Of a stretch of DNA of 64,000 bases, positions 1 through 64,000 are shown one piece after another. The number at the start of each line of letters is the position of its first letter. The stretch's first letter is position 1. This DNA comes from Comamonadaceae bacterium (GTDB lineage: Bacteria > Pseudomonadota > Gammaproteobacteria > Burkholderiales > Burkholderiaceae_C), in the NCBI GenBank assembly GCA_947375135.1, contig CANCER010000008.1:62001-126000 (forward strand). The letters are read 5' to 3'. Position numbers and translations under genes: made by a program. The notes beneath the pieces are model-generated. The model saw only the letters and a list, made by a program, of their open reading frames with translations, was not told where the DNA came from and did no database searches.

Positions 1-957
1 CGTTCGCTGGAGCGCGGCGTCAACTTCATCGACACAGCCGAGATGTACGCCGTGCCACCCAAGGCCGAGACCTTTCAGACCACCGAAAAAATTGTCGGCA
101 ACTGGCTGGAAAAGAACCCCGGCGCGCGCGACAAACTGGTGCTGGCCACCAAGGTGGCAGGCCCCTCACGCAACATGCCCTGGATTCGCAGTGGCAGCCC
201 CGACCTGACGGGCGCCGACATCATTGCCGCTTGCGAGGGCAGCTTGAAGCGCCTCAAGACCGATGTGATTGACCTCTACCAGATCCACTGGCCCACGCGC
301 AATGTGCCGATGTTCGGCAGCCTGTATTACGAGCCTGCCAAGGAGACGGCGGGGCTTACGTCCATCCACGCACAACTGGAGGCCTTGCACACCCTGGTCA
401 AGGCCGGCAAGGTGCGCGCCATTGGCCTGTCCAACGAGACGTCCTATGGCGTGCACGAGTTTGTGCGCCTCGCCGAGCAGCATGGGCTGCCGCGCATTGC
501 GACGGTGCAGAACGTGTACTGCCTGATCAGCCGGGGCCTGGAAAACGGTCTGGACGAAACCATGCACCGCCTGGACGTGTCCCTGTTGGCCTATTCCCCG
601 TTGGGCTTTGGGCTGCTGACCGGCAAGTACGATGTCTCGGGCACCAGCGGGCCGGACGCACCGGCGCAAGGGCGCATTGCCAAGTACGAGTCCGTGCGCA
701 AGCAGCGCTGGGGCCGGGCAGAGTCGCTGGAGGCGGCGCGGCGTTACAACGCCCTGGCCCAGGAATACGGCATGACGGCGACGCAAATGGCGCTGGCGTT
801 TTGCTACACCAAGTGGCAGGTGCGCAGCACCATCATCGGGGTGACCTCGCTGGCCCAACTGGACGAAGACCTGAACGCCTGGGGCACGACCCTACCGGCG
901 GAACTGCTGCAGAAAATTGATGCGGTGCGCAGGGAGATCCGCGACCCGGCGAACTGA
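1..957 (+). CDS. tas: Tas-like aldo/keto reductase, 5' end outside the window
   Basis: NADP(H)-dependent aldo/keto reductase of the AKR superfamily. The frame is open from base 1, so the gene starts upstream of the window; 318 residues are visible. The segment FIDTAEMY carries the catalytic Asp and Tyr, the Lys lies in LATKVAGPSRN and the His in DLYQIHWP. The VGNWL and YSPLGFGLLTGKY blocks closely match what I recall of E. coli Tas, which is about 346 aa, so only about 30 residues are missing. The physiological substrate of Tas is not settled. The next gene follows 12 bp downstream on the same strand. Confidence 0.9.
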   Translation, partial: RSLERGVNFIDTAEMYAVPPKAETFQTTEKIVGNWLEKNPGARDKLVLATKVAGPSRNMPWIRSGSPDLTGADIIAACEGSLKRLKTDVIDLYQIHWPTRNVPMFGSLYYEPAKETAGLTSIHAQLEALHTLVKAGKVRAIGLSNETSYGVHEFVRLAEQHGLPRIATVQNVYCLISRGLENGLDETMHRLDVSLLAYSPLGFGLLTGKYDVSGTSGPDAPAQGRIAKYESVRKQRWGRAESLEAARRYNALAQEYGMTATQMALAFCYTKWQVRSTIIGVTSLAQLDEDLNAWGTTLPAELLQKIDAVRREIRDPAN

Positions 958-969
958 ACCCAGGCGCCC

Positions 970-1455
970 ATGGCAAAACACGTTTCAGAAACCCCGGCCA
1001 CCCAACTGCTCAAGAGCCACAAGGTGGTGTTTACCGAGCATGCATACGACTACCTGGAGCATGGCGGCGCGCTGCACAGCGCCGAAGTGCTGGGGTTCGA
1101 TCCGTTCATGGTGGTCAAGACCCTGATCATGCAGGACCAGGACGCCAAGCCGCTGGTGGTCCTGATGCATGGCAACCGCAAGGTGTCTACCAAAAATCTG
1201 GCACGCCAGATCGGCGCCAAGTCGGTCGAGCCCTGTGCCCCCGAGGTGGCCAACCGCCACAGCGGCTATCTCGTGGGCGGCACCTCGCCCTTCGGTACGC
1301 GCAAGGACATGCCGGTGTACATGGAAGAGACTATCCTTGGCTTGCCGCGCATCCTCATCAACGGGGGGCGGCGCGGCTATCTGGTGGGGCTGGATCCGCA
1401 GGTCTGCCTGCAGTTGCTGGCGGCAAAGAAGGTACAGTGCGCGCTGGCCGATTGA
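970..1455 (+). CDS. ybaK: YbaK/EbsC-family Cys-tRNA(Pro) deacylase
   Basis: A 161-residue single-domain protein of the YbaK/ProX trans-editing family, which hydrolyses mischarged Cys-tRNA(Pro) in the cytoplasm. Family features are the Lys in [17 protein letters not shown], the Gly-rich [12 protein letters not shown] loop and the closing [16 protein letters not shown] segment. Length is typical. It follows the tas-like gene closely on the same strand and precedes plsY by about 40 bp, so these genes may share a transcript. An exact split between YbaK and a related free-standing editing enzyme cannot be made from sequence reading alone. Confidence 0.88.
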
Positions 1456-1498
1456 GAAGCGGCTTGGGAAGAAGCGGCATTTCACAGGAGAACTTGGT

Positions 1499-2140
1499 TT
1501 GAATTCGTTTGCAATGGTCTACACCGTATTGGCAACCCTGGCAGCGTATGCCATGGGCTCACTGTCTTTTGCCGTCATCGTCAGCCGCGTCATGGGCCTG
1601 AACGATCCGCGCACCTATGGCAGCAAGAACCCAGGCGCGACCAATGTGCTGCGTTCGGGCAGCAAGGCCGCTGCGGTGGTGACGCTGTTGCTGGATGCGC
1701 TCAAGGGCTGGCTGCCCGTGGTGCTGGTCAAGTGGTATGGCAAGCCCTACGGGCTGGAAGAGGGCACATTGGCGCTGGTGGGGCTGGCGGCGTTTTTGGG
1801 GCATCTGTATCCGGTGTTCTTCCGCTTTGTCGGCGGCAAGGGCGTGGCCACTGCGCTGGGAGTGATCGTGGGTGTCAACCCCTTGTTGGGGCTGGCCGTG
1901 GGTGCGTCCTGGGTGGTTGTGGCCTATTTTTCGCGGTACTCTTCACTGGCCTCGCTGGTGGCGGCGGTGTTCGCGCCGGTGTACTACCTGTTCGGTGACG
2001 GTGTGGCCTGGTATGCCGACGGCCGTGTGGCCTTGTTCATGGCCGTCATGACCGGCCTGTTGTTCTGGCGCCATTCCGAAAACATCAACCGCCTGATCAA
2101 AGGCACCGAATCGCGCCTGGGCCAGAAAAAGGCCTCGTAG
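1499..2140 (+). CDS. plsY: Glycerol-3-phosphate acyltransferase PlsY
   Basis: Integral membrane acyltransferase that uses acyl-phosphate to acylate glycerol-3-phosphate, the first step of phospholipid synthesis. The protein is almost entirely hydrophobic with several membrane spans. It carries the PlsY signature GSKNPGATN at residues 41-49 and the conserved [10 protein letters not shown] loop near residue 110. I chose the TTG at 1499 because an AGGAG ribosome site (1486-1490) lies 8 bases before it; the first ATG, at 1514, is too far from that site. The 213-aa product is of normal length. The gene converges on an HD-GYP-like gene with only 6 bp between stops. Confidence 0.9.
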
Positions 2141-2146
2141 CCGCGA

Positions 2147-3106
2147 TTAAACGGAAGCGGTGGCCTGGTTGCCCAGCAGCAGAATCTGGTAGTGGTTGAG
2201 TTGGGCCCGCACGCTGGACGCAGGCAGTGCGGCTCGTATGTGGGGGGCGCCCCGGGCCGTGGCGTGCAGTCGCGGCTCATGCAACACTTGCCCCTGGGCT
2301 GAGCCCACAATCGCAACAAAAGGCATGTTGGCCTGCAGGCTGCGCCGCAACACCACGCCGAGCTCGTTGTTGTCCATGCGCACGTAGGTGCCGGGCGGGC
2401 ACAGGCCTACGACGCGCATCAGGGCGTGGCCGATTTCATTCGACTTGGCGGAACTGTTGGCAATGACCGCACGTGCCGACTCGGTGGCACTGCGGCCTGC
2501 CCGTGACAAGCGCGGGCTGATCATGGCCGCATAGCGGTCGACCATTTTCAAAATCCGGCTCAGGCTGGTGGTGGGCGCGACGCTGCGAAAGCCGCCGGCG
2601 TCTACGGCGTTGTCGTGGTGCTTGCCCACGATTTCCAGCCAGTCATCGTCCTGCACTCCCATTTCTCCCAGCAGCGTGGCACCCTTCACGGGGTGGTTAC
2701 GGATCATTTCCTGCTGTAGCGGGGAAGGTTTTTCAGTCTGGTTGGCCAGGACATCCTGCATCTCTGTCATGGCCACATTCATGGTCAGCGCTGCATGCAC
2801 CAGACTGTCGCGTTCCTTGAGCGGCAAGGCCAACTCTTTGGCAATCAGGTGGCACAACACGGCGCACACCAAGGCGTGGGATGCGCTGTAGCCCACTGGT
2901 GAGTTACTGGCCAGCTGGAACAGCAGGTACAGGCCGGCATCCGGGTCGCGCTGCATCAGGCTTTGCATCCAGCGGTCGTATTGCAGCGTGCGGTGAACAA
3001 ACTCCTGGGTGGCCGCAGGGCTGCTCAGAATGATGCCCAGGCCGGACTCCAGGTCCGACCATTCGGCCAACAGGTCCTCGTATTCGTTTTCGTCCTTGAC
3101 GAGCAT
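2147..3106 (-). CDS. Degenerate HD-GYP/HD-domain protein
   Basis: A 319-residue cytoplasmic protein resembling the HD-GYP class of cyclic-di-GMP phosphodiesterases. The fold can be followed through SASHALVCAVLC, RNHPVKGATLLGEMG and EIVGKHHDNAVDAGG. The usual HD pair is HA (SHALV) and the HHExxDGxGYP block is reduced to KHHDNAVDAGG, so the metal site and the GYP signature are incomplete. That suggests a binding or scaffold role rather than catalysis, but this is inference. It is convergent with plsY, and its start lies just downstream of yajQ on the same strand, so it may be cotranscribed with that gene, whose product family includes cyclic-di-GMP binders. Confidence 0.7.
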   Translation of the reverse strand: MLVKDENEYEDLLAEWSDLESGLGIILSSPAATQEFVHRTLQYDRWMQSLMQRDPDAGLYLLFQLASNSPVGYSASHALVCAVLCHLIAKELALPLKERDSLVHAALTMNVAMTEMQDVLANQTEKPSPLQQEMIRNHPVKGATLLGEMGVQDDDWLEIVGKHHDNAVDAGGFRSVAPTTSLSRILKMVDRYAAMISPRLSRAGRSATESARAVIANSSAKSNEIGHALMRVVGLCPPGTYVRMDNNELGVVLRRSLQANMPFVAIVGSAQGQVLHEPRLHATARGAPHIRAALPASSVRAQLNHYQILLLGNQATASV

Positions 3107-3121
3107 GGCGCGTTGGCGCCT

Positions 3122-3607
3122 CTAGTCGCGGAAGTTGTTGAAGCTCAGTGGCACGTCCGGTACGTCTTTTTTAATCAGGGCCATGGCAGCCTGCAGATCG
3201 TCGCGCTTGGCGCCGGTGACGCGCACGGCATCGCCTTGGATAGCAGCCTGCACCTTGATTTTGCTGTCCTTGATCAGGCGCTGGATCTTTTTGGAGACTT
3301 CGGTCTCGATGCCGTTGCGCACCTTGATCACCAGCTTGACCTTGTCGCCGCCGATCTTGGTCACGTCGCCCTTGTCCAGAAAGCGCACATCCACATTGCG
3401 CTTGGTCAGCTTGTTGTGCAGCACGTCTTCAATCTGCTGGATCTGGAAATCGGCATCGCCAATCAGGGTGATTTCCTTGTCTTTGAGCTCAATGCTTGCG
3501 GACGTGCCCTTGAAGTCAAAACGGGTCCCGATTTCCTTGGCGGTGTTGTCTACGCCGTTCTTCACTTCGGTCAGATCGGGTTCGCAAACGGTATCAAAAG
3601 AGGGCAT
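3122..3607 (-). CDS. yajQ: YajQ-family (UPF0234) nucleotide-binding protein
   Basis: Small cytoplasmic protein with two similar alpha/beta halves. In Xanthomonas and Pseudomonas, family members bind cyclic-di-GMP and affect transcription. Visible family features are the N-terminal MPSFDTV start, [14 protein letters not shown] and the C-terminal [12 protein letters not shown] chose the ATG at 3607 because it gives the standard MPSFD N-terminus and the usual 161 residues; an in-frame TTG four codons earlier is possible. The gene is divergent from murB with about 36 bp between starts, leaving very little room for two promoters. Confidence 0.93.
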
Positions 3608-3643
3608 GGGTTTACTCAAAAAATGCGGTGAGACAATGCCACC

Positions 3644-4708
3644 ATGTTAGTCGAGAAAAACGTCCCACTCCAGCCCTTCAACACCTTCCACATTGTGGCC
3701 AAGGCCCACGCCCTGGTGCGTATTGCCAGCGAGCAGGACCTGCTGGCCGTGCTGGCAGATCCCCGGTTGTCGGCCCTGCCGAAGTTTGTGCTCGGGGGCG
3801 GTAGCAACATCGTACTCACCGGGGATGTCAAGCCGCTGGTGCTCAAGGTCGAGATCCCCGGCAAGCGTCTGCTGCAGGACAGCGGACGCCACTTTATTGT
3901 CGAAGCCGGTGCCGGTGAAAGCTGGCACGACTTCGTGGCCTGGACGCTGGAACAAGGCTATCCGGGCCTGGAAAACATGGCCATGATTCCCGGCACGGTG
4001 GGCGCCTCGCCGGTGCAGAACGTGGGTGCCTATGGCGTGGAACTGCAGGACCGCTTTGATTCGTTGGACGCCATGGACTTGCAGTCCGGTGAAATTTTCA
4101 CCCTGAACGCTGCCCAATGTGCGTTTGGCTACCGCGACTCGGTGTTCAAGCATGCCAGCCGTTCTGACGGCCACCAGGCGCTGGGCCTGAAAGACCGCGT
4201 CCTGATTTTGCGCGTGCGCTTTGCCCTGCCCAAGGTCTGGAAGCCGGTGCTGGGCTATGCCGATATCGAAAAGAAAATGGCCGCAGACGGCGTCAGCAGC
4301 CCGGATGCGCAGCAGATTTTTGACTGGATCTGCGCCATCCGGCGCGCCAAGCTGCCGGACCCGGCCGTGATCGGCAATGCCGGCAGCTTCTTCAAGAACC
4401 CCACCGTCAGCCCCGAGCAGTGCGCCGACATCATCTTGCGCGACCCCAAGGTGGTGCACTACCTGCTGGCCGACGGCTCGGTCAAGCTGGCGGCCGGTTG
4501 GCTGATCGACTCCTGCGGCTGGCGCGGCAAGTCGGTGGGCCAGGCTGGCGTTTACGAAAAGCAGGCCCTGGTGCTGGTGAACCGCGGTTCCGGCAGCGAC
4601 GGCCTGGGCGCCACCGGCGGCGAGGTGATGACGCTGGCCCGGGCAATTCAGACCAGCGTCTATGAGCGCTTTGGCCTGATGCTGGAGCCTGAGCCGGTGG
4701 TGCTGTAG
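3644..4708 (+). CDS. murB: UDP-N-acetylenolpyruvoylglucosamine reductase MurB
   Basis: FAD-dependent reductase that converts UDP-GlcNAc-enolpyruvate to UDP-MurNAc in cytoplasmic peptidoglycan synthesis. The FAD domain shows LGGGSNIVL near residue 50 and [22 protein letters not shown] near residue 110. The substrate domain contains [10 protein letters not shown], including the catalytic Ser region. At 354 residues it is the type I (E. coli-like) form with the extra C-terminal insertions. It is divergent from yajQ. Confidence 0.96.
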
Positions 4709-4759
4709 ACGATTTCCCTTGCGGCGCGCAGGGGGGGCGCAAAGGATTACAGTGCTTGT

Positions 4760-7080
<2,321 letters not shown>

Positions 7081-7398
7081 TTATGCGTAGTGGCAGATGT
7101 AGTGGTAAGCATCCGCCACGCGGATATCAAACTTGGAGTGGGCCGGCACGCTAAACGAATCGCCTTCGGCCTGTGCCACCCAGGTGTCGGAGCCAGCCAG
7201 CTTGTACTCACAGCCGCCACCCACGCATTCCATGATTTCGGCAGCGCCCGTGCCAAAGGTCAGGCTGGCGGCCAGCACGACACCCACCGATTTCTTGGTG
7301 CCGTCGGCCAGCGTGAAGCTGTGGCTGACGCATTTGCCGTCGAAATAGACGTTGGCTTTGGTGGCGAGGGTGACGTTGTCGAATTGGGTGGTGGTCAT
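7081..7398 (-). CDS. ppnP: Pyrimidine/purine nucleoside phosphorylase PpnP
   Basis: Small cupin-fold enzyme (formerly DUF1255/YaiE) that phosphorolyses several nucleosides to free base and ribose-1-phosphate. The 105-residue sequence matches the family throughout, with VTLATKANVYFDGKCVSH at the start, GVVLAASLTFGTGAAEIMECVGGGCEY in the middle and the cupin strand DSFSVPAHSKFDIRV near the end. It precedes argG in the direction of transcription. Confidence 0.93.
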   Translation of the reverse strand: MTTTQFDNVTLATKANVYFDGKCVSHSFTLADGTKKSVGVVLAASLTFGTGAAEIMECVGGGCEYKLAGSDTWVAQAEGDSFSVPAHSKFDIRVADAYHYICHYA

Positions 7399-7431
7399 GG
7401 AGGGTGCTGGCAGAGAGGTAAAGCGCTGATT

Positions 7432-7788
7432 TTAAGGGAGGCGCTCTGCAAACCATTCTGGCTTGAAGCCGACCGTCACCCGGCCATCCGCCCACACCAC
7501 CACCGGGCGCTTGATGACGCTGCTGTGGGCCAGCATCACGGCGATGGCCGAGGCGTCATCCACCACCGTGGCGTGCACCTCGGGCCCCAGACTGCGCCAG
7601 GTCGGCCCCTTGCGGTTGATCAGGGTGTCACGGCCCAAGGTTGCTAGCCATGCGGGCAGCAGATCGGCCGGGACACCTTGCTTCTTGAAGTCGTGAAACA
7701 CGTAGCCCACGCCCTGCGCGGTGAGCCAGTCGCGGGCCTTTTTGATCGTGTCGCAGTTCGGGATGCCGTAGAGCTGTATGGTTTTCAT
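7432..7788 (-). CDS. ArsC/Spx/MgsR-family thioredoxin-fold protein (YffB type)
   Basis: 118-residue thioredoxin-fold protein of the arsenate-reductase-like family. It begins MKTIQLYGIPNCDTIKKARDW, in which IPNCDTIKKA has one cysteine in the redox position, as in E. coli YffB and unlike CxxC thioredoxins. The later RPVVV segment carries the conserved Arg-Pro. The reading frame stays open well upstream, but that part is antisense to folC. I chose ATG 7788, where the family N-terminus begins; ATG codons at 7797 and 7800 would add only MMAR. True arsenate reductase activity is not implied. Divergent from folC. Confidence 0.88.
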   Translation of the reverse strand: MKTIQLYGIPNCDTIKKARDWLTAQGVGYVFHDFKKQGVPADLLPAWLATLGRDTLINRKGPTWRSLGPEVHATVVDDASAIAVMLAHSSVIKRPVVVWADGRVTVGFKPEWFAERLP

Positions 7789-7836
7789 GCGCGCCATCAT
7801 GCCACCCGGTCTGCCGCTGGGCGACAATTCCGGCCT

Positions 7837-9147
7837 ATGACCACTTCCTTCACCACATTGCCCGAGTGGCTCGCCTATTGCGAGCAGTTGCATCCCAAGA
7901 ACATCGACATGGGGCTGGAGCGCGTGCGCACCGTGGCAGACCGCATGGGCCTGCGCTTTTCCTCCACGGTGATCACCGTGGCCGGCACCAATGGCAAGGG
8001 CTCGACCTGCGCCATGCTGGAGTCCATCCTGCGCCAGGCCGGTTACAAGACCGGCGTTTACAGTTCGCCGCATCTGGTGCAGTTTGAGGAGCGGCTGCGG
8101 CTAAACGGCGAGATGGTGTCTGCCAACGCGCTGGTGGCCGGCTTTGCCGCCGTGGAGCGGGCCCGGGTGCAGGGCGAGATGGTGTCGCTGACCTATTTTG
8201 AATTCAGCACGCTGGCCATTTTTGACGTGATGCGCCATGCCGGGCTGGACGCGGTAATTCTGGAAGTGGGCCTGGGTGGCCGTCTGGACGCTGTCAACAT
8301 CATCGATACCGACTGCGCCATCATCACCAGCATCGACCTGGACCACATGGAACTGCTGGGCAACAACCGCGAAACCATCGGCCTGGAGAAGGCCGGCATC
8401 ATGCGTACCGGCCGCCCGGTGGTGGTGAGCGACCCGGTGCCCCCGCAATCCGTGCTGGACCGTGCGATGGAAGTGGGCGCCGACCTGTGGCGTGTGGGGC
8501 AGGACTTCAATATCTCCGGCGACAAGCAGCAATGGGGCTGGGCCGGGCGCGGCAGGCGTTACAGCGGTCTGGCGTACCCCGCACTGCGCGGTGCCAACCA
8601 GCTGGTCAATGCCGCCGGCGTGCTGGCGGCATTGACCGCTGTGCGTGAGTTGCTGCCGGTAACGGCCCAGGCGGTGCGCAACGGCCTGGCCTTTGTCGAG
8701 CTGACCGGGCGCTTCCAGATCATCCCGGGGCAGCCCACGCTGGTGCTGGACGTGGCGCACAACCCGCATTCGGTGGCGGCCCTCGCCGCCAATCTGGATG
8801 CCATGGGCTTCTTTCCGACCACCCATGCGGTGTTTGGTGCCATGGCCGACAAGGATCTGGCGCCCATGCTGGCCAAGGTGGGTCCCCTGCTGGACCGCTG
8901 GTATTTCACCGACCTGCCCACGCCGCGTGCCGCCAGCGGCGTTGCGCTGCAGGCCGCGTGGGAAGCACAAAACACCCGCAAGGATGCCAAGGCGCAGGCC
9001 TTTGCGACGCCCGATGCCGCACTCAAGGCGGCCATCGCCGCCGCAGACCCCGCTGATAGAATCGTTGTATTCGGGTCCTTTTACACAGTGGGCGGTATCT
9101 TGCAACAGGGTTTGCCCCGCCTGAACGCCACCCACCTGTCACCTTAA
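7837..9147 (+). CDS. folC: Bifunctional folylpolyglutamate synthase/dihydrofolate synthase
   Basis: Mur-ligase-family enzyme that adds glutamate to dihydropteroate and folates. The P-loop reads TVAGTNGKGSTCAMLESIL near residue 50. EVGLGGRLDAVNIID and SIDLDHMELLGNNRETIGLEKAGI are the conserved central and folate-binding blocks, and LDVAHNPHSVAAL marks the start of the C-terminal domain. Translation from the ATG at 7837 gives 436 residues, a normal length; the open frame upstream of it has no homology. It opens the run folC-SPOR-cvpA-purF-metZ-gltX, a conserved order in Burkholderiales. Confidence 0.96.
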   Translation: MTTSFTTLPEWLAYCEQLHPKNIDMGLERVRTVADRMGLRFSSTVITVAGTNGKGSTCAMLESILRQAGYKTGVYSSPHLVQFEERLRLNGEMVSANALVAGFAAVERARVQGEMVSLTYFEFSTLAIFDVMRHAGLDAVILEVGLGGRLDAVNIIDTDCAIITSIDLDHMELLGNNRETIGLEKAGIMRTGRPVVVSDPVPPQSVLDRAMEVGADLWRVGQDFNISGDKQQWGWAGRGRRYSGLAYPALRGANQLVNAAGVLAALTAVRELLPVTAQAVRNGLAFVELTGRFQIIPGQPTLVLDVAHNPHSVAALAANLDAMGFFPTTHAVFGAMADKDLAPMLAKVGPLLDRWYFTDLPTPRAASGVALQAAWEAQNTRKDAKAQAFATPDAALKAAIAAADPADRIVVFGSFYTVGGILQQGLPRLNATHLSP

Positions 9148-9173
9148 ACCCCTAAATCCGCGCAAGCGCATCC

Positions 9174-9878
9174 ATGGCATTTTTCAAACTTCGCAGAGCC
9201 GCCGGGGAACAGCCGGCACTGGCACCAGCCCCTGAGAGCGTGGATGCGTTGCGCAAGCGCGCGCGTTACCGCCTGGCGGGTGCGGCGATTCTGGTGCTGG
9301 CCGGTGTGGTCGGTTTCCCCCTGTTGTTTGACAACCAGCCGCGCCCGATAGCGGTGGATATTCCGATCGATATTCCGGACAAGGCCAAGGTCAAACCGCT
9401 GGTGGTGGCCCCGGTCAGCGATGCCAAACCCGGCGTGGCAGCGGCCCCTGCTGAGCCCGTGGCTTCCGTGCCTGTGACCGCAGTTCCCGAAGTCGCGATT
9501 TCTCACGCTGCCAGCGGACCCGTGGCGCTTCCCAAGCCCGTAGCCATTCCGGTGCCTGTCCAGGCCGAAGAAAAGCCCGTGGCCAAGCCTGAAGCCAAGG
9601 CAGAACCCAAGCCGGCTGAGAAAAAGTCCGACAAGCCAGCCGACAGCGCGGGACGCTTTGTGGTGCAGTTTGGTGCTTTTACCGACGCAGCCCACGCCCG
9701 CGAAGCGCGCCTCAAGGTCGAAAAGACCGGTCTCAAAACCTATGCGCAAATTGCGGAAACCCCGGAAGGGAAGAAGTTTCGCGTCCGCGTGGGTCCGTAT
9801 GAGAAACGCAGTGACGCTGAGAAAGCCGCCGAAAAGATCAAAATGATTGGCCTGCCTGTAGCCATTCTGGGGCTGTAA
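9174..9878 (+). CDS. SPOR-domain membrane protein (DedD-like)
   Basis: 234-residue inner-membrane protein with a short cytoplasmic N-terminus, one transmembrane segment at about residues 27-46 (LAGAAILVLAGVVGFPLLF), a Pro/Ala/Lys/Val-rich periplasmic linker to about residue 155, and a C-terminal SPOR domain starting at RFVVQFGAFTDAAHAREAR. SPOR domains bind denuded glycan strands at the septum. This architecture and the position between folC and cvpA fit DedD, which helps cell constriction. The linker is low complexity and will not align well with homologues. Confidence 0.88.
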   Translation: MAFFKLRRAAGEQPALAPAPESVDALRKRARYRLAGAAILVLAGVVGFPLLFDNQPRPIAVDIPIDIPDKAKVKPLVVAPVSDAKPGVAAAPAEPVASVPVTAVPEVAISHAASGPVALPKPVAIPVPVQAEEKPVAKPEAKAEPKPAEKKSDKPADSAGRFVVQFGAFTDAAHAREARLKVEKTGLKTYAQIAETPEGKKFRVRVGPYEKRSDAEKAAEKIKMIGLPVAILGL

Positions 9879-9881
9879 GCA

Positions 9882-10385
9882 GTGCCTGTTGCTTTGGCGC
9901 CCCTCGACTGGGCATGCCTGGCGGTGTTGCTGGTCTCGCTGCTGGTGGGCGCGTGGCGCGGTCTGGTGGTGGAGGTGTTGTCTCTGGCCAGCTGGCTGGC
10001 CGCCTTTGTGCTGGCCCAGTGGTTTGCCCCGGATATGGCCGCCAAACTCCCTATAGCCGGAGCTGCCGAGCCCGTGCGCTACGCTGCCGGTTTTGTACTG
10101 GTGTTTGTGGCCACGCTGTTTGCCGGTGCGCTGATCGGCTTCGTCGTCTCCAAGTTGCTGTCCGCGGTGGGGCTGGGCTTCATCAACCGCTTGCTGGGTG
10201 CGCTGTTTGGTGTGCTGCGCGGTGTTCTATTGATTCTGGCCGCCACAGTCGTGGTGGGCATGACACCCTGGAAGTCGTCTGCCGAGTGGCAGGCTTCTGT
10301 GGGCGCGCGTTGGGCGACAGCAACACTGGACATCTTGAAGCCCGTGCTGCCGCAAGAGTTCGGAAAATATTTACCTACTACCTGA
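9882..10385 (+). CDS. cvpA: CvpA-family membrane protein
   Basis: 167-residue hydrophobic protein with about four predicted membrane segments and the family N-terminus LDWACLAVLLVSLLVGAWRG followed by VEVLSLASWLAAFVLA. CvpA was named for colicin V production in E. coli; its biochemical function is unknown. It starts with GTG at 9882, three bases after the SPOR gene stop, and purF follows after 10 bp, so translational coupling is likely. Confidence 0.92.
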   Translation: MPVALAPLDWACLAVLLVSLLVGAWRGLVVEVLSLASWLAAFVLAQWFAPDMAAKLPIAGAAEPVRYAAGFVLVFVATLFAGALIGFVVSKLLSAVGLGFINRLLGALFGVLRGVLLILAATVVVGMTPWKSSAEWQASVGARWATATLDILKPVLPQEFGKYLPTT

Positions 10386-10395
10386 GTCATAAAAC

Positions 10396-11898
10396 ATGTG
10401 TGGAATAGTCGGCGTTGTCAGTAACGCACCGGTCAACCAGTTGATATACGACACCTTGCTGCTGCTGCAGCACCGCGGTCAGGATGCGGCGGGGATTGTG
10501 ACCCAGCAGGAACGCAAGTTCTTCATGCACAAGGCCAAGGGCATGGTGCGCGATGTGTTCCGCACCCGCGACATGCGCTCACTGCCGGGCAACTGCGGCC
10601 TGGGCCAGGTGCGCTACCCCACGGCCGGTAACGCCTTTAGCGAAGAAGAGGCGCAGCCCTTCTACGTCAACGCGCCGTTTGGCATCGTGCTGGTGCACAA
10701 CGGCAACCTGACCAATGCCCATGCGCTCAAAAGCGAGCTGTTCCTCACCGACCACCGCCACATCAACACCGAGAGCGACTCCGAAGTGCTGCTCAATGTG
10801 CTGGCGCATGAGATCGAACGCACCACGCGTGGCGCCGATTTGCAACCGCTGGACCTTTTCAACGCGGTGCGCCAGGTGCACAAGCGCGTCAAGGGCTCGT
10901 ACGCCGTGATCGCGCTGATTGCGGGCCATGGCGTGCTGGCCTTCCGCGATCCGTTCGGCATTCGTCCCCTGTGCATGGGCCGCAACGACGAAGGCAATGT
11001 GGTCGTGGCCAGCGAATCTGTGGCGCTCGAGGGTACCGGCCACCAGTTTGACCGCGACATCAATCCGGGTGAAGCGGTGTTCATCGATCTGCAAGGCAAG
11101 GTGCACGCAGAGCAATGCGCCGAGTCACCGTCGCTGAATCCCTGCATTTTCGAATTCGTCTACCTGGCCCGCCCGGACTCGGTGATGGATGGCATCTCGG
11201 TGTACCAGGCGCGTTTGAACCTGGGTGAGACCTTGGCCAAGCGCGTGGTCTCCACCGTGCCACCGAATGAAATTGACGTGGTCATCCCGATTCCCGAATC
11301 CAGCCGCCCGAGTGCGGCGCAGTTGGCGCAATTGCTGGGTCTGCCCTACCGCGAAGGTTTTGTGAAGAACCGCTACGTAGGCCGCACCTTCATCATGCCG
11401 GGCCAGGCCGTGCGCAAGAAATCCGTGCGCCAGAAGCTCAACGTGATTGCCAGCGAGTTCAAGGGCCGCAACGTGCTGCTGGTCGATGACTCCATCGTGC
11501 GCGGCACCACCAGCCGCGAGATCGTGCAAATGGCGCGTGACGCCGGCGCGCGCAAGGTCTATATGGCCAGTGCCGCGCCACCGGTGCGCTTTCCCAATGT
11601 GTATGGCATCGACATGCCCACCCCCAACGAGCTGGTGGCGCACAACCGCACGGTGGAAGAAATCCGCGAAATCATCGGCTGCGACGCCCTGATTTACCAG
11701 GACGTGGAAGCCATGAAAAAAGCCGTTGCATCGCTGAACAAGGACTTGGCCGGTTTCGATGCCTCCTGCTTTGATGGCGTTTACGTCACCGGTGACATCA
11801 CGGCGGCCGACATCACGCGCCTGGGTGCGAGCCGCGTGGGCGGCGAAGAAGGTATGGAAGACAACTCGCGCCTGGCCTTGCCAAACCACGGAAATTGA
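10396..11898 (+). CDS. purF: Amidophosphoribosyltransferase
   Basis: First committed enzyme of purine synthesis, making phosphoribosylamine from PRPP and glutamine. After Met removal the N-terminal Cys of MCGIVGVV is the glutaminase nucleophile. The class II amidotransferase domain contains GLGQVRYPTAGN and HNGNLTNA. The C-terminal phosphoribosyltransferase domain has the PRPP loop VLLVDDSIVRGTTSREIV near residue 365. The 500 residues are normal for the family. Confidence 0.98.
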   Translation: MCGIVGVVSNAPVNQLIYDTLLLLQHRGQDAAGIVTQQERKFFMHKAKGMVRDVFRTRDMRSLPGNCGLGQVRYPTAGNAFSEEEAQPFYVNAPFGIVLVHNGNLTNAHALKSELFLTDHRHINTESDSEVLLNVLAHEIERTTRGADLQPLDLFNAVRQVHKRVKGSYAVIALIAGHGVLAFRDPFGIRPLCMGRNDEGNVVVASESVALEGTGHQFDRDINPGEAVFIDLQGKVHAEQCAESPSLNPCIFEFVYLARPDSVMDGISVYQARLNLGETLAKRVVSTVPPNEIDVVIPIPESSRPSAAQLAQLLGLPYREGFVKNRYVGRTFIMPGQAVRKKSVRQKLNVIASEFKGRNVLLVDDSIVRGTTSREIVQMARDAGARKVYMASAAPPVRFPNVYGIDMPTPNELVAHNRTVEEIREIIGCDALIYQDVEAMKKAVASLNKDLAGFDASCFDGVYVTGDITAADITRLGASRVGGEEGMEDNSRLALPNHGN

Positions 11899-11905
11899 TC
11901 TGCCC

Positions 11906-13129
11906 ATGACGCAAAGAAAACTGCCCTCTGGTTTGCGCCCTGAAACCCTGGCCCTGCGCACCGCGCTGGAACCCAGCCAGTACGGTGAAAACTCCGAAGC
12001 CCTGTTTCTGACCAGCAGCTTCCTGCAGCCCGACGCGGCCACCGCTGCGCGCCGCTTTGCCATGGAAGAGGAGGGCTACACCTACACCCGTGTGGGCAAC
12101 CCGACTGTCTCCAGCATGGAAATGCGTCTGGCCGCCCTCGAAGGCACGGAGACTGCCGTAGCCACTGCCACCGGCATGGCCGCCATCCTGCTGCTGGGCA
12201 TGGGCGTGCTGCGCGCCGGTGACCACGTGATCTGCTCGCAATCGGTGTTTGGCTCGACCATTCGCCTGTTCTCGGGTGAATTCGGCAAGTTTGGCGTGGA
12301 AACCACCTATGTGCCGCAATCGGATGTGGCGGCCTGGGCTGCGGCCGTCAAGCCCAACACCAAGCTGCTGTTTGCCGAGACGCCGACCAACCCGCTGACG
12401 GACGTGTGCGACATCCAGGCGCTGGCCGACATCGCCCACCAGGCCGGTGCCCTGCTGGCGGTGGACAACTGCTTTGCCACGCCCATATTGCAAAAGCCCA
12501 CCGACATGGGCGCCGACTTTGTCATCCATTCCGGTACCAAGTACCTGGACGGCCAGGGCCGCGTCATGGCCGGTGCCATCTGCTGCAGCCAGAAGCACAA
12601 GGACGAGGTCTTTTTGCCCATCACCCGCACGGCCGGCATGGTGCTCGCGCCGTTCAATGCCTGGGTTGTGCTCAAGGGCATGGAGACGCTGGGCATCCGC
12701 ATGAAGGCGCATTGCGACAACGCGCTGGCACTGGCCACCTGGCTGGAAGCGCAGCCCGAAGTGGCGCGTGTCTATTACCCGGGCTTGAAGTCCCATGCCC
12801 AGCACGATTTGGCCATGCGCCAGCAGTCGGGGCTGGGCGGGCCGGTGGTGTCATTTGATGTGAAGGCGGCGAACCCGGAAGACGCACGCAAGCGCGCCTT
12901 CCACGTGATCGACAGCACCCTGGTGTGCTCCATCACCACCAACCTGGGTGACACCAAGACCACCATCTGCCATCCGGCTACCACTTCGCACGGCCGCCTG
13001 AGCGAAGCACAGCGCCAGGCAGCAGGCGTCAGCCAGGGCCTGATCCGCCTGGCCGTGGGCCTGGACCACATTGAAGACCTGAAGACCGACCTGCTGCGCG
13101 GCCTCGACAGCCTGAGCACCCTGAAATAA
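11906..13129 (+). CDS. metZ: O-succinylhomoserine sulfhydrylase
   Basis: PLP enzyme of the Cys/Met metabolism family that makes homocysteine directly from O-succinylhomoserine and sulfide. The PLP lysine lies in VIHSGTKYLDGQGR. Other family blocks are FLTSSFLQPDAATAARRF near residue 35 and LFAETPTNPLTDVCDI near residue 155. ATG 11906 gives 407 residues beginning MTQRKLPSGLRPETLALR; in-frame sequence upstream overlaps purF and is not homologous. Its position after purF supports MetZ over MetB, though the paralogues are hard to separate by eye. Its stop codon directly abuts the gltX start. Confidence 0.92.
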   Translation: MTQRKLPSGLRPETLALRTALEPSQYGENSEALFLTSSFLQPDAATAARRFAMEEEGYTYTRVGNPTVSSMEMRLAALEGTETAVATATGMAAILLLGMGVLRAGDHVICSQSVFGSTIRLFSGEFGKFGVETTYVPQSDVAAWAAAVKPNTKLLFAETPTNPLTDVCDIQALADIAHQAGALLAVDNCFATPILQKPTDMGADFVIHSGTKYLDGQGRVMAGAICCSQKHKDEVFLPITRTAGMVLAPFNAWVVLKGMETLGIRMKAHCDNALALATWLEAQPEVARVYYPGLKSHAQHDLAMRQQSGLGGPVVSFDVKAANPEDARKRAFHVIDSTLVCSITTNLGDTKTTICHPATTSHGRLSEAQRQAAGVSQGLIRLAVGLDHIEDLKTDLLRGLDSLSTLK

Positions 13130-14533
13130 ATGACCACCAAGACCCGCACCCGTTTCGCCCCGTCGCCCACCGGCTTTATCCACCTGGGCAACATCCGCTC
13201 GGCTCTGTACCCCTGGGCCTTTGCCCGCTCTACCGGCGGCGACTTCATTCTGCGCATTGAAGACACCGATGTGGAGCGTTCTACGCAAGCCGCGGTGGAC
13301 GTCATCCTCGAAGGCATGGCCTGGCTGGGCCTGGACCATGATGAAGGCCCGTTCTACCAGATGCAGCGCATGGACCGCTACAAGGAAGTGCTGGCGCAGA
13401 TGCAAGCCAAAGGCCTGGTCTACCCCTGCTACATGTCCATGGCCGAGCTCGACGCCCTGCGCGAGAAGCAGATGGCCAATAAAGAGAAGCCACGCTATGA
13501 CGGCACCTGGCGCCCCGAGCCCGGCAAGACCTTGCCCGCCATTCCCGAGGGCGTGAAGCCGGTGCTGCGCTTCAAGAACCCGCAGGGCGGTGTGGTCGCC
13601 TGGGACGACAAGGTCAAGGGCCATGTCGAGTTCAGCAACGACGAGCTCGACGATCTGGTGATTGCCAGGCCCGATGGCACCCCCACCTACAACTTCTGCG
13701 TGGTGGTAGACGACATGGACATGGCCATCACCCACGTCATCCGTGGCGATGACCATGTGAACAACACACCGCGCCAGATCAACATCTTCCGCGCCCTGGG
13801 TCAGGAGCCGCCGGTCTACGCCCATCTGCCCACCGTGCTCAATGAGCAGGGCGAGAAGATGAGCAAGCGCAACGGCGCCAAGCCCGTCACGCAATACGCG
13901 GCCGAAGGCTATCTGCCCGAGGCTATGGTGAATTACCTGGCGCGCCTGGGCTGGAGCCACGGCGATGACGAAATCTTTTCGCGCGAGCAATTCCTGCAAT
14001 GGTTCAACCTGGACCACCTGGGCCGCAGTGCAGCGCAGTTCGACGAAGCCAAGCTGCGTTGGGTGAACGCCCAGCACATGAAGGCCATGGGCGGTGAAGC
14101 CCTGGCGCCGCTGGTGGCTGCGCAATTGGCCAAGCGCGGCATTGAAACGGATGCGCGCCTGCCCCGACTGTGCGATCTGCTCAAAGACCGTTGCGACACC
14201 ACCGTGGCCCTGGCCGACTGGGTGGCGCGCTTCTATGACGATGTGCAGCCCGAGCCCGAGATGCTGGCCCAGCATGTGACCGATGCCGTCAAGCCTGCGT
14301 TGCAATTGCTGTCGAGCAAGTTATCCGCCTGTGCCTGGGACAAGGCCAGTATCGGCGCGGCGATCAAGGAAGTGCTGGCCGAGTGCGCCATGAAGATGCC
14401 GCAACTGGCCATGCCCGTGCGCGTGCTGGTGTTGGGCACACCGCAGACACCCTCGCTGGACGCTGTGCTGGAGTTGATGGAAAAAGAAAAAGTATTTGAG
14501 AGACTTGCCAAAAGCTCAATTTCCTCGCTATAA
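13130..14533 (+). CDS. gltX: Glutamyl-tRNA synthetase
   Basis: Class Ic aminoacyl-tRNA synthetase that charges tRNA-Glu. The first ATP signature is the HIGH variant HLGN in [18 protein letters not shown] (near residue 20); the second is KMSKR in [15 protein letters not shown] (near residue 245). The length of 467 residues is normal. The start codon follows directly on the metZ stop. The stop codon lies inside the -10 box of the promoter for the downstream tRNA cluster, which includes the tRNA-Glu this enzyme charges. Confidence 0.97.
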
Positions 14534-14534
14534 T
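14505..14534 (+). promoter_or_regulatory. Sigma-70-type promoter for the tRNA cluster
   Basis: TTGCCA at 14505-14510 and a consensus TATAAT at 14529-14534 are separated by 18 bases, about 60 bp before tRNA-Ala. The -10 box overlaps the gltX stop codon. This gives the tRNA genes a strong promoter independent of the gltX operon. Confidence 0.7.
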
Positions 14535-14595
14535 TTGAGGCTCGGGAAATGCAAAAACTTCAAAAGAGTTGTTGCAGAAAACGTCAAAGTTTTTG

Positions 14596-14671
<76 letters not shown>

Positions 14672-14715
14672 ATTGACCGAGAAGAGTTAGTAGGTAACGG
14701 AAGTTCCAAGGTTTA

Positions 14716-14791
14716 GACCCCATCGTCTAGAGGCCTAGGACACTACCCTTTCACGGTAGGTACCGGGGTTCGAATCCCCGTGGGGTCGCCA
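14716..14791 (+). tRNA. tRNA-Glu (anticodon TTC)
   Basis: 76-nt cloverleaf with CCA encoded. The acceptor stem GACCCCA pairs with TGGGGTC. The anticodon stem CTACC/GGTAG encloses CTTTCAC, giving anticodon TTC. It lies 44 nt after tRNA-Ala and shortly downstream of gltX, the gene for its own synthetase. Confidence 0.97.
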
Positions 14792-14883
14792 AGTTTTGCA
14801 GCGATGCATCGCAAGGCACAAGTTGAAAACGGTCTTTCGCAAGAAAGATTCTTGGTTCGCAAGAGCAGAAGTTTTCACTACCA

Positions 14884-14960
14884 GGAGTGGTAGTTCAGTT
14901 GGTTAGAATACCGGCCTGTCACGCCGGGGGTCGCGGGTTCGAGTCCCGTCCGCTCCGCCA
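14884..14960 (+). tRNA. tRNA-Asp (anticodon GTC)
   Basis: 77-nt cloverleaf with CCA encoded. The acceptor stem pairs GGAGTGG with CCGCTCC (one G-T pair). The anticodon stem CCGGC/GCCGG encloses CTGTCAC, giving anticodon GTC. Third gene of the Ala-Glu-Asp cluster. Confidence 0.97.
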
Positions 14961-14970
14961 AAATTGGAAA

Positions 14971-14999
14971 GCCACCAGTCGCAAGAATGGTGGCTTTTT
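14971..14999 (+). terminator. Rho-independent terminator after the tRNA cluster
   Basis: A perfect 7-bp stem, GCCACCA (14971-14977) with TGGTGGC (14988-14994), is followed directly by five Ts. It starts 11 bases after the CCA end of tRNA-Asp and closes the tRNA transcript. Confidence 0.88.
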
Positions 15000-15195
15000 C
15001 AATTTCTGCGATGCACAGAAATTCCCGTTTTTCTCCATGGTGCTGCTGCCCGGGGCATGGCCTGCAACCTGACTCACTTTCCCGCAGCGACCATTTCTCG
15101 CCAGATGGCGGAAATCAGCCATCGTGTACACGATTTTGCAGACCAGGCGCCCGCATAAGAATTTCAGCCGCATGCACGGCTACCCGCGCGCGTTC

Positions 15196-15549
15196 CTACC
15201 GGTGGGGTGTGGCGTCACCCGGAGGGTACTTTTGTGCGTTCGTTGCCAATTTGTGCTTTACGGCCTCGTTCAGATCGACACCCAGCACACTGGACAACCG
15301 GACCAGATAGAGCAGAACGTCTGCGAGTTCGTCTCTCACCGCCCTGGCTGTTTCAGCTGCGGTGGCGACGGACATCGACTCCGCCTCAGAGCACCATTGA
15401 AACAGCTCCACCAATTCACCTACCTCGCCGGTAAGCGCCATGGCCAGGTTCTTCGGGGAGTGGAATTTTTGCCAGTCGCGTTCATCGGCAAAGGTCTGCA
15501 AGGCCGCCTCCAGCGCTGCAGTGTCAATGATTTTTTTGTCTGCATTCAT
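15196..15549 (-). CDS. MazG-like nucleotide pyrophosphohydrolase
   Basis: 117-residue all-alpha NTP pyrophosphatase of the MazG-like/dCTPase (RS21-C6) type, expected to hydrolyse non-canonical or excess (d)NTPs to NMP and pyrophosphate. The metal-binding motifs are GEVGELVELFQW (ExxE) and DELADVLLYLVRL (ExxD). I chose ATG 15549, with GGAG about 9 bases upstream, over GTG 15558. Short single-domain members such as this do not carry the RNase activity of the MazEF system despite the name. It stands alone between the tRNA terminator and an SDR gene on the same strand. Confidence 0.88.
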   Translation of the reverse strand: MNADKKIIDTAALEAALQTFADERDWQKFHSPKNLAMALTGEVGELVELFQWCSEAESMSVATAAETARAVRDELADVLLYLVRLSSVLGVDLNEAVKHKLATNAQKYPPGDATPHR

Positions 15550-15625
15550 GCCGGTCACTCCACGGGGTTTTCAAAATGTAGAGGGTTCGCACGCGCCCGA
15601 ATAGGACCCTGTGAGAGCCACGGCG

Positions 15626-16327
15626 CTACCACGGTATTTCCCGGCCTTGGTAGTCCACAAAATGGGCGCCCTGGCGGGGCTGCAGTCCCCGCAGGGCTGC
15701 CAGCATACCGGCCACAGAATCAGCCGGTTCCAGAAGCTGGCTGATACCGGCAGAAAAGGGTCGCGATAGTTCCGATCGCACGGTGCCGGGTTGCAGCGCA
15801 ACGACCCGCAACAGCACATTTTTGCGCTGCAGTTCAATCGCCGCGGTCTGCAGCAACATGTTCAGGGCTGCCTTGGATGCACGGTAGCTGTACCAGCCAC
15901 CCTTGTGGTTGTCGGTGATACTGCCCACGCGGGCCGACAGCTTGGCATAAATGCTGGGGCCTGGAGCCAGCAAAGGTGCGAAATGGCGCAGCACCATCAC
16001 GGGTCCGATTGCATTCAGTTGAAACGCCTTGGCAAGCTCCTCGGGCTGCAGCGTGGCCAGTGACTTTTCAGGCCCTTTTCCGTCGATGTTCAACGCGCCG
16101 GTGGCATCCACCATGAGGTGGTAAGGGCCGGCTGCCGCACTGGCGCCCGCCTGCATCGCGATGCTGCGCTCATCCGACAGATCAAAACCGCTGCAGTGGG
16201 CACGGGAAACCTGTTGCACGTGGACGCATCGCGCATCTTGCAGCAATGCGCTGGTGAAGGCCTGGCCGATTGCACCACTTGCGCCTATCACCAGTGCCCG
16301 GTAGTCATGCTCAAAAAGTATATTCAT
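15626..16327 (-). CDS. SDR-family oxidoreductase (CsgA-like)
   Basis: 233-residue short-chain dehydrogenase. The N-terminal cofactor motif is ALVIGASGAIGQAF (GxxxGxG), and the catalytic Tyr and Lys are in YSYRASKAALNM near residue 150. AKLSARVGSITDN holds the Ser region. The absence of extra domains and the FEHDYRALVIGASG start resemble the CsgA/cell-cell-signalling subgroup of SDRs. Substrate is not predictable. It lies 76 bp downstream of the MazG-like gene start on the same strand. Confidence 0.85.
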   Translation of the reverse strand: MNILFEHDYRALVIGASGAIGQAFTSALLQDARCVHVQQVSRAHCSGFDLSDERSIAMQAGASAAAGPYHLMVDATGALNIDGKGPEKSLATLQPEELAKAFQLNAIGPVMVLRHFAPLLAPGPSIYAKLSARVGSITDNHKGGWYSYRASKAALNMLLQTAAIELQRKNVLLRVVALQPGTVRSELSRPFSAGISQLLEPADSVAGMLAALRGLQPRQGAHFVDYQGREIPW

Positions 16328-16441
16328 CAGAGCAATTTACCACTGCCCCTCAGCGTTTTGGCCCTCTGCGGAGGAACGACCGACTTTCGGACCGCACCGG
16401 CTTCCGCGTTTCCACAATGTGACTTGGCACCCTCACAGTGG

Positions 16442-16691
16442 GCCACCCGGTTTTTTGGAAAGCCAGAGGCGGCTGATCTCCTTGTCAATTTGTCCTTGGA
16501 TGCCGGTGTGAACTATATTGCCACGGCCAACCGCAGCCCAGGCCGCCGGAGCAACTGACGGACAATCCGGCAGCGTCAGCACGCGCATGGCCCGCAGCGC
16601 ACTTGCGATACTGCAGGACGTGAGCAAGCCGGCGCGGGAATACCCGGGCAGGATGCCCGCGATGCTAGGGCAGTACCGTTCCAAGCCCCCG
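16442..16691 (+). pseudogene. Internally deleted aldo/keto reductase remnant
   Basis: Two pieces of an aldo/keto reductase can be read here in different frames. The first (16442-16558) translates to FGKPEAADLLVNLSLDAGVNYI and then ATANRSPGRRSN, matching the family N-terminal block LVDIALDAGVNxxDTADVYxxGRSE but with the catalytic Asp and Tyr lost. The second (16599-16691) reads LQDVSKPAREYPGRM and resembles the family C-terminus LPPEYPGWM. About 250 central residues are missing. The rest of the 456-bp stretch 16328-16783 holds nothing else I recognise beyond the helicase ribosome site. Confidence 0.6.
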
Positions 16692-16783
16692 GTAAAAAAG
16701 CTGAGGCTCTTTCCCTATTCGCCAGTGATAGAACAGTGCTTGCATGCAGCCTGACGACAGGCTCATTTCACCAAAGGGAACCC

Positions 16784-18883
16784 ATGACGGCAGCGCCGCA
16801 ATTTCGTCCGAAAAATATCATTCCTTCAAAGCAACAGACCGCATTACAAACCAGCAGCAGCCTGTCGATCCTGGTCAACGCCAACGCCGGTGCAGCCAAA
16901 ACCACCAGCCTTGCGCTCAAGGTGGCCGAGGTGCTGGAGTCGCAGCGGCAAAGGACGGGGCGGTACCGGCCCAGGGAAATCCTGACGCTGACCTATACCG
17001 ACGTCTCCCGGCTGGCCTTCAGGCGTGCGCTGGAGAAGATTGGCGTGCCTGCCGTGGTGGTCAAGGAACTCTGGGTCAGCACCTTCGATGCATTTGCGAT
17101 TGACCTGCTCAGCGAGCCGGAGGGCGGCCGCGCCCCGGTGCGGAAAGCGCCCGAAGCGCTCAAGGATGCGATTGTGCAGAGCCTGGTCCAGGTGCGCGAG
17201 CGTGCGGAGCAACGAGGTGACGGCCACATCCACATGCCAAGCGATGAAAACAGCGGTTTTTTCGAGCACTTCATCCGGGAGAGTTTGCGCATCAAGGGCA
17301 AGATGGTGCTGCCCAAGGCGCGCTGGCTGAACGAACCGCTGGACCGCTTGCTGGCCGCGAACAGTGGAGAAGACTACACCCTGCTGAAAGTTCTGCAGCG
17401 TTTTGAGCGCCTGCGCCGTCCTTCGGATGAAGAGCTGCCCTTGTTCCGTTCCCCGGGGGACGCCACTTACGATCTGGCCGACACCCTCGGGGACATGTCA
17501 GAGGCCATGCCGCAAGCCCTGTTCTCCCGCTGGCCCTGCGCGCTGCAACTGCTGTGTGTCGACGAGTTCCATGACATGAACGAGGCCATGTTCACCATCC
17601 TGCGGCGCCTGCTGGAAAGCAACCCGCAGGCTGCCTTTTGCGGCGTGGGGGACCCCGATCAGGTGCTGCACCAAACGGCCGGCGCCGAGCCCCAGTTCAT
17701 GGATCCGGCCTTCTTCGTGCAGCAGACCGGGCGCCCGACCACCGTCATGTACCTGCCGGGTTCCTACCGGTTTTCGGCCAGTCTGGCGGAACTGGCGGGC
17801 AACCTGGCTGCCAAGCACTACGCGTCCTTTGCCCAGCGCGAGACCCTGGTGCAGCCCTTCTTTTATGCGGCGCCGCTGGAGTGCGCCCAGAAAATCGTGG
17901 AAGAGGCCCTGGACTGGCAGCGCCAGGGCAGGGCCATGAACCAGTTCGTCGTCTTGCTGCGCCACCCCCACCAATCGGTGCTGCTGGAAAACTTCCTGCT
18001 GGAGCAGGCCATTCCCTACCGCACCTACCCCTTTCCCACCTATCTGCACCGGCCCGAAGTGCTGATGGTGCGGGCCTTGCTCGCGGCCTCGCACCCGGAT
18101 TTTGATCTGGTGTCCAGCCCCGAGGCCCGCCACCGCCTGGTGCAAGCCGTGGTCGACTTCGCCGAAGTGACTTTGGATTTCTCAGAGAGCGAAACAGAAA
18201 CGCAGGACGAACGCCTGCGCTTTGCACTGCAGGAGATCCTGCACGATCAGGCCTTGTTGGGCACCTTTCTCAAGCGACAAATCATCGCCAAGGCCGACCC
18301 CGCCATCCGCCGCCGCCTGGAGGCGGCCATGGACGTGGCCGCGACCCACCCGGGCGACGGCATGCTGGACGCCATGCTGTTGGCGCTCGACATGCCGGGC
18401 CTGGCAAGCCACCGCTGGGTGGAACGCCAGCGCTGCGCCGATGCCGTGGCGCACCTGGAGGGTTTGCAACAGGCGGCGCTGATTTTTAACAGCGCTGCCG
18501 ACTTTTTCCGCCACGTCAATGCATTGGAACTGTCGTATGAAGAGCTGCGTGCCGGCAAGGCGCAAAAAACCTCACTCATCCTGTCTGACATCCCGAGCGT
18601 CAAAGGCCTGGAATTTGAGCGCGTGGTTATTCCCTTTATCGAGCGCGGTGAGTTTCCGGCGGACAACGGCGGCACGCTGGATGACGAGCGCAATCTGATG
18701 TATGTCGCCATGACACGCTGCAGCCACTCGCTCACACTGATGTTCAGCCAGAAGCGCCCCAGCGCCTTTGAGGAAGCGATGCTGTCTGCCAGTGGCACAT
18801 CCCACACCGCCGCCATGCTGGAGTTGCCCGGGCCCCGCCCGGAATTCAGTCCAGCGATCCGGTGCAAACCGCCGCTGTCTTGA
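16784..18883 (+). CDS. UvrD/Rep-like superfamily 1 helicase with divergent motifs
   Basis: 699-residue SF1A helicase-like protein. Motif order is intact: I ANAGAAKTTS near residue 37, Ia LTLTYTDVSRLAFRRAL, II CVDEFHDMNEAM near 260, III GVGDPDQVLH, IV VVLLRHPHQSVLLENF, V SVKGLEFERVVIP near 605 and VI NLMYVAMTRCSHSLTL. The Walker A loop departs from AGAGSGKT by Asn and Ala in two Gly positions, and motif II has DEFHD instead of DEFQD. I chose ATG 16784, with AAAGGGA just before it. It has no nuclease domain and is not next to recBCD/addAB genes. Role unknown; repair or element-defence functions are both possible. Confidence 0.85.
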   Translation: MTAAPQFRPKNIIPSKQQTALQTSSSLSILVNANAGAAKTTSLALKVAEVLESQRQRTGRYRPREILTLTYTDVSRLAFRRALEKIGVPAVVVKELWVSTFDAFAIDLLSEPEGGRAPVRKAPEALKDAIVQSLVQVRERAEQRGDGHIHMPSDENSGFFEHFIRESLRIKGKMVLPKARWLNEPLDRLLAANSGEDYTLLKVLQRFERLRRPSDEELPLFRSPGDATYDLADTLGDMSEAMPQALFSRWPCALQLLCVDEFHDMNEAMFTILRRLLESNPQAAFCGVGDPDQVLHQTAGAEPQFMDPAFFVQQTGRPTTVMYLPGSYRFSASLAELAGNLAAKHYASFAQRETLVQPFFYAAPLECAQKIVEEALDWQRQGRAMNQFVVLLRHPHQSVLLENFLLEQAIPYRTYPFPTYLHRPEVLMVRALLAASHPDFDLVSSPEARHRLVQAVVDFAEVTLDFSESETETQDERLRFALQEILHDQALLGTFLKRQIIAKADPAIRRRLEAAMDVAATHPGDGMLDAMLLALDMPGLASHRWVERQRCADAVAHLEGLQQAALIFNSAADFFRHVNALELSYEELRAGKAQKTSLILSDIPSVKGLEFERVVIPFIERGEFPADNGGTLDDERNLMYVAMTRCSHSLTLMFSQKRPSAFEEAMLSASGTSHTAAMLELPGPRPEFSPAIRCKPPLS

Positions 18884-18898
18884 AGTGGGCCCAAGGGC

Positions 18899-19696
18899 TT
18901 ATGTGCCGCTCCAGCGCGGCGCGCGCTTCTCGCCAAAGGCGCGCGGGCCTTCTTTCGCATCGTCGGAACGCAGCATCGCGTTGTAGCTTGGGATGCTGCC
19001 GCTGCGCATCGTCTGGTAGGCCTGTGCCACGGTCTGGCCCTCGGTTTCACGCAGGACTTCTTTCACGCAAGCCAGTGCCAGCGGCGCGTTTTGCACGATG
19101 TTGGCCGCCATCTCCTGCGCGGTTTGCATTAACACTTGCGCGGGTACCACCTGGTTGACCAGACCCCAGCGCGCAGCCTCTTGTGCGGTCATGCGCCGTC
19201 CGGTGAGCAGCAACTCGGTGGCAATGGCGCGCGGCAGGCGGCGCGGCAGGCGTTGCAAGCCGCCCGAGTCCGCCACCATGCCCAGCTTGACTTCAGGCAG
19301 GGCGAACTCCACGTGGTCGGCGGCGATGACCAGGTCGGCCGCCAAAGCCAGCTCAAAGCCACCGCCAAAGGCCAGGCCGTTGACCGCCGCGATGACGGGT
19401 TTGCTCAGGCTGAAGAATTCGGTCAGCCCGGCAAAGCCACCGGGGCCGTGGTCGGCGTTGATGGCCTCGCCTTCGGTTGCGGCACCCAGGTCCCAGCCGG
19501 CCGAGAAGAAGCGCCCGCTGCCGGTGAGGATGGCCACCCGCAGCGCCGGGTCATCCTGCAACAACTTGAATGCGGCATAGAGCGCACGGCTGGTGGCCAC
19601 GTTGATGGCATTGGCCTTGGGCCGGTCCAGGGTGATGGTCAGCACACCGTTCGCGATGTCGGTACGCACGGCGGTGCTGCTTGGGGTGTCGGTCAT
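18899..19696 (-). CDS. Enoyl-CoA hydratase/isomerase-family protein
   Basis: 265-residue crotonase-fold enzyme, probably hydrating an enoyl-CoA. The oxyanion-hole and CoA segments are [19 protein letters not shown] near residue 105 and [22 protein letters not shown] near residue 130. One active-site Glu position appears as Glu in LPEVKLG, while the second falls at DSGGLQRLP, so hydratase versus isomerase or hydrolase is uncertain. It overlaps the preceding acyl-CoA synthetase gene by an ATGA (19693-19696), so it is the last gene of a translationally coupled operon. Confidence 0.85.
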
Positions 19697-21855
19697 GGGG
19701 CGGTGTCCGGTAAAAAGTGGATGAGGGCGTCTACGGCCAGCACACCGCTGCCAAGGGGCAAAACCAGGATCGGGTTGACGTCGAGTTCAAGCACGTGGTG
19801 GGCATGGGCCTGCGCGTAGGCGGCGATGGCCGCCACCGCATCGACCAGTGCATCCACGTCGCCCCTGGTTTTGCTGCGGTAGCCGTTCAGCAGCGGCCAG
19901 GTTTGCAATCCCTGCAAGGCCGCGTGAATGTCGCCGCGGTTCACCGGCAGCAACAGCGTGGCCGTGTCCTGCAGCAACTCCACCAGAATGCCGCCGGCAC
20001 CTAGGGTCAGAGCCAGGCCGAACTGGTCGTCGCGGTGGATGCCCACAATGATTTCGGCCACCCCATCGGTGGCCATTTGTTCGACCAGAAACGCGTCCGA
20101 CAAATGCACCATGGAGGCTACTGCAGTCTGCACTTCACCCGCGTTTCTGAGATGGAGCTTGACGCCGCCGGCCTCGGTCTTGTGGGCCAATGTGTCTGAC
20201 ACCGCTTTCACCACCACCGGGTAGCCCAGTGCATCGGCGGCGGCGGCGGCTTCGTGCGCGGGCACACACCGCCCTTGCGGGATGGGCAGGCCGAAGGCCT
20301 GCAGGGCCTGCTTGGCAGCCACTTCGTTGAGCATCTGGTTGCCGGCCGCAGGGGCCGCAATCGCGGGCGACGTGGTTGCCAGGCCGGGGGTGGGCGTGCG
20401 TACTGCACTTCCCGCCACAGGCAGCAACTGTTGCCAGCGGGCCTGGGCAGCACCGATACACGCTGCATGCGCAATCGCCCGCATGCAGTCGGCCGTGCCC
20501 TGCATGGGCGCAATGCCCTGTGCCAACAGGTCAAGGCCCACGCCATCGGGCAGGCCTTCGGGCAGGGAGCTCAGCACCACGGCTGCAGCACCGGTTTGCT
20601 GTTGCGCGGCCACAAAGGCGTCCAATGTGGTCTGCCAGCTGCTGCCATCGCAGCGGTCGGCACGCGGGAAGTCCAGCACCAAGACCTGCGCGTCAAAGCC
20701 GCAGTCCATCATGCCGGCAAAGCACTCGGTCTGCGCTGCCAGATCGCCCCAGATGTAGGTGTGGTAATCCAGCGGGTTGGCCACCGTGACCTTCTCACCC
20801 AATACTTGAAGAAGACGGTCCTGCGCGGCGGGCGGCAGATCCGGCAGGGTCAGGCCGTGCGTCTGCGCCAGGTCTGCTACCAGCGAGGCTTCGCCGCCGG
20901 AACAACTGGCCGAGACGATACGCCGGCCTGGGAGTGCACCATGCACATGCAGGAATTTGAGCGTCTCCAGCAACGTGGAAACATCGAACACGCGAGCCAC
21001 GCCGCAGCGCGCAAACAGTGCGTCATACAGCTTGTCCGGCCCGGCCAGCGAACTGGTGTGGCTCATGGTGGTGCGCGCACCCAGCTCGGAGCTGCCGGCC
21101 TTGAGTGCGACCAGCGGCACGCGCCTCTGAAGCGCTTTGAGGGCCACACGCGAGAACGCGGCCACATCGTCCAGCCCTTCAATGTGCAGGCCGATGGCCG
21201 TCACGCGCGGGTCGTCCAGCAGCGCGTCGATCAGGGCGTCCATGCTGTCGCCGGCCTTGTTGCCCACGGTGATCAGATAGGCCAGGGGCAGGGCGCGGCG
21301 CTGCATGGTCAGGTTCAGGCCGATATTGCCGCTTTGCGTGATGATGGCCACGCCGCGCTCAACGCGTTGCCCGCCGTGTTGGTCCGGCCACAGCGCCACG
21401 CCGTCCAGGTAATTCAGCAGCCCATAGCAGTTGGGGCCTATCAGCGCCATGTCGCCCGCGGCCGCCACCAGCGCCTGTTGCAGGGCCACACCCCCGCCAC
21501 CGACTTCGGCAAAGCCGGAGGCGTAGCCGATGGCACCACCGGCGCCGCGTGCTGCCAATTGCCGCACCACCTCCACCGTGGCCTCTGCGGGCACGGCGAT
21601 AAAGGCGGCGTCGGGCGCGGCGGGCAGGGACGCCACATCGGCAAAGCAGGGCAAGCCCTCCATTTCCGCGCGCGTGGGATGCACCGGCCAGAGAGCGCCC
21701 GTGTAGCCCAGCTTGCGGCATTGGCGAATGACCTCGGCGGCGGCCTTGCCGCCCAACACGGCGATGCTGCGCGGCGAGAGCAGACGCTGCAGGTGCACGG
21801 AGTCGGCAAGCGGGTTGGCGGCGATGGGTGCGCCAGCGTCTTGCGGCCTTGTCAT
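19693..21855 (-). CDS. Acetate--CoA ligase family protein (ADP-forming acyl-CoA synthetase)
   Basis: 720-residue single-chain NDP-forming acyl-CoA synthetase. Domain order is a CoA-binding Rossmann domain (about 25-120, [17 protein letters not shown]), succinyl-CoA-ligase-like domains with the candidate phospho-His in [10 protein letters not shown] near residue 265, and a C-terminal ATP-grasp domain (about 500-720) containing [23 protein letters not shown]. It would activate a carboxylic acid to its CoA ester at the expense of ATP to ADP. I chose ATG 21855, which overlaps the acyl-CoA dehydrogenase stop as ATGA; longer readings lie inside that gene. Context suggests activation of a betaine-type acid, but this is inference. 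Confidence 0.87.
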
Positions 21856-23012
21856 GCGCCGTGCGCGCGCAGCATGGCGCGCGAGATGATGTGGCGCTGG
21901 ATCTCGCTGGTGCCGTCCCAGATGCGCTCCACCCGCGCGTCGCGCCAATAGCGCTCGATCGGCAGCGAGCCCATCAGGCCCATGCCACCAAAAATCTGCA
22001 GCGTCTGGTCGGTGATGCGCGCCAGCGTCTCCGAGGAAAACAGCTTGGCCATGGCGGCGTCCGAATCGGTCATGCGGCCTTGGTCGCATTTCCAGGCGGC
22101 CTGCAGCGTCAGCAGCTCAGCGGCCTCCAACTCGGTGGCCATGTCGGCCAACTTGAAGCCGGTACCCTGGAAGCGGCCAATGGGCTGGCCGAACTGCTTG
22201 CGCGTGGCGGCCCATTCGGTGGCCAGGTCCAGCACGCGGCGTCCGCGTCCCACGCTGGTGGCGGCCACGGTCAGGCGCGTGGCACCCAGCCATTCGCCCA
22301 TCAACTCGAAGCCCTTGCCTTCCTCGCCCAGTCGCTTGCTCACCGGCACGCGCATGTCGTCAAAGAACAGTTCGCACTGGTGGTAGCCGCGGTGCGAGAC
22401 ACAGGCCGGGCCGCGCCGGCGCGTCATGCCGGGGGTGTCAAAGTCCACCAGAAATCCGGTGATCTTTTTCTTGGGGCCGGCCTTGGTCTCTTCCACGCCG
22501 GTGGCGGCAAACAGGATCACATAGTCGGCCATGTCGGCATGGCTGATGAAGTGCTTGCTGCCGTTGATGACGTAGTCGTCACCATCCCGCACAGCCATGG
22601 TCAGCATGCCGCGCACATCCGAGCCAGCATTGGGTTCGGTCATGGCCAGGCAGTCGTGGCGCTCGCCGCAAATGGTGGGCAGCAAATATTCTTCGATCTG
22701 GGAACCGGTGCAGCCGCGCAGGATGTTGCTGGGCCGCGCAATCAGCATCTGCAACCCGTAGGAGGCGCGGCCGAGTTCGCGCTCCAGCAGCGTGACACCA
22801 AAATTGTCCAGCCCGCCGCCGCCCAGTGCTTCGGGCATGTTGGCGGCATACAGCCCCACCTCAATCGCCTTGGCCTGGATGCTGGCGGCCAGCTCCGGTG
22901 GAATCTCGTCGGTGCGCTCCACCAGGTCTTCGTGCGGATACAGCTCGGCCTCGATAAAGCTGCGTACCGTATCCACCAGCATGGTGTGTTCGTGGCTGAG
23001 TTCGAAATGCAT
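21852..23012 (-). CDS. Acyl-CoA dehydrogenase
   Basis: 386-residue flavoprotein that introduces an alpha,beta double bond into an acyl-CoA and passes electrons to ETF. Family blocks are CLAMTEPNAGSDVRGM (FAD/substrate loop, near residue 130), RKQFGQPIGRFQGTGFKLADM near residue 275 and the C-terminal QIFGGMGLM, followed by RIWDGTSEIQRHIISR. The residue in the usual catalytic-Glu region near RYWRDARVERIWDGTSE is consistent with this subfamily. ATG 23012 (MHFELSHEH) fits the family start. It overlaps the next gene by ATGA. A gamma-butyrobetainyl-CoA dehydrogenase role is possible from context only. Confidence 0.92.
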   Translation of the reverse strand: MHFELSHEHTMLVDTVRSFIEAELYPHEDLVERTDEIPPELAASIQAKAIEVGLYAANMPEALGGGGLDNFGVTLLERELGRASYGLQMLIARPSNILRGCTGSQIEEYLLPTICGERHDCLAMTEPNAGSDVRGMLTMAVRDGDDYVINGSKHFISHADMADYVILFAATGVEETKAGPKKKITGFLVDFDTPGMTRRRGPACVSHRGYHQCELFFDDMRVPVSKRLGEEGKGFELMGEWLGATRLTVAATSVGRGRRVLDLATEWAATRKQFGQPIGRFQGTGFKLADMATELEAAELLTLQAAWKCDQGRMTDSDAAMAKLFSSETLARITDQTLQIFGGMGLMGSLPIERYWRDARVERIWDGTSEIQRHIISRAMLRAHGA

Positions 23013-23020
23013 GGGATGTC

Positions 23021-23587
23021 CTAAACAGTCTTGCGCCGTATGCCGATGGAAGCACCAGCCTGGCGGGGCCGTGGCAGCGCGGCGTGTGCCGCATGGATGG
23101 CCTGCACATGCTCCAGCAGCCATTGCGGCATGGGCGCGGCGCGGCCGGCCGCCATGTCCACATGCAAGAGCATCTGCTCGCCGGTGGCCAGCAAATCGCC
23201 CGTGGTCGCAAGGAACATGCTGTGAAAAATATGCACGCGCTTGGCGTCCACATCCAGCACCTGCAGCGTGAGGATCAGCGGGTCGCCCTCGGAGGCTTCC
23301 TTGATGTTGTGGATGTGCGTCTCCACGGTGTAGAGCGACAAGCCTTGCGCGTCACGGTACGACTCGTCAATGCCGATGAAGCGGAAGAACGCATCCGAGC
23401 TGTCACCAAACACCAGCAGAAAGCAGCTCTCGCTCATGTGGCCGTTGTAGTCCACCCATTGCGGCAATACCGTTGGCGAATGCAGTTGCAGCGGCGCGGG
23501 AATGGCTGCGTTGGCGTCCCAGGCTTGGGCTGGCGTGTTTTCCAGCGGGGTGCTGACGCGGCCTGTGATGTTGTGGGGATCAACCAT
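23021..23587 (-). CDS. Hotdog-fold thioesterase, paralogue of the betainyl-CoA thioesterase
   Basis: 188-residue 4HBT-like acyl-CoA thioesterase. Near the N-terminus it has WVDYNGHMSES, the hotdog catalytic loop, and later the diagnostic stretch [13 protein letters not shown], which is almost the same as [13 protein letters not shown] in the second thioesterase at 24023-24517. The pair are therefore paralogues. I used ATG 23587; ATG 23620 is in frame but lies nearer the repeat array, and neither has a clear ribosome site. The enzyme sits 8 bp upstream of the acyl-CoA dehydrogenase gene and may hydrolyse a trimethylammonium acyl-CoA such as carnitinyl-CoA; this substrate is inference. Confidence 0.82.
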   Translation of the reverse strand: MVDPHNITGRVSTPLENTPAQAWDANAAIPAPLQLHSPTVLPQWVDYNGHMSESCFLLVFGDSSDAFFRFIGIDESYRDAQGLSLYTVETHIHNIKEASEGDPLILTLQVLDVDAKRVHIFHSMFLATTGDLLATGEQMLLHVDMAAGRAAPMPQWLLEHVQAIHAAHAALPRPRQAGASIGIRRKTV

Positions 23588-23631
23588 GGTGTTGTTGTGT
23601 TTGCATATTTTTGAAGGCATGGCTTTTGTGC

Positions 23632-23938
23632 GCCGGGGGCAGCGGGGTGGATGCTTCCGTCCGTGTCCCCCGCCCTGCGGGCTCCTCCTTTACCTCCCGG
23701 AAACATCCACCCCACTGCCCCCGGCAACCAGCCCTGTTGGCGCGCGGTGCATGAATGCACTGCGCGCCAACGATACGGCTTGATGCCGACACAAGGGCTG
23801 GCCTGCAGTGACTGAGAGCCCCGCGCGCCAACCGCTTAGGCAGACGCAGGACGGCATGGCGCTCAGCGACCGTAGGTAAAGGAGGAGCCCGCAGGGCGGG
23901 GGACACGGAGGGCGCTGAGTGCCATGGCGGCCTGCGTC
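23632..23938. repeat. Nested inverted-repeat array between two thioesterase genes
   Basis: The 402-bp gap 23621-24022 has no gene and is filled by palindromes. Arms 23632-23658 and 23699-23725 match in 25 of 27 positions and enclose a 36-bp core (23660-23695). That core recurs as a perfect inverted copy at 23874-23909, itself enclosed by arms 23844-23869 and 23913-23938 that match in 23 of 26. Between the two units a third hairpin has 17-bp arms (23736-23752 and 23755-23771, one mismatch). This looks like two copies of a REP- or MITE-like element in opposite orientation. No transposase is present. Confidence 0.8.
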
Positions 23939-24022
23939 CAGAAGTGACATCTCTCCGGCCTGCGTGCCAACACAACAAGAGTACGGAAGTGTTTGCAAAA
24001 CAGGCGGAGTACAGATTCATAG

Positions 24023-24517
24023 CTACTTGCGAAGCGCTGGCAAAGCAATGCTGCGCCCGGCGTTGGCAGGTCGTGGCAGCGTTGCGTGGTCCTGCGCCAA
24101 GGGAACGAGCAGCGCGGAAACTGCTGGCAAAAACGGCGCCGTCTTCGGGCCGGTCGCTGCGTTGGACGCATCGATGTTGGCCAGCATCTGCTCATTGGTG
24201 GCGAGCAGCGTGCCGTCATCCTGCCGGTGCAGCGTGTGAAAAATATGCACACGCTTGGCATCGACTCCCAGGATCTGCGTGCGCACTTCGATCGCCACAC
24301 CCCCATGCACTTCCACTATGTAATTCAGGTGCACCTCCAGCGTGTACATGGTGTGGCCGGTGGCAGCGCGGCCGGCTGCATCCAGCCCGACTTGCGCCAT
24401 CAGACCATCGGTGGCATAGCTGAACGCCACCATGTAATAGGCGTCGTTCAGGTGGCCGTTGTAGTCCACCCAGGCGTGCTCCACCACACCTTGCCACGTG
24501 GTCAACAAGTCACTCAT
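24023..24517 (-). CDS. cdhB: Betainyl-CoA thioesterase (CdhB-like)
   Basis: 164-residue hotdog thioesterase. [15 protein letters not shown] carries the catalytic-loop Asp and the conserved Asn-Gly-His, and [16 protein letters not shown] is a family hallmark. In Pseudomonas the product of the equivalent gene next to carnitine dehydrogenase and a BKACE enzyme hydrolyses betainyl-CoA to glycine betaine and CoA. Here the same three genes are adjacent. ATG 24517 overlaps the dehydrogenase stop by 8 bp, showing coupling. The C-terminus runs up to the edge of the repeat region. Confidence 0.85.
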
Positions 24518-25475
24518 CAAGTGAAATCCCGTGCTTGATCTTGGTGGCACGCACTGCCGCCTGCACCGCCATCAGGCAATCGTCACGGTAGCGCTCCAGC
24601 GCGGCAATGCTGTGCGTGCCCAACTGTGCTTCGCTGCCTTCGACCACCTTGTCGATCAGCGCGTCCGTCAGCTCGGGCGCCACCAGTTTGGTCCAGGGTA
24701 ATTTGAGCGCCGGGCCGAACTGCGACATGAAGTGGCGCATGCCGGCATCTCCTCCCGCCAGGGTGTAAATCAAAAAACTGCCCATGAACGACCAGCGGAT
24801 GCCTGCGCCGTAGCGGATGGCATCGTCAATCTCCCCGGTGCTGGCCACACCTTCGTTCACCAGGTGCAGGGCCTCGCGCCACTGCGCTTCGAGCAGACGG
24901 TCGGCGATAAAGCCGGGCACTTCCTTGCGCACATGCAGGGGCTTCATGCCCAGGTTTTTGTACACCGTGATAGCGGCTTCCTTGGCCTCGGCCGAGGTCT
25001 TTTCGCCACCCACCACTTCCACCAGCGGCAGCAGATACACCGGGTTGAATGGGTGGCCGACCAGGCAGCGCTCGGGGTGCACGGCCTGGGCGTAAAACTC
25101 GCTGGGCAGCAGGCCGGAGGTGCTGGAGCCGATGATCACGTCGGGCCTGGCCGCAGCGCTGATCTGGGCGTGCAGCTTGATTTTGAGCTCCAGGGTCTCG
25201 GGCGCGCTTTCCTGGATGAAGTCGGCGTCCTTCACGCATTCCTCCACCGTGGCGACAAAGCGCAGGCGCTCGGGTGAGGCACCGGGTTTGAGGCCATTGG
25301 CCACCAGCGCCGGCCAGCATTTCGTGATGCGCGCGCGCAGGTTGGCTTCGGCGTTGGGTGCCGGGTCCCAGGCGATCACGTCCAGGCCATTGGCCAGGGC
25401 GCGGGCAATCCAGCCGCTGCCGATGACGCCGGTGCCCAGGGCGGCAAAGGTTTGGATGTCGGTCTTGAAGCTCAT
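24510..25475 (-). CDS. cdhA: L-carnitine dehydrogenase
   Basis: 321-residue enzyme of the 3-hydroxyacyl-CoA dehydrogenase family, subgroup L-carnitine dehydrogenase, which oxidises L-carnitine to 3-dehydrocarnitine with NAD. The Rossmann motif is [19 protein letters not shown] near residue 12, with Asp in VIAWDPAP for NAD preference. The catalytic region contains [11 protein letters not shown] and [19 protein letters not shown] near residue 140. Substrate assignment relies on the neighbouring BKACE and thioesterase genes as well as the sequence; a generic 3-hydroxyacyl-CoA role is the alternative. Confidence 0.87.
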
Positions 25476-25515
25476 GTGTGTTTCCTTATGCGTTGAAGCG
25501 ATGTGGCCCAGTGGA

Positions 25516-26400
25516 CTAGCGTGCCTTGAGGTTCATCTTCACGCGCCCCTCGGCCGGCGTCATGGGCTTGGCGCCCATGCATTCGATCAGCTGGATCACG
25601 CGCTCCACCAGGCTGCCATTGCTGGCCGGCACGCCCTTGTCCAGCCACAGGTTGTCTTCCAGGCCGACGCGCACATTGCCGCCCAGCAGCATGGCCTGCG
25701 CGGCCATGGGCATTTGCATGCGGCCAATGCCGAAGCCGGCCCAGGTGGCACCGGCGGGCAGGTTGTCGACCATGGCCTTCATGGTGGTGGTGTCGGCCGG
25801 CGCGCCCCAGGGAATGCCCAGGCACAGCTGGAACAGCGGGTCGACCAGCAGGCCTTCCTTCATCATCTGTTTGGAAAACCACAGGTGGCCGGTGTCAAAG
25901 ATTTCCAGTTCGGCCTTCACACCCAGTTCGGTGATGCGCTTGGCGCCCACGCGCAGGGCGGCCGGGGTGGAGACATAAATCGTGTCGCCATCGCCAAAGT
26001 TGAGCGTGCCGCAGTCCAGCGTGCAGATGTCGGGCAGCAACTCTTCCACATGCACCAGGCGCGTCAATGGCCCCACCAGGTCGGTGCCGGGGCCGAAGTC
26101 GCAGGGGCGCTCATCGGGTCCGATCTCCAGATCGCCGCCCATGCCGGCGGTGAGGTTGACGATGACATCCACGCCGGAGGACTTGATGTGCTCCATCAGC
26201 TCACGGTACAGCGCCGGGTCACGGCTGCCTTTTCCGGTCTCCGGGTCGCGCACATGGCAGTGCACCACGGTCGCACCGGCGTTGGCCGCCTGGATGGCGG
26301 CATCGGCAATCTGGCGCGGTGTCACGGGGATGTGCGGGTTCTTGCCTACGGTGTCGCCGGCGCCTGTCACGGCACAGGTGATGATGATGTGTGGGTTCAT
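25516..26400 (-). CDS. cdhC: 3-keto-5-aminohexanoate cleavage-family enzyme (BKACE), probable 3-dehydrocarnitine cleavage
   Basis: 294-residue zinc-dependent TIM-barrel enzyme of the beta-keto acid cleavage family. The zinc motif is [15 protein letters not shown] near residue 48, and the N-terminal [23 protein letters not shown] is the family signature. Members condense a beta-keto acid with acetyl-CoA, giving acetoacetate and a new acyl-CoA. Next to L-carnitine dehydrogenase and the thioesterase, the expected reaction is 3-dehydrocarnitine plus acetyl-CoA to betainyl-CoA plus acetoacetate. The start codon overlaps the aldolase-like gene stop by ATGA (26397-26400). Confidence 0.9.
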
Positions 26401-27131
26401 GTCTGGTAGTCCGGTTCTTCCTGGTTCAGGATGTTTTTAAGGGCGGTGAAATGAAGCTCTGAAAAGCGCGTGGGGTAATCGTTCCACTGGCTGCAGGCGG
26501 TGGCTGCAACCGCGTCGGGGATCAGGCTGAGTTCGCGTCCGGTACTCAGCGCGGCCACTTGCAGGGCGCAGGCCTTCTCCAGGTAATAGAGTTCGTCAAA
26601 GGCCTGGGCCACCGTGGGGCCGACCACGATGACGCCGTGGTTGCCCATGAACAGCACGCTTTTTCCCGCACCCATCAGGGCGGCCACCCGTGCGCCTTCA
26701 TCGGCCTGCAGGGCCATGCCGGCGTAGTCGCGGTCGTAGGCGATGCGCTGGTGGAAGCGGCAGGCGTTCTGGTCCAGCATCAGGAATTCAAAGTCCTTCA
26801 GGCAGCACAGCACGGTGGCGGCCTGCATGTGGGTGTGCAGAATGCAGCGCGCCTGCGGCAACGCCTTGTGCAGGGCGGCGTGCAAGGTCCAGGCGGTGGG
26901 GTCGGGGGCGTTCTCGCCTTCTTTGGTGGCGGGGTCGTTCACATCCAACAAGAGCAAGTCGCTGGCGCGGATGCGGGAAAAATGCGAACCCACCGGATTG
27001 AGTAAAAACTGGCTGCCCGAGTCATTGATGGCCAGGCTGAAGTGGTTGGCAATCGACTCATGCATGCCGAGCCGCGCAGCCCAGCGGAAGGCGGCGGCCA
27101 GGTCTTGGCGCAAAGGGGTGTGTGCAGTCAT
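26397..27131 (-). CDS. Class II aldolase/adducin-family protein
   Basis: 244-residue member of the class II (zinc) aldolase/adducin fold. Zinc-ligand histidines appear in [13 protein letters not shown] near residue 98 and [12 protein letters not shown] near residue 160. The N-terminal [20 protein letters not shown] block is also typical. It is the first gene of the minus-strand cluster and overlaps the BKACE gene by 4 bp, so it is almost certainly cotranscribed with the carnitine genes. Its reaction there is unclear; such proteins include aldolases, epimerases and decarboxylases. Confidence 0.85.
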
Positions 27132-27398
27132 GGTGCTTGCATCCTAGACCGCTACCGCCGCAGTGTCTCTTGCGGGTACGACCCTCTGTTGACAAAAAGC
27201 GACGCACAGTCGTCGGGGTTTTCCCAGGTTGTGGCCTGTGTCGTCCGATTGATTGCCTTTTTGCGGCAGCAGGCACGCTGAGGGGTCGCACTTACTTAAC
27301 CGCCATCAGGTATGCCAGAGTGTGTAACACTTTGCGCGTTTGAATAGATAAATAGACGGGAGTGATGGTTTATGGCACGTGGTCCCCATGGTTGATAT

Positions 27399-28970
27399 AT
27401 GAAGGGCAATTCCAAGGTACGGTGGCTGATACGCACCCACCATGTCATGCGTTCGGCGTCCTTTGCAACGGTCTTTGTTGCCAGTTGCATCCATATTGCG
27501 GGCAGGGGCTATGGCCCCGGCGCATGGGCTTTCCTGGTGGGCCTGCTGCTGGTTTATCCCCAGATCCAGTATTGGCGTTCAGGCACATCCAGGAACCCCG
27601 TGGCTTCATTGTTGAATGCCCTCTTGGTCGATTCCTTTCTTCTGGGCGCATTCTGTGCAGCGGTGGAGTTTTCGGACTGTCTGACCTTTTCGGTGATGCT
27701 GGGCACCTTGAGCAACTCAGCGGCCAACAAAGGCTGGCGCAACATGGGCCAAACCCTGCTGGCGCTGGCTGCAGGCGCGTTGATCGGGGTTGCGGTGGGT
27801 GGGTTCCATTTTTCTCCTGCCACCCATTGGCAGGCAGCCCTTTTCTGTTATGTCGGGCTGGGTGTCTATGTGCTGGCTGTGGCCAACATCACGTTTTCGC
27901 GCAATGTGCAGTTGCGCGTGGTCAGGGAGCAACTCAGGCTCCACGAGCGCGAACTGATGGAAACCAATGCCACCTTGCAGCACAGCCTGGCCGAGATTGA
28001 TGCCTTGCGAAAGGGCCTGGTCGAGCAGGCCAACAAGGATGGTTTGACCGATTTGTTTAACCGGCGCTATCTGGACAATATGCTGGAGCGTGAATTGGCC
28101 CGCTGCGCACGCGATTCCAAGCCCTTGGCCCTGATCATGGTCGACATTGACCACTTCAAGAAGTACAACGATTGCTACGGACACCAGGCGGGTGACGAGT
28201 GTCTGAAGGCCGTTGCGCGTGCGTTGCAGGGCAGCGCCAAGCGCGCCGGCGATCTGGCTGCGCGCTACGGTGGCGAGGAGTTTTCACTGGTCCTGCCCTG
28301 CGCGGACGAAGCGGACGCGCTGCGCATGGCCGAAGCCCTGCGTCAGAAAGTCGAGTCTTTGGCCATTCCCCATGCCCAGTCCGGGGCGGGCATGGTGACC
28401 ATCAGTGCCGGCCTGGCGGTGATCGCAAAAAATGAGCATGCCACGGCCGACCAGTTGCTGCGTGCCGCAGATGACGCGCTGTATTACGCCAAATGGGGCG
28501 GGCGTAATCGCATCCAGGTCGCGCCGCACACGCGCGGCTGGCTGGATGTGGACAGGCATATACCGGCCGGCCTGATGCAACTGAGCTGGCACGCCCGCTA
28601 TGAATCCGGCAACACCGAGATTGATGCCCAGCACAGGCAGCTCTTTGACCAGATCAATGCCTTGCACAGCGCCATCCGGGATGACTTGTCCGAGGCGTTG
28701 GTAACCCGCTTGATCGACCAGCTCATGCGCAGCGTGGTGGCGCATTTCGACCATGAAGAGGCCTTGCTCAGGGCCATCGGTTTCAAGGACTCGGAGACAC
28801 ACGCTGCAGGCCACCGCGCACTCATGCAAAGAGCGGTCAACCAGGTGACGCTGTACCGCAATGGCAAGCTCACGCTCAGTACCATGCTGGATGCCCTGGT
28901 CTCGGATCTGATCGTCAACCATGTGCTGTCCGCCGACCGCAGCTATTTTTCCTTGCTGACAGGCCGGTGA
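27399..28970 (+). CDS. MASE2-GGDEF diguanylate cyclase with C-terminal hemerythrin domain
   Basis: 523-residue membrane enzyme that should make cyclic-di-GMP. Residues about 1-170 are a MASE2-like membrane sensor with several hydrophobic spans. A short helical linker leads to the GGDEF domain (about 205-370), with ARYGGEEFSLVLP as active site and RAGD five residues before it as inhibitory I-site. Residues about 390-520 form a bacteriohemerythrin domain with the di-iron pattern SWHARYESGN, IDAQHRQLFDQIN, HFDHEEALL, HAAGHRALM and NHVLSADRSY. It probably couples oxygen or redox state to cyclic-di-GMP. It is divergent from the carnitine cluster across 267 bp with no other gene. Confidence 0.9.
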   Translation: MKGNSKVRWLIRTHHVMRSASFATVFVASCIHIAGRGYGPGAWAFLVGLLLVYPQIQYWRSGTSRNPVASLLNALLVDSFLLGAFCAAVEFSDCLTFSVMLGTLSNSAANKGWRNMGQTLLALAAGALIGVAVGGFHFSPATHWQAALFCYVGLGVYVLAVANITFSRNVQLRVVREQLRLHERELMETNATLQHSLAEIDALRKGLVEQANKDGLTDLFNRRYLDNMLERELARCARDSKPLALIMVDIDHFKKYNDCYGHQAGDECLKAVARALQGSAKRAGDLAARYGGEEFSLVLPCADEADALRMAEALRQKVESLAIPHAQSGAGMVTISAGLAVIAKNEHATADQLLRAADDALYYAKWGGRNRIQVAPHTRGWLDVDRHIPAGLMQLSWHARYESGNTEIDAQHRQLFDQINALHSAIRDDLSEALVTRLIDQLMRSVVAHFDHEEALLRAIGFKDSETHAAGHRALMQRAVNQVTLYRNGKLTLSTMLDALVSDLIVNHVLSADRSYFSLLTGR

Positions 28971-28979
28971 CAGGACGCC

Positions 28980-29651
28980 ATGCAGCACGACAAGAACGCA
29001 TCCGAAGCCTTTACCCTGCGCAATGAGCGCCGTGACTTTGTGCAATGGCATCTGGGCCGGCCGGCCTACGTCCTGTGGGCCCTGGAGTTCGACACCGCGT
29101 GCCTGCTGCCGCGCTTGCAGCAGGCACAGGTCCAACTGGCCGATCTGCTGTTGGACGGCTACTGCCGACAGCCGCATGTCACTTTGGGCCTGTGCGGCTT
29201 CCCCAGCGCCGCGCCACAGCAGGCGGACGACTTCGGGGCGGATCTCATTCACACCCACGTGCAGGCCTTGCAGCGGGCGCGGCCGGCTGCGTTTGAAATC
29301 GAAATCGGCGGCCTGGACAGCTTCAGCTCGGTGCCCTATTTCACGGTGCACGCGCCCGGCGGGCAGCTTGCTGCCTTGCGCGCCTGCCTGGCCGAGCCGC
29401 AGCGGCACGGGGCGGCGGATGGCTATATCCCCCACGTCACGGTCGGGCTCTATGCCGATGCCTGGCCTCTGGCGGCAGTGCGCAGCCGTCTGGCGCACTG
29501 TGCGGTGGGCGCTGGGCTGCGCGTCACGGTGACCGGTGTGAGCCTGTTGTCTTATGCGGCATCAGAGATCGGTGGACCGCTGCAGCACGTGGCCCGCTAT
29601 GCCTTTGACAGCGGCACCTTGCACTGGCAGGGCGCGCCCTTGTTTTCCTGA
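28980..29651 (+). CDS. 2H phosphoesterase-superfamily protein (2'-5' RNA ligase-like)
   Basis: 223-residue protein with the two histidine motifs of the 2H phosphoesterase fold: QPHVTLGLCGF near residue 62 and IPHVTVGLYAD near residue 150, spaced as in 2'-5' RNA ligase, LigT and cyclic phosphodiesterases. Enzymes of this fold act on 2',3'-cyclic phosphates or 2'-5' bonds. It starts 9 bp after the diguanylate cyclase gene with an AGGAC ribosome site, so it is likely cotranscribed. Whether it touches cyclic nucleotides is unknown. Confidence 0.75.
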   Translation: MQHDKNASEAFTLRNERRDFVQWHLGRPAYVLWALEFDTACLLPRLQQAQVQLADLLLDGYCRQPHVTLGLCGFPSAAPQQADDFGADLIHTHVQALQRARPAAFEIEIGGLDSFSSVPYFTVHAPGGQLAALRACLAEPQRHGAADGYIPHVTVGLYADAWPLAAVRSRLAHCAVGAGLRVTVTGVSLLSYAASEIGGPLQHVARYAFDSGTLHWQGAPLFS

Positions 29652-29699
29652 GGCTAGCATCGGGCACGCCCCGGCGCACAGCCGGGCTCCGGGCTCTTG

Positions 29700-30605
29700 T
29701 CAATTGCTACGGGACCTGCCCAGCTTCAGCAACCCGGTGGACAGCGTGGTGCCGGCAATGATGACCAGGGCACAGACCACCATCCAGGCGTTGATGCTTT
29801 CACCCAGCAGCAACACACCGTAGAACACGGCAAAGGCGGGAATCGCAAAGGTTACGGCCAGCGCACGCGCGGGGCCCGCACGCGCGATCAACCGGAAGTA
29901 CAGGATGTAGGCCAGGCCGGTGCAGACCACGCCCAGCACCAGCACCGCGCCCCAGGCTTGCAGGCTGGGCGCCTGCGCTGGCCAATACAGCACGGTGAGT
30001 GGAATCAGAGCGATGCTGGCGCCGATCTGGCTGCCGGTGGCCGACACCAGCGAGGGCAGGCCGCCCATGTAGCGCTTGGCCACACTGGCTGCCGTGCCGT
30101 AGCAAAAGCAGGCCAGCAAACAGGCCAGCACAGCCCAGCCGGTGGACAGGCCATTGGCATCGGGCTGGAAGCTGGCCTTGTCCCAGGCCAGCATGGTCAC
30201 GCCGATAAAGCCCACCGCCAGGCCGAGGATGCGCGAGCCGTTGGGCCGGTCCTTGAGCCAGAGCCAGGCAATCAGTGCGCCAAACAGCGGCACGGTGGCA
30301 TTGAGGATGGCCGACAGGCCCGTGGTGATGGACAGGAGCGCGTACGTGAAGCAGACGAAGGGAATGGCGGAGTTCAGCACGCCGACCGAAAAGGTGATCT
30401 TCCAGTGCTTGCGCAAGGCGCCACCCAAGCCCTTGAACCACACAAGGGGCAGCAAAAACAACGCTGCAATCGCCACGCGCAAACCGGCAGAGGCCAGAGG
30501 CCCCATCTCGTGGGACGCGGTGCGCATGAACATGAAGGAGGCGCCCCAGATGGCGGCCAGAAGTACAAAGTCGATCAGCCAGGCTTGGCTTTTGGTTTGG
30601 GTCAT
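29700..30605 (-). CDS. EamA/DMT-family transporter
   Basis: 301-residue drug/metabolite transporter with about ten membrane segments in two EamA repeats. The first repeat begins LIDFVLLAAIWGASFMFMRTAS and ends near SRILGLAVGFIGVTMLAWD; the second covers GWAVLACLLACFCYGTAAS to ALVIIAGTTLSTGLLKLG. It is probably an exporter of amino acids or metabolites, but substrate cannot be read from sequence. ATG 30605 overlaps the ogt stop by ATGA, showing coupling to the upstream repair gene. Confidence 0.88.
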   Translation of the reverse strand: MTQTKSQAWLIDFVLLAAIWGASFMFMRTASHEMGPLASAGLRVAIAALFLLPLVWFKGLGGALRKHWKITFSVGVLNSAIPFVCFTYALLSITTGLSAILNATVPLFGALIAWLWLKDRPNGSRILGLAVGFIGVTMLAWDKASFQPDANGLSTGWAVLACLLACFCYGTAASVAKRYMGGLPSLVSATGSQIGASIALIPLTVLYWPAQAPSLQAWGAVLVLGVVCTGLAYILYFRLIARAGPARALAVTFAIPAFAVFYGVLLLGESINAWMVVCALVIIAGTTLSTGLLKLGRSRSN

Positions 30606-31123
30606 GGCTGCATTGTCGTTGCCATGGCCTGCTCCAACTTCAGTAAGGCTGTTTTGCGCTCCAGACCACCGGCATACCCGGTGAGCGAGCCATCCGCGCC
30701 CACCACGCGGTGGCAAGGCACCACGATGCTGATGGGGTTGCGGCCCACCGCCGCGCCCACAGCCCGAAAGGCGGCGGGCCGGCCGATGCGCGTGCCCAAG
30801 GCGCCGTAGGAGAGGGTATGGCCGGCAGGTATCTCCAGTAAGCCATGCCACACCGCTTGCTGGAACGTCGTGCCCCGGTCCAGGTCCAACGGCAAATCGA
30901 ATGCCCGGCGCTGGCCGGCAAAGTACTGCGCCAACTCGTTCTGAGCCTGTTGCAGCACGGGATGGTCGGGCTGTTCGGGCCAGCCCCGGGTGTCGGGCAT
31001 GTACTTCTGGCCATCGAACCAGAGGCCTGCCAGGCCTTTGTCGGTGGCGGCCAGGGTCATGGGGCCCAGCGGGCTGGCAAAGGTGCAGCGTACCGGGGTG
31101 GCTTGCGACTTGGGAGTTTTCAT
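30602..31123 (-). CDS. ogt: Methylated-DNA--protein-cysteine methyltransferase
   Basis: 173-residue DNA-repair protein that removes methyl groups from O6-methylguanine onto its own cysteine. The acceptor is in ISIVVPCHRVVGADGSLTGYAGG near residue 140; the helix-turn-helix and Arg finger precede it (TTFQQAVWHGLLEIPAGHTLSYGALG). I chose ATG 31123, preceded by AGGAAGG, rather than an in-frame start at 31198. No Ada regulatory domain is present. Followed by a coupled DMT transporter gene. Confidence 0.92.
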   Translation of the reverse strand: MKTPKSQATPVRCTFASPLGPMTLAATDKGLAGLWFDGQKYMPDTRGWPEQPDHPVLQQAQNELAQYFAGQRRAFDLPLDLDRGTTFQQAVWHGLLEIPAGHTLSYGALGTRIGRPAAFRAVGAAVGRNPISIVVPCHRVVGADGSLTGYAGGLERKTALLKLEQAMATTMQP

Positions 31124-31255
31124 GGGGAAGTTCCTTCCTGGGGATGGGCAGTGCCGGACGCACACCCCGGCGTAGCTGCATGATACGCAGGCCTGCACCT
31201 ACAATGTGCGGCGACCAAAGCAACCGCTGACACAGCACCTCCACTAGGGAAAAAC

Positions 31256-32638
31256 ATGCATCTCAACGCCGGCATTTTCAAGGCCTACGACATCCGGGGC
31301 ATCGTCCCTTCCACCCTGAATGAAGACATCGCACTCGGCCTGGGCCGTGCCTTCGGCAGCGTGGCGGTGGCCCAGGGGCAAACCACGGTGGCGGTGGGTC
31401 GTGATGGACGCCTGAGCGGCCCCGCGCTGTCGGCTGCCTTGATTCGCGGTTTGATGGATGTGGGCGTGCAGGTGATTGACGTGGGCGTGGTCACCACGCC
31501 CATGCTGTACTTTGCAGCCAACACCTTGTGCGCCAGCGGCATCCAGCTCACCGGCAGCCACAACCCGCGCGATTACAACGGTTTCAAGATGGTGATGGGC
31601 GGTAAGGCCATTTACGGCGACGAGATCCAGGGCCTGCGCCGCATGATGGAAACCGAGAGCTGGACCCTGAAGACCGGCGGCACTTGCAAGCAGGAGGATG
31701 TGCTGGCGGCCTACACGGCCCGCATCGTCGGCGACATCAAGCTGACCCGCCCCATGAAGATCGTGGTGGACTCTGGCAACGGCGTGGCCGGCGCCTCGGC
31801 CCCCGCCATCCTGCGCGCCATCGGCTGCGAAGTGACCGAGCTGTTCAGTGAAGTGGACGGCAATTTTCCCAACCACCACCCTGACCCCAGCAAGCCCGAA
31901 AACCTGCGCGACCTGATGGCCGCCCTGCAAAGCGGCGACGCCGAGCTCGGCCTGGCCTTTGATGGCGACGGCGACCGCCTGGGCATCGTCACCAAACAGG
32001 GCAACAACATTTACCCGGACCGCCAGATGATGCTGTTCGCCCGCGATGTGCTGTCGCGCGTGCCCGGCGGCACCATTATTTTTGATGTGAAGTGTTCGCA
32101 GCGCCTGGCGCCCGCCATTGAAGCCGCCGGCGGTGTAGCCATGATGTACAAGACCGGCCACTCGTTGATCAAGGCCAAGATGCGCGAGATTGACTCGCCC
32201 CTGGGCGGCGAGATGAGCGGCCACATTTTCTTCAAGGAGCGTTGGTTCGGCTTTGACGACGGCACCTATTCCGGCTGCCGCCTGCTGGAAATTGTGAGCC
32301 GTGCGCCCGACGCCGGTGTCGTGCTGGACGCCTTGCCCACCAGTTTCTCCACACCCGAACTCAACGTGGCCTGCGCCGAAGGCCAGGCCCATGGTCTGGT
32401 GGACCAACTGGTGGCCAAGGTGGACTTTGCCGCACCGGCGGTCATCACTACCATCGACGGCCTGCGCGTGGACTGGCCGGACGGCTTTGGCCTGGTGCGC
32501 GCCTCCAACACCACGCCGGTGCTGGTGCTGCGCTTTGAAGGCCATACGCCTGAGGCGCTGGAGCGCATCCAGAGCGCCATGCTGGCCTTGTTGCGCTCGG
32601 TCAAGCCGGATGCCAAGTTCGAGGAAGCCGCGCATTGA
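31256..32638 (+). CDS. Phosphomannomutase/phosphoglucomutase
   Basis: 460-residue alpha-D-phosphohexomutase interconverting hexose-1- and hexose-6-phosphates, supplying sugar nucleotides for LPS and exopolysaccharide. The phospho-serine loop is TGSHNPRDYNGFK near residue 100, the Mg loop is AFDGDGDRLGIV near residue 240, and the sugar loop is GEMSGHIFF near residue 320. This resembles the dual-specificity AlgC/ManB type. It overlaps the start of waaC, linking it to LPS core synthesis. Confidence 0.92.
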   Translation: MHLNAGIFKAYDIRGIVPSTLNEDIALGLGRAFGSVAVAQGQTTVAVGRDGRLSGPALSAALIRGLMDVGVQVIDVGVVTTPMLYFAANTLCASGIQLTGSHNPRDYNGFKMVMGGKAIYGDEIQGLRRMMETESWTLKTGGTCKQEDVLAAYTARIVGDIKLTRPMKIVVDSGNGVAGASAPAILRAIGCEVTELFSEVDGNFPNHHPDPSKPENLRDLMAALQSGDAELGLAFDGDGDRLGIVTKQGNNIYPDRQMMLFARDVLSRVPGGTIIFDVKCSQRLAPAIEAAGGVAMMYKTGHSLIKAKMREIDSPLGGEMSGHIFFKERWFGFDDGTYSGCRLLEIVSRAPDAGVVLDALPTSFSTPELNVACAEGQAHGLVDQLVAKVDFAAPAVITTIDGLRVDWPDGFGLVRASNTTPVLVLRFEGHTPEALERIQSAMLALLRSVKPDAKFEEAAH

Positions 32639-33702
32639 GTTTGGTCGCGCGTCACGTGCCGCGCGTTCTCATCGTCAAGCTGTCCTCGCTGGGCGATGTG
32701 GTGCATGCGATGGCGGCCGTGCAGGATATTCGCCGCGCCTACCCCACTGCCCAGATTGACTGGGTGGTAGAGCGCGCCTTTGCGCCGCTGGTGGCGCGCT
32801 GCGAAGGTGTGCACCGCGCCATCCCCTGCGAGCTGCGGCGCTGGCGCAAAAGTTTTTGGTCGGCAGAGACGCGCCGCGAGTGGGCGGCCTTCAAGACCGA
32901 CTTGCAGGCCCAGGCCTATGACGCGGTGATTGATCTGCAGGGTCTGACCAAATCGGCGTTGTTGTCCTGGCTGGCACAAACCACGGTGGGGGGTCTGCGT
33001 TACAGCATGGCGAACCAGACCGAGGGCTCCAGCTTTGAAGCGCCGGCACGCTGGCTGGCCGATGTGGCCATTCGGCTGGAGCCGCATGTGCATGCGGTGG
33101 AGCGCGCGCGGCTGCTGTGCGCCGAGGCGCTGGGTTACGGTGTGGAAGGCGCGCCCCGGTTCGGCCTGCACGCCGGTAGCCTGGCGGTGGCCCAGCCGCA
33201 AGCCCGCGCGCAACACCAGCTGCTGGCCAATCCGGGTGCGGCGGCCAACCCCTTTGCGCCGCGCAAACCGGTGGTGGTGCTGGTGCATGGCACCTCGCGC
33301 AAAGACAAGGAATGGCCGCTGGCGTCCTGGATAGAACTTGGCCAGCGCCTGAATCACAGTGGCTTTTGTGTTGCCCTGGCCCATGGCAGCGCTGCGGAGA
33401 AAGCCGTGAGCGAAGCCATCGCTGCGGAACTGGCAGATGCCTGGGTCTGGCCGCTCATGGCGCTGGATGCGCTCACCGACACCATGGCGCAGTGCGCCGG
33501 TGTGGTTGGCGTGGACAGCGGCCTCTCGCACATTGCTGTGGCGCTCGGTTTGCCGCATGTGCAGATCTACAACTTTGATACCGCCTGGCGCACGGGCGTC
33601 GACAACCCACACCAGGTCTGTGTCTATGCCTCCCCCGCCCCGGATGTGGACAGCGTCTGGCAAGCTTGGGATGCGCTGGCCACCCCGGTGCTGTGCCGAT
33701 GA
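32635..33702 (+). CDS. waaC: Lipopolysaccharide heptosyltransferase I
   Basis: 355-residue GT9 glycosyltransferase that adds the first heptose to Kdo2-lipid A at the inner membrane. N-terminal VLIVKLSSLGDVVHAMAAVQDIRRAYP is the WaaC signature. The C-terminal donor site shows GTSRKDKEWPLASWIELG and GVVGVDSGLSHIAVALGLP. The start is the TTG at 32635, overlapping the mutase stop. The stop overlaps the next gene (waaA) as ATGA. Confidence 0.92.
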   Translation: MSLVARHVPRVLIVKLSSLGDVVHAMAAVQDIRRAYPTAQIDWVVERAFAPLVARCEGVHRAIPCELRRWRKSFWSAETRREWAAFKTDLQAQAYDAVIDLQGLTKSALLSWLAQTTVGGLRYSMANQTEGSSFEAPARWLADVAIRLEPHVHAVERARLLCAEALGYGVEGAPRFGLHAGSLAVAQPQARAQHQLLANPGAAANPFAPRKPVVVLVHGTSRKDKEWPLASWIELGQRLNHSGFCVALAHGSAAEKAVSEAIAAELADAWVWPLMALDALTDTMAQCAGVVGVDSGLSHIAVALGLPHVQIYNFDTAWRTGVDNPHQVCVYASPAPDVDSVWQAWDALATPVLCR

Positions 33703-34961
33703 TGCGTGGGCTGTACTCTCTGGCGCTGTGGCTGATGCAGCCGCTGGTGCGCGCCAAGCTGCGCCGCCGCGCCGTGAACGAGCCGCGTTATGGGCACGCG
33801 ATTGAGCAGCGTTTTGGCACATACGCGTTTCCCCCGCTTTCCCGAGACAGCACCAGGCCTCTGATTTGGGTGCATGCCGTGTCTCTGGGTGAAACCCGTG
33901 CCGCCGCCGTCTTGGTGGTCGGCTTGCGCAAGAAGTACCCCGGCATGCGGTTGCTGCTGACCCACGGCACGGCTACCGGCTGGGAGCAGGGCAGCGCACT
34001 GCTGGCAGAGGGCGACCTGCAGGTGTGGCAGCCCTGGGACACACCCGGTGCAGTGCAACGCTTCCTTGCGCAATTTCAGCCGCGCATGGGCCTGCTCATG
34101 GAGACCGAGGTCTGGCCGAACATGGTGGCTTTATGCCAGCAGGCGGGCGTGCCCCTTTGCCTGGTGAACGCGCGCCTGAGTGAGAAGTCCATGCAGCAGG
34201 CCCGGCGCCTGCGCTGGCTCTCGCACCCGGCCTATGCGGGCTTGCATGCGGTGCTGGCACAGACCGAAGACGATGCCCGGCGCCTGCGTGCGCTGGGTGC
34301 CGCAGTGCAGGCAGTCACGGGCAATTTGAAGTTCGACGCCACGCCCGATGCCGCGCTTCTGGCGCGGGGCCAGGCGTGGCGTGCCACCAGCGCCACGCCG
34401 GTGGTGATGTTCACCAGCTCGCGCGAGGGTGAGGAGCAAATGTTCATCGATGCACTCCGGGCCAAGCCCGTAGCCGGCGTGCAATGGCTGATCGTGCCGC
34501 GCCACCCGCAACGTTTTGATGCCGTGGCCGCGTTGTTCCAAACAGCAGGCTATGGAGTGTCGCGCCGCTGTGCGTGGGTTGATGCGCCAGCGCCAGCCGA
34601 CATCTGGCTGGGTGACTCCTTGGGGGAAATGGCGCTGTACTACGGGCTGGCCGATGTCGCGCTGTTGGGTGGCAGCTTTGCGCCCCTGGGCGGGCAAAAC
34701 CTGATCGAGGCCGCCGCCTGCGGCTGCCCGGTACTCATGGGCCCGCACACCTTCAACTTCGCGCAGGCTGCGCAGACGGCCCAGGCCGAAGGTGCGGCCA
34801 TTCGCTGCGTGGACTTGTCTGATGCCGTGCGGCACAGTGCTGCGCTCGTCGCAGACCCGGCCCGCCTTGCCCGGACACGCAAGGCCGCGCTGGCCTGGAG
34901 CGTGGCCCACCAAGGTGCCACGCGCCGCACGCTGGATGCTTTGGATTCCGTACGGATGTGA
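33699..34961 (+). CDS. waaA: 3-deoxy-D-manno-octulosonic-acid (Kdo) transferase
   Basis: 420-residue GT30 enzyme that attaches Kdo to lipid IVA, with an N-terminal membrane-anchoring hydrophobic stretch. Family blocks are WVHAVSLGETRAA near residue 60, METEVWPNMVALCQQAGVPL near residue 130, and GSFAPLGGQNLIEAAACGCPVLMGPH near residue 325. It overlaps waaC by 4 bp at ATGA; the second ATG (33702) is also possible. The 96-bp gap after it is convergent with the nucleotidyltransferase gene and contains one of a pair of direct repeats. Confidence 0.94.
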   Translation: MMRGLYSLALWLMQPLVRAKLRRRAVNEPRYGHAIEQRFGTYAFPPLSRDSTRPLIWVHAVSLGETRAAAVLVVGLRKKYPGMRLLLTHGTATGWEQGSALLAEGDLQVWQPWDTPGAVQRFLAQFQPRMGLLMETEVWPNMVALCQQAGVPLCLVNARLSEKSMQQARRLRWLSHPAYAGLHAVLAQTEDDARRLRALGAAVQAVTGNLKFDATPDAALLARGQAWRATSATPVVMFTSSREGEEQMFIDALRAKPVAGVQWLIVPRHPQRFDAVAALFQTAGYGVSRRCAWVDAPAPADIWLGDSLGEMALYYGLADVALLGGSFAPLGGQNLIEAAACGCPVLMGPHTFNFAQAAQTAQAEGAAIRCVDLSDAVRHSAALVADPARLARTRKAALAWSVAHQGATRRTLDALDSVRM

Positions 34962-35010
34962 GGGCGGATTGCGCGCTATGTCCGGGACGGGCTGGAACCA
35001 GTAATTTCTA

Positions 35011-36016
35011 AAGTTAAACGTCAGCACCTGATTGCGGCAAATCGCGAACTGGGGACGTTACCGATCGGCAAGCAAATGCGGCAACCGCTCATGGAGTGCC
35101 CACTCCACCGCATCTGCCTGCAAGGCATCCCGTCGGCGTTTGAGCGGGTCTCGATCTGCTTCCTTAGACATCCAGCGTTTAAAACTGACGAACACAGCAG
35201 GGTGAATGGTGGTCAGCCGTGCCATTTTGCCGTTTTCCGCCACGACGATTTCTGAGAACTCTGGAGCATTCACCAGTTCATCTGCGCGCTTGGCCTGAAC
35301 CACCCAGAAGTCGTCCTCCGCATTACTCAGTCGGATCGGATGGGGATCCCCACCCTTCGCAATTCTGCGGATGATGTCGACCTCGAAACCGTCTTTGTTG
35401 ACCGCCGTGTATTTTTGCTCTTCGTTGACCTGAAACGTCTTGTCCACCTTTTGCAAAGCAGCCAGCATGGAGGGTGAGTCTTGCAGCAGCTTTTGTGCGA
35501 AGGTCACCCGCTTGCGGGTATCCCAGAGCAGATCAATGTCCCGTGTTGATGTGATTTCTGATGCAAAGCGCACGCCGGCTGCCGCCTCGTAGGCATACAA
35601 CGCATGGGTTCCTACCACCCTGAAATACTCGTCCAAACCTGCATTTGCCAGGCGACTGAGAATGGCCACCGCAATCGTTGGCATGCGCCCTACGCGCAGA
35701 GCCCGGTTCATGCGTTCATGCTTGTCCACCGATGCCTTCAGGCTGCTGAGACGCTCTTCGACGGAATGCTTCTTGCCGATGAAGCCGTCATACATGTCTT
35801 GCGTTTCCGCCGAACGCCTGCCCAGGCTTTTTTGACCGCCGGTCACGCTGGTACGAATGAGATAGTCTTTCTCGTCGACCGTCTTCCAGACCATTCCACC
35901 ACGCACTTGAAGCGCGTTTTTCCGAGTGCGTTCCTGTTCGACAAAGGTGGCTCTGGCGTCGATGTACTGACGCGCCGCATCCGGTTCGATCTCCAGACTT
36001 TCCAAGTTAAATGTCA
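35011..36016. repeat. Short direct repeats bracketing the nucleotidyltransferase gene
   Basis: AAGTTAAACGTCA at 35011-35023 and AAGTTAAATGTCA at 36004-36016 match in 12 of 13 positions. Weaker similarity extends about 7 bases outward, with one gap. The second copy covers the first codons of the gene. The pair may be the scar of an insertion or only chance. Confidence 0.4.
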
Positions 36017-36017
36017 T
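35058..36017 (-). CDS. GSU2403-type nucleotidyltransferase-fold protein
   Basis: 319-residue protein. The second half looks like a minimal nucleotidyltransferase: VVGTHALYAYEAAAGVRF near residue 137 followed by STRDIDLLWDTRK, which supplies the DxD metal pair, then VDIIRRIAKGGDPHPIRLS. The N-terminal 110 residues are helical and charged. Such domains are found in stress, toxin-antitoxin and defence loci, but no partner antitoxin is obvious. The gene is visibly lower in GC than its neighbours and is bracketed by a near-identical 13-bp sequence at 35011-35023 and 36004-36016, suggesting transfer. Confidence 0.7.
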   Translation of the reverse strand: MTFNLESLEIEPDAARQYIDARATFVEQERTRKNALQVRGGMVWKTVDEKDYLIRTSVTGGQKSLGRRSAETQDMYDGFIGKKHSVEERLSSLKASVDKHERMNRALRVGRMPTIAVAILSRLANAGLDEYFRVVGTHALYAYEAAAGVRFASEITSTRDIDLLWDTRKRVTFAQKLLQDSPSMLAALQKVDKTFQVNEEQKYTAVNKDGFEVDIIRRIAKGGDPHPIRLSNAEDDFWVVQAKRADELVNAPEFSEIVVAENGKMARLTTIHPAVFVSFKRWMSKEADRDPLKRRRDALQADAVEWALHERLPHLLADR

Positions 36018-36162
36018 TTTGCAATATTACTTGGAAATTTCAGCCTTGCAAGAGCTGGAGGGGAATTTCATTCGTCCGTAAACGCGGCAAAGCCAACCAC
36101 CACCCTGCCCGGTGTGACTTCAACGGGCAGTACAGGTCTCCTTGGAAAGCGTTTGGCGAACG

Positions 36163-36270
36163 ACTGCTCTCTGCATTTCGTTGACAGAGAATTTCAGGCC
36201 CCCGGCGCATGAAGGCACGTTGCTGACAGGCGATCGTTCCCTTCGCAAGTCCATTGCGCAGCGGGTAACC
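36163..36270 (+). pseudogene. PIN-domain-like fragment
   Basis: One forward frame reads TALCISLTENF and then GTLLTGDRSLRKSIAQ, resembling the C-terminal third of PIN-domain ribonucleases (toxins), where an Asp- or Ser-containing helix is followed by LLTGDRxLR. No start, upstream acidic residues or C-terminal strand can be followed, so at best this is a remnant. It lies between the nucleotidyltransferase gene and the CDP-diglyceride synthase gene. The rest of 36018-36282 shows nothing I recognise. Confidence 0.35.
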
Positions 36271-36282
36271 CACGCGAACAGC

Positions 36283-37272
36283 CTACAAATCGAAATACCA
36301 GCGCGCCGAGTGAAAAAACACCGGAGCGGCAAAACACAGCGCGTCAACCCGGTCCAGCAGGCCGCCGGCGCCCGTGACAGCGCGGCCCTGTGTGCCCCAG
36401 CTGGGGATGCCACGGTCGCGCTTGAGGGCCTTCATGACAAAGTGCCCCAGCGAGCCGGCCAGGCAGGCGATGAAGGCGAAGGCAAAAGCGGTGCCCGGCA
36501 CCCAGGGGGTGATGCCGGCCAGTGCCGCGCCAAAGACGCTGGCCGTGACCATGCCAATGCCCCAACTGCTCCAGTGAAAACTGCTGCTGATGGCGGGGGC
36601 CACGGCTTTGCTTTTCAGCCAGCGCCCGCACAGGTGCTGGGTCACCATGCACACCTGCACCACCATCACCAGAAAAAACACCATAAAGGCGTTGCGGTGG
36701 TCGTAGCCGGGGAAGTGCAGCATCAGCAGCGCGGGCACATGGCTCATGCCGTAAATGCAGACCATGATGCCCCATTGCAGCTTGGCGTTGCGCTCCAGAA
36801 AGTGCTGAGGGTCATTGGCCAGCGCGCTGACCACTGCCAGCGCCAGGAACACAAACACCGGGATGAACACCGCAAACATGTCAAAGTGCTCGGCCCAGAC
36901 CAGCCAGTATTGCAGCGGTAGCACCACAAAAAAGGCCAGCACCAGGCTGCGGTGGTCGCCGCGCCGGGTGGGCGAGAGCGTCAGAAACTCGCGCAGCGAG
37001 AAGAAGGACACCAGCCCGAAGAGCGTGAGCGCGACCTGGTTGCCCATCATCCAGCCCAGCCAGAACACCAGCACCATGACCCAACTGGTGCGGATGATGC
37101 CGTTGATGCTGTCCAGATTGGCGCGGTGCTGCTCGGCCCGGGCATCGTCATGGAATTCCTTGATGGAAAACGCGAAGGCGGTCAGGCTGGCCATTAGCAA
37201 CAGGCCGAACACCAGAATGAACAGCGCGCCGATCTGCTGTGTGGGTGTCAGGTTCTTCAGATAGAAATACAT
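36283..37272 (-). CDS. Phosphatidate cytidylyltransferase-family membrane protein
   Basis: 329-residue membrane protein of the CDP-diglyceride synthase family with about eight membrane segments. The C-terminal signature appears as LGHFVMKALKRDRGIPSWG and then GAGGLLDRVDALCF, matching KRxxxxKDxxxxxPxHGGxxDRxD with Gly-Ala in place of His-Gly. This is the YnbB-like branch often found beside a 1-acylglycerol-3-phosphate acyltransferase gene, as here. A second, housekeeping cdsA is therefore expected elsewhere in the genome. Confidence 0.85.
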   Translation of the reverse strand: MYFYLKNLTPTQQIGALFILVFGLLLMASLTAFAFSIKEFHDDARAEQHRANLDSINGIIRTSWVMVLVFWLGWMMGNQVALTLFGLVSFFSLREFLTLSPTRRGDHRSLVLAFFVVLPLQYWLVWAEHFDMFAVFIPVFVFLALAVVSALANDPQHFLERNAKLQWGIMVCIYGMSHVPALLMLHFPGYDHRNAFMVFFLVMVVQVCMVTQHLCGRWLKSKAVAPAISSSFHWSSWGIGMVTASVFGAALAGITPWVPGTAFAFAFIACLAGSLGHFVMKALKRDRGIPSWGTQGRAVTGAGGLLDRVDALCFAAPVFFHSARWYFDL

Positions 37273-37288
37273 GGGAATGTCTTACGGC

Positions 37289-37900
37289 CTAGACATCGCG
37301 CAGGGCGATCACGGCATGGCGGGCGCGGTCGAGAAACACGCGGTGGTCTTCGCCCGGTAGCAACTGCATGGGTGCGCCAAAAGTCACCGAGCACAGCACC
37401 GGCACCGGTACCACCTCGCCTTTGGGCAGCACATGCTGCACGTTGTTGATCCAGGCCGGCACCAGCACGGCGTGCGGGAACTTGAGCGCCAGGTTGTACA
37501 AGCCGGCCTTGAAGACCTGGGGCTCACCGGTGTGGCCGCGCGTGCCTTCGGGAAACAGAATGAGGGAGTCACCCTGGGCCAGCGCTTCGAACAAAGGCTC
37601 CAGCGGGTCTTCATCAGCCGTGCGCTCGCGCGAGACGTAGATCACGTGGAACACTTCGGTGGTCAACCACTATTTGAAGGGGGTCTTGGTCCAGTAGTCG
37701 CGCGCGGCAATGGCGCGTGTCATGTGGCGCAGCTCCTTGGGTAGTGCAGCCCAGATCATGACCAGATCGGCATGGCTCTGGTGATTGGCAAAGTAAATGC
37801 GCTGCTCCGCCTTGGGCGGGCACCCGTACCATCTTGCCTGGGAGCCGGTGAGTACCCGGATCAGTCCCAGTAAAAAAAAAGCCATCAACTTAGCCAACAT
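37289..37900 (-). pseudogene. Lysophospholipid (1-acylglycerol-3-phosphate) acyltransferase interrupted by an in-frame amber codon
   Basis: The frame encodes a PlsC-family acyltransferase of about 203 codons. The first part begins MLAKLMAFFLLGLIRV and contains the catalytic HxxxxD in ANHQSHADLVMIW; the second has LILFPEGTRGHTGEP (FPEGTR motif). Between them, after RDYWTKTPFK, a TAG (37670-37672) interrupts the frame, and homology resumes in the same frame at once with WLTTEVFHVIYVSRE. A single substitution would explain it. It is therefore a recent pseudogene, a suppressed amber or a sequencing error. It is paired with the CDP-diglyceride synthase-like gene. Confidence 0.8.
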
Positions 37901-37931
37901 GGCAGGGATGATACAGAGAGCGTGCCCAAGC

Positions 37932-38648
37932 TCAGGGCAGCCTGGCATCCGCAAGGCGACCTGCGATGACACCGGCACGCCCGCTCAAGTAGGCTGAGTT
38001 GGGCAGCTTCTCGAAATACTTCGGGCGCGGCAGCATCACCACCAAGCGTGCCGCTTCATAGGCACTGAGTTTGGAAGCCGGCTTGCGGAAGTAGTGCTGG
38101 GCCGCAGCCTCTGCGCCGAACACACCTTCGCCCCATTCCACGCTGTTGAGGTAAATCTCCAGAATGCGCCGCTTGCTCAGCAATGTTTCCAGCGCCATGG
38201 TCAGCACAAACTCCTGGCCCTTGCGGAACAAGGTGCGCTCGCCGGACAGAAAGAGGTTCTTGGCCAGTTGCTGGGTGATGGTGGAGCCGCCCACCACCTT
38301 GGGTGGCTTGGTTGTGCCGCGCAGTTCGGCGCGTTGCTCGGCTTTGGCGTTTTTGCTCCAGGCTTTTTCCAGCGCGCCCCAGTCCACGCCGTCATGGCTG
38401 CTGAAGCCGTCGTCTTCCGAGGCTATGACGGCGCGCTTGAGGTTGTCGGAAATCTGGCCGTAGTCCACCCACTGTTGCCTCCAGGGCAGTGCGCCCTTGT
38501 CATGCGCCACCCGCCAGGCCTCGGAGCGCTGGAATGCGGTGGACTGCGGGGCCACGGCGGTCATCAGCGCAATGCGCCCTACAAAGTAGAGCTGAAGGCA
38601 CAACAGCGCCAGCACGCACAGCCCGGTCCAACGCCAAAAGGCCCTCAT
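37932..38648 (-). CDS. mtgA: Monofunctional biosynthetic peptidoglycan transglycosylase
   Basis: 238-residue GT51 glycosyltransferase that polymerises lipid II, anchored by one N-terminal membrane segment (about residues 7-28, WTGLCVLALLCLQLYFVG). The catalytic motif is VIASEDDGFSSHDGVDW near residue 75, with the second block GGSTITQQLAKNLFLSGERT near residue 120. There is no transpeptidase domain. It overlaps the tonB-like gene by 4 bp at ATGA (38645-38648). Confidence 0.94.
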   Translation of the reverse strand: MRAFWRWTGLCVLALLCLQLYFVGRIALMTAVAPQSTAFQRSEAWRVAHDKGALPWRQQWVDYGQISDNLKRAVIASEDDGFSSHDGVDWGALEKAWSKNAKAEQRAELRGTTKPPKVVGGSTITQQLAKNLFLSGERTLFRKGQEFVLTMALETLLSKRRILEIYLNSVEWGEGVFGAEAAAQHYFRKPASKLSAYEAARLVVMLPRPKYFEKLPNSAYLSGRAGVIAGRLADARLP

Positions 38649-39508
38649 TGCGCGGTGCTCACGTGGGCTTCCAGCGTTTCCTCACGGGTGAAGCGAAAAC
38701 GGGACACCACCACAAGCTGGTCAAACTCTTTTCGCATGGCGTGCGTAAAAGGGCCAAAGGGCCTCGACGTTCGTACGATGGCGGCGGCACGCCGGTCCAG
38801 CACGGGGTTGCCGGAGCTGGACACCACTTCGGTGCTGAGCACGCGGCCATCAAAGTTGACTGTCACGATCATGGTCAGGTCACCATAGAGTTTTTTGCCG
38901 TCGGCGGTAGGGAAGTTCTCGGTACCGCGGTCTTCAATGGCGTGGCGCAGGTTGTCGTAGTAGACGGCATAGACCCCCTCACGCGTGGAGGGGCTGATGT
39001 AGCGCTTTCTGGGGCGGGAATTTTCACTGTTGATGCGGCGCTCAATCTCGGCCAGCAGCTTGGCCAGTTCCCGTCGCTTTTCTTCACGCTGCACCTGGTC
39101 GGTCGTGTTACTCGGCAACTTGGGGTCCGAAGGTGCCAGGTGGGCGATTTGTTGGCGCACGGTGGACAGCAACAGGCTTTGCTGGTCCTGCAGGTGTTGC
39201 AGCTTGTTGGCGTTCACCATCTCCAGGGTTTCGCCGGTGTCGCTGAACTCCGAGGGCGGCAGCGGGCTGGTGGCCCTGCCTTGCGCGCTATCGCCGCCTC
39301 CCGTCAGGGTGGTCTGGGCAATCGCCTTGGCTTTGTCATTTTTTTCATGGGTGCGGGCATTGACCAGAATGACTTCCAGTGGCGTTTCCTGAAACACCCG
39401 CTTAAAGGATTCCGGGTCCACAAAGCGCACCGACAGCAGCACCGCGTGCACCGCAAGGGATGCACCCAGGGCAAGCTGCAATGTGCTGTATTGTTGGAGA
39501 AGGTTCAC
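38645..39508 (-). CDS. TonB-like energy transducer
   Basis: 287-residue periplasm-spanning protein with an N-terminal membrane anchor (ASLAVHAVLLSVRFV, about residues 15-30), a long Gln/Glu-rich central region with a coiled-coil look, and a C-terminal TonB-C domain from about residue 195 with GDLTMIVTVNFDGRVLSTEV and RRAAAIVRTSRPFGPF. No ExbB/ExbD genes or TonB-dependent receptor are nearby. It starts with GTG directly after the RNB-family gene stop. Position before mtgA and downstream of the RNB gene is common in Comamonadaceae. Confidence 0.83.
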   Translation of the reverse strand: MNLLQQYSTLQLALGASLAVHAVLLSVRFVDPESFKRVFQETPLEVILVNARTHEKNDKAKAIAQTTLTGGGDSAQGRATSPLPPSEFSDTGETLEMVNANKLQHLQDQQSLLLSTVRQQIAHLAPSDPKLPSNTTDQVQREEKRRELAKLLAEIERRINSENSRPRKRYISPSTREGVYAVYYDNLRHAIEDRGTENFPTADGKKLYGDLTMIVTVNFDGRVLSTEVVSSSGNPVLDRRAAAIVRTSRPFGPFTHAMRKEFDQLVVVSRFRFTREETLEAHVSTAQ

Positions 39509-41569
39509 TTACGCGGGATTATCACCAGAAGCTGCCTCGGGTTCGCCCATGTCCACGGCAATGGCAATCGGCCCGGCCACCTCGTCGTCGTCTTCCTGCT
39601 CCTCTTCCGCCCCGGTCTCGGGCAGCGGCGCATCCAGTCGCTCCAGCACGGTGCCGTTCACGTCGAGCGTGATCAGGTCGATCTCGCCCAACTTCACGCG
39701 CACCTTGGCCGCACGCGGCAGGCCTTGCGCGCCCATGACCGGCAGCACCAGCGGGATGTCGTCGGCACGCACCAGGTTTTCCTTGAACAGGCTGGCCACC
39801 ACTTCAGAAATGGCGTTCTGCTGCAGATAGCGCAGCGTCCAGAAACGCTCCATGCCATTCTGGTAGCCGTTGTAGGCGCTGTAGGCGGCATCGAACGAGG
39901 AGATGATGGAAAACAGGTCTGCGTCTTTGGGCTTGAAGGGTGCCACCAGCGCTGCGGTCTTGCCGTGGCGGGCGCAGGCAATGATTTGCCATTGGTTGAC
40001 CAGATCGGTGTAGCGGCGCAGCGGCGAGGTGCTCCAGGCGTAACTCGGCACGCCAATGCCGGCATGGGGCAGGGCGCGTGTGCCCATGCGCACCTTGACG
40101 CCCGGTGCAAGGGACGCCTGGCTGCGATAGATACCGGGCACGCCCATCTCCGCCATCCAGTTGCCCCAGGTGCTGTTGGCCAGGATCATGGCCTCAGCCA
40201 CGATCAGGTCCAGCGGCGCGCCGCGCATGCGGGTGCTGATTTCCACGGTCTCGTCGCCGGTTGGCTCGGTGCCCGCCAGCGACGGGTCGCTGCGCACCAA
40301 GCGGAAGTTGTAGTCCGGACGGTTAAAGGTCTCGGGCTTGCCACGCACCACTTCGCGCTTGCCTTTCAGTTGCTTGGCCAGGCGGTGCAAAAACGCCAGT
40401 TGCACGCGCAGGCCGGTCAATGCTTGCGGCTCGGACGCATGGTTGAAGTCAGGGTCCTGCAGCCAGGGCTCGGTGACCACCGCATCAAGCTGGTCGTGGC
40501 GCAGGTTGTGGACGATGGGCACGAGTTCCAGCCGGGTCTCGGTGGCCTTGATCTCCAGGGTGGCCTCGTCCAGCGTGACATACAGCGACACGGCCGGGCA
40601 GTCGCGACCCGCTTGCAAGGTGTAGCTCTGCACCACGTCGTCGGGCAGCATGGTCACCTTGTAGCCCGGCATGTAGACGGTGGACAGGCGGGCACGGCCC
40701 AGCACATCGACCGGGCTGCCGGGCTGAATGGCCAGACCGGGCGCGGCAATGTGGATGCCTAGCGTGACGGTGCCACTGCCCAGGCCCTGTACCGACAGGG
40801 CATCGTCAATTTCGGTGGTCTGCGAATCGTCGATCGAGAAAGCCTGCGCGGGCGACCGGGGCAGGGTGTCCACAATCGGCGGCGCCGTGATGGCGGGAAA
40901 GCCGGTGCCCTTGGGAAAGTTCTCCAGCAGGAAGCGCTTCCAGTGGAACAAATAGGGCGAGTGGATGGCGCCGGACTTTTGCAGCAACTCCAGCGGCGCG
41001 GTGTGGGTGGCCCGGGATGCTTCCACCACGGCCTTGTACTCGGGCGCATTTTTGTCGGGCTTGAACAGGATCTTGTAGAGCTGGTCCTTGATGGCCTGGG
41101 GGCACTGGCCTTCGCCCAGTTCCTTCGCCCAGACGACGATTTGTTCGGCAACCAGACGCTTCTTTTCAATCGCGGCGAGGGCCTGGGCAATGATGTCGGC
41201 CGGCGCCCGCTTGAAGCGGCCTTTGCCGGCGCGGCGGAAGTAGTGGGGCGCTTCAAACAGCTTGAAGAGCATGCCGGACTGTTGCTCCAGCGTGGCGTTG
41301 TCCGAAAAGTAGTCGCGCGCCAGGTCGGCAAAGCCGAACTCTTCTTCGGGTGCGAATTCCCAGGCCATTTCCAGTTCGATGGTGGCAGCGCAAGCCTGCG
41401 CCGCCTGCACAAAGGCGGCCGGCGCAGGCTTCTCGAACTTGATCAGCATGTTGCCGGTCTTGACCTTGACGCGCTTGCCGCTGTCCAACTCCACCTGTGC
41501 AGAGGCGTCCGCCTCCGACAGCACCCGACCGGCCATGAATTTTCCGGCTTCTTCAAACAATAAAAACAT
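39509..41569 (-). CDS. RNB-domain exoribonuclease
   Basis: 686-residue 3'-5' exoribonuclease of the RNase II family. The RNB catalytic domain begins with FSIDDSQTTEIDDALSVQG near residue 248, giving the Asp cluster for Mg. RGAPLDLIVAEAMILANSTWG near residue 475 and YAWSTSPLRRYTDLVNQ near residue 520 are further family blocks. The N-terminal 240 residues are unlike classic cold-shock domains, so this is the shorter RNase II-like group rather than RNase R. Acidic C-terminal tail. Confidence 0.9.
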   Translation of the reverse strand: MFLLFEEAGKFMAGRVLSEADASAQVELDSGKRVKVKTGNMLIKFEKPAPAAFVQAAQACAATIELEMAWEFAPEEEFGFADLARDYFSDNATLEQQSGMLFKLFEAPHYFRRAGKGRFKRAPADIIAQALAAIEKKRLVAEQIVVWAKELGEGQCPQAIKDQLYKILFKPDKNAPEYKAVVEASRATHTAPLELLQKSGAIHSPYLFHWKRFLLENFPKGTGFPAITAPPIVDTLPRSPAQAFSIDDSQTTEIDDALSVQGLGSGTVTLGIHIAAPGLAIQPGSPVDVLGRARLSTVYMPGYKVTMLPDDVVQSYTLQAGRDCPAVSLYVTLDEATLEIKATETRLELVPIVHNLRHDQLDAVVTEPWLQDPDFNHASEPQALTGLRVQLAFLHRLAKQLKGKREVVRGKPETFNRPDYNFRLVRSDPSLAGTEPTGDETVEISTRMRGAPLDLIVAEAMILANSTWGNWMAEMGVPGIYRSQASLAPGVKVRMGTRALPHAGIGVPSYAWSTSPLRRYTDLVNQWQIIACARHGKTAALVAPFKPKDADLFSIISSFDAAYSAYNGYQNGMERFWTLRYLQQNAISEVVASLFKENLVRADDIPLVLPVMGAQGLPRAAKVRVKLGEIDLITLDVNGTVLERLDAPLPETGAEEEQEDDDEVAGPIAIAVDMGEPEAASGDNPA

Positions 41570-41627
41570 GGGGGGATTGTCCCTGTATTTGGGTTGTCGC
41601 GAATTGGGTCACCCTTGCAGTCGCTGC

Positions 41628-41701
41628 GGGGCAAGGGGGTATGCCGGGCGCCTCATACTGCGGGTACGCACAAATTGGCGCCCGGCATACCCCCTCGCCC
41701 C
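41628..41701. repeat. Long hairpin upstream of the RNB gene
   Basis: Arms 41628-41652 and 41677-41701 pair over 25 bases with one mismatch (the inner 18 are perfect: GGGGGTATGCCGGGCGCC and its complement), around a 24-bp loop. There is no T-run, so it is not a classic terminator. It fills the 155-bp gap between two minus-strand genes and may be another REP-like unit. Confidence 0.75.
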
Positions 41702-41724
41702 TCCGTGCGGGGCGTTCAACTGTT

Positions 41725-42306
41725 TCAAAAGTTCAGATGCGCCACCACGGTGGAGAGGTGGTCAGCAAAGTCGCTGATGGCGTGGTCGCCACCTTCCAGT
41801 AGCCGCACTTTGCCGCTTTGGTAGCGGGCGTGCATTTCCCGCCAGTCCAGTACTTCGTCGCCTTTGGCGATCACTGCCAGGTAGTTTTGGGGCTGGCGCA
41901 GAGGGCCGCAGGCCAGGTCACGCAGCTCTTGCACGTATTCGGCCTTGAAGTAGAAGTGTTCCTCGGGCGCGTGGAACTGGGTTTGCGCGCCTATGTATTT
42001 CTCCAGATCCCGCGCCGGGTTCACGGCCGGATTCAGCAAGACCGCCCGGCAGCCGCGCTGCTCGGCCACCCACGTGGCGTAAAAGCCACCGAGTGATGAG
42101 CCGACCACGGCCATGTGCACGGCCGGCCAATCGGCTGTGGCCCGGCTCACCATGTCCATCGTGGCGCGGGGCGAGGGTGGCAGTTGCGGGCACAGCCAGA
42201 CCACCTGCGGGTGCTGCGCCTGCATGTGCTGCGCCATCAGGCGGGCCTTGGCCGATTGCGGCGAGGAGCGAAAGCCGTGCAGGTAAAGAAGGTGGGTGGT
42301 GGTCAT
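41725..42306 (-). CDS. YqiA/YcfP-family alpha/beta-hydrolase esterase
   Basis: 193-residue alpha/beta hydrolase similar to E. coli YqiA esterase. The N-terminus reads LLYLHGFRSSPQSAKARLMAQH. The nucleophile elbow is VGSSLGGFYATW (Ser in GSSLGG, near residue 70), with AKGDEVLDWREM supplying the Asp and GGDHAISDF the His near the C-terminus. Natural substrate is unknown; YqiA prefers long-chain esters. Divergent from rodA. Confidence 0.9.
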   Translation of the reverse strand: MTTTHLLYLHGFRSSPQSAKARLMAQHMQAQHPQVVWLCPQLPPSPRATMDMVSRATADWPAVHMAVVGSSLGGFYATWVAEQRGCRAVLLNPAVNPARDLEKYIGAQTQFHAPEEHFYFKAEYVQELRDLACGPLRQPQNYLAVIAKGDEVLDWREMHARYQSGKVRLLEGGDHAISDFADHLSTVVAHLNF

Positions 42307-42364
42307 GGTGCGTCAGGCAAGGGCAAAAAGACGGGAAAGGAGCTTGGCAGGATAATTGTGGCCT

Positions 42365-43519
42365 ATGGCATCTCCCTTTACCCAACCGTCCCTGCGCCAG
42401 CGCATTGCGCCCTGGTTCGCCGGTTTTGACGGCCCGCTCGCGTTTGCTGTATTTTTGCTGGCGTGTGCCGGCATGCTCACCATGTATTCCTCCGGCTGGG
42501 ACCACGGTACGCGCTTTGAAGACCATGCCCGCAATATGCTGATTGCTGCGGGCATCATGTTTGTGGTGGCCCAGATTCCGCCACAGCGCCTGATGGCACT
42601 GGCTGTGCCACTGTACGCACTGGGCGTGGCCCTGCTGATTGCGGTCGCTGTTTTCGGCGTCACCAAGAAAGGGGCCAGACGCTGGCTCAATGTGGGTGTG
42701 ACCATTCAGCCCAGTGAGGTGCTCAAAATCGCTATGCCGCTGATGCTGGCCTGGTGGTTTCAAAAGCGCGAGGGCCAATTGCGACCGCTGGACTTTGTGG
42801 TGGCGACCGCTTTGCTGGCGGTGCCGGTGGCGTTGATCATTAAACAGCCGGACTTGGGCACGGCGCTCCTGATTCTGGCGGCCGGGATGTCCGTGATTTA
42901 CTTTGCCGGTATGAGCTGGAAACTGATCGTTCCGCCCGTTGTGCTGGGCCTGGTCGGGGTCGTTTTGATCGTGGCGTTTGAGCCCACGCTGTGTGCCGAC
43001 GGCGTGCGCTGGCCGGTGCTGCACGACTACCAGCAGCAGCGCATCTGCACCCTGCTGGACCCCACGCGCGACCCGCTGGGCAAGGGTTTTCACATCATCC
43101 AGGGAATGATCGCGATTGGCTCGGGTGGCGTCTTCGGCCTGGGCTTTATGCAGGGCACGCAAACCCATCTGGAGTTCATTCCCGAGCGTACGACGGATTT
43201 TATTTTTGCTTCCTTCTCGGAAGAGTTTGGTTTGATCGGTAATCTGTGCCTGATTGCTGCCTTCATCTTTCTGATCCTGCGTGGTCTGGCAATTGCGCTC
43301 GAGGCCCCCACATTATTTGCCCGGTTGCTGGCCGGCAGTATGACGATGATTTTCTTTACCTACGCCTTTGTGAACATGGGCATGGTGAGTGGCATCCTGC
43401 CGGTGGTGGGTGTGCCGTTGCCGTTCATCAGTTATGGGGGGACGGCTATGGTGACGGCGGGGTTGGCTTTGGGGATTTTGATGTCGATTGCGAATTCGAA
43501 GCGGCTTGTGCAGTCTTGA
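42365..43519 (+). CDS. rodA: Rod-shape-determining peptidoglycan polymerase RodA
   Basis: 384-residue SEDS-family glycosyltransferase with about ten membrane segments. It polymerises lipid II with PBP2 in the elongasome. Family blocks are KKGARRWLNVGVTIQPSEVLKI near residue 105 and FIPERTTDFIFASFSEEFGLIG near residue 275. The closing GMVSGILPVVGVPLPFISYGGTAM is diagnostic for SEDS proteins. I chose ATG 42365; a TTG three codons earlier is possible. mrdA (PBP2) is not in the window. Confidence 0.95.
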   Translation: MASPFTQPSLRQRIAPWFAGFDGPLAFAVFLLACAGMLTMYSSGWDHGTRFEDHARNMLIAAGIMFVVAQIPPQRLMALAVPLYALGVALLIAVAVFGVTKKGARRWLNVGVTIQPSEVLKIAMPLMLAWWFQKREGQLRPLDFVVATALLAVPVALIIKQPDLGTALLILAAGMSVIYFAGMSWKLIVPPVVLGLVGVVLIVAFEPTLCADGVRWPVLHDYQQQRICTLLDPTRDPLGKGFHIIQGMIAIGSGGVFGLGFMQGTQTHLEFIPERTTDFIFASFSEEFGLIGNLCLIAAFIFLILRGLAIALEAPTLFARLLAGSMTMIFFTYAFVNMGMVSGILPVVGVPLPFISYGGTAMVTAGLALGILMSIANSKRLVQS

Positions 43520-43546
43520 GTGGGGTTCTTTAACTTTCCCGTTTTT

Positions 43547-43953
43547 TTAACTCCCCCATCCCCCCCGCCCCTTACCCCCCGTCGGGGTAAGGGGTGCCAC
43601 AAGCGGACAGCCCATTTGGTTTCTTCGCTTCGGGCAGGGAATTACTGGGTTCTGTTCTTTTTTTGTGGGCGTTGGCCTGCGGCGTGGTTGACGTGACGGT
43701 TCAAGCGCGGCGCGTCTTGGCGGCGTAGGTCGCAATTTCACCTCCATTGCCATAGCCACTTTCACCCATTCGCCTCCGGCGCTCGGAACTCGGAACTCGG
43801 AACTCGCAGCATGCGCTCTGTGCGAGAAAATACAGTGGCAGCGCCACGTCATTCATTTCCCATTCGGCGCGCAGTAGCCAAATGGGCTGTCCGGCTGTTA
43901 AAGCGCCCCTTACCCCGGCGGGGGGTAAGGGGCGTGGGGGATGGGGGAGTTAA
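43547..43953. repeat. 407-bp palindromic element with 48-bp terminal inverted repeats
   Basis: The 456-bp gap between rodA and tldD holds no gene. The outer arms, 43547-43594 and 43906-43953, match in 46 of 48 positions and are built of C/G runs, each containing a smaller CCCCTTACC/GGTAAGGGG hairpin. A second pair of perfect 16-bp arms lies inside (43604-43619 and 43878-43893). The interior carries three tandem TCGGAAC copies near 43794-43815 and no coding frame of note. The structure is that of a MITE or decayed transposon end pair. Confidence 0.8.
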
Positions 43954-43975
43954 GAACCACGCCTAAAATGCCAAG

Positions 43976-45436
43976 ATGATCTCTCGCGAACCCACCATCG
44001 AACGCCTGGCCACCGCCAAGTCCCTGTTGCTCACCCCCTTTGGCCTGGATGAAACCCATCTGGCCCGCGCCCTGAACGAAATCAAGGCGCACAAGGTGGA
44101 CGAGGCCGATCTCTACTTCCAGTACACCCGCTCCGAGGGCTGGAGCCTGGAAGAGGGCATCGTGAAGACCGGCTCCTTCAGCATTGACCAGGGTGTGGGT
44201 GTGCGGGCCGTCAGTGGCGAGAAGACGGCGTTTGCCTACTCCGACGATATTTCCGAGGCCTCGCTCTTGGATGCGGCGCGCACGGTGCGCACCATCTCCA
44301 GCGCGGCCAAGTCGGCCCGCGTGAAGACCGCCACGCAAAAGATCGCGGCTGCGCGCAGCCTGTACACGGCGGTAGACCCGATCTCCACGCTGGACAGCCA
44401 GACCAAGGTCGATTTGCTGGGCAAGGTGGAACGCCTGGCCCGTGCCAAGGACCCGCGCGTGGCCCAGGTCATGGCCGGCCTTGCCGCCGAATACGACGTG
44501 GTGCTGGTGGCGCGCGCCGATGGCACACTGGCTGCCGATGTGCGCCCGCTGGTGCGCCTGTCGGTGACGGTGATTGCCGAGCAAAAGGGCCGGCGTGAGG
44601 TGGGTTCGGGCGGCGGCGGTGGCCGTTTCGGTCTGGCGTATTTCACCGATGCGCAGATTCAGGAGTATGTCGACCAGGCCGTGCATGCGGCTTTGACCAA
44701 CCTCGACGCACGTCCGGCCCCGGCCGGTGAAATGACGGTGGTGCTGGGTTCCGGCTGGCCCGGCATTTTGTTGCACGAGGCCATCGGCCACGGGCTGGAA
44801 GGGGACTTCAACCGCAAGGGTTCCAGCGCCTTCAGCGGGCGCATCGGCCAACGTGTAGCCGCCAAGGGCGTCACTGTGCTGGACGACGGCACGATTGCCG
44901 ACCGCCGTGGCTCGCTCAATGTGGACGACGAGGGCAATGCCAGCCAGCGTAACGTGCTGATCGAGGACGGCATCCTCAAGGGCTATATCCAGGACAGCAT
45001 GAACGCCCGTTTGATGGGCGTGGCGCCCACCGGCAACGGCCGACGCGAAAGCTATGCCCACATCCCGATGCCGCGTATGACCAACACCTACATGCTGGGT
45101 GGCGACAAGGCACCGGAAGAGATCGTCAAGAGCATCAAAAAAGGCTTGTACGCCACCAACTTCGGCGGCGGCCAGGTCGACATCACCTCCGGCAAGTTTG
45201 TGTTCTCTGCGTCTGAAGCCTATTGGGTGGAAAACGGCAAGGTCCTGTACCCGGTCAAAGGTGCGACCATTGTGGGCAGTGGCCCGGAGTGTCTGAAGCG
45301 CGTCAGCATGATCGGCAACGACATGAAGCTCGACAGCGGTGTGGGCACCTGCGGCAAGGAAGGCCAGAGCGTGCCGGTGGGTGTCGGTCAACCCACCCTG
45401 CGCATTGACGGCTTGACCGTCGGCGGCACCGCGTAA
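43976..45436 (+). CDS. tldD: Metalloprotease TldD
   Basis: 486-residue subunit of the TldD/TldE zinc protease, which cleaves unfolded peptides, processes microcin B17 and degrades CcdA in E. coli. The active-site motif is [13 protein letters not shown] (HExxxH) near residue 265. [30 protein letters not shown] and the C-terminal [17 protein letters not shown] are family blocks. The catalytic subunit requires TldE (PmbA), not present here. The gene starts just 22 bp after the palindromic element, whose arm may affect its promoter. Confidence 0.95.
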
Positions 45437-45453
45437 TTCCAAGGGCAGGCGGC

Positions 45454-46170
45454 TTGCGTCCCTTTATGGCGGGTGCGCGCGACACCTTCCCCATGCTGGT
45501 GGGGGCCGCACCCTTCGGCGTGATCTTCGGCACCCTGGCCATTGGCAGCGGCCTGCCGGTCTGGTTGACGTTGGGCCTGTCAGCCCTGGTGTTTGCGGGC
45601 TCCTCGCAATTTGTGGCGGTCAGCTTGATAAGCAGCGGAACGGCCTTGCCGGTGATCTGGCTCACCACCCTGGTCGTCAATTTGCGCCATGCGCTCTACA
45701 GCGCCACGCTCCTGCCTTACGCGCGGGAACTGCCCGCGCGCTGGCGCTGGGCTTTGGCCTTTTGGCTCACCGATGAGACCTTTGCAGTGGTGGAAAACCA
45801 GTTGCGCCACCACGCCAGCCTGAAGGACGGTTCCCGTTACTGGTTGGGCTCGTCCCTGGCGATGTATTTCAACTGGCAGCTTTGGACCGTTGTGGGGGTA
45901 CTGCTCGGCCAGAGCGTGCCGGTGCTGGCTACGCTGGGGCTGGACTTCGCCATGGTCGCCACGTTTGCCGCCATCGTCGCCTTGCAGTTGCGTGAGCGCC
46001 CTGTGCTGTTTGCTGCGCTGGTGGCCGGAGCGGTGGCACTGCTGGCGCGTGGTCTGCCGTACAAACTGGGTTTGATGCTGGCGGCTATCGCAGGCGTCAC
46101 CACGGGCGTTTTGGTGGAAATGTGGTCGGAACAGGTGCGCACACCCGCAGACCAGGGAGGCCGGCCATGA
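45454..46170 (+). CDS. azlC: AzlC-family branched-chain amino acid exporter, large subunit
   Basis: 238-residue membrane protein of the AzlC/YgaZ family with about six to seven hydrophobic segments. The N-terminal [18 protein letters not shown] block and the [14 protein letters not shown] segment are typical. With AzlD it exports branched-chain amino acids. The TTG at 45454 has an AGGGCAGG-like site before it; ATG 45466 is an alternative. The stop overlaps azlD at ATGA. Confidence 0.9.
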
Positions 46171-46490
46171 ACACCGAACAGGCCTTGATCCTGGCCGGCA
46201 TGGTGGTGGTGACCTACGGCATCCGCCTGAGTTTTCTGGTGTTCGGTCACAGCGTACAGTTCCCCGCCTGGCTGGAGCGTGCTTTGCGCTATGTGCCGGC
46301 GGCGGTGCTGACCGCGCTGATCGCACCCATGGCACTGGCGCCGCAGGGCGGCATCGATGTGTCGCTGCACAACGCCTATCTGCCCGGCACCATCGCCGCC
46401 ATCGCGGTGGCGCTTTGGACGCGCCAAACGCTGGCCGCGATTCTGGGCGGGTTTGTGGTCTATGGCCTGTGGCGTTGGCTGGTGGTGTGA
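46167..46490 (+). CDS. azlD: AzlD-family exporter, small subunit
   Basis: 107-residue protein with three to four membrane segments, matching the AzlD/YgaH partner family: [19 protein letters not shown] at the start, [21 protein letters not shown] in the middle. It overlaps azlC by 4 bp and has GGGAGG just before its ATG. The two products form one export complex. Confidence 0.9.
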
Positions 46491-46527
46491 AAGCTTCGCG
46501 ATAAAAACATGTGCTACATTGCGATTC

Positions 46528-46596
46528 ATGTATTCAGTGACTTTTTTCTTTAGCTACTTTTGGTTCTCAAGCGCCTGCGGCGGTAGAGAGATCTGA
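46528..46596 (+). CDS. Aromatic-rich leader peptide of aroG
   Basis: 22-codon frame reading MYSVTFFFSYFWF then SSACGGREI, stop TGA. It has five Phe, two Tyr and one Trp, eight aromatic residues within the first 13 codons. It lies 100 bp before aroG and is followed by a hairpin with a T-run. This is the pattern of an attenuation leader such as the pheA leader of enterobacteria: ribosome stalling at aromatic codons would let transcription continue into aroG. No strong ribosome site is visible before the ATG. Confidence 0.75.
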   Translation: MYSVTFFFSYFWFSSACGGREI

Positions 46597-46656
46597 ACGT
46601 ACCTGAAAAGTACCGAATCTTCAAACAACCGCTGGCACCCCCGGCGGTTTTTTTTT
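46581..46656 (+). promoter_or_regulatory. Transcription attenuator of aroG
   Basis: The terminator stem pairs 46627-46635 (AACCGCTGG) with 46641-46649 (CCGGCGGTT), 9 bp with one G-T pair, loop CACCC, followed by a T-run to 46656. Upstream, CGGTA (46581-46585, at the end of the leader peptide) can pair with TACCG (46611-46615), and the nearby GCGGT can also pair with ACCGC of the terminator, giving competing structures as needed for attenuation. Confidence 0.7.
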
Positions 46657-46696
46657 GCCACCTCTTTTTGTTTGTTTTAACCCAGGGAAGAAGCCC

Positions 46697-47794
46697 ATGA
46701 CCACCAAAGCCCACACCAGCGCCGACCGCACTGGCATTACCGACGACGAACGCATCAAGGACATCACCGTGTTGCCACCTCCCGAGCATCTGGTTCGCTT
46801 CTTCCCGATTCAGGGTACAGCCGTGGAAAAACTGATTGCGGACACCCGCCATGCGATCCACAACATCATGGCCGGCACGGATGACCGCTTGCTGGTCGTC
46901 ATCGGCCCCTGTTCCATCCACGACCCGGCCGCTGCCGTGGAATACGCACGCCGCCTCCAGGAAATGCGCGTCAAATACGCCGACACGCTGGAAATTGTGA
47001 TGCGCGTCTACTTCGAAAAACCCCGCACCACCGTGGGCTGGAAGGGTCTGATCAACGACCCCTACTTGGACGAGAGCTTCCGCATCGACGAAGGTCTGCG
47101 CATTGCGCGCCAACTGCTGATCGAGATCAATCGCATGGGTCTGCCCGCCGGTAGCGAGTTCCTGGACGTGATCTCGCCCCAGTACCTGGGCGACCTGATT
47201 TCCTGGGGTGCCATTGGTGCCCGAACGACGGAGAGCCAGGTGCACCGCGAACTGGCCTCCGGCCTGTCGGCGCCTATTGGCTTCAAGAACGGTACCGACG
47301 GCAATATCAAGATCGCCACCGACGCCATCCAGGCGGCAGCCGGCGCACACCACTTTTTGTCGGTGCACAAGAACGGCCAGGTGGCGATTGTGCAGACCAA
47401 GGGCAACCCGGACTGCCACGTCATCCTGCGCGGCGGCAAGGCACCTAATTACGATGCGGCCAGTGTGGCTGCGGCCTGTGCCGAACTGGAAAAGTCCAAG
47501 CTGCCCACCACGCTGATGGTGGATTGCAGCCACGCCAACAGCAGCAAGCAGCACGAGAAGCAGCTGGAAGTGGCACGCGACATTGCCGCCCAGATTACGG
47601 CGGGTTCGAAGAGTGTGTTTGGCGTGATGGTGGAAAGCCATCTGCAGGCCGGTGCGCAGAAGTTCACGCCGGGCAAGGACGACTCCAGCAAGCTGGAATA
47701 CGGCAAGAGCATCACCGACGCCTGCCTGGGTTGGGACGATTCGCTGGCATCGCTGGAGGTGCTGTCCCAAGCGGTGAAGGCGCGCCGGGGTTGA
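46697..47794 (+). CDS. aroG: 3-deoxy-7-phosphoheptulonate (DAHP) synthase, class I
   Basis: First enzyme of the shikimate pathway, condensing PEP with erythrose-4-phosphate. 365 residues, class I-alpha (E. coli AroF/G/H type). Family blocks are VVIGPCSIHDPAAAVEYA near residue 75, RVYFEKPRTTVGWKGLIND near residue 105, GARTTESQVHRELASGLS near residue 175 and MVDCSHANSSKQHEKQ near residue 275. ATG 46697 follows CAGGGAAG. Which aromatic amino acid inhibits the enzyme is not clear by eye. An aromatic-rich leader and terminator precede it. Confidence 0.95.
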   Translation: MTTKAHTSADRTGITDDERIKDITVLPPPEHLVRFFPIQGTAVEKLIADTRHAIHNIMAGTDDRLLVVIGPCSIHDPAAAVEYARRLQEMRVKYADTLEIVMRVYFEKPRTTVGWKGLINDPYLDESFRIDEGLRIARQLLIEINRMGLPAGSEFLDVISPQYLGDLISWGAIGARTTESQVHRELASGLSAPIGFKNGTDGNIKIATDAIQAAAGAHHFLSVHKNGQVAIVQTKGNPDCHVILRGGKAPNYDAASVAAACAELEKSKLPTTLMVDCSHANSSKQHEKQLEVARDIAAQITAGSKSVFGVMVESHLQAGAQKFTPGKDDSSKLEYGKSITDACLGWDDSLASLEVLSQAVKARRG

Positions 47795-47931
47795 ACATGG
47801 CCGCCCTGCTCCCTTGCATCGGCAGGGGATTCTGTCAGGGCTTGCCATCCCGGCGCCGGACTTGCTCCATGTCAGGATTTCAGGGGCAGGTTTGCGTTAA
47901 CCTCGCGTCATAGATACCAACAGGATTTGAT

Positions 47932-48240
47932 ATGCGTAGCGAAGTGAACGTGGTGGTGGAAGGCAAGGACTTTTCTTTCAGCCTGGAGGGCAAGGAGCCG
48001 CTGGACAACGAGGTAGCGCGCAAGTGGCTGGATGTGCAGTTTGTAGCTTTGGAGTGCGAGCCTTTGCGTGCTTCCGGCAAGTTACTGCTGGCTGACAAAG
48101 TGGTCGTGGTGGCCCGCGAGGCCGGTGCCGCTCACTTTGCCGACGCCGCTTGGGGTGCGGCTTTTGCTGCCGCAGCCAGCGCTGCCTTGGGCAAAAAAAT
48201 GCTGCATGTAGATGCAGACGCGCTCAGCGTCACTTACTGA
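47932..48240 (+). CDS. Conserved hypothetical protein
   Basis: I do not recognise this 102-residue protein. It begins MRSEVNVVVEGKDFSF, has no signal peptide or membrane segment, is acidic in its first half and contains the Ala-rich helix FADAAWGAAFAAAASAALG near residue 70. AGGAT sits 8 bases before the ATG, supporting translation. It lies between aroG and convergent mpl. The strand and codon use look like those of its neighbours. Confidence 0.65.
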   Translation: MRSEVNVVVEGKDFSFSLEGKEPLDNEVARKWLDVQFVALECEPLRASGKLLLADKVVVVAREAGAAHFADAAWGAAFAAAASAALGKKMLHVDADALSVTY

Positions 48241-48305
48241 GCCCCGGCATTAAGCCGGCAGGGTTTGAAGGCGCACCCGTCAGCAGGCGTGGCGGCAAGC
48301 CCCGC

Positions 48306-49748
48306 TTACGCGCATTGCCGCAGCAACGCCCGCTCCAACTTCTGGTGAATGCCACCGAAGCCGCCATTGCTCATACACAGAACATGGTCGCCCGGCTGCA
48401 CCTGCGCCAGCACCTGCGCAATCACTCCGTCCACGCTGTCGGCCACAAAGGCGGCGGCACCTATGGGGCGCAATGCTTGCGCAGCATCCCAACCCAGGCC
48501 ACCACTGTGGCAAAACGACAGGTCCGCCTCCTCCAGGCTCCAGGGTAGCTGTGCCTTCATGGCACCCAGCTTCATGGTGTTGCTGCGCGGCTCGAAAACC
48601 GCCAGGATGCGTGCGCTACCCACCCTGCGGCGCAGACCGTTGATGGTGGTGCGGATGGCCGTGGGGTGGTGGGCGAAGTCGTCATAAATCGTGACTGGTG
48701 CAGTGTCGCGGGTGCTGGGCAACACGATGCGCGCACGCACTTCCATGCGCCGCTTGACGTTCTCAAAGGTAGCCAGGGCCGCTGCGGCTTGCGCGGGTGT
48801 GACGCCCACATGCTCGGCTGCGGCCATGGCGGCCAGCGCATTGAGCTGGTTGTGAACGCCGCCCAGATTCCAACTGACATGTGCCACCGTTTTTCCCTGC
48901 AGCAGCACGTCGAAATCATGGGGCTCGCCGACCGCTGAAAAATCGCTGACCGCTGCGCCAAAACTGCGCGTTCCGCTCCAGCAGCCCTGGTGCAGCACGC
49001 GGGCCAGGGCTTCTTCCAGACCATTGACCACCACGCGCCCGCTCGCTGGGACGGTGCGCAGCAAATGGTGGAACTGGCGCTCGATGGCGGCCAGGTCGTC
49101 AAAAATGTCGGCGTGGTCGAATTCCAGATTGTTCAGGACCGCGGTGCGGGGCCGGTAATGTACAAACTTGCTGCGTTTGTCGAAAAAGGCGGTGTCGTAC
49201 TCATCGGCTTCTATGACAAAGACGGGGGAGCTCGCGAGGTCGGACGAATCCGGCAAAGCCGGGCGTCTGGGCGCTCCAAGCCTTGCGGAGACGCCGAAAT
49301 TCATGGGGACGCCGCCCACCAGGAATCCGGGCTCCAGCCCGGCACTGTGCAGAATCCAGCTCAGCATGGCGGTGGTGGTGGTTTTGCCGTGGGTGCCGGC
49401 CACGGCCAGCACATGGCGGCCCTGCAACACATGCTCGGCCAGCCATTGGGGCCCGCTGGTGTAGGCTGCACCGGCATCCAGAATGGCTTCCATCAGCGGA
49501 AATTTGGGTTCGCCATTGGCCAGGCGTGCGCGGCTGACGACGTTGCCGACCACGAACATGTCCGGCTTCAAGTTCAGTTGATCGGCGCCGAAGCCCTCCA
49601 TCAGGTCAATGCCCAGCGCGCGCAATTGGTCGCTCATGGGGGGGTAGACCCCGGCGTCGCAGCCTGTAACCTTGTGGCCGGCTTCGCGCGCCAAGGCGGC
49701 CAGGCCGCCCATGAAAGTGCCACAAATACCCAGAATATGAATGTGCAT
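48306..49748 (-). CDS. mpl: UDP-N-acetylmuramate:L-alanyl-gamma-D-glutamyl-meso-diaminopimelate ligase
   Basis: 480-residue Mur-ligase-family enzyme that recycles cell-wall tripeptide directly onto UDP-MurNAc. The start MHIHILGICGTFMGGLAALARE is the Mpl signature (GICGTFMG). The ATP loop is VAGTHGKTTTTAML near residue 110, and IYDDFAHHPTAIRTTI near residue 345 is the Mg/substrate block. The frame remains open upstream but that part is antisense to the next gene; ATG 49748 is the homologous start. Divergent from the gene at 49773 with only 24 bp between. ampD, another recycling gene, is at 60.1 kb. Confidence 0.95.
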   Translation of the reverse strand: MHIHILGICGTFMGGLAALAREAGHKVTGCDAGVYPPMSDQLRALGIDLMEGFGADQLNLKPDMFVVGNVVSRARLANGEPKFPLMEAILDAGAAYTSGPQWLAEHVLQGRHVLAVAGTHGKTTTTAMLSWILHSAGLEPGFLVGGVPMNFGVSARLGAPRRPALPDSSDLASSPVFVIEADEYDTAFFDKRSKFVHYRPRTAVLNNLEFDHADIFDDLAAIERQFHHLLRTVPASGRVVVNGLEEALARVLHQGCWSGTRSFGAAVSDFSAVGEPHDFDVLLQGKTVAHVSWNLGGVHNQLNALAAMAAAEHVGVTPAQAAAALATFENVKRRMEVRARIVLPSTRDTAPVTIYDDFAHHPTAIRTTINGLRRRVGSARILAVFEPRSNTMKLGAMKAQLPWSLEEADLSFCHSGGLGWDAAQALRPIGAAAFVADSVDGVIAQVLAQVQPGDHVLCMSNGGFGGIHQKLERALLRQCA

Positions 49749-49772
49749 GCGCCTATTGTGCACAATGGGGAA

Positions 49773-50369
49773 ATGGAATCCGTGAAAGAAGAAATTGCCG
49801 CCACAGCGGCCCGCATGGTGGTGGAGGAGGGGCTGGAATACGGCCCGGCCAAGCGCCGTGCAGTCAAGCAATTGGGATTGGCCGGCCGCTCGGCCTTGCC
49901 GGACAACGATCAGGTGGAACTGGCAGTCGAGGACTACATTGCCCTGTTTTGTGCCGACACCCAACCCACCGAGTTGCGTGCGCTGCGCGAACTGGCCCTG
50001 AGTTGGCTGGAGCGCTTGCAGCGTTTTCGCCCGCATCTGGGTGGCGCGGTCTGGCGCGGTACGGCGACGCGCCATTCCGATATCTTTATTCAGTTGTTTT
50101 GCGACGACCCCAAGGCGGCGGAAATCGGGCTCATCGATCTGGGCGTGCGCTTTGAGGTCAGCACAGTCACTGGCTTTCAGGGGGAGACGGTGGATGCCCT
50201 GAGCGTGCATGTGCGTTGTCCCGCCCTGGGCGAGTACGTGGGGGTGCACCTGCTGGTGTACGACTTTGACGACTTGCGTGGCGCCCTGAAGCCGGATGCC
50301 CGTGGACGCCGCCCGCGCGGTGACGCCGCAGCCCTGCGTAATTTGTTGCATGATCCTGCCCATGAGTGA
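49773..50369 (+). CDS. Conserved hypothetical protein
   Basis: 198-residue soluble protein that I cannot assign. The N-terminal half is helical (EEIAATAARMVVEEGLEYGPAKRRAVKQLG); the centre reads GTATRHSDIFIQLFCDDPKAAEIGL, which faintly recalls a nucleotidyltransferase-like strand-turn. The C-terminus has a conserved-looking RPRGDAAALRNLL. It is divergent from mpl and overlaps the next gene by 8 bp, so it is probably cotranscribed with it. Confidence 0.65.
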   Translation: MESVKEEIAATAARMVVEEGLEYGPAKRRAVKQLGLAGRSALPDNDQVELAVEDYIALFCADTQPTELRALRELALSWLERLQRFRPHLGGAVWRGTATRHSDIFIQLFCDDPKAAEIGLIDLGVRFEVSTVTGFQGETVDALSVHVRCPALGEYVGVHLLVYDFDDLRGALKPDARGRRPRGDAAALRNLLHDPAHE

Positions 50370-50931
50370 AAACGATTCCAAACTGCAGTCCGACCTGCCT
50401 GCCTCCCCCTCCAGACGTGGACTTTTGTTGGGCACCGGTGCCGTAGCTGCCGGCGCCGGACTGGGGTTGGCCTGGTGGCGATCCCGATCGGGCGATGCAG
50501 TGCCTGCGGCAGAGCCCTTTGCCGGCTTCTGGGACTTGCAGTGGAGTACGCCCGAGGGGGCTTCCCTGCTACTGAAAAGCTTTCGCGGGAAACCCTTGTT
50601 GATCAACTTCTGGGCGACTTGGTGCCCCCCTTGTATTGAAGAACTTCCCCTAATTAACGCCTTTTTCAATAAAAATAGCGCGAATGGTTGGCAAGTGATA
50701 GGTTTGGCGATTGATAAGCCTGCCTCGGTGCAGGCTTTTTTAAAGAAGATGCCGCTTGATTTTCCGGTGGGTATCGACGCTTTGGCGGGTTCTGACCTGG
50801 CGCGTGACTTGGGCAACCCGTCGGGATCCCTGCCTTTCTCCGTGGTGTTCAATGCGCAGGGTCAGGTGGTGCAGCGCAAACTGGGTCGCTTAAAGCAAGA
50901 CGATCTGGACCTGTGGGCTCAGTTAAAATAG
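50362..50931 (+). CDS. TlpA-like thioredoxin-family protein with twin-arginine signal
   Basis: 189-residue periplasmic thiol-disulfide protein. Residues about 13-38 form a TAT-type signal, SPSRRGLLLGTGAVAAGAG, with twin Arg before a hydrophobic stretch. The thioredoxin fold follows from about residue 55, with active site FWATWCPPCIEELPL (CPPC) and the cis-Pro region near GSLPFSVVF. ResA/TlpA-like enzymes reduce disulfides in the periplasm, for example for cytochrome maturation. ATG 50362 overlaps the previous gene by 8 bp; ATG 50350 is possible. A terminator-like hairpin lies inside the gene at 50718-50741. Confidence 0.85.
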   Translation: MSENDSKLQSDLPASPSRRGLLLGTGAVAAGAGLGLAWWRSRSGDAVPAAEPFAGFWDLQWSTPEGASLLLKSFRGKPLLINFWATWCPPCIEELPLINAFFNKNSANGWQVIGLAIDKPASVQAFLKKMPLDFPVGIDALAGSDLARDLGNPSGSLPFSVVFNAQGQVVQRKLGRLKQDDLDLWAQLK

Positions 50932-51037
50932 CTGCGCGAACTCCCTGGAGTCCGCCAAAAAGTCCTTAAGGCGCCGCGCGACGGTGTACCTCAAGAGGCT
51001 TCAAGTCATTAAATTTGACAGCAAATGAATAAAATTA

Positions 51038-51067
51038 CTGACAATTTCGGTAAATTTGCTGTAAATT
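51038..51067 (+). promoter_or_regulatory. Candidate promoter of the accBC operon
   Basis: CTGACA (51038-51043) and TAAATT (51062-51067) are separated by 18 bases in an AT-rich stretch, 34 bp before the accB ATG. The surrounding gap 50932-51100 has no gene; aroQ, often found before accB, is absent. Confidence 0.45.
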
Positions 51068-51100
51068 AGAGCCCCACTAAAGACAGATGTTGGAGAACCC

Positions 51101-51565
51101 ATGGATTTACGCAAACTCAAGACCCTGATTGATCTGGTGTCTGATTCCAATGTTTCCGAGTTGGAGATCACCGAGGCCGAAGGCAAGGTGCGTATCGTAA
51201 AGGGCGGAGGGGCCATGGTCCAAGCCTACAGCCAGCCCATGTACCAGCAGATGCAACATGCGCAGCCCCCGGCAGCCCCTGCTGCAGCGGCCCCTGCCGC
51301 CGCCGTGGCGGTGGTGGAAGATGCCGCCACCGGACACACCGTCAAGTCGCCCATGGTTGGCACCTTCTACCGCTCGGCCTCTCCCGGCTCCAAGGCTTTT
51401 GTTGAAATTGGATCCGTGGTGAAGGAAGGTGAAACCATTTGCATCATTGAAGCGATGAAGATCCTCAATGAAATCGAAGCCGACAAGGCAGGCACCATTT
51501 CCAAGATTCTTTGCGAAAACGGGCAGGCGGTCGAGTACGGACAGCCCCTTTTCATCATCGAATAA
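51101..51565 (+). CDS. accB: Biotin carboxyl carrier protein of acetyl-CoA carboxylase
   Basis: 154-residue biotin carrier for malonyl-CoA synthesis. The biotinylated lysine is in [18 protein letters not shown] near residue 120. Residues about 45-70 form the Ala/Pro-rich flexible linker, and the N-terminal 40 residues form the domain that binds AccC ([20 protein letters not shown]). It is followed by accC after 19 bp and prmA. Confidence 0.97.
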
Positions 51566-51584
51566 GCAAAAAAACCGCTAGCCC

Positions 51585-52934
51585 ATGTTCAAAAAAATTC
51601 TGGTCGCCAACCGTGGCGAGATCGCGTTGCGGATTCAGCGCGCCTGCCGCGAGTTGGGAATCAAGGCCGTGATGGTGTACTCCGAGGCTGACCGGGAGGC
51701 CAAGTACGTCAAGCTGGCAGAGGAAGCGGTTTGCATCGGGCCGGCATCGTCAGCGCTGAGCTACCTGAATATGCCCGCCATCATCTCGGCGGCCGAAGTG
51801 ACCGATGCCGAGGCCATTCACCCCGGTTATGGTTTTTTGAGTGAAAACGCCGATTTTGCCGAGCGTGTGGAAAAAAGCGGCTTCCAGTTCATCGGTCCCA
51901 CACCCGAGTCTATTCGCATCATGGGCGACAAGGTATCGGCCAAGCAGGCCATGATCCGCGCCGGTGTGCCCTGTGTGCCCGGTTCCGAAGGTGAGTTGCC
52001 CGATGACCCGGTCGCAATCCGTCGCATTGCCAAAACGGTGGGTTACCCCGTGATCATCAAGGCCGCCGGCGGCGGCGGCGGACGCGGCATGCGCGTGGTG
52101 CATACCGAAGCGGCGCTGATCAATGCGGTACAGATGACCAAGGCCGAAGCAGGCGCCGCCTTTGGCAATCCTGCGGTCTACATGGAAAAGTTCCTGCAGA
52201 ACCCGCGGCACGTGGAAATCCAGATCATTGCCGACAAGCACAAGAACGGTGTTTACCTGGGCGAGCGCGACTGTTCCATGCAGCGTCGCCACCAGAAGGT
52301 ACTGGAAGAGTCTCCGGCGCCTGGCATTAACCGCAAGCTGATTGAGCGCATTGGCGAGCGTTGCGTCGCAGCCTGCAAGAAGATTGGCTACCGGGGTGCC
52401 GGTACTTTTGAGTTTCTGTATGAAGACGGCGAGTTCTATTTCATCGAAATGAACACCCGCGTGCAGGTGGAGCATCCGGTGACCGAAATGGTGACCGGTG
52501 TGGATATCGTCAAGACCCAGATCATGGTCGCCGCCGGTGAGAAGTTGCCCTTCACCCAGCGCGACATTGTGATGCGCGGACACGCCATCGAATGCCGTGT
52601 GAATGCCGAAGATCCTTACAAGTTCACCCCGTCCCCTGGTCGCGTGACCATGTGGCATGCGCCAGGTGGGCCTGGCGTGCGCGTCGACTCGCACATTTAC
52701 ACCAACTATTTTGTGCCCCCGAACTATGACTCCATGGTCGGCAAGATCATTGTGCATGGCGACACGCGCGAGCAGGCCATGGCCCGCATGCGCACCGCCC
52801 TGGCAGAGACCGTGGTCGAAGGCATCAACACCAATATTCCGCTGCACCGCGAATTGATGGTCGATGCGAAGTTCATGGCCGGTGGCACCAACATTCATTA
52901 CCTGGAACATTGGCTTGAACAACACAAGCGCTAA
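51585..52934 (+). CDS. accC: Biotin carboxylase subunit of acetyl-CoA carboxylase
   Basis: 449-residue ATP-grasp enzyme that carboxylates biotin on AccB with bicarbonate. N-terminal [21 protein letters not shown] is the carboxylase signature. The ATP-binding Gly loop is [14 protein letters not shown] near residue 160, and active-site [26 protein letters not shown] spans residues 275-300, including the Glu-Met-Asn-Arg motif. The length is normal. Confidence 0.98.
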
Positions 52935-52944
52935 CGCACCGCGC

Positions 52945-53823
52945 ATGTTTGAACTGCGTCTGATGTGCCCTGAGGACCGGGTGGAGAGTCTGAGTGATGC
53001 GCTTGATGCGTTGGACGCTTTGAGCGTGAGCGTGGAAGACGCAGATGCACAGACCGACGCCGAACAGGCACTGTTTGGCGAACCCGGCATGCCGCCGCCC
53101 AAAGACGGCTGGCAGCGTTCACGTGTGATCGCGCTGTTCAACGGGGAAGAGGCTGCGAGCGAAGCAGCGGCACTCTTGCAGGCCCAGGATTTCTTTGCCA
53201 GTTGCCAGGTGCTGGGAACCAGCGCCGTGCCGGATCAGGATTGGGTGCGTTTGACCCAGTCCCAATTCGCCCCGGTAGAGATTACGCCGGAGTTCTGGAT
53301 CGTGCCGACTTGGCACGAGCCGCCAGCCCAAGCCAGGCAGGTGATCCGGCTGGATCCGGGTTTGGCCTTCGGTACCGGCACCCACCCCACTACCCGGATG
53401 TGCCTGCGCTGGATCGCAGGGCACCCCGTGCCCGCTCGTGTGCTTGATTACGGCTGCGGCTCCGGAATTTTGGCGATTGGCGCATCCAAGTACGGTGCGC
53501 AAGAGGTGCTGGCTGTGGACATTGACGACGCTGCGGTGCAGTCCACTGAACTCAATGCCGAGGCTAACCGGGTGACTTTGGTTGCCGGGTTGCCGGACAA
53601 GGCTGTGGGTAGCTTCGGACTGGTGCTGGCCAATATTCTGGCGACGCCACTCAAGGTGCTGGCGCCTCTGCTGTGTGCCCATGTGGCCGAGGGCGGGAAT
53701 CTGGTTCTGGCAGGCATCCTCGCACGTCAGGCCGATGAGCTGACTGCCGCGTATGCGCCGTATTGCAAGCTGTCTGTCAGCGATGCGGAAGACGGCTGGA
53801 TACTGATGACTGCCACCCTTTAG
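52945..53823 (+). CDS. prmA: Ribosomal protein L11 methyltransferase
   Basis: 292-residue SAM-dependent methyltransferase that trimethylates L11. The SAM site is VLDYGCGSGILAIGASKYGA near residue 170, preceded by the PrmA block LDPGLAFGTGTHPTTRMCL and followed by LANILATPL (NxxA variant of the NPPF motif). ATG 52945 lies 10 bp after the accC stop. The accB-accC-prmA order is conserved in many proteobacteria. Confidence 0.96.
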   Translation: MFELRLMCPEDRVESLSDALDALDALSVSVEDADAQTDAEQALFGEPGMPPPKDGWQRSRVIALFNGEEAASEAAALLQAQDFFASCQVLGTSAVPDQDWVRLTQSQFAPVEITPEFWIVPTWHEPPAQARQVIRLDPGLAFGTGTHPTTRMCLRWIAGHPVPARVLDYGCGSGILAIGASKYGAQEVLAVDIDDAAVQSTELNAEANRVTLVAGLPDKAVGSFGLVLANILATPLKVLAPLLCAHVAEGGNLVLAGILARQADELTAAYAPYCKLSVSDAEDGWILMTATL

Positions 53824-53855
53824 GGGTGGGTGTCGCGTTCTACAATGCGACGCAC

Positions 53856-54743
53856 ATGAGTTCGATTACCCAATGTCCGGCATGCTTCACGATGTTCAGA
53901 GTCGTGCCGGATCAGCTTCGGATTTCCGAGGGTTGGGTGCGCTGTGGCCAGTGTGATGAGGTGTTTGACGCCAACGCCCATTTGAAAAGCCATGGGCCTG
54001 CGCCAGAGCCCGTGCAGCTGTCTGCTGATACTGTGCAGGACGCGTCTAACGATGCAAAAACGTCCGAGGCGCCGGTGCGTCAGGATCAGCCCTCGGGGGC
54101 TGCACAGCAGGAGACACGGACGCCTGACTTCGTGCCTGATACCTTGGACGACTGGGTGCATCAGACGCCGCTGGATACCGACGTGCAGGCGGTCACGGTA
54201 GCGGCAAAAATAGATGCAAACGAGGAACCGTCCTTCATGTCGCGCAGATCCAACCCATCCCGGTTTGGCCGCTACCTGGGTGCAAAAGTCATGGGCCTTG
54301 TGTGCCTGTTACTGGCGTTGTTACTGGCGATGCAATATGCAAGGCAGGAGCGCGACCTGCTGGCCGCCAGAGTGCCAGCGCTGCGTCCGGTATTCCATGC
54401 GAGCTGTGTTTTTTTAGGTTGCACGTTGTCTGCGCCGCGGCAGATTGACGCCATTGCCATTGAAAGCTCGACCTTTACCCGCGTCCATTCGGGCGTTTAC
54501 AACCTTCGCTGGAGCTTGCGCAATGCCTCAGCCATCGACCTGTCTGCGCCTGCGCTGGAGCTCACCTTGACCGACATACAGGACCAGCCCTTGGTGCGGC
54601 GCGTGCTGCTTCCCGCGGAGTACAGTGGCAAGTTGCTGATTGCCGCGGGTGCAGAGCTGGTTGCAAGCGTTCCCATCGCAGTTCAGGCCAGCAGCGCTTC
54701 CGAAAAAATAGCCGGTTACAAACTACTGGCTTTTTACCCGTAA
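53856..54743 (+). CDS. Zinc-ribbon DUF3426-family membrane protein
   Basis: 295-residue protein with an N-terminal zinc ribbon TQCPACFTMFRV and WVRCGQCDEVFDA (CxxC pairs, residues 7-10 and about 30-33), an acidic variable linker, one membrane segment near residue 150 (GLVCLLLALLLAMQYA) and a C-terminal DUF3426 domain with FTRVHSGVYNLRWSLRNAS. The topology puts the ribbon in the cytoplasm and DUF3426 in the periplasm. Function unknown, but it is consistently linked to prmA and accBC in Burkholderiales. Confidence 0.88.
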   Translation: MSSITQCPACFTMFRVVPDQLRISEGWVRCGQCDEVFDANAHLKSHGPAPEPVQLSADTVQDASNDAKTSEAPVRQDQPSGAAQQETRTPDFVPDTLDDWVHQTPLDTDVQAVTVAAKIDANEEPSFMSRRSNPSRFGRYLGAKVMGLVCLLLALLLAMQYARQERDLLAARVPALRPVFHASCVFLGCTLSAPRQIDAIAIESSTFTRVHSGVYNLRWSLRNASAIDLSAPALELTLTDIQDQPLVRRVLLPAEYSGKLLIAAGAELVASVPIAVQASSASEKIAGYKLLAFYP

Positions 54744-54772
54744 AAAAAGCCCGGCACCGTGAGGTGCCGGGC
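54742..54772 (-). terminator. Rho-independent terminator of the histone-like gene
   Basis: A perfect 10-bp stem, 54749-54758 (GCCCGGCACC) with 54763-54772, loop GTGA. On the minus strand it is followed by a run of seven Ts (54742-54748), right after the histone-like gene. No T-run follows on the plus strand, so DUF3426 termination there is less certain. Confidence 0.85.
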
Positions 54773-54795
54773 CTGGGTGCCCATCAATTACTTGA

Positions 54796-55278
54796 TCAGG
54801 GTTTGCTTGCTGTGGGAAACGGCCAAGCAGCCTGTGGGTTCAGAGTGGTCTGCGTAGAAGATGCGGCAGCTGTTGCTTTCGTCGCAGCAGGCTTCTTTGC
54901 GGCAGATTTCTTGGCGGCTGGAGCTGCCTTTTTGGCTGGAGCGGCTTTCTTGGCCACTGCCTTCTTGGTGGCCGGAGCCGCCTTTTTGGCTGGAGCGGCT
55001 TTCTTGGCCACTACCTTCTTGGCAGCCGGAGCTGTCTTTTTGGCTGGAGCAGCTTTCTTGGCCACTACCTTCTTGGCGGCCGGAGCTGCCTTTTTGGCTG
55101 GAGCGGCTTTCTTGGCTACTACCTTCTGGGTGGCCGGTGCTGCCTTCTTGGCTACTACCTTCTTTGCGGCCGGAGCTGCCTTCTTAGCCGGAGCGGCTTT
55201 CGTTGCTGCTACTTTTTTAGCAGGAGCTTTTTGCGCGGGAGCGGCCTTTTTTGCGGCCGGTTTTTTTGCAGTTGCCAT
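54796..55278 (-). CDS. Histone H1-like Ala/Lys/Pro-rich DNA-binding protein
   Basis: 160-residue, extremely basic low-complexity protein made of imperfect tandem repeats of the type KKAAPAKKAAPAAKKVVAK, with roughly 60-bp DNA periodicity. It resembles C-terminal tails of eukaryotic H1 and the H1-like nucleoid proteins of betaproteobacteria, which bind and compact DNA. The last 25 residues depart from the repeat (SSTQTTLNPQAAWPFPTASKP). ATG 55278 is preceded by AAGGAGAA. An antisense frame of similar length on the plus strand is a shadow. Confidence 0.88.
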   Translation of the reverse strand: MATAKKPAAKKAAPAQKAPAKKVAATKAAPAKKAAPAAKKVVAKKAAPATQKVVAKKAAPAKKAAPAAKKVVAKKAAPAKKTAPAAKKVVAKKAAPAKKAAPATKKAVAKKAAPAKKAAPAAKKSAAKKPAATKATAAASSTQTTLNPQAAWPFPTASKP

Positions 55279-55448
55279 AATTTTCTCCTTGATCAAACAA
55301 CAAAGAGCACTTCTTGCGAGTTGGAGTGCAGGAAGCGATTCATATCGTTGGGCAATAGCCCAGCGGCATGAACGGGGTGACGCACTTCCACACACGTTTC
55401 TTGGAGCGTGTTGTGCAAGTGCAGAGTTCTTGAAAACATGTTGAGGTG

Positions 55449-56660
55449 TTAGTCCCAGGAGAGCGCGCCACCAGATTGGTACTCAATCACGCGGGTTTCA
55501 AAGAAGTTGCGCTCTTTCTTCAGGTCAATCATCTCGCTCATCCAGGGGAAGGGGTTCTCTTCCGTCGGGAAGATGGGCTCCAGGCCGATCTGCGTGGCGC
55601 GCCGGTTGGCGATGTAGCGCAGATAGCCCTTGAACATGGACGCGTTCATGCCCAGCACGCCACGCGGCATGGTGTCTTCGGCATAGCGGTATTCCAGTTC
55701 GGCGGCCTTCTCGAACAGTGCCTTGATCTCGGCCTTGAACTCGGGGGTCCACAACTGGGGATTCTCGGCCTTGAGCTGGTTGATCAGATCAATGCCGAAG
55801 TTGCAGTGCATGGACTCGTCACGCAGGATGTACTGGTACTGCTCGGCCGCACCGGTCATTTTGTTCTGCCGGCCCAGCGCCAGGATTTGTGTGAAGCCGA
55901 CGTAGAAGAACAGGCCTTCCATCAGGCAGGCAAAAACGATCAGGCTTTTCAACAAAGTCTGATCAGTCTCCTGTGTGCCGGTATGGAAGTTGGGGTCCAT
56001 GATCGCCTCGATGAAGGGGATCAGGAACTGGTCCTTGTCGCGGATCGATTTAACTTCGTTGTAAGCGTTGAATATCTCGCCATCATCCAGCCCCAGCGAC
56101 TCCACGATGTACTGGTAGGCATGGGTGTGGATGGCTTCTTCAAAGGCCTGGCGCAACAGGAACTGCCGGCACTCGGGCGCGGTGATGTGCCGGTAGGTAC
56201 CCAGCACGATGTTGTTGGCAGCCAGCGAGTCGGCGGTGACAAAGAAACCGAGGTTGCGCTTGACGATGCGACGCTCGTCTTCGGTCAGGCCGTTGGGGTC
56301 TTTCCAGAGTGCGATGTCGCGCGTCATGTTGACCTCTTGCGGCATCCAGTGGTTAGCGCAACTGGCCAGGTATTTTTCCCAGGCCCATTTGTACTTGAAG
56401 GGCACCAGTTGATTGACATCGGTCTTGCCGTTGATGATGCGCTTGTCAGATGCGCTCACGCGCCGGGCCGCTTCAGTCAACAGGGGTTTGATGGGGGATG
56501 CGTAAGCGGATGTGGAAACAGTTTGCGCAACACGTGCGCCATCATCCAGAGTGCGTAATCCAAGAGCGGCTTTTTCTTGCGTCAGCGGCGCAGCGGTGTG
56601 CGTCGTACGTGCAAAATTTGATGGCGATGAGGGCTTGACTTCTTCGTCCCAGGTCAACAT
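55449..56660 (-). CDS. nrdB: Ribonucleoside-diphosphate reductase class Ia, beta subunit
   Basis: 403-residue R2 protein that houses the di-iron tyrosyl radical. Iron ligands are in [17 protein letters not shown] (ExxH, near residue 165) and [15 protein letters not shown] (ExxH, near residue 270); an earlier Asp/Glu lies in the LPQEV region. ATG 56660 (MLTWDEEVK) is preceded by GGAAAC; TTG 56672 is an alternative. Downstream of nrdA on the same strand, 120 bp apart. Confidence 0.96.
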
Positions 56661-56780
56661 AGAGGTTTCCAATCAGCGGATTATGAGAGCAGTGAAATGA
56701 AATGAAAAGGGCTCACGCATTTCACTGCAAAGAGTGTTGTTGATATGCATCGCAAGGTGTGTGGGATGCAGGCGAAAAAA

Positions 56781-59705
56781 CTATTGGCAGGACTCGCAGG
56801 TGGGGTCGTCGACACCGCAAAAACGAATGTCTGTAGCGGCGTTTTCCGACAGTGCCATCTGTGCCTGGGCAGCGGCTGCCGCAGCTTCCATTGCGCCCGA
56901 CATTCTGCTGGAGCCGGGACTGTCGTTACCCGATGACACGGCATTCATGCGGCCTGCGCTCACCGTGGATTTTTCGACGTGCGTGGCCGACATGGTGCGC
57001 AGGTAGTAGGTGGTCTTGAGGCCGCGCACCCAGGCGAGTTTGTAGGTCTCGTCGAGCTTCTTGCCCGAGGCTCCGGCCATGTAAATATTGAGCGACTGTG
57101 CCTGGTCAATCCACTTCTGGCGACGTGCTGCCGCTTCCACCAGCCACTGTGTCTCCACCTCGAAGGCGGTGGCGTAGAGCTGCTTGATTTCCTGTGGCAC
57201 GCGGTCGATCGGTTTGAGCGAACCGTCGAAGTGTTTCAGGTCCATCACCATCACGTCATCCCACAGGCCCAGGCGCTTGAGATCGCGCACCAGGTAGCTG
57301 TTGATCACCGTGAATTCACCCGACAAGTTGGACTTGACCGAGAGGTTGCCGAAGCAGGGTTCGATCGAGGCATCCACGCCAATGATGTTGGAGATGGTGG
57401 CAGTGGGCGCAATGGCCACGCAGTTGCTGTTGCGCATGCCGTCCGTTGCAATCTTCTTGCGCAAGGCATCCCAGTCCAGCGTGGATGAGCGGTCCACTTC
57501 CACATAGCCGCCGCGGGCCGAGGCCAGCATGTCCAGCGTGTCCAAAGGAAGCACGCCCTTGTCCCACAGCGAGTCCTTGTAGCTGGAGTACTTGCCGCGC
57601 TCACGCGCCAGTTCAGTGGAGGCCCAGTAGGCGTAGTAGCAGATGGCTTCCATGGACGTGTCGGCGAACTGCACGGCTGCGTCCGACGCGTAGGGAATGC
57701 GCAAGGAATACAGGCTGTCCTGGAAGGCCATCAGCCCCAAACCCACCGGGCGGTGGCGCAGGTTGGAGTCGCGCGCCTTCTTGACGGCGTAGTAGTTGAT
57801 GTCGATCACGTTGTCCAGCATGCGCATGGCCGTGGTGATGGTGCGCTTGAGCTTGTCGTGGTCCAGCGCGCCATCTTTGAGGTGGTGCAGCAGATTGACC
57901 GAACCCAGGTTGCAGACGGCGGTCTCGGTGTCCGAGGTGTTGAGCGTGATTTCGGTACACAGATTGGAGGAGTGCACTACGCCGGCATGTTGCTGGGGCG
58001 AGCGCACATTGCAGGCGTCTTTGAACGTGATCCAGGGGTGGCCGGTCTCAAACAGCATGGTCAACATCTTGCGCCACAGGTCAGAGGCCTGCAGGGTGCG
58101 CGTGGGGGCGATCTCACCACGGGCAGCTTTGGCTTCGTAGGCTACGTAGGCCTTCTCAAAGTCCGCGCCAAACAGGTCGTGCAGGTCCGGCACATTGGAG
58201 GGCGAGAACAGGGTCCAGGTTCCCTTTTCCATCACGCGGCGCATGAACAGGTCGGGCACCCAGTTGGCGGTGTTCATGTCGTGGGTGCGACGGCGGTCAT
58301 CGCCGGTGTTCTTGCGCAGTTCCAGGAACTCTTCGATGTCCAGGTGCCAGGTCTCCAGGTAGGTGCAGACCGCGCCCTTGCGTTTGCCGCCCTGGTTCAC
58401 GGCCACGGCCGTGTCGTTCACTACCTTGAGGAAGGGCACCACGCCCTGTGACTCGCCATTGGTGCCCTTGATGTGGCTACCCAGGGCGCGCACGCGGGTC
58501 CAGTCATTGCCCAGGCCACCTGCAAACTTGGAGAGCAGGGCGTTTTCCTTGATCGATTCGTAAATGCCGTCCAGGTCGTCGGGCACGGTGGTCAGGTAGC
58601 AGCTGGACAACTGCGAGCGCAGTGTGCCGGCGTTGAACAGCGTGGGTGTGCTGGACATGAAGTCAAACGAGGACAGCACCTCGTAGAACTCGATGGCACG
58701 CGCCTCACGGTCAATCTCGTTGAGCGACAGGCCCATGGCCACGCGCATGAAGAAGGCCTGGGGCAACTCGATGCGCTGCTTGCCGACGTGCAGGAAGTAG
58801 CGGTCATACAGGGTTTGCAGACCCAGGTAGTCGAACTGCAGGTCGCGGCTGCTCTTCAGTGCGGCGCCCAGACGCTTCAAGTCGTATTGCAGCAACTTTT
58901 CGTCCAGCAGGTCGTTGTCCACGCCCTTCTTGATGAAACCGGGGAAGTAGTCGGCATAGGCCTCGGCCATGTCGGCCTGGGCCACGTCGCGGCCCAGCAC
59001 CTCGCGCGAGATGGTGTGGAATAACAGGCGCGCAGTGGCGTAGGTGTAGTCCGGGTCTTTTTCGATCAGGGTGCGGGCGGCCAGGATGGAGGCCTTGTAG
59101 ACCTCGTCCATGGGCACACCGTCGTACAGGTTGCGCATGGTCTCGGCCACGATGGGGTCGGCCTTGACGTCGGCACCCAGGCCGGCGCAGGCGTTCTCGA
59201 TGCGCGATTGCAGTTGCACCAGGTTCAGCGCCACGCGCTCGCCGCCTTCCAGCACATGGATCACCGGCGCAGCGGGGCGGGTCTGTTCCACGATCTTGGC
59301 GCGCTCCTGGGTGCGGCGCTCGCGGTACAGCACATAGGCGCGGGCAATTTCGTGGTGGCTGCTGCGCATCAGACCGAGTTCGACCTGGTCCTGCACGTCT
59401 TCAATGTGGAAGGTGCCGCCAGCCGGGCGCGAGCGCACCAGGGCACGAATCACCTGCTGGGTCAGTTCATCCACGGTCTCGCGCACGCTGGCCGAGGCCG
59501 CGCCCTGGGTGCCGTGCACGGCCAGAAAGGCCTTCATCATGGCCACAGCGATCTTGTTGGGCTCGAAAGAAACCACCGCGCCGTTGCGGCGGATGATCTG
59601 GTAATGGGCCAAAGGGCTGGCCTGTGTGTCTGCCAAAGTGCCCGCGTTCCGGTTGCTCACCATGCCGCTTGGCGATGGGGTCGAGGGGGATACGAAAGAT
59701 TGCAT
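56781..59705 (-). CDS. nrdA: Ribonucleoside-diphosphate reductase class Ia, alpha subunit
   Basis: 974-residue catalytic subunit making dNDPs from NDPs. An N-terminal ATP-cone for allosteric control spans about 33-130 (YQIIRRNGAVVSFEPNKIAVAMMKAF). Active-site blocks are LSSCYLTTVPDD near residue 365, SSNLCTEITLN near residue 575 and AVCNLGSVNLL near residue 595. The C-terminal redox tail DIRFCGVDDPTCESCQ carries CxxC to receive electrons. Somewhat longer than E. coli NrdA (761 aa), as is usual for the betaproteobacterial form. Upstream lies a pair of NrdR-like boxes. Confidence 0.97.
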   Translation of the reverse strand: MQSFVSPSTPSPSGMVSNRNAGTLADTQASPLAHYQIIRRNGAVVSFEPNKIAVAMMKAFLAVHGTQGAASASVRETVDELTQQVIRALVRSRPAGGTFHIEDVQDQVELGLMRSSHHEIARAYVLYRERRTQERAKIVEQTRPAAPVIHVLEGGERVALNLVQLQSRIENACAGLGADVKADPIVAETMRNLYDGVPMDEVYKASILAARTLIEKDPDYTYATARLLFHTISREVLGRDVAQADMAEAYADYFPGFIKKGVDNDLLDEKLLQYDLKRLGAALKSSRDLQFDYLGLQTLYDRYFLHVGKQRIELPQAFFMRVAMGLSLNEIDREARAIEFYEVLSSFDFMSSTPTLFNAGTLRSQLSSCYLTTVPDDLDGIYESIKENALLSKFAGGLGNDWTRVRALGSHIKGTNGESQGVVPFLKVVNDTAVAVNQGGKRKGAVCTYLETWHLDIEEFLELRKNTGDDRRRTHDMNTANWVPDLFMRRVMEKGTWTLFSPSNVPDLHDLFGADFEKAYVAYEAKAARGEIAPTRTLQASDLWRKMLTMLFETGHPWITFKDACNVRSPQQHAGVVHSSNLCTEITLNTSDTETAVCNLGSVNLLHHLKDGALDHDKLKRTITTAMRMLDNVIDINYYAVKKARDSNLRHRPVGLGLMAFQDSLYSLRIPYASDAAVQFADTSMEAICYYAYWASTELARERGKYSSYKDSLWDKGVLPLDTLDMLASARGGYVEVDRSSTLDWDALRKKIATDGMRNSNCVAIAPTATISNIIGVDASIEPCFGNLSVKSNLSGEFTVINSYLVRDLKRLGLWDDVMVMDLKHFDGSLKPIDRVPQEIKQLYATAFEVETQWLVEAAARRQKWIDQAQSLNIYMAGASGKKLDETYKLAWVRGLKTTYYLRTMSATHVEKSTVSAGRMNAVSSGNDSPGSSRMSGAMEAAAAAAQAQMALSENAATDIRFCGVDDPTCESCQ

Positions 59706-59799
59706 GAAGTTCTCTTTTTAGTAGGTGTTTTTTGGGCCTCTGTGAAGCCGGGAAGGACTTGCAGTACGTGCGGCGCCCGTTCATTCGATTGTGCAGGAC

Positions 59800-59847
59800 A
59801 CACTATATCTGGGGTCTGAAATGGTTGCAAGCCACTACCGGTAGTGT
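59800..59847. promoter_or_regulatory. Pair of NrdR-like boxes upstream of nrdA
   Basis: Box 1 is ACACTATATCTGGGGT (59800-59815), matching 13 of 16 positions of the NrdR consensus (acaCwAtATaTwGtgt). Box 2 is CCACTACCGGTAGTGT (59832-59847), palindromic, matching about 11 of 16. Their 32-bp offset is the three-turn spacing known for NrdR targets. They lie 95-142 bp before the nrdA start. The rest of the 394-bp gap 59706-60099 shows no gene I recognise. Confidence 0.65.
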
Positions 59848-60099
59848 ACCCAAGGCAAATCGCTGTTCCGGAGCAATGCCAATGAAGTTGCAATTTGTGA
59901 CAAAAATGCCGCCTGGCAGTGCACGATCCGCGCGTAAGCCAGGCCGGATGCGGGGGGCCTTAAAAGAGTGTCCGGTTGGCGCGGGTTTGCCGTGCTTTTT
60001 GCTGCAAAACGCGCACCCAATAAGGGTATGAAAAATTGGCGAATGGCAAAGTAGGGTGGTCCACTGCCGACGCACCAAGCGGCTCCCAAAAAAGAGCCC

Positions 60100-60702
60100 T
60101 TAGATTATTTTTGTGACGTCGGGATAACACCGGGGTGCAAAGCCCGCGCAGCGTTGCAAAAGCGCCCAATCGAAGCCGGGGCCGGGGTCGGCCTTGCGCC
60201 CGGGCGCGATGTGTTCGTGCCCCGCGATGTGCTGCACCGGGTATTGCAAGCGTACCGCGCTGAGCAAAGCGCTCAGGGTTTCGTATTGGGCGGGCTCGAA
60301 GGCGTCGCCCTCCAGCCCCTCCAGCTCAATACCGATGGAAAAGTCGTTGCAGTTGTCCCGACCCCTGTGCGCAGAGCGCCCGGCATGCCAGGCCCGGTCG
60401 TCGCAGCTCACAAACTGCCAGAGTTCGCCACCGCGCTGTATGAAAAAGTGGGCAGAGACCTGCAGCCCTTCCATCTGCTTGAAATAGGGATGGGCGTTCC
60501 AGTCCAGCTGGTTGGTAAACAACTGCTGCACCGCCCCACCACCAAACTGGCCGGGCGGCAGGCTGATGGAGTGCAGCACCAGCAGGTCCACCCGGCTGTA
60601 GGGCGGACGCGGGCCGAAATTGGGCGAGGGGCATGCGCGCGCAAAGGTATACCAGCCCTGGCGCCAGACAGACGCCGCTTGGGCATCGCGGGCTTCAGGC
60701 AT
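60100..60702 (-). CDS. ampD: 1,6-anhydro-N-acetylmuramyl-L-alanine amidase AmpD
   Basis: 200-residue cytoplasmic zinc amidase that cleaves the peptide from anhydro-muropeptides in cell-wall recycling and controls beta-lactamase induction in many bacteria. Zinc ligands are His in LLVLHSISLP near residue 43, His in IAGHEHIAPG near residue 155 and Asp in RKADPGPGFDW near residue 165. ATG 60702 has GGGAG nine bases before it; ATG 60711 is in frame. It overlaps the end of pilR slightly. Confidence 0.95.
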   Translation of the reverse strand: MPEARDAQAASVWRQGWYTFARACPSPNFGPRPPYSRVDLLVLHSISLPPGQFGGGAVQQLFTNQLDWNAHPYFKQMEGLQVSAHFFIQRGGELWQFVSCDDRAWHAGRSAHRGRDNCNDFSIGIELEGLEGDAFEPAQYETLSALLSAVRLQYPVQHIAGHEHIAPGRKADPGPGFDWALLQRCAGFAPRCYPDVTKII

Positions 60703-62137
60703 CGCCGTCATCTCCCTGCATGTCCGGCGCATCAATCTTGAGGCGCACGATGCGGTAGCGGATCTGGCGCAGCGTCAGCCCCAGTAGCTTGGCCGCCAGC
60801 GTGCGGTTAAAGCCGGTTTCGCGCAGGGCGCGCACCAGAATATGCCGCTCCTTGTCGTCCAGATAGGCCTGAAGGTCCTCCGGTAATGCCGGTTTGGCGG
60901 CTGGTTCTGCCTTGTTCGCTGCAACGCCGGGCTGCGCACGCAGAGCGCCGGCATCCGGCAAGTCCAGCACATCACCTTCCGACAGTGCCAGAGCCCGGTG
61001 CAGCATATTTTCCAGTTCGCGCACATTGCCCAGCAGGGGCAGAGTGGCCAGACGGGCAATGGCGCTCACGGGCATCTGCCGCACCGGCTCACCGGACTCC
61101 CTGGCAATGCGTGCCAACAGGGCATGGCAGAGCGCGGGCAGGTCCTCGGGGCGTTCGCGCAGCGGCGGGATGTCGATGTCGATGACGTTCAGCCGGTAAA
61201 ACAGGTCCTGGCGGAAGCGTCCTGCGGCGACTTCGCCCGGCAAGTCTTTGTGCGTGGCGCTGACCACGCGCACATCCACAATCTCCTCCTGGTTGCCGCC
61301 CAGTGGGCGAACGCAACGCTCCTGGATAGCACGCAGCAGCTTGGCCTGCATGGCCAGCGGCAGGTCGCCAATTTCATCCAGAAACAAAGTTCCGCCGTCG
61401 GCGGCCTTGAAGAAGCCCTCCCGGTCCTGTGTTGCGCCGGTGTAGGCCCCTTTTTTGGCGCCGAAGAATTCCGCTTCCAGCAGGTTCTCCGGAATTGCGC
61501 CGCAGTTCACCGCCACCCAGGGCCCGTCCTTGCGGTGGCTGTTGGCGTGCAGGGCGTTGGCTACCAGTTCCTTGCCGGTGCCGGACTCACCGCGCACCAT
61601 CACCGGCGCCATGCTGCGCGCCACTTTGACAATGCGTTCGCGCACAGTGCGCATGGCCAGTGAATCGCCCGCCATACGGCACAGGGCTTGCACACCCTTG
61701 TCTGTGGTTGTCGTGCTGCTGACGGTCAGCGGGAGTGCTGCAGCACCACCGCGCGCACCCTGGACGGCGGCAGCCACCACGGACCGGAATTGCTTGAGGT
61801 CGACCGGCTTGGTCAGATAGTCAAAAGCGCCGGCCTTCAGGGATTCCACGGCATTTTCAGCTGAGCCGTAGGCGGTAATCACAATGCATCGCTCACTGCG
61901 CTGCTGGGCCCGAATGCCTTTGAGCAGATCGATGCCAGAGCCATCGGGCAAGCGCATGTCGGTAATCACCAGGTCGAAGCGCCGCGTATTGAGCAGGCCC
62001 CATGCTTCCTGGACGGTGGCGGCCGCTTCCACCTGATAGCCCTCGCGCAGCAGGGTCAGTTCGTAGAGCGTGCGCAGGTCCGGCTCGTCGTCCAGAACCA
62101 GAATCCGGAGGTCGCTTAGAACGTGGTGATGGGCCAT
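60695..62137 (-). CDS. pilR: Sigma-54-dependent response regulator PilR
   Basis: 480-residue NtrC-family activator. Receiver domain residues 1-125 with phospho-Asp in VITDMRLPDGSG and Lys in YLTKPVDL. The AAA+ domain (about 165-395) has Walker A RGESGTGKELVANAL and the loop GAYTGA, a Tyr variant of the sigma-54-contacting GAFTGA. A Fis-type helix-turn-helix closes the protein (LAAKLLGLTLRQIRYRI). With PilS it turns on pilin transcription in type IV pilus systems. Overlaps pilS by 22 bp. Confidence 0.93.
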   Translation of the reverse strand: MAHHHVLSDLRILVLDDEPDLRTLYELTLLREGYQVEAAATVQEAWGLLNTRRFDLVITDMRLPDGSGIDLLKGIRAQQRSERCIVITAYGSAENAVESLKAGAFDYLTKPVDLKQFRSVVAAAVQGARGGAAALPLTVSSTTTTDKGVQALCRMAGDSLAMRTVRERIVKVARSMAPVMVRGESGTGKELVANALHANSHRKDGPWVAVNCGAIPENLLEAEFFGAKKGAYTGATQDREGFFKAADGGTLFLDEIGDLPLAMQAKLLRAIQERCVRPLGGNQEEIVDVRVVSATHKDLPGEVAAGRFRQDLFYRLNVIDIDIPPLRERPEDLPALCHALLARIARESGEPVRQMPVSAIARLATLPLLGNVRELENMLHRALALSEGDVLDLPDAGALRAQPGVAANKAEPAAKPALPEDLQAYLDDKERHILVRALRETGFNRTLAAKLLGLTLRQIRYRIVRLKIDAPDMQGDDGDA

Positions 62138-63864
62138 GGCGGTGGGTTCGAGTCTTTGGGTTCTTCTGCTGCCGACGGCACCGTGCGCACAAAGGACACA
62201 GAAAAATCATTGCCCTCCACGTGGCTGCCGGCCACCTCGCGTTGGCTGCGCTGGTAGCTGATGCTCGCGCCGTGCCCCTCGCACAGTTGCCGGCAAATAT
62301 AAAGCCCCAAGCCGCTGGAGCGGCTCTCGGAAGAAAAAAATGGTTCAAACAAATGGCGCTCCACCGTCTGGTCCATGGGGGGTCCCTCGCTCCACACGCG
62401 CAGTGTGGCCTGTTGCGCGTGCAGGCCCTGGGTTTGTACCTGAATGCCGCCCGGCCGCTCGGAGGCAAAGCGGCGCGCGTTGTCCAGCAGGTTGACCAGA
62501 ATGCGGCGCAAATGGTCGCCCTCAAACTGCACCTGGATGGCCTGTCCGCTCAAGTGGCACTCCAGGCGCAGCAGGCACTGGTTCTGCGTACTCCAGTCGC
62601 GGCAGATCCGGTGCACGTGCTCGTTGAGCGTGATTTGTAGCGGATGCAGCCCGCCATCCTGCGGCTGTGCGCGTGAGGCATCCAGAATGTCATCCACGAT
62701 TTTGCCCAGGCGCTGTGCATTCTGGCCCACCATCTGCGTCAGTTTCTTGTGGCGCGGATCTGTCAGGTCCTCATCCAGCAAGGCGTTGGCCTGCGAGATG
62801 GCTGCCAGAGGGTTGCGTATCTCATGCGCAACGGCGGTGGACATGCGGCCCATGCTGGCCAGCTTTTCTGTGCGCATGCGCGCTTCGAGTTCACGCTGGT
62901 CCTGCAAAAACAAAACGCATAGGCTTTCACCCCCCAGGTCCTGCGGGTTGGTGGGCCGGGTGCTGACGTGTACGCGTAGCGGCCCTTGCCCTTCGTGGCT
63001 GATGGTGACGTCTTGCTCTTGCCCCAGGCCGTGTTCGAAGCTGGTGTAGGTCATTTGCAGCAAGGGCAACCAACCCGGCTCCAGGTGCAGATCCGTCAGG
63101 TGCTGGCGTTGCTCCGGTGTCGATGCCAGCAGTTTCAAGGCCGCCGGGTTGGCCGCGCGCACCGTCCCCAGCCTGTCCACAATCAGTACGCCGTCAGGCA
63201 GCGAGCCAATCACCAGGGCATTGACCTGGCGCTGCAGCGTAGCGGCGGCCTGGCTGCTACGCGCCCGCAGCCCCTCGCTGGCCAGGCGGCTGGCGAGCTG
63301 GTTGGCAAGCCATGCAATTGCAAAATAGCCCACTCCTGTCAGTGCCGCCTGCAGCAAGGACAGCGTGGTGTCGGTGTTGCCCGCCGCCTGGGTCCACCAG
63401 GTACTTCCCAGCAACAGCACGGTCACCCCGGCTGCCGTGCCCAGCGCCAGACGCAAGGAACCCAGCACCGATGCCAGCAGAATCGGCAGTGCCAGCAGCG
63501 GTGTGTAATTCACCTGGTTGGACTGGAGCACCTGCAGGGAAGTGAAAGCCAGCACATCCAAGCCCACCAGCCGCAACCAATGGCGGCTAAAGTTATCGCC
63601 CAGAAACAGCGGTTTGCCAAAAAGCCCGGTCGCCAGGGTGCTGCCAAAGTAAGCCAAGCTGATGATGACCAGCCACTTGCTATAAGAGGTGCCGCTGGTG
63701 AACAAGGTAACCTGCATGGCCAGCAAGACCAGACCCAGCGTAAAGCGGGCCGTCATGAAGCCCTGCCAGATGCGCGAGAACTCGCGCGTACCATCGGTGT
63801 GCATATCCGCCGTCCAGGGAGCCGCCGGGCCAAACCACGGGCGCCTGGAGGGCAGCTCCGCCAT
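62116..63864 (-). CDS. pilS: Sensor histidine kinase PilS
   Basis: 582-residue membrane kinase. About six membrane segments (residues about 30-200) are followed by a PAS-like region with ADGV-type block IGSLPDGVLIVDRLGTVRAAN near residue 250. The dimerisation/phosphoacceptor motif is AVAHEIRNPLAAISQAN near residue 365; the ATPase domain has ILVNLLDNARRFA (N box) and SSGLGLYICRQL (G box). ATG 63864 follows GGGAG and overlaps the upstream gene stop as TGATG. The membrane part matches the pilin-sensing PilS family. Confidence 0.92.
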   Translation of the reverse strand: MAELPSRRPWFGPAAPWTADMHTDGTREFSRIWQGFMTARFTLGLVLLAMQVTLFTSGTSYSKWLVIISLAYFGSTLATGLFGKPLFLGDNFSRHWLRLVGLDVLAFTSLQVLQSNQVNYTPLLALPILLASVLGSLRLALGTAAGVTVLLLGSTWWTQAAGNTDTTLSLLQAALTGVGYFAIAWLANQLASRLASEGLRARSSQAAATLQRQVNALVIGSLPDGVLIVDRLGTVRAANPAALKLLASTPEQRQHLTDLHLEPGWLPLLQMTYTSFEHGLGQEQDVTISHEGQGPLRVHVSTRPTNPQDLGGESLCVLFLQDQRELEARMRTEKLASMGRMSTAVAHEIRNPLAAISQANALLDEDLTDPRHKKLTQMVGQNAQRLGKIVDDILDASRAQPQDGGLHPLQITLNEHVHRICRDWSTQNQCLLRLECHLSGQAIQVQFEGDHLRRILVNLLDNARRFASERPGGIQVQTQGLHAQQATLRVWSEGPPMDQTVERHLFEPFFSSESRSSGLGLYICRQLCEGHGASISYQRSQREVAGSHVEGNDFSVSFVRTVPSAAEEPKDSNPPPWPITTF

Positions 63865-64000
63865 CAGGGCTCCCGCGCTTGGCGGTGGGCTGCACTGCAA
63901 TACAAGCCCTTGGTGCCTTGCACGGCTTCGTTGGCTGGCAGGTGCATGCCGCAATGCGCACAGGGAACCATGTTGACAACGCCCGCAGCGGGCGCGTTTT
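63864..64000 (-). CDS. PP0621-family zinc-ribbon protein, 5' end outside the window
   Basis: Only the last 45 codons are in the window. They read NMVPCAHCGMHLPANEA, then a second Cys in GLYCSAAHRQAREP, the zinc-ribbon end of the small PP0621-family proteins found directly upstream of pilS in Comamonadaceae. The frame is open to the right edge at 64000. Its stop overlaps the pilS start at TGATG (63864-63866), indicating coupling. Function unknown. Confidence 0.8.
   Translation of the reverse strand, partial: NAPAAGVVNMVPCAHCGMHLPANEAVQGTKGLYCSAAHRQAREP

Follow-up and report, generated by a model that had tools for sequence, protein, structure and literature searches.

The window, that is the whole 64-kb stretch of DNA that was analysed, carries at 46697-47794 (+) a gene whose product scored 540.6 bits against the DAHP synthase model TIGR00034 (cut-off 173.2) and also lies above the cut-off of NF009395. 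The AroG-specific model NF006723 gave 551.6, slightly below its cut-off of 568, and therefore "aroG" is used here as a label only. A PmbA/TldD gene, followed by AzlC and AzlD genes (PF03591, PF05437; branched-chain amino acid transport family), occupies 43976-46490, with the AzlD gene ending about 20 bp before an extended -10 element. The earlier note had described, in the interval up to aroG, the order leader, alternative stem, terminator and gene, and the coordinates (46528-46596, 46627-46656 and 46697-47794) bear this order out. The features are as follows.

46510..46520, + strand: putative extended -10 element TGTGCTACATT, with -10 hexamer TACATT at 46515-46520
46528..46596, + strand: leader peptide gene of 22 codons plus TGA, MYSVTFFFSYFWFSSACGGREI, with transcription presumed to start at or adjoining its ATG
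46555..46566, + strand: core control codons Tyr10-Phe11-Trp12-Phe13, the aromatic positions common across leaders
46564..46568, + strand: region 1 (UUCUC), able to pair with GAGAG of region 2 to form a 1:2 hairpin, from folding and the swap test
46578..46590, + strand: region 2 (CGGCGGUAGAGAG), the antiterminator 5' strand CGGCGGU (46578-46584) plus GAGAG (46586-46590), from nucleotide conservation and covariation with region 3
46627..46635, + strand: region 3 (AACCGCUGG), common to antiterminator and terminator, from folding and compensatory changes with region 2
46641..46656, + strand: region 4 and U run (CCGGCGGUU then U), the 3' arm of the predicted intrinsic terminator, from folding
46697..47794, + strand: aroG, DAHP synthase, the putatively regulated gene, with a Shine-Dalgarno-like AGGGA at 46684-46688

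The pathway to all aromatic amino acids opens with DAHP synthase, whose control by TyrR and TrpR in gammaproteobacteria is textbook knowledge. Neither the TrpR model (TIGR01321) nor the TyrR-type HTH model (TIGR04381) had a match in any of 21 genomes, comprising 13 of the window's genus (its own genome included) and eight of other families in the order, while E. coli, the positive control, was detected; 13 of the 21 had a completeness of 90% or more and a contamination of no more than 5%, the window's own genome being about 90% complete. The contrast drawn earlier with the E. coli repressors thus holds, and a comparative study likewise gives TyrR and TrpR as absent in the surveyed classes other than gammaproteobacteria (PMC5343134). 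The 22-codon frame, with eight aromatic residues within its first 13 codons as the earlier note had stated, is an outlier in the window: of the 754 ATG frames of 10-45 codons on its two strands, only this frame and its longer in-frame version reach eight, the runner-up having six. When the 320 bp upstream of aroG were shuffled with dinucleotides preserved, 1 of 5000 sequences attained eight aromatics.

Conservation of the aromatic codons was assessed, as the earlier note had proposed, in the aroG upstream regions of many Comamonadaceae. An AroG protein search of 150 family genomes gave a match in 149; upstream regions were read in the 143 genomes whose best match was among the matches listed, the other six having weaker matches that were left out. 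The results showed an aromatic leader ahead of the best aroG match in 140 of these 143. Under a strict test (an ATG and at least five aromatics in 11 residues) 137 passed, and three more had a plain leader when read, namely L130, where the automatic pick was the wrong frame, and L149 and L216, where four of 11 residues are aromatic. Two of the three exceptions run into contig ends 132 and 113 nt upstream (L218 and L223); the third is L222. In that genome (G140) two DAHP synthase genes lie in tandem, and the leader stands only before the first copy (L221). One locus, L151, passes the strict test through a wrong, longer ATG frame; its likely leader begins with GTG. A second set of loci on named contigs, partly overlapping the first, had the leader in 79 of 80, with 77 passing the strict test, L087 and L103 showing a leader when read, and L036 having only 49 nt of upstream sequence. 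No leader was found before the six paralogous DAHP synthases examined (L225-L230), nor was one seen by eye before the two paralogs in the window's own genome (57% and 61% identity). Removal of ten loci (L036, L218, L222, L223 and the six paralogs) left 220, of which 212 unique sequences form the main set, 136 from family genomes and 76 from named contigs, a few of the latter (e.g., Solimonas L093) lying outside the family. The contig of L093 (Solimonas sp. SE-A11) is titled as from a gammaproteobacterium, and its AroG is 79% identical to the window's, with a complete leader of this type before the gene; a joint transfer of gene and switch is possible, as is a foreign origin of the contig. Another locus, L085, has a divergent leader with Phe only (MKNFLQFGFFKNFLTAPGAAQRV) and the antiterminator strands GGGGCGG/CCGCCCC.

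For the spread beyond the family, a covariance model (R1) was built on 144 main-set sequences and run on 300 genomes of the order, where the element was found in 74, one being the window's own. All 73 others (L233-L301, L328-L331), eight of which belong to the window's family, stand ahead of a DAHP synthase gene. A class draw gave 7 of 321 genomes, three of the window's family, and a phylum draw gave 18 of 200, divided into four of the family, one of the order, three of the class and ten of another class, presumably the Alphaproteobacteria; all ten of these last (L308-L310, L321-L327) precede DAHP synthase. In this other class a wider model, R2, matched 9 of 240 genomes; in the window's own class it matched 7 of 274. 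Among the 17 loci L304-L320 from the class, phylum and R2 draws, DAHP synthase lies downstream in 11; L313 is at a contig end, its downstream gene unreadable. Outside the order, the R2 matches L316-L320 scored 28-34 bits and do not stand before DAHP synthase; they were discounted as due to chance or to the terminator alone, and a weak second match in the window's own genome (L232, E = 4), without DAHP synthase, was likewise set aside. These counts are lower bounds with rough E-values, given stricter filters in the large draws and a model trained on the family. Examples of distant leaders are MNAARASFYFWYYFPKPLAEEGLRSP (L304, window's class) and MITVATNYFWYFSYDSSLAAGGSRSI (L308, other class). 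The element is sparse elsewhere in the phylum, and every convincing match with a readable downstream gene precedes DAHP synthase. It is kept before DAHP synthase in a strongly reduced genome of the order of 1.2 Mb (L281, G340; MAAKLYFYFFANLKLAEGDGC). At L328 (G434) the hairpins are kept before DAHP synthase and the best frame, MHASPRPLRFCRPRSTAVGRQ, has one Phe, which is possibly a loss of sensing or a different start.

We next considered which amino acids the leaders could read. Phe codons occur in 212 of the 212 main-set leaders, Tyr in 207 and Trp in 197; in 61 leaders of other families of the order, where the most aromatic frame was taken as the leader and the choice thus favours aromatic content, the corresponding numbers are 61, 56 and 25. 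Four weaker order matches outside this count have no Trp, L328 having its single Phe and L331 three Phe and one Tyr. Judged from the sequences, Phe is the common signal; Trp persists in some lineages and has disappeared from others. The earlier proposal of a leader reading all three aromatic amino acids therefore stands for Phe, which is near-universal, and for Tyr, which is usual, but is lineage-dependent for Trp; and rather than sensing total aromatic supply, such a switch is better described as relieved by a shortage of any one amino acid in the effective codons. Synonymous codon use in the leaders is free (TTT 564, TTC 319, TAC 206, TAT 109, TGG 193), and aromatic residues swap places between leaders, as in FYFWFFIS, FWFGFYFS and FAWFYFS. 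In 174 of 204 leaders the Trp codon is the fifth or sixth before region 2. These observations bear on the possibility that the nascent peptide itself arrests the ribosome on a free aromatic amino acid, with the peptide sequence and not the codons as the sensor. Nascent-peptide arrest of the ribosome with tryptophan is the case of TnaC, and in the main set the YFWFS core shows strong conservation, 190 of 212 leaders having F, I, H, L, S, Y or T after FW. However, the aromatics change places, Trp is lost in several families while the Phe-rich content stays, and the C-terminal half is not conserved as a peptide, its frames differing between leaders, so that we regard a peptide sensor as very improbable and favour the reading of the codons by a translating ribosome.

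The second half of the leader behaves differently from the first. The consensus of region 2 is GGCGG, two or three bases and then GAGAG (GG[TC]AGAGAG was too strict a pattern, found in 16 of 110 loci). Relative to the leader, this string is in frame 0 in 164 of 204 main-set sequences, in frame 2 in 38 and in frame 1 in 2, and in other families it is in frame 2 in 45 of 61; a stop codon lies inside or adjoining region 2, at most 8 nt from the start of GGCGG, in 21 of 204. Region 2 is thus conserved in nucleotides despite shifting frames and stop codons, which argues that it is conserved as RNA; as far as sequence comparison tells, the first half of the leader is conserved for aromatic amino acids and the second for the RNA string GGCGG..GAGAG. 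In Acidovorax/Comamonas-type leaders a TGA stands at the antiterminator strand (GGCGG[AC]TGAGAGG; L025, L039, L043, L062, L072, L098, L105, L158 and others), the peptide being shortened and the RNA kept. Conservation of GGCGG..GAGAG at the nucleotide level could also be expected if a trans-acting RNA or protein bound the leader RNA and the frame were a by-product, and the rnTrpL RNA of S. meliloti shows that attenuator leader RNA can act in trans (PMC7298713, PMC10117765). Such binding would, however, leave the aromatic codons and their cut-off before region 2 unexplained. We therefore consider it most unlikely as an explanation in place of ribosome-mediated attenuation, in addition to which trans-acting control may exist.

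The transcription start was approached through the promoter. The -10 hexamer ends 6-8 nt ahead of the leader ATG in 195 of 212 main-set sequences, and no conserved -35 element was found. Because the hexamer anchor was chosen by a score that rewards TG, the resulting logo is partly circular; in an anchor-free test, TGnTAnnnT lay 5-9 nt before 196 of 212 leader ATGs versus 5 of the 1205 further ATGs in these stretches. The base before the leader ATG is a pyrimidine in 93%. A Shine-Dalgarno-like tetramer was found before 0 of 212 leader ATGs; applied leniently at the possible aroG start, the same test was positive in 101 of 158, with 51 loci having no start before the match. In other families (n = 61) TAnnnT occurs at the same place in 29 and TGnTAnnnT in 18, and the arrangement is thus not universal. 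The extended -10 element at 6-8 nt together with the lack of a Shine-Dalgarno-like tetramer suggests that transcription probably starts at or adjoining the ATG and that the leader is probably leaderless, a feature overlooked in the earlier description of the leader. An extended -10 motif TGnTA has been described for leaderless mRNAs in Bradyrhizobium dRNA-seq data (PMC4842269), and leaderless mRNAs have been reported in Burkholderia cenocepacia and Cupriavidus metallidurans (PMC4603805, PMC7563307); aroG, attenuation and leader peptide do not occur in the main text of these last two papers.

We then examined the hairpins. By fold energy, no other single structure at the locus comes near the terminator: its stem (46627-46649) has nine pairs, six of them G-C, with an energy of -14.1 kcal/mol (z -2.99), equalled by 0 of 200 shuffles, and its T run reaches 46656, 40 bp before the aroG ATG (46697), as the earlier note had claimed of a strong terminator. 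The antiterminator would pair CGGCGGU (46578-46584) with ACCGCUG (46628-46634), within the 5' arm of the terminator. Taken alone, it has an ordinary energy (-14.5 kcal/mol, z -0.99; 27 of 200 shuffles equally good), and so has the 1:2 hairpin (z -1.22), for which reason single-sequence fold energies were set aside as the main argument. The competing hairpins described earlier are thus confirmed in that antiterminator and terminator share region 3 and have comparative support, but not by the energy of the antiterminator; its support is comparative, not energetic. To the antiterminator and terminator of the earlier picture the overlooked 1:2 hairpin has to be added. Once region 4 is included, most sequences have the terminator as their fold of lowest energy, and 2:3 persists in 38 of 204 main-set sequences and 15 of 61 others. 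It follows that antitermination must be kinetic, the choice being made while region 4 is still unmade.

The comparative evidence came from covariation and from a swap test. In 82 aligned sequences of many families, 58 cells of the 2:3 pairing had changed on both sides, compared with a shuffle mean of 28 and 0 of 500 shuffles with as many; one of the pairs is C-G in 29, U-A in 27 and unpaired in 20. On this alignment 84.8% of 2:3 cells are paired versus 24-47% for slid controls, the alignment having been built with a model that already held the 2:3 structure and so leaning towards it. On a structure-free alignment (A1) 14 cells of 2:3 had changed on both sides (0 of 500 shuffles), with a covariation score reached by 4 of 500 shuffles; the weaker signal is partly due to the misalignment of frame-shifted region 2 on A1. 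The terminator is nearly invariant on A1, its nine pairs being intact in 96.2% of cells over 144 sequences; three pairs have changes on both sides (1 of 500 shuffles), and the covariation score is not above shuffles (255 of 500). A check of both stems by covariation, proposed earlier, thus succeeds for the compensatory changes of the antiterminator but not for the terminator, whose score on A1 is no higher than that of shuffles. The swap test is alignment-free and made between families, with 87 sequences of 14 families (26 of the main set, 61 of other families). It gave uncorrected p values of 0.011 for 2a:3, 0.0006 for 3:4 and 0.035 for 1:2, and of 0.17 to 0.63 for four control pairings; with a first choice of region 3, wrong in some sequences and later redone by folding, p was 0.078 for both 1:2 and 2a:3. 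The GAG:CUC extension of the antiterminator (2b:3b) failed the test (p = 0.43) and was dropped as a firm part of it. Six loci (L029, L111, L143, L156, L199, L012) show a matched change, region 2 being CCGACG and region 3 CGUCGG, by which the antiterminator is preserved and the terminator retains a G-U pair; L178 and L203 (GGCGG with CCGUC) look like a half-way state to this. The covariation of regions 2 and 3 argues against a constitutive, partly leaky terminator with an aromatic frame of no sensing role, as do the aromatic content in 140 of 143 family genomes and the conserved spacing to region 2. The dominance of the terminator among the single structures is what such an element would show, and L328 does keep its hairpins without an aromatic-rich frame; we nonetheless give a mere leaky terminator hardly any weight beside a terminator controlled by leader translation.

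The placement of the codons was compared with the geometry of a ribosome whose leading edge was assumed at +13 nt from the first base of the A-site codon. Eight main-set sequences without a pattern match for region 2 (L032, L042, L083, L087, L155) or the terminator (L064, L204, L205) were left out, giving 204. The last aromatic codon lies a median of 14 nt from region 2. With a ribosome stalled at this codon and RNA made up to region 3, 2:3 was predicted in 200 of 204 main-set sequences and 56 of 61 others, and with the ribosome at the stop codon the terminator 3:4 was predicted in 204 of 204 and 61 of 61. When the stall site was moved, 2:3 was predicted in at least 98% for stalls five, six or seven codons ahead of region 2 and in no sequence for stalls one to three codons ahead. 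Aromatic codons follow a similar course, with frequencies of 83-95% at 5, 6, 7, 8 and 10 codons before region 2, 46% at 4 and at most 1% at 1-3, and this cut-off matches a leading edge of +12 or +13, more poorly one of +14, and is off by at least one codon for +10, +16 and +18. In this model the aromatic codons end about where a stalled ribosome would start covering region 2; the structure of regions 1 and 2 could by itself exclude aromatic codons near region 2. Comparison and folding, with the edge assumed at +12 or +13, find here a control-codon frame, a mutually exclusive antiterminator and terminator, and codons placed to choose between them.

Leader content, antiterminator, terminator, spacing and linkage to DAHP synthase, as established by comparison, and the compensatory changes of 2:3 support the attenuator reading of the earlier note, and a ribosome-mediated transcription attenuator of aroG is in our view, with high confidence, the best explanation of the element, which very probably switches the pathway on when Phe, Tyr or Trp run short. 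For the start site, stalling, termination in the cell, the role of 1:2 and the response to each amino acid, we infer the following course. RNA polymerase would start from the extended -10 promoter at or adjoining the leader ATG, and a ribosome would probably load on the leaderless 5'-terminal AUG. With charged Phe-, Tyr- and Trp-tRNA ample, the ribosome would reach the stop codon and cover region 2, leaving region 3 to pair with region 4, and transcription would end in the U run near 46656. Were any one charged aromatic tRNA short, the ribosome would stall among the aromatic codons; a stall at YFWF would be the most effective, with region 1 covered as well. Region 2 would be left free to pair with region 3 before region 4 is made; no terminator would form and aroG would be transcribed. 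In the absence of a ribosome, region 1 could pair with region 2, and the terminator would form.

Attenuation of a DAHP synthase gene had already been reported. In Corynebacterium glutamicum the aroR leader before aroF encodes a Phe-Tyr-Phe leader peptide, and stalling on shortage raises transcription of the DAHP synthase gene (PMC11802643, PMC7356990); this is an Actinobacterium, the reported response is to Phe limitation and not to Tyr, and Trp is unmentioned in the parts of these papers available. The uORFC-13-1 motif before aroF in Acholeplasma, a uORF with one or more Phe codons and a terminator ahead of DAHP synthase, comprises 24 sequences from one genus and environmental DNA and is predicted only (PMC8632094); the same source tells that aroF attenuation in E. 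coli was once hypothesised (Camakaris 1980). Putative attenuators before a DAHP synthase-tyrA operon are listed for two Vibrio species in a table of PMC1173090, and PMC11802643 names the E. coli trp and pheA leader attenuators. Leader peptide RNAs that begin at the AUG, leaderless, are described for Sinorhizobium meliloti trpL and for Streptomyces (PMC7298713, PMC10117765, PMC8079986), with other amino acids and genes, and with a start reported from data there and deduced from the promoter for the aroG leader. The E. coli TyrR and TrpR proteins serve the same step and purpose, but as DNA-binding regulators (PMC5343134). Rfam 15 at gathering cut-offs gave only three tRNAs in the 64-kb window, and in 46480-46720 with E up to 10 only RNAI, sroD and NsiR1, all far below their cut-offs. 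The amino acid leader and T-box families of Rfam 15 gave no covariance-model match. The aroG leader follows the four-region logic of the E. coli trp and pheA leaders, with control codons near region 1, a 2:3 antiterminator and a 3:4 terminator; those leaders read a single amino acid for a terminal branch, whereas the aroG leader would read up to three for the first common step. Among the matches listed in a literature search, which most subscription journals lay outside, no report of the present element from Proteobacteria was found in the text available. The attenuation logic is thus known; new are an RNA family outside Rfam, a start that is probably leaderless and, in most main-set leaders, codons for all three aromatic amino acids.

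A broader reading of these data together is offered tentatively, as one we would not ourselves expect to hold in full. The element might represent an old family of RNA switches, widespread in the Pseudomonadota from the Burkholderiales to some other lines of gammaproteobacteria and one or more further classes, that governs the first aromatic step where TyrR and TrpR are missing. Phe, Tyr and, in many lineages, also Trp would be its inputs in an OR gate, the leaderless start would serve to time the ribosome relative to the polymerase, and the terminated RNA of about 129 nt and the hydrophobic peptide may have trans-acting roles too, like S. meliloti trpL. Such a conserved family of attenuators would allow a natural test of one leader reading several amino acids and would supply those working on aromatic production with a ready-made sensor. 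It would exemplify for betaproteobacteria, across a whole family, an attenuator whose leader is probably leaderless, and it would fill the TyrR/TrpR gap for many Burkholderiales and some other lines.
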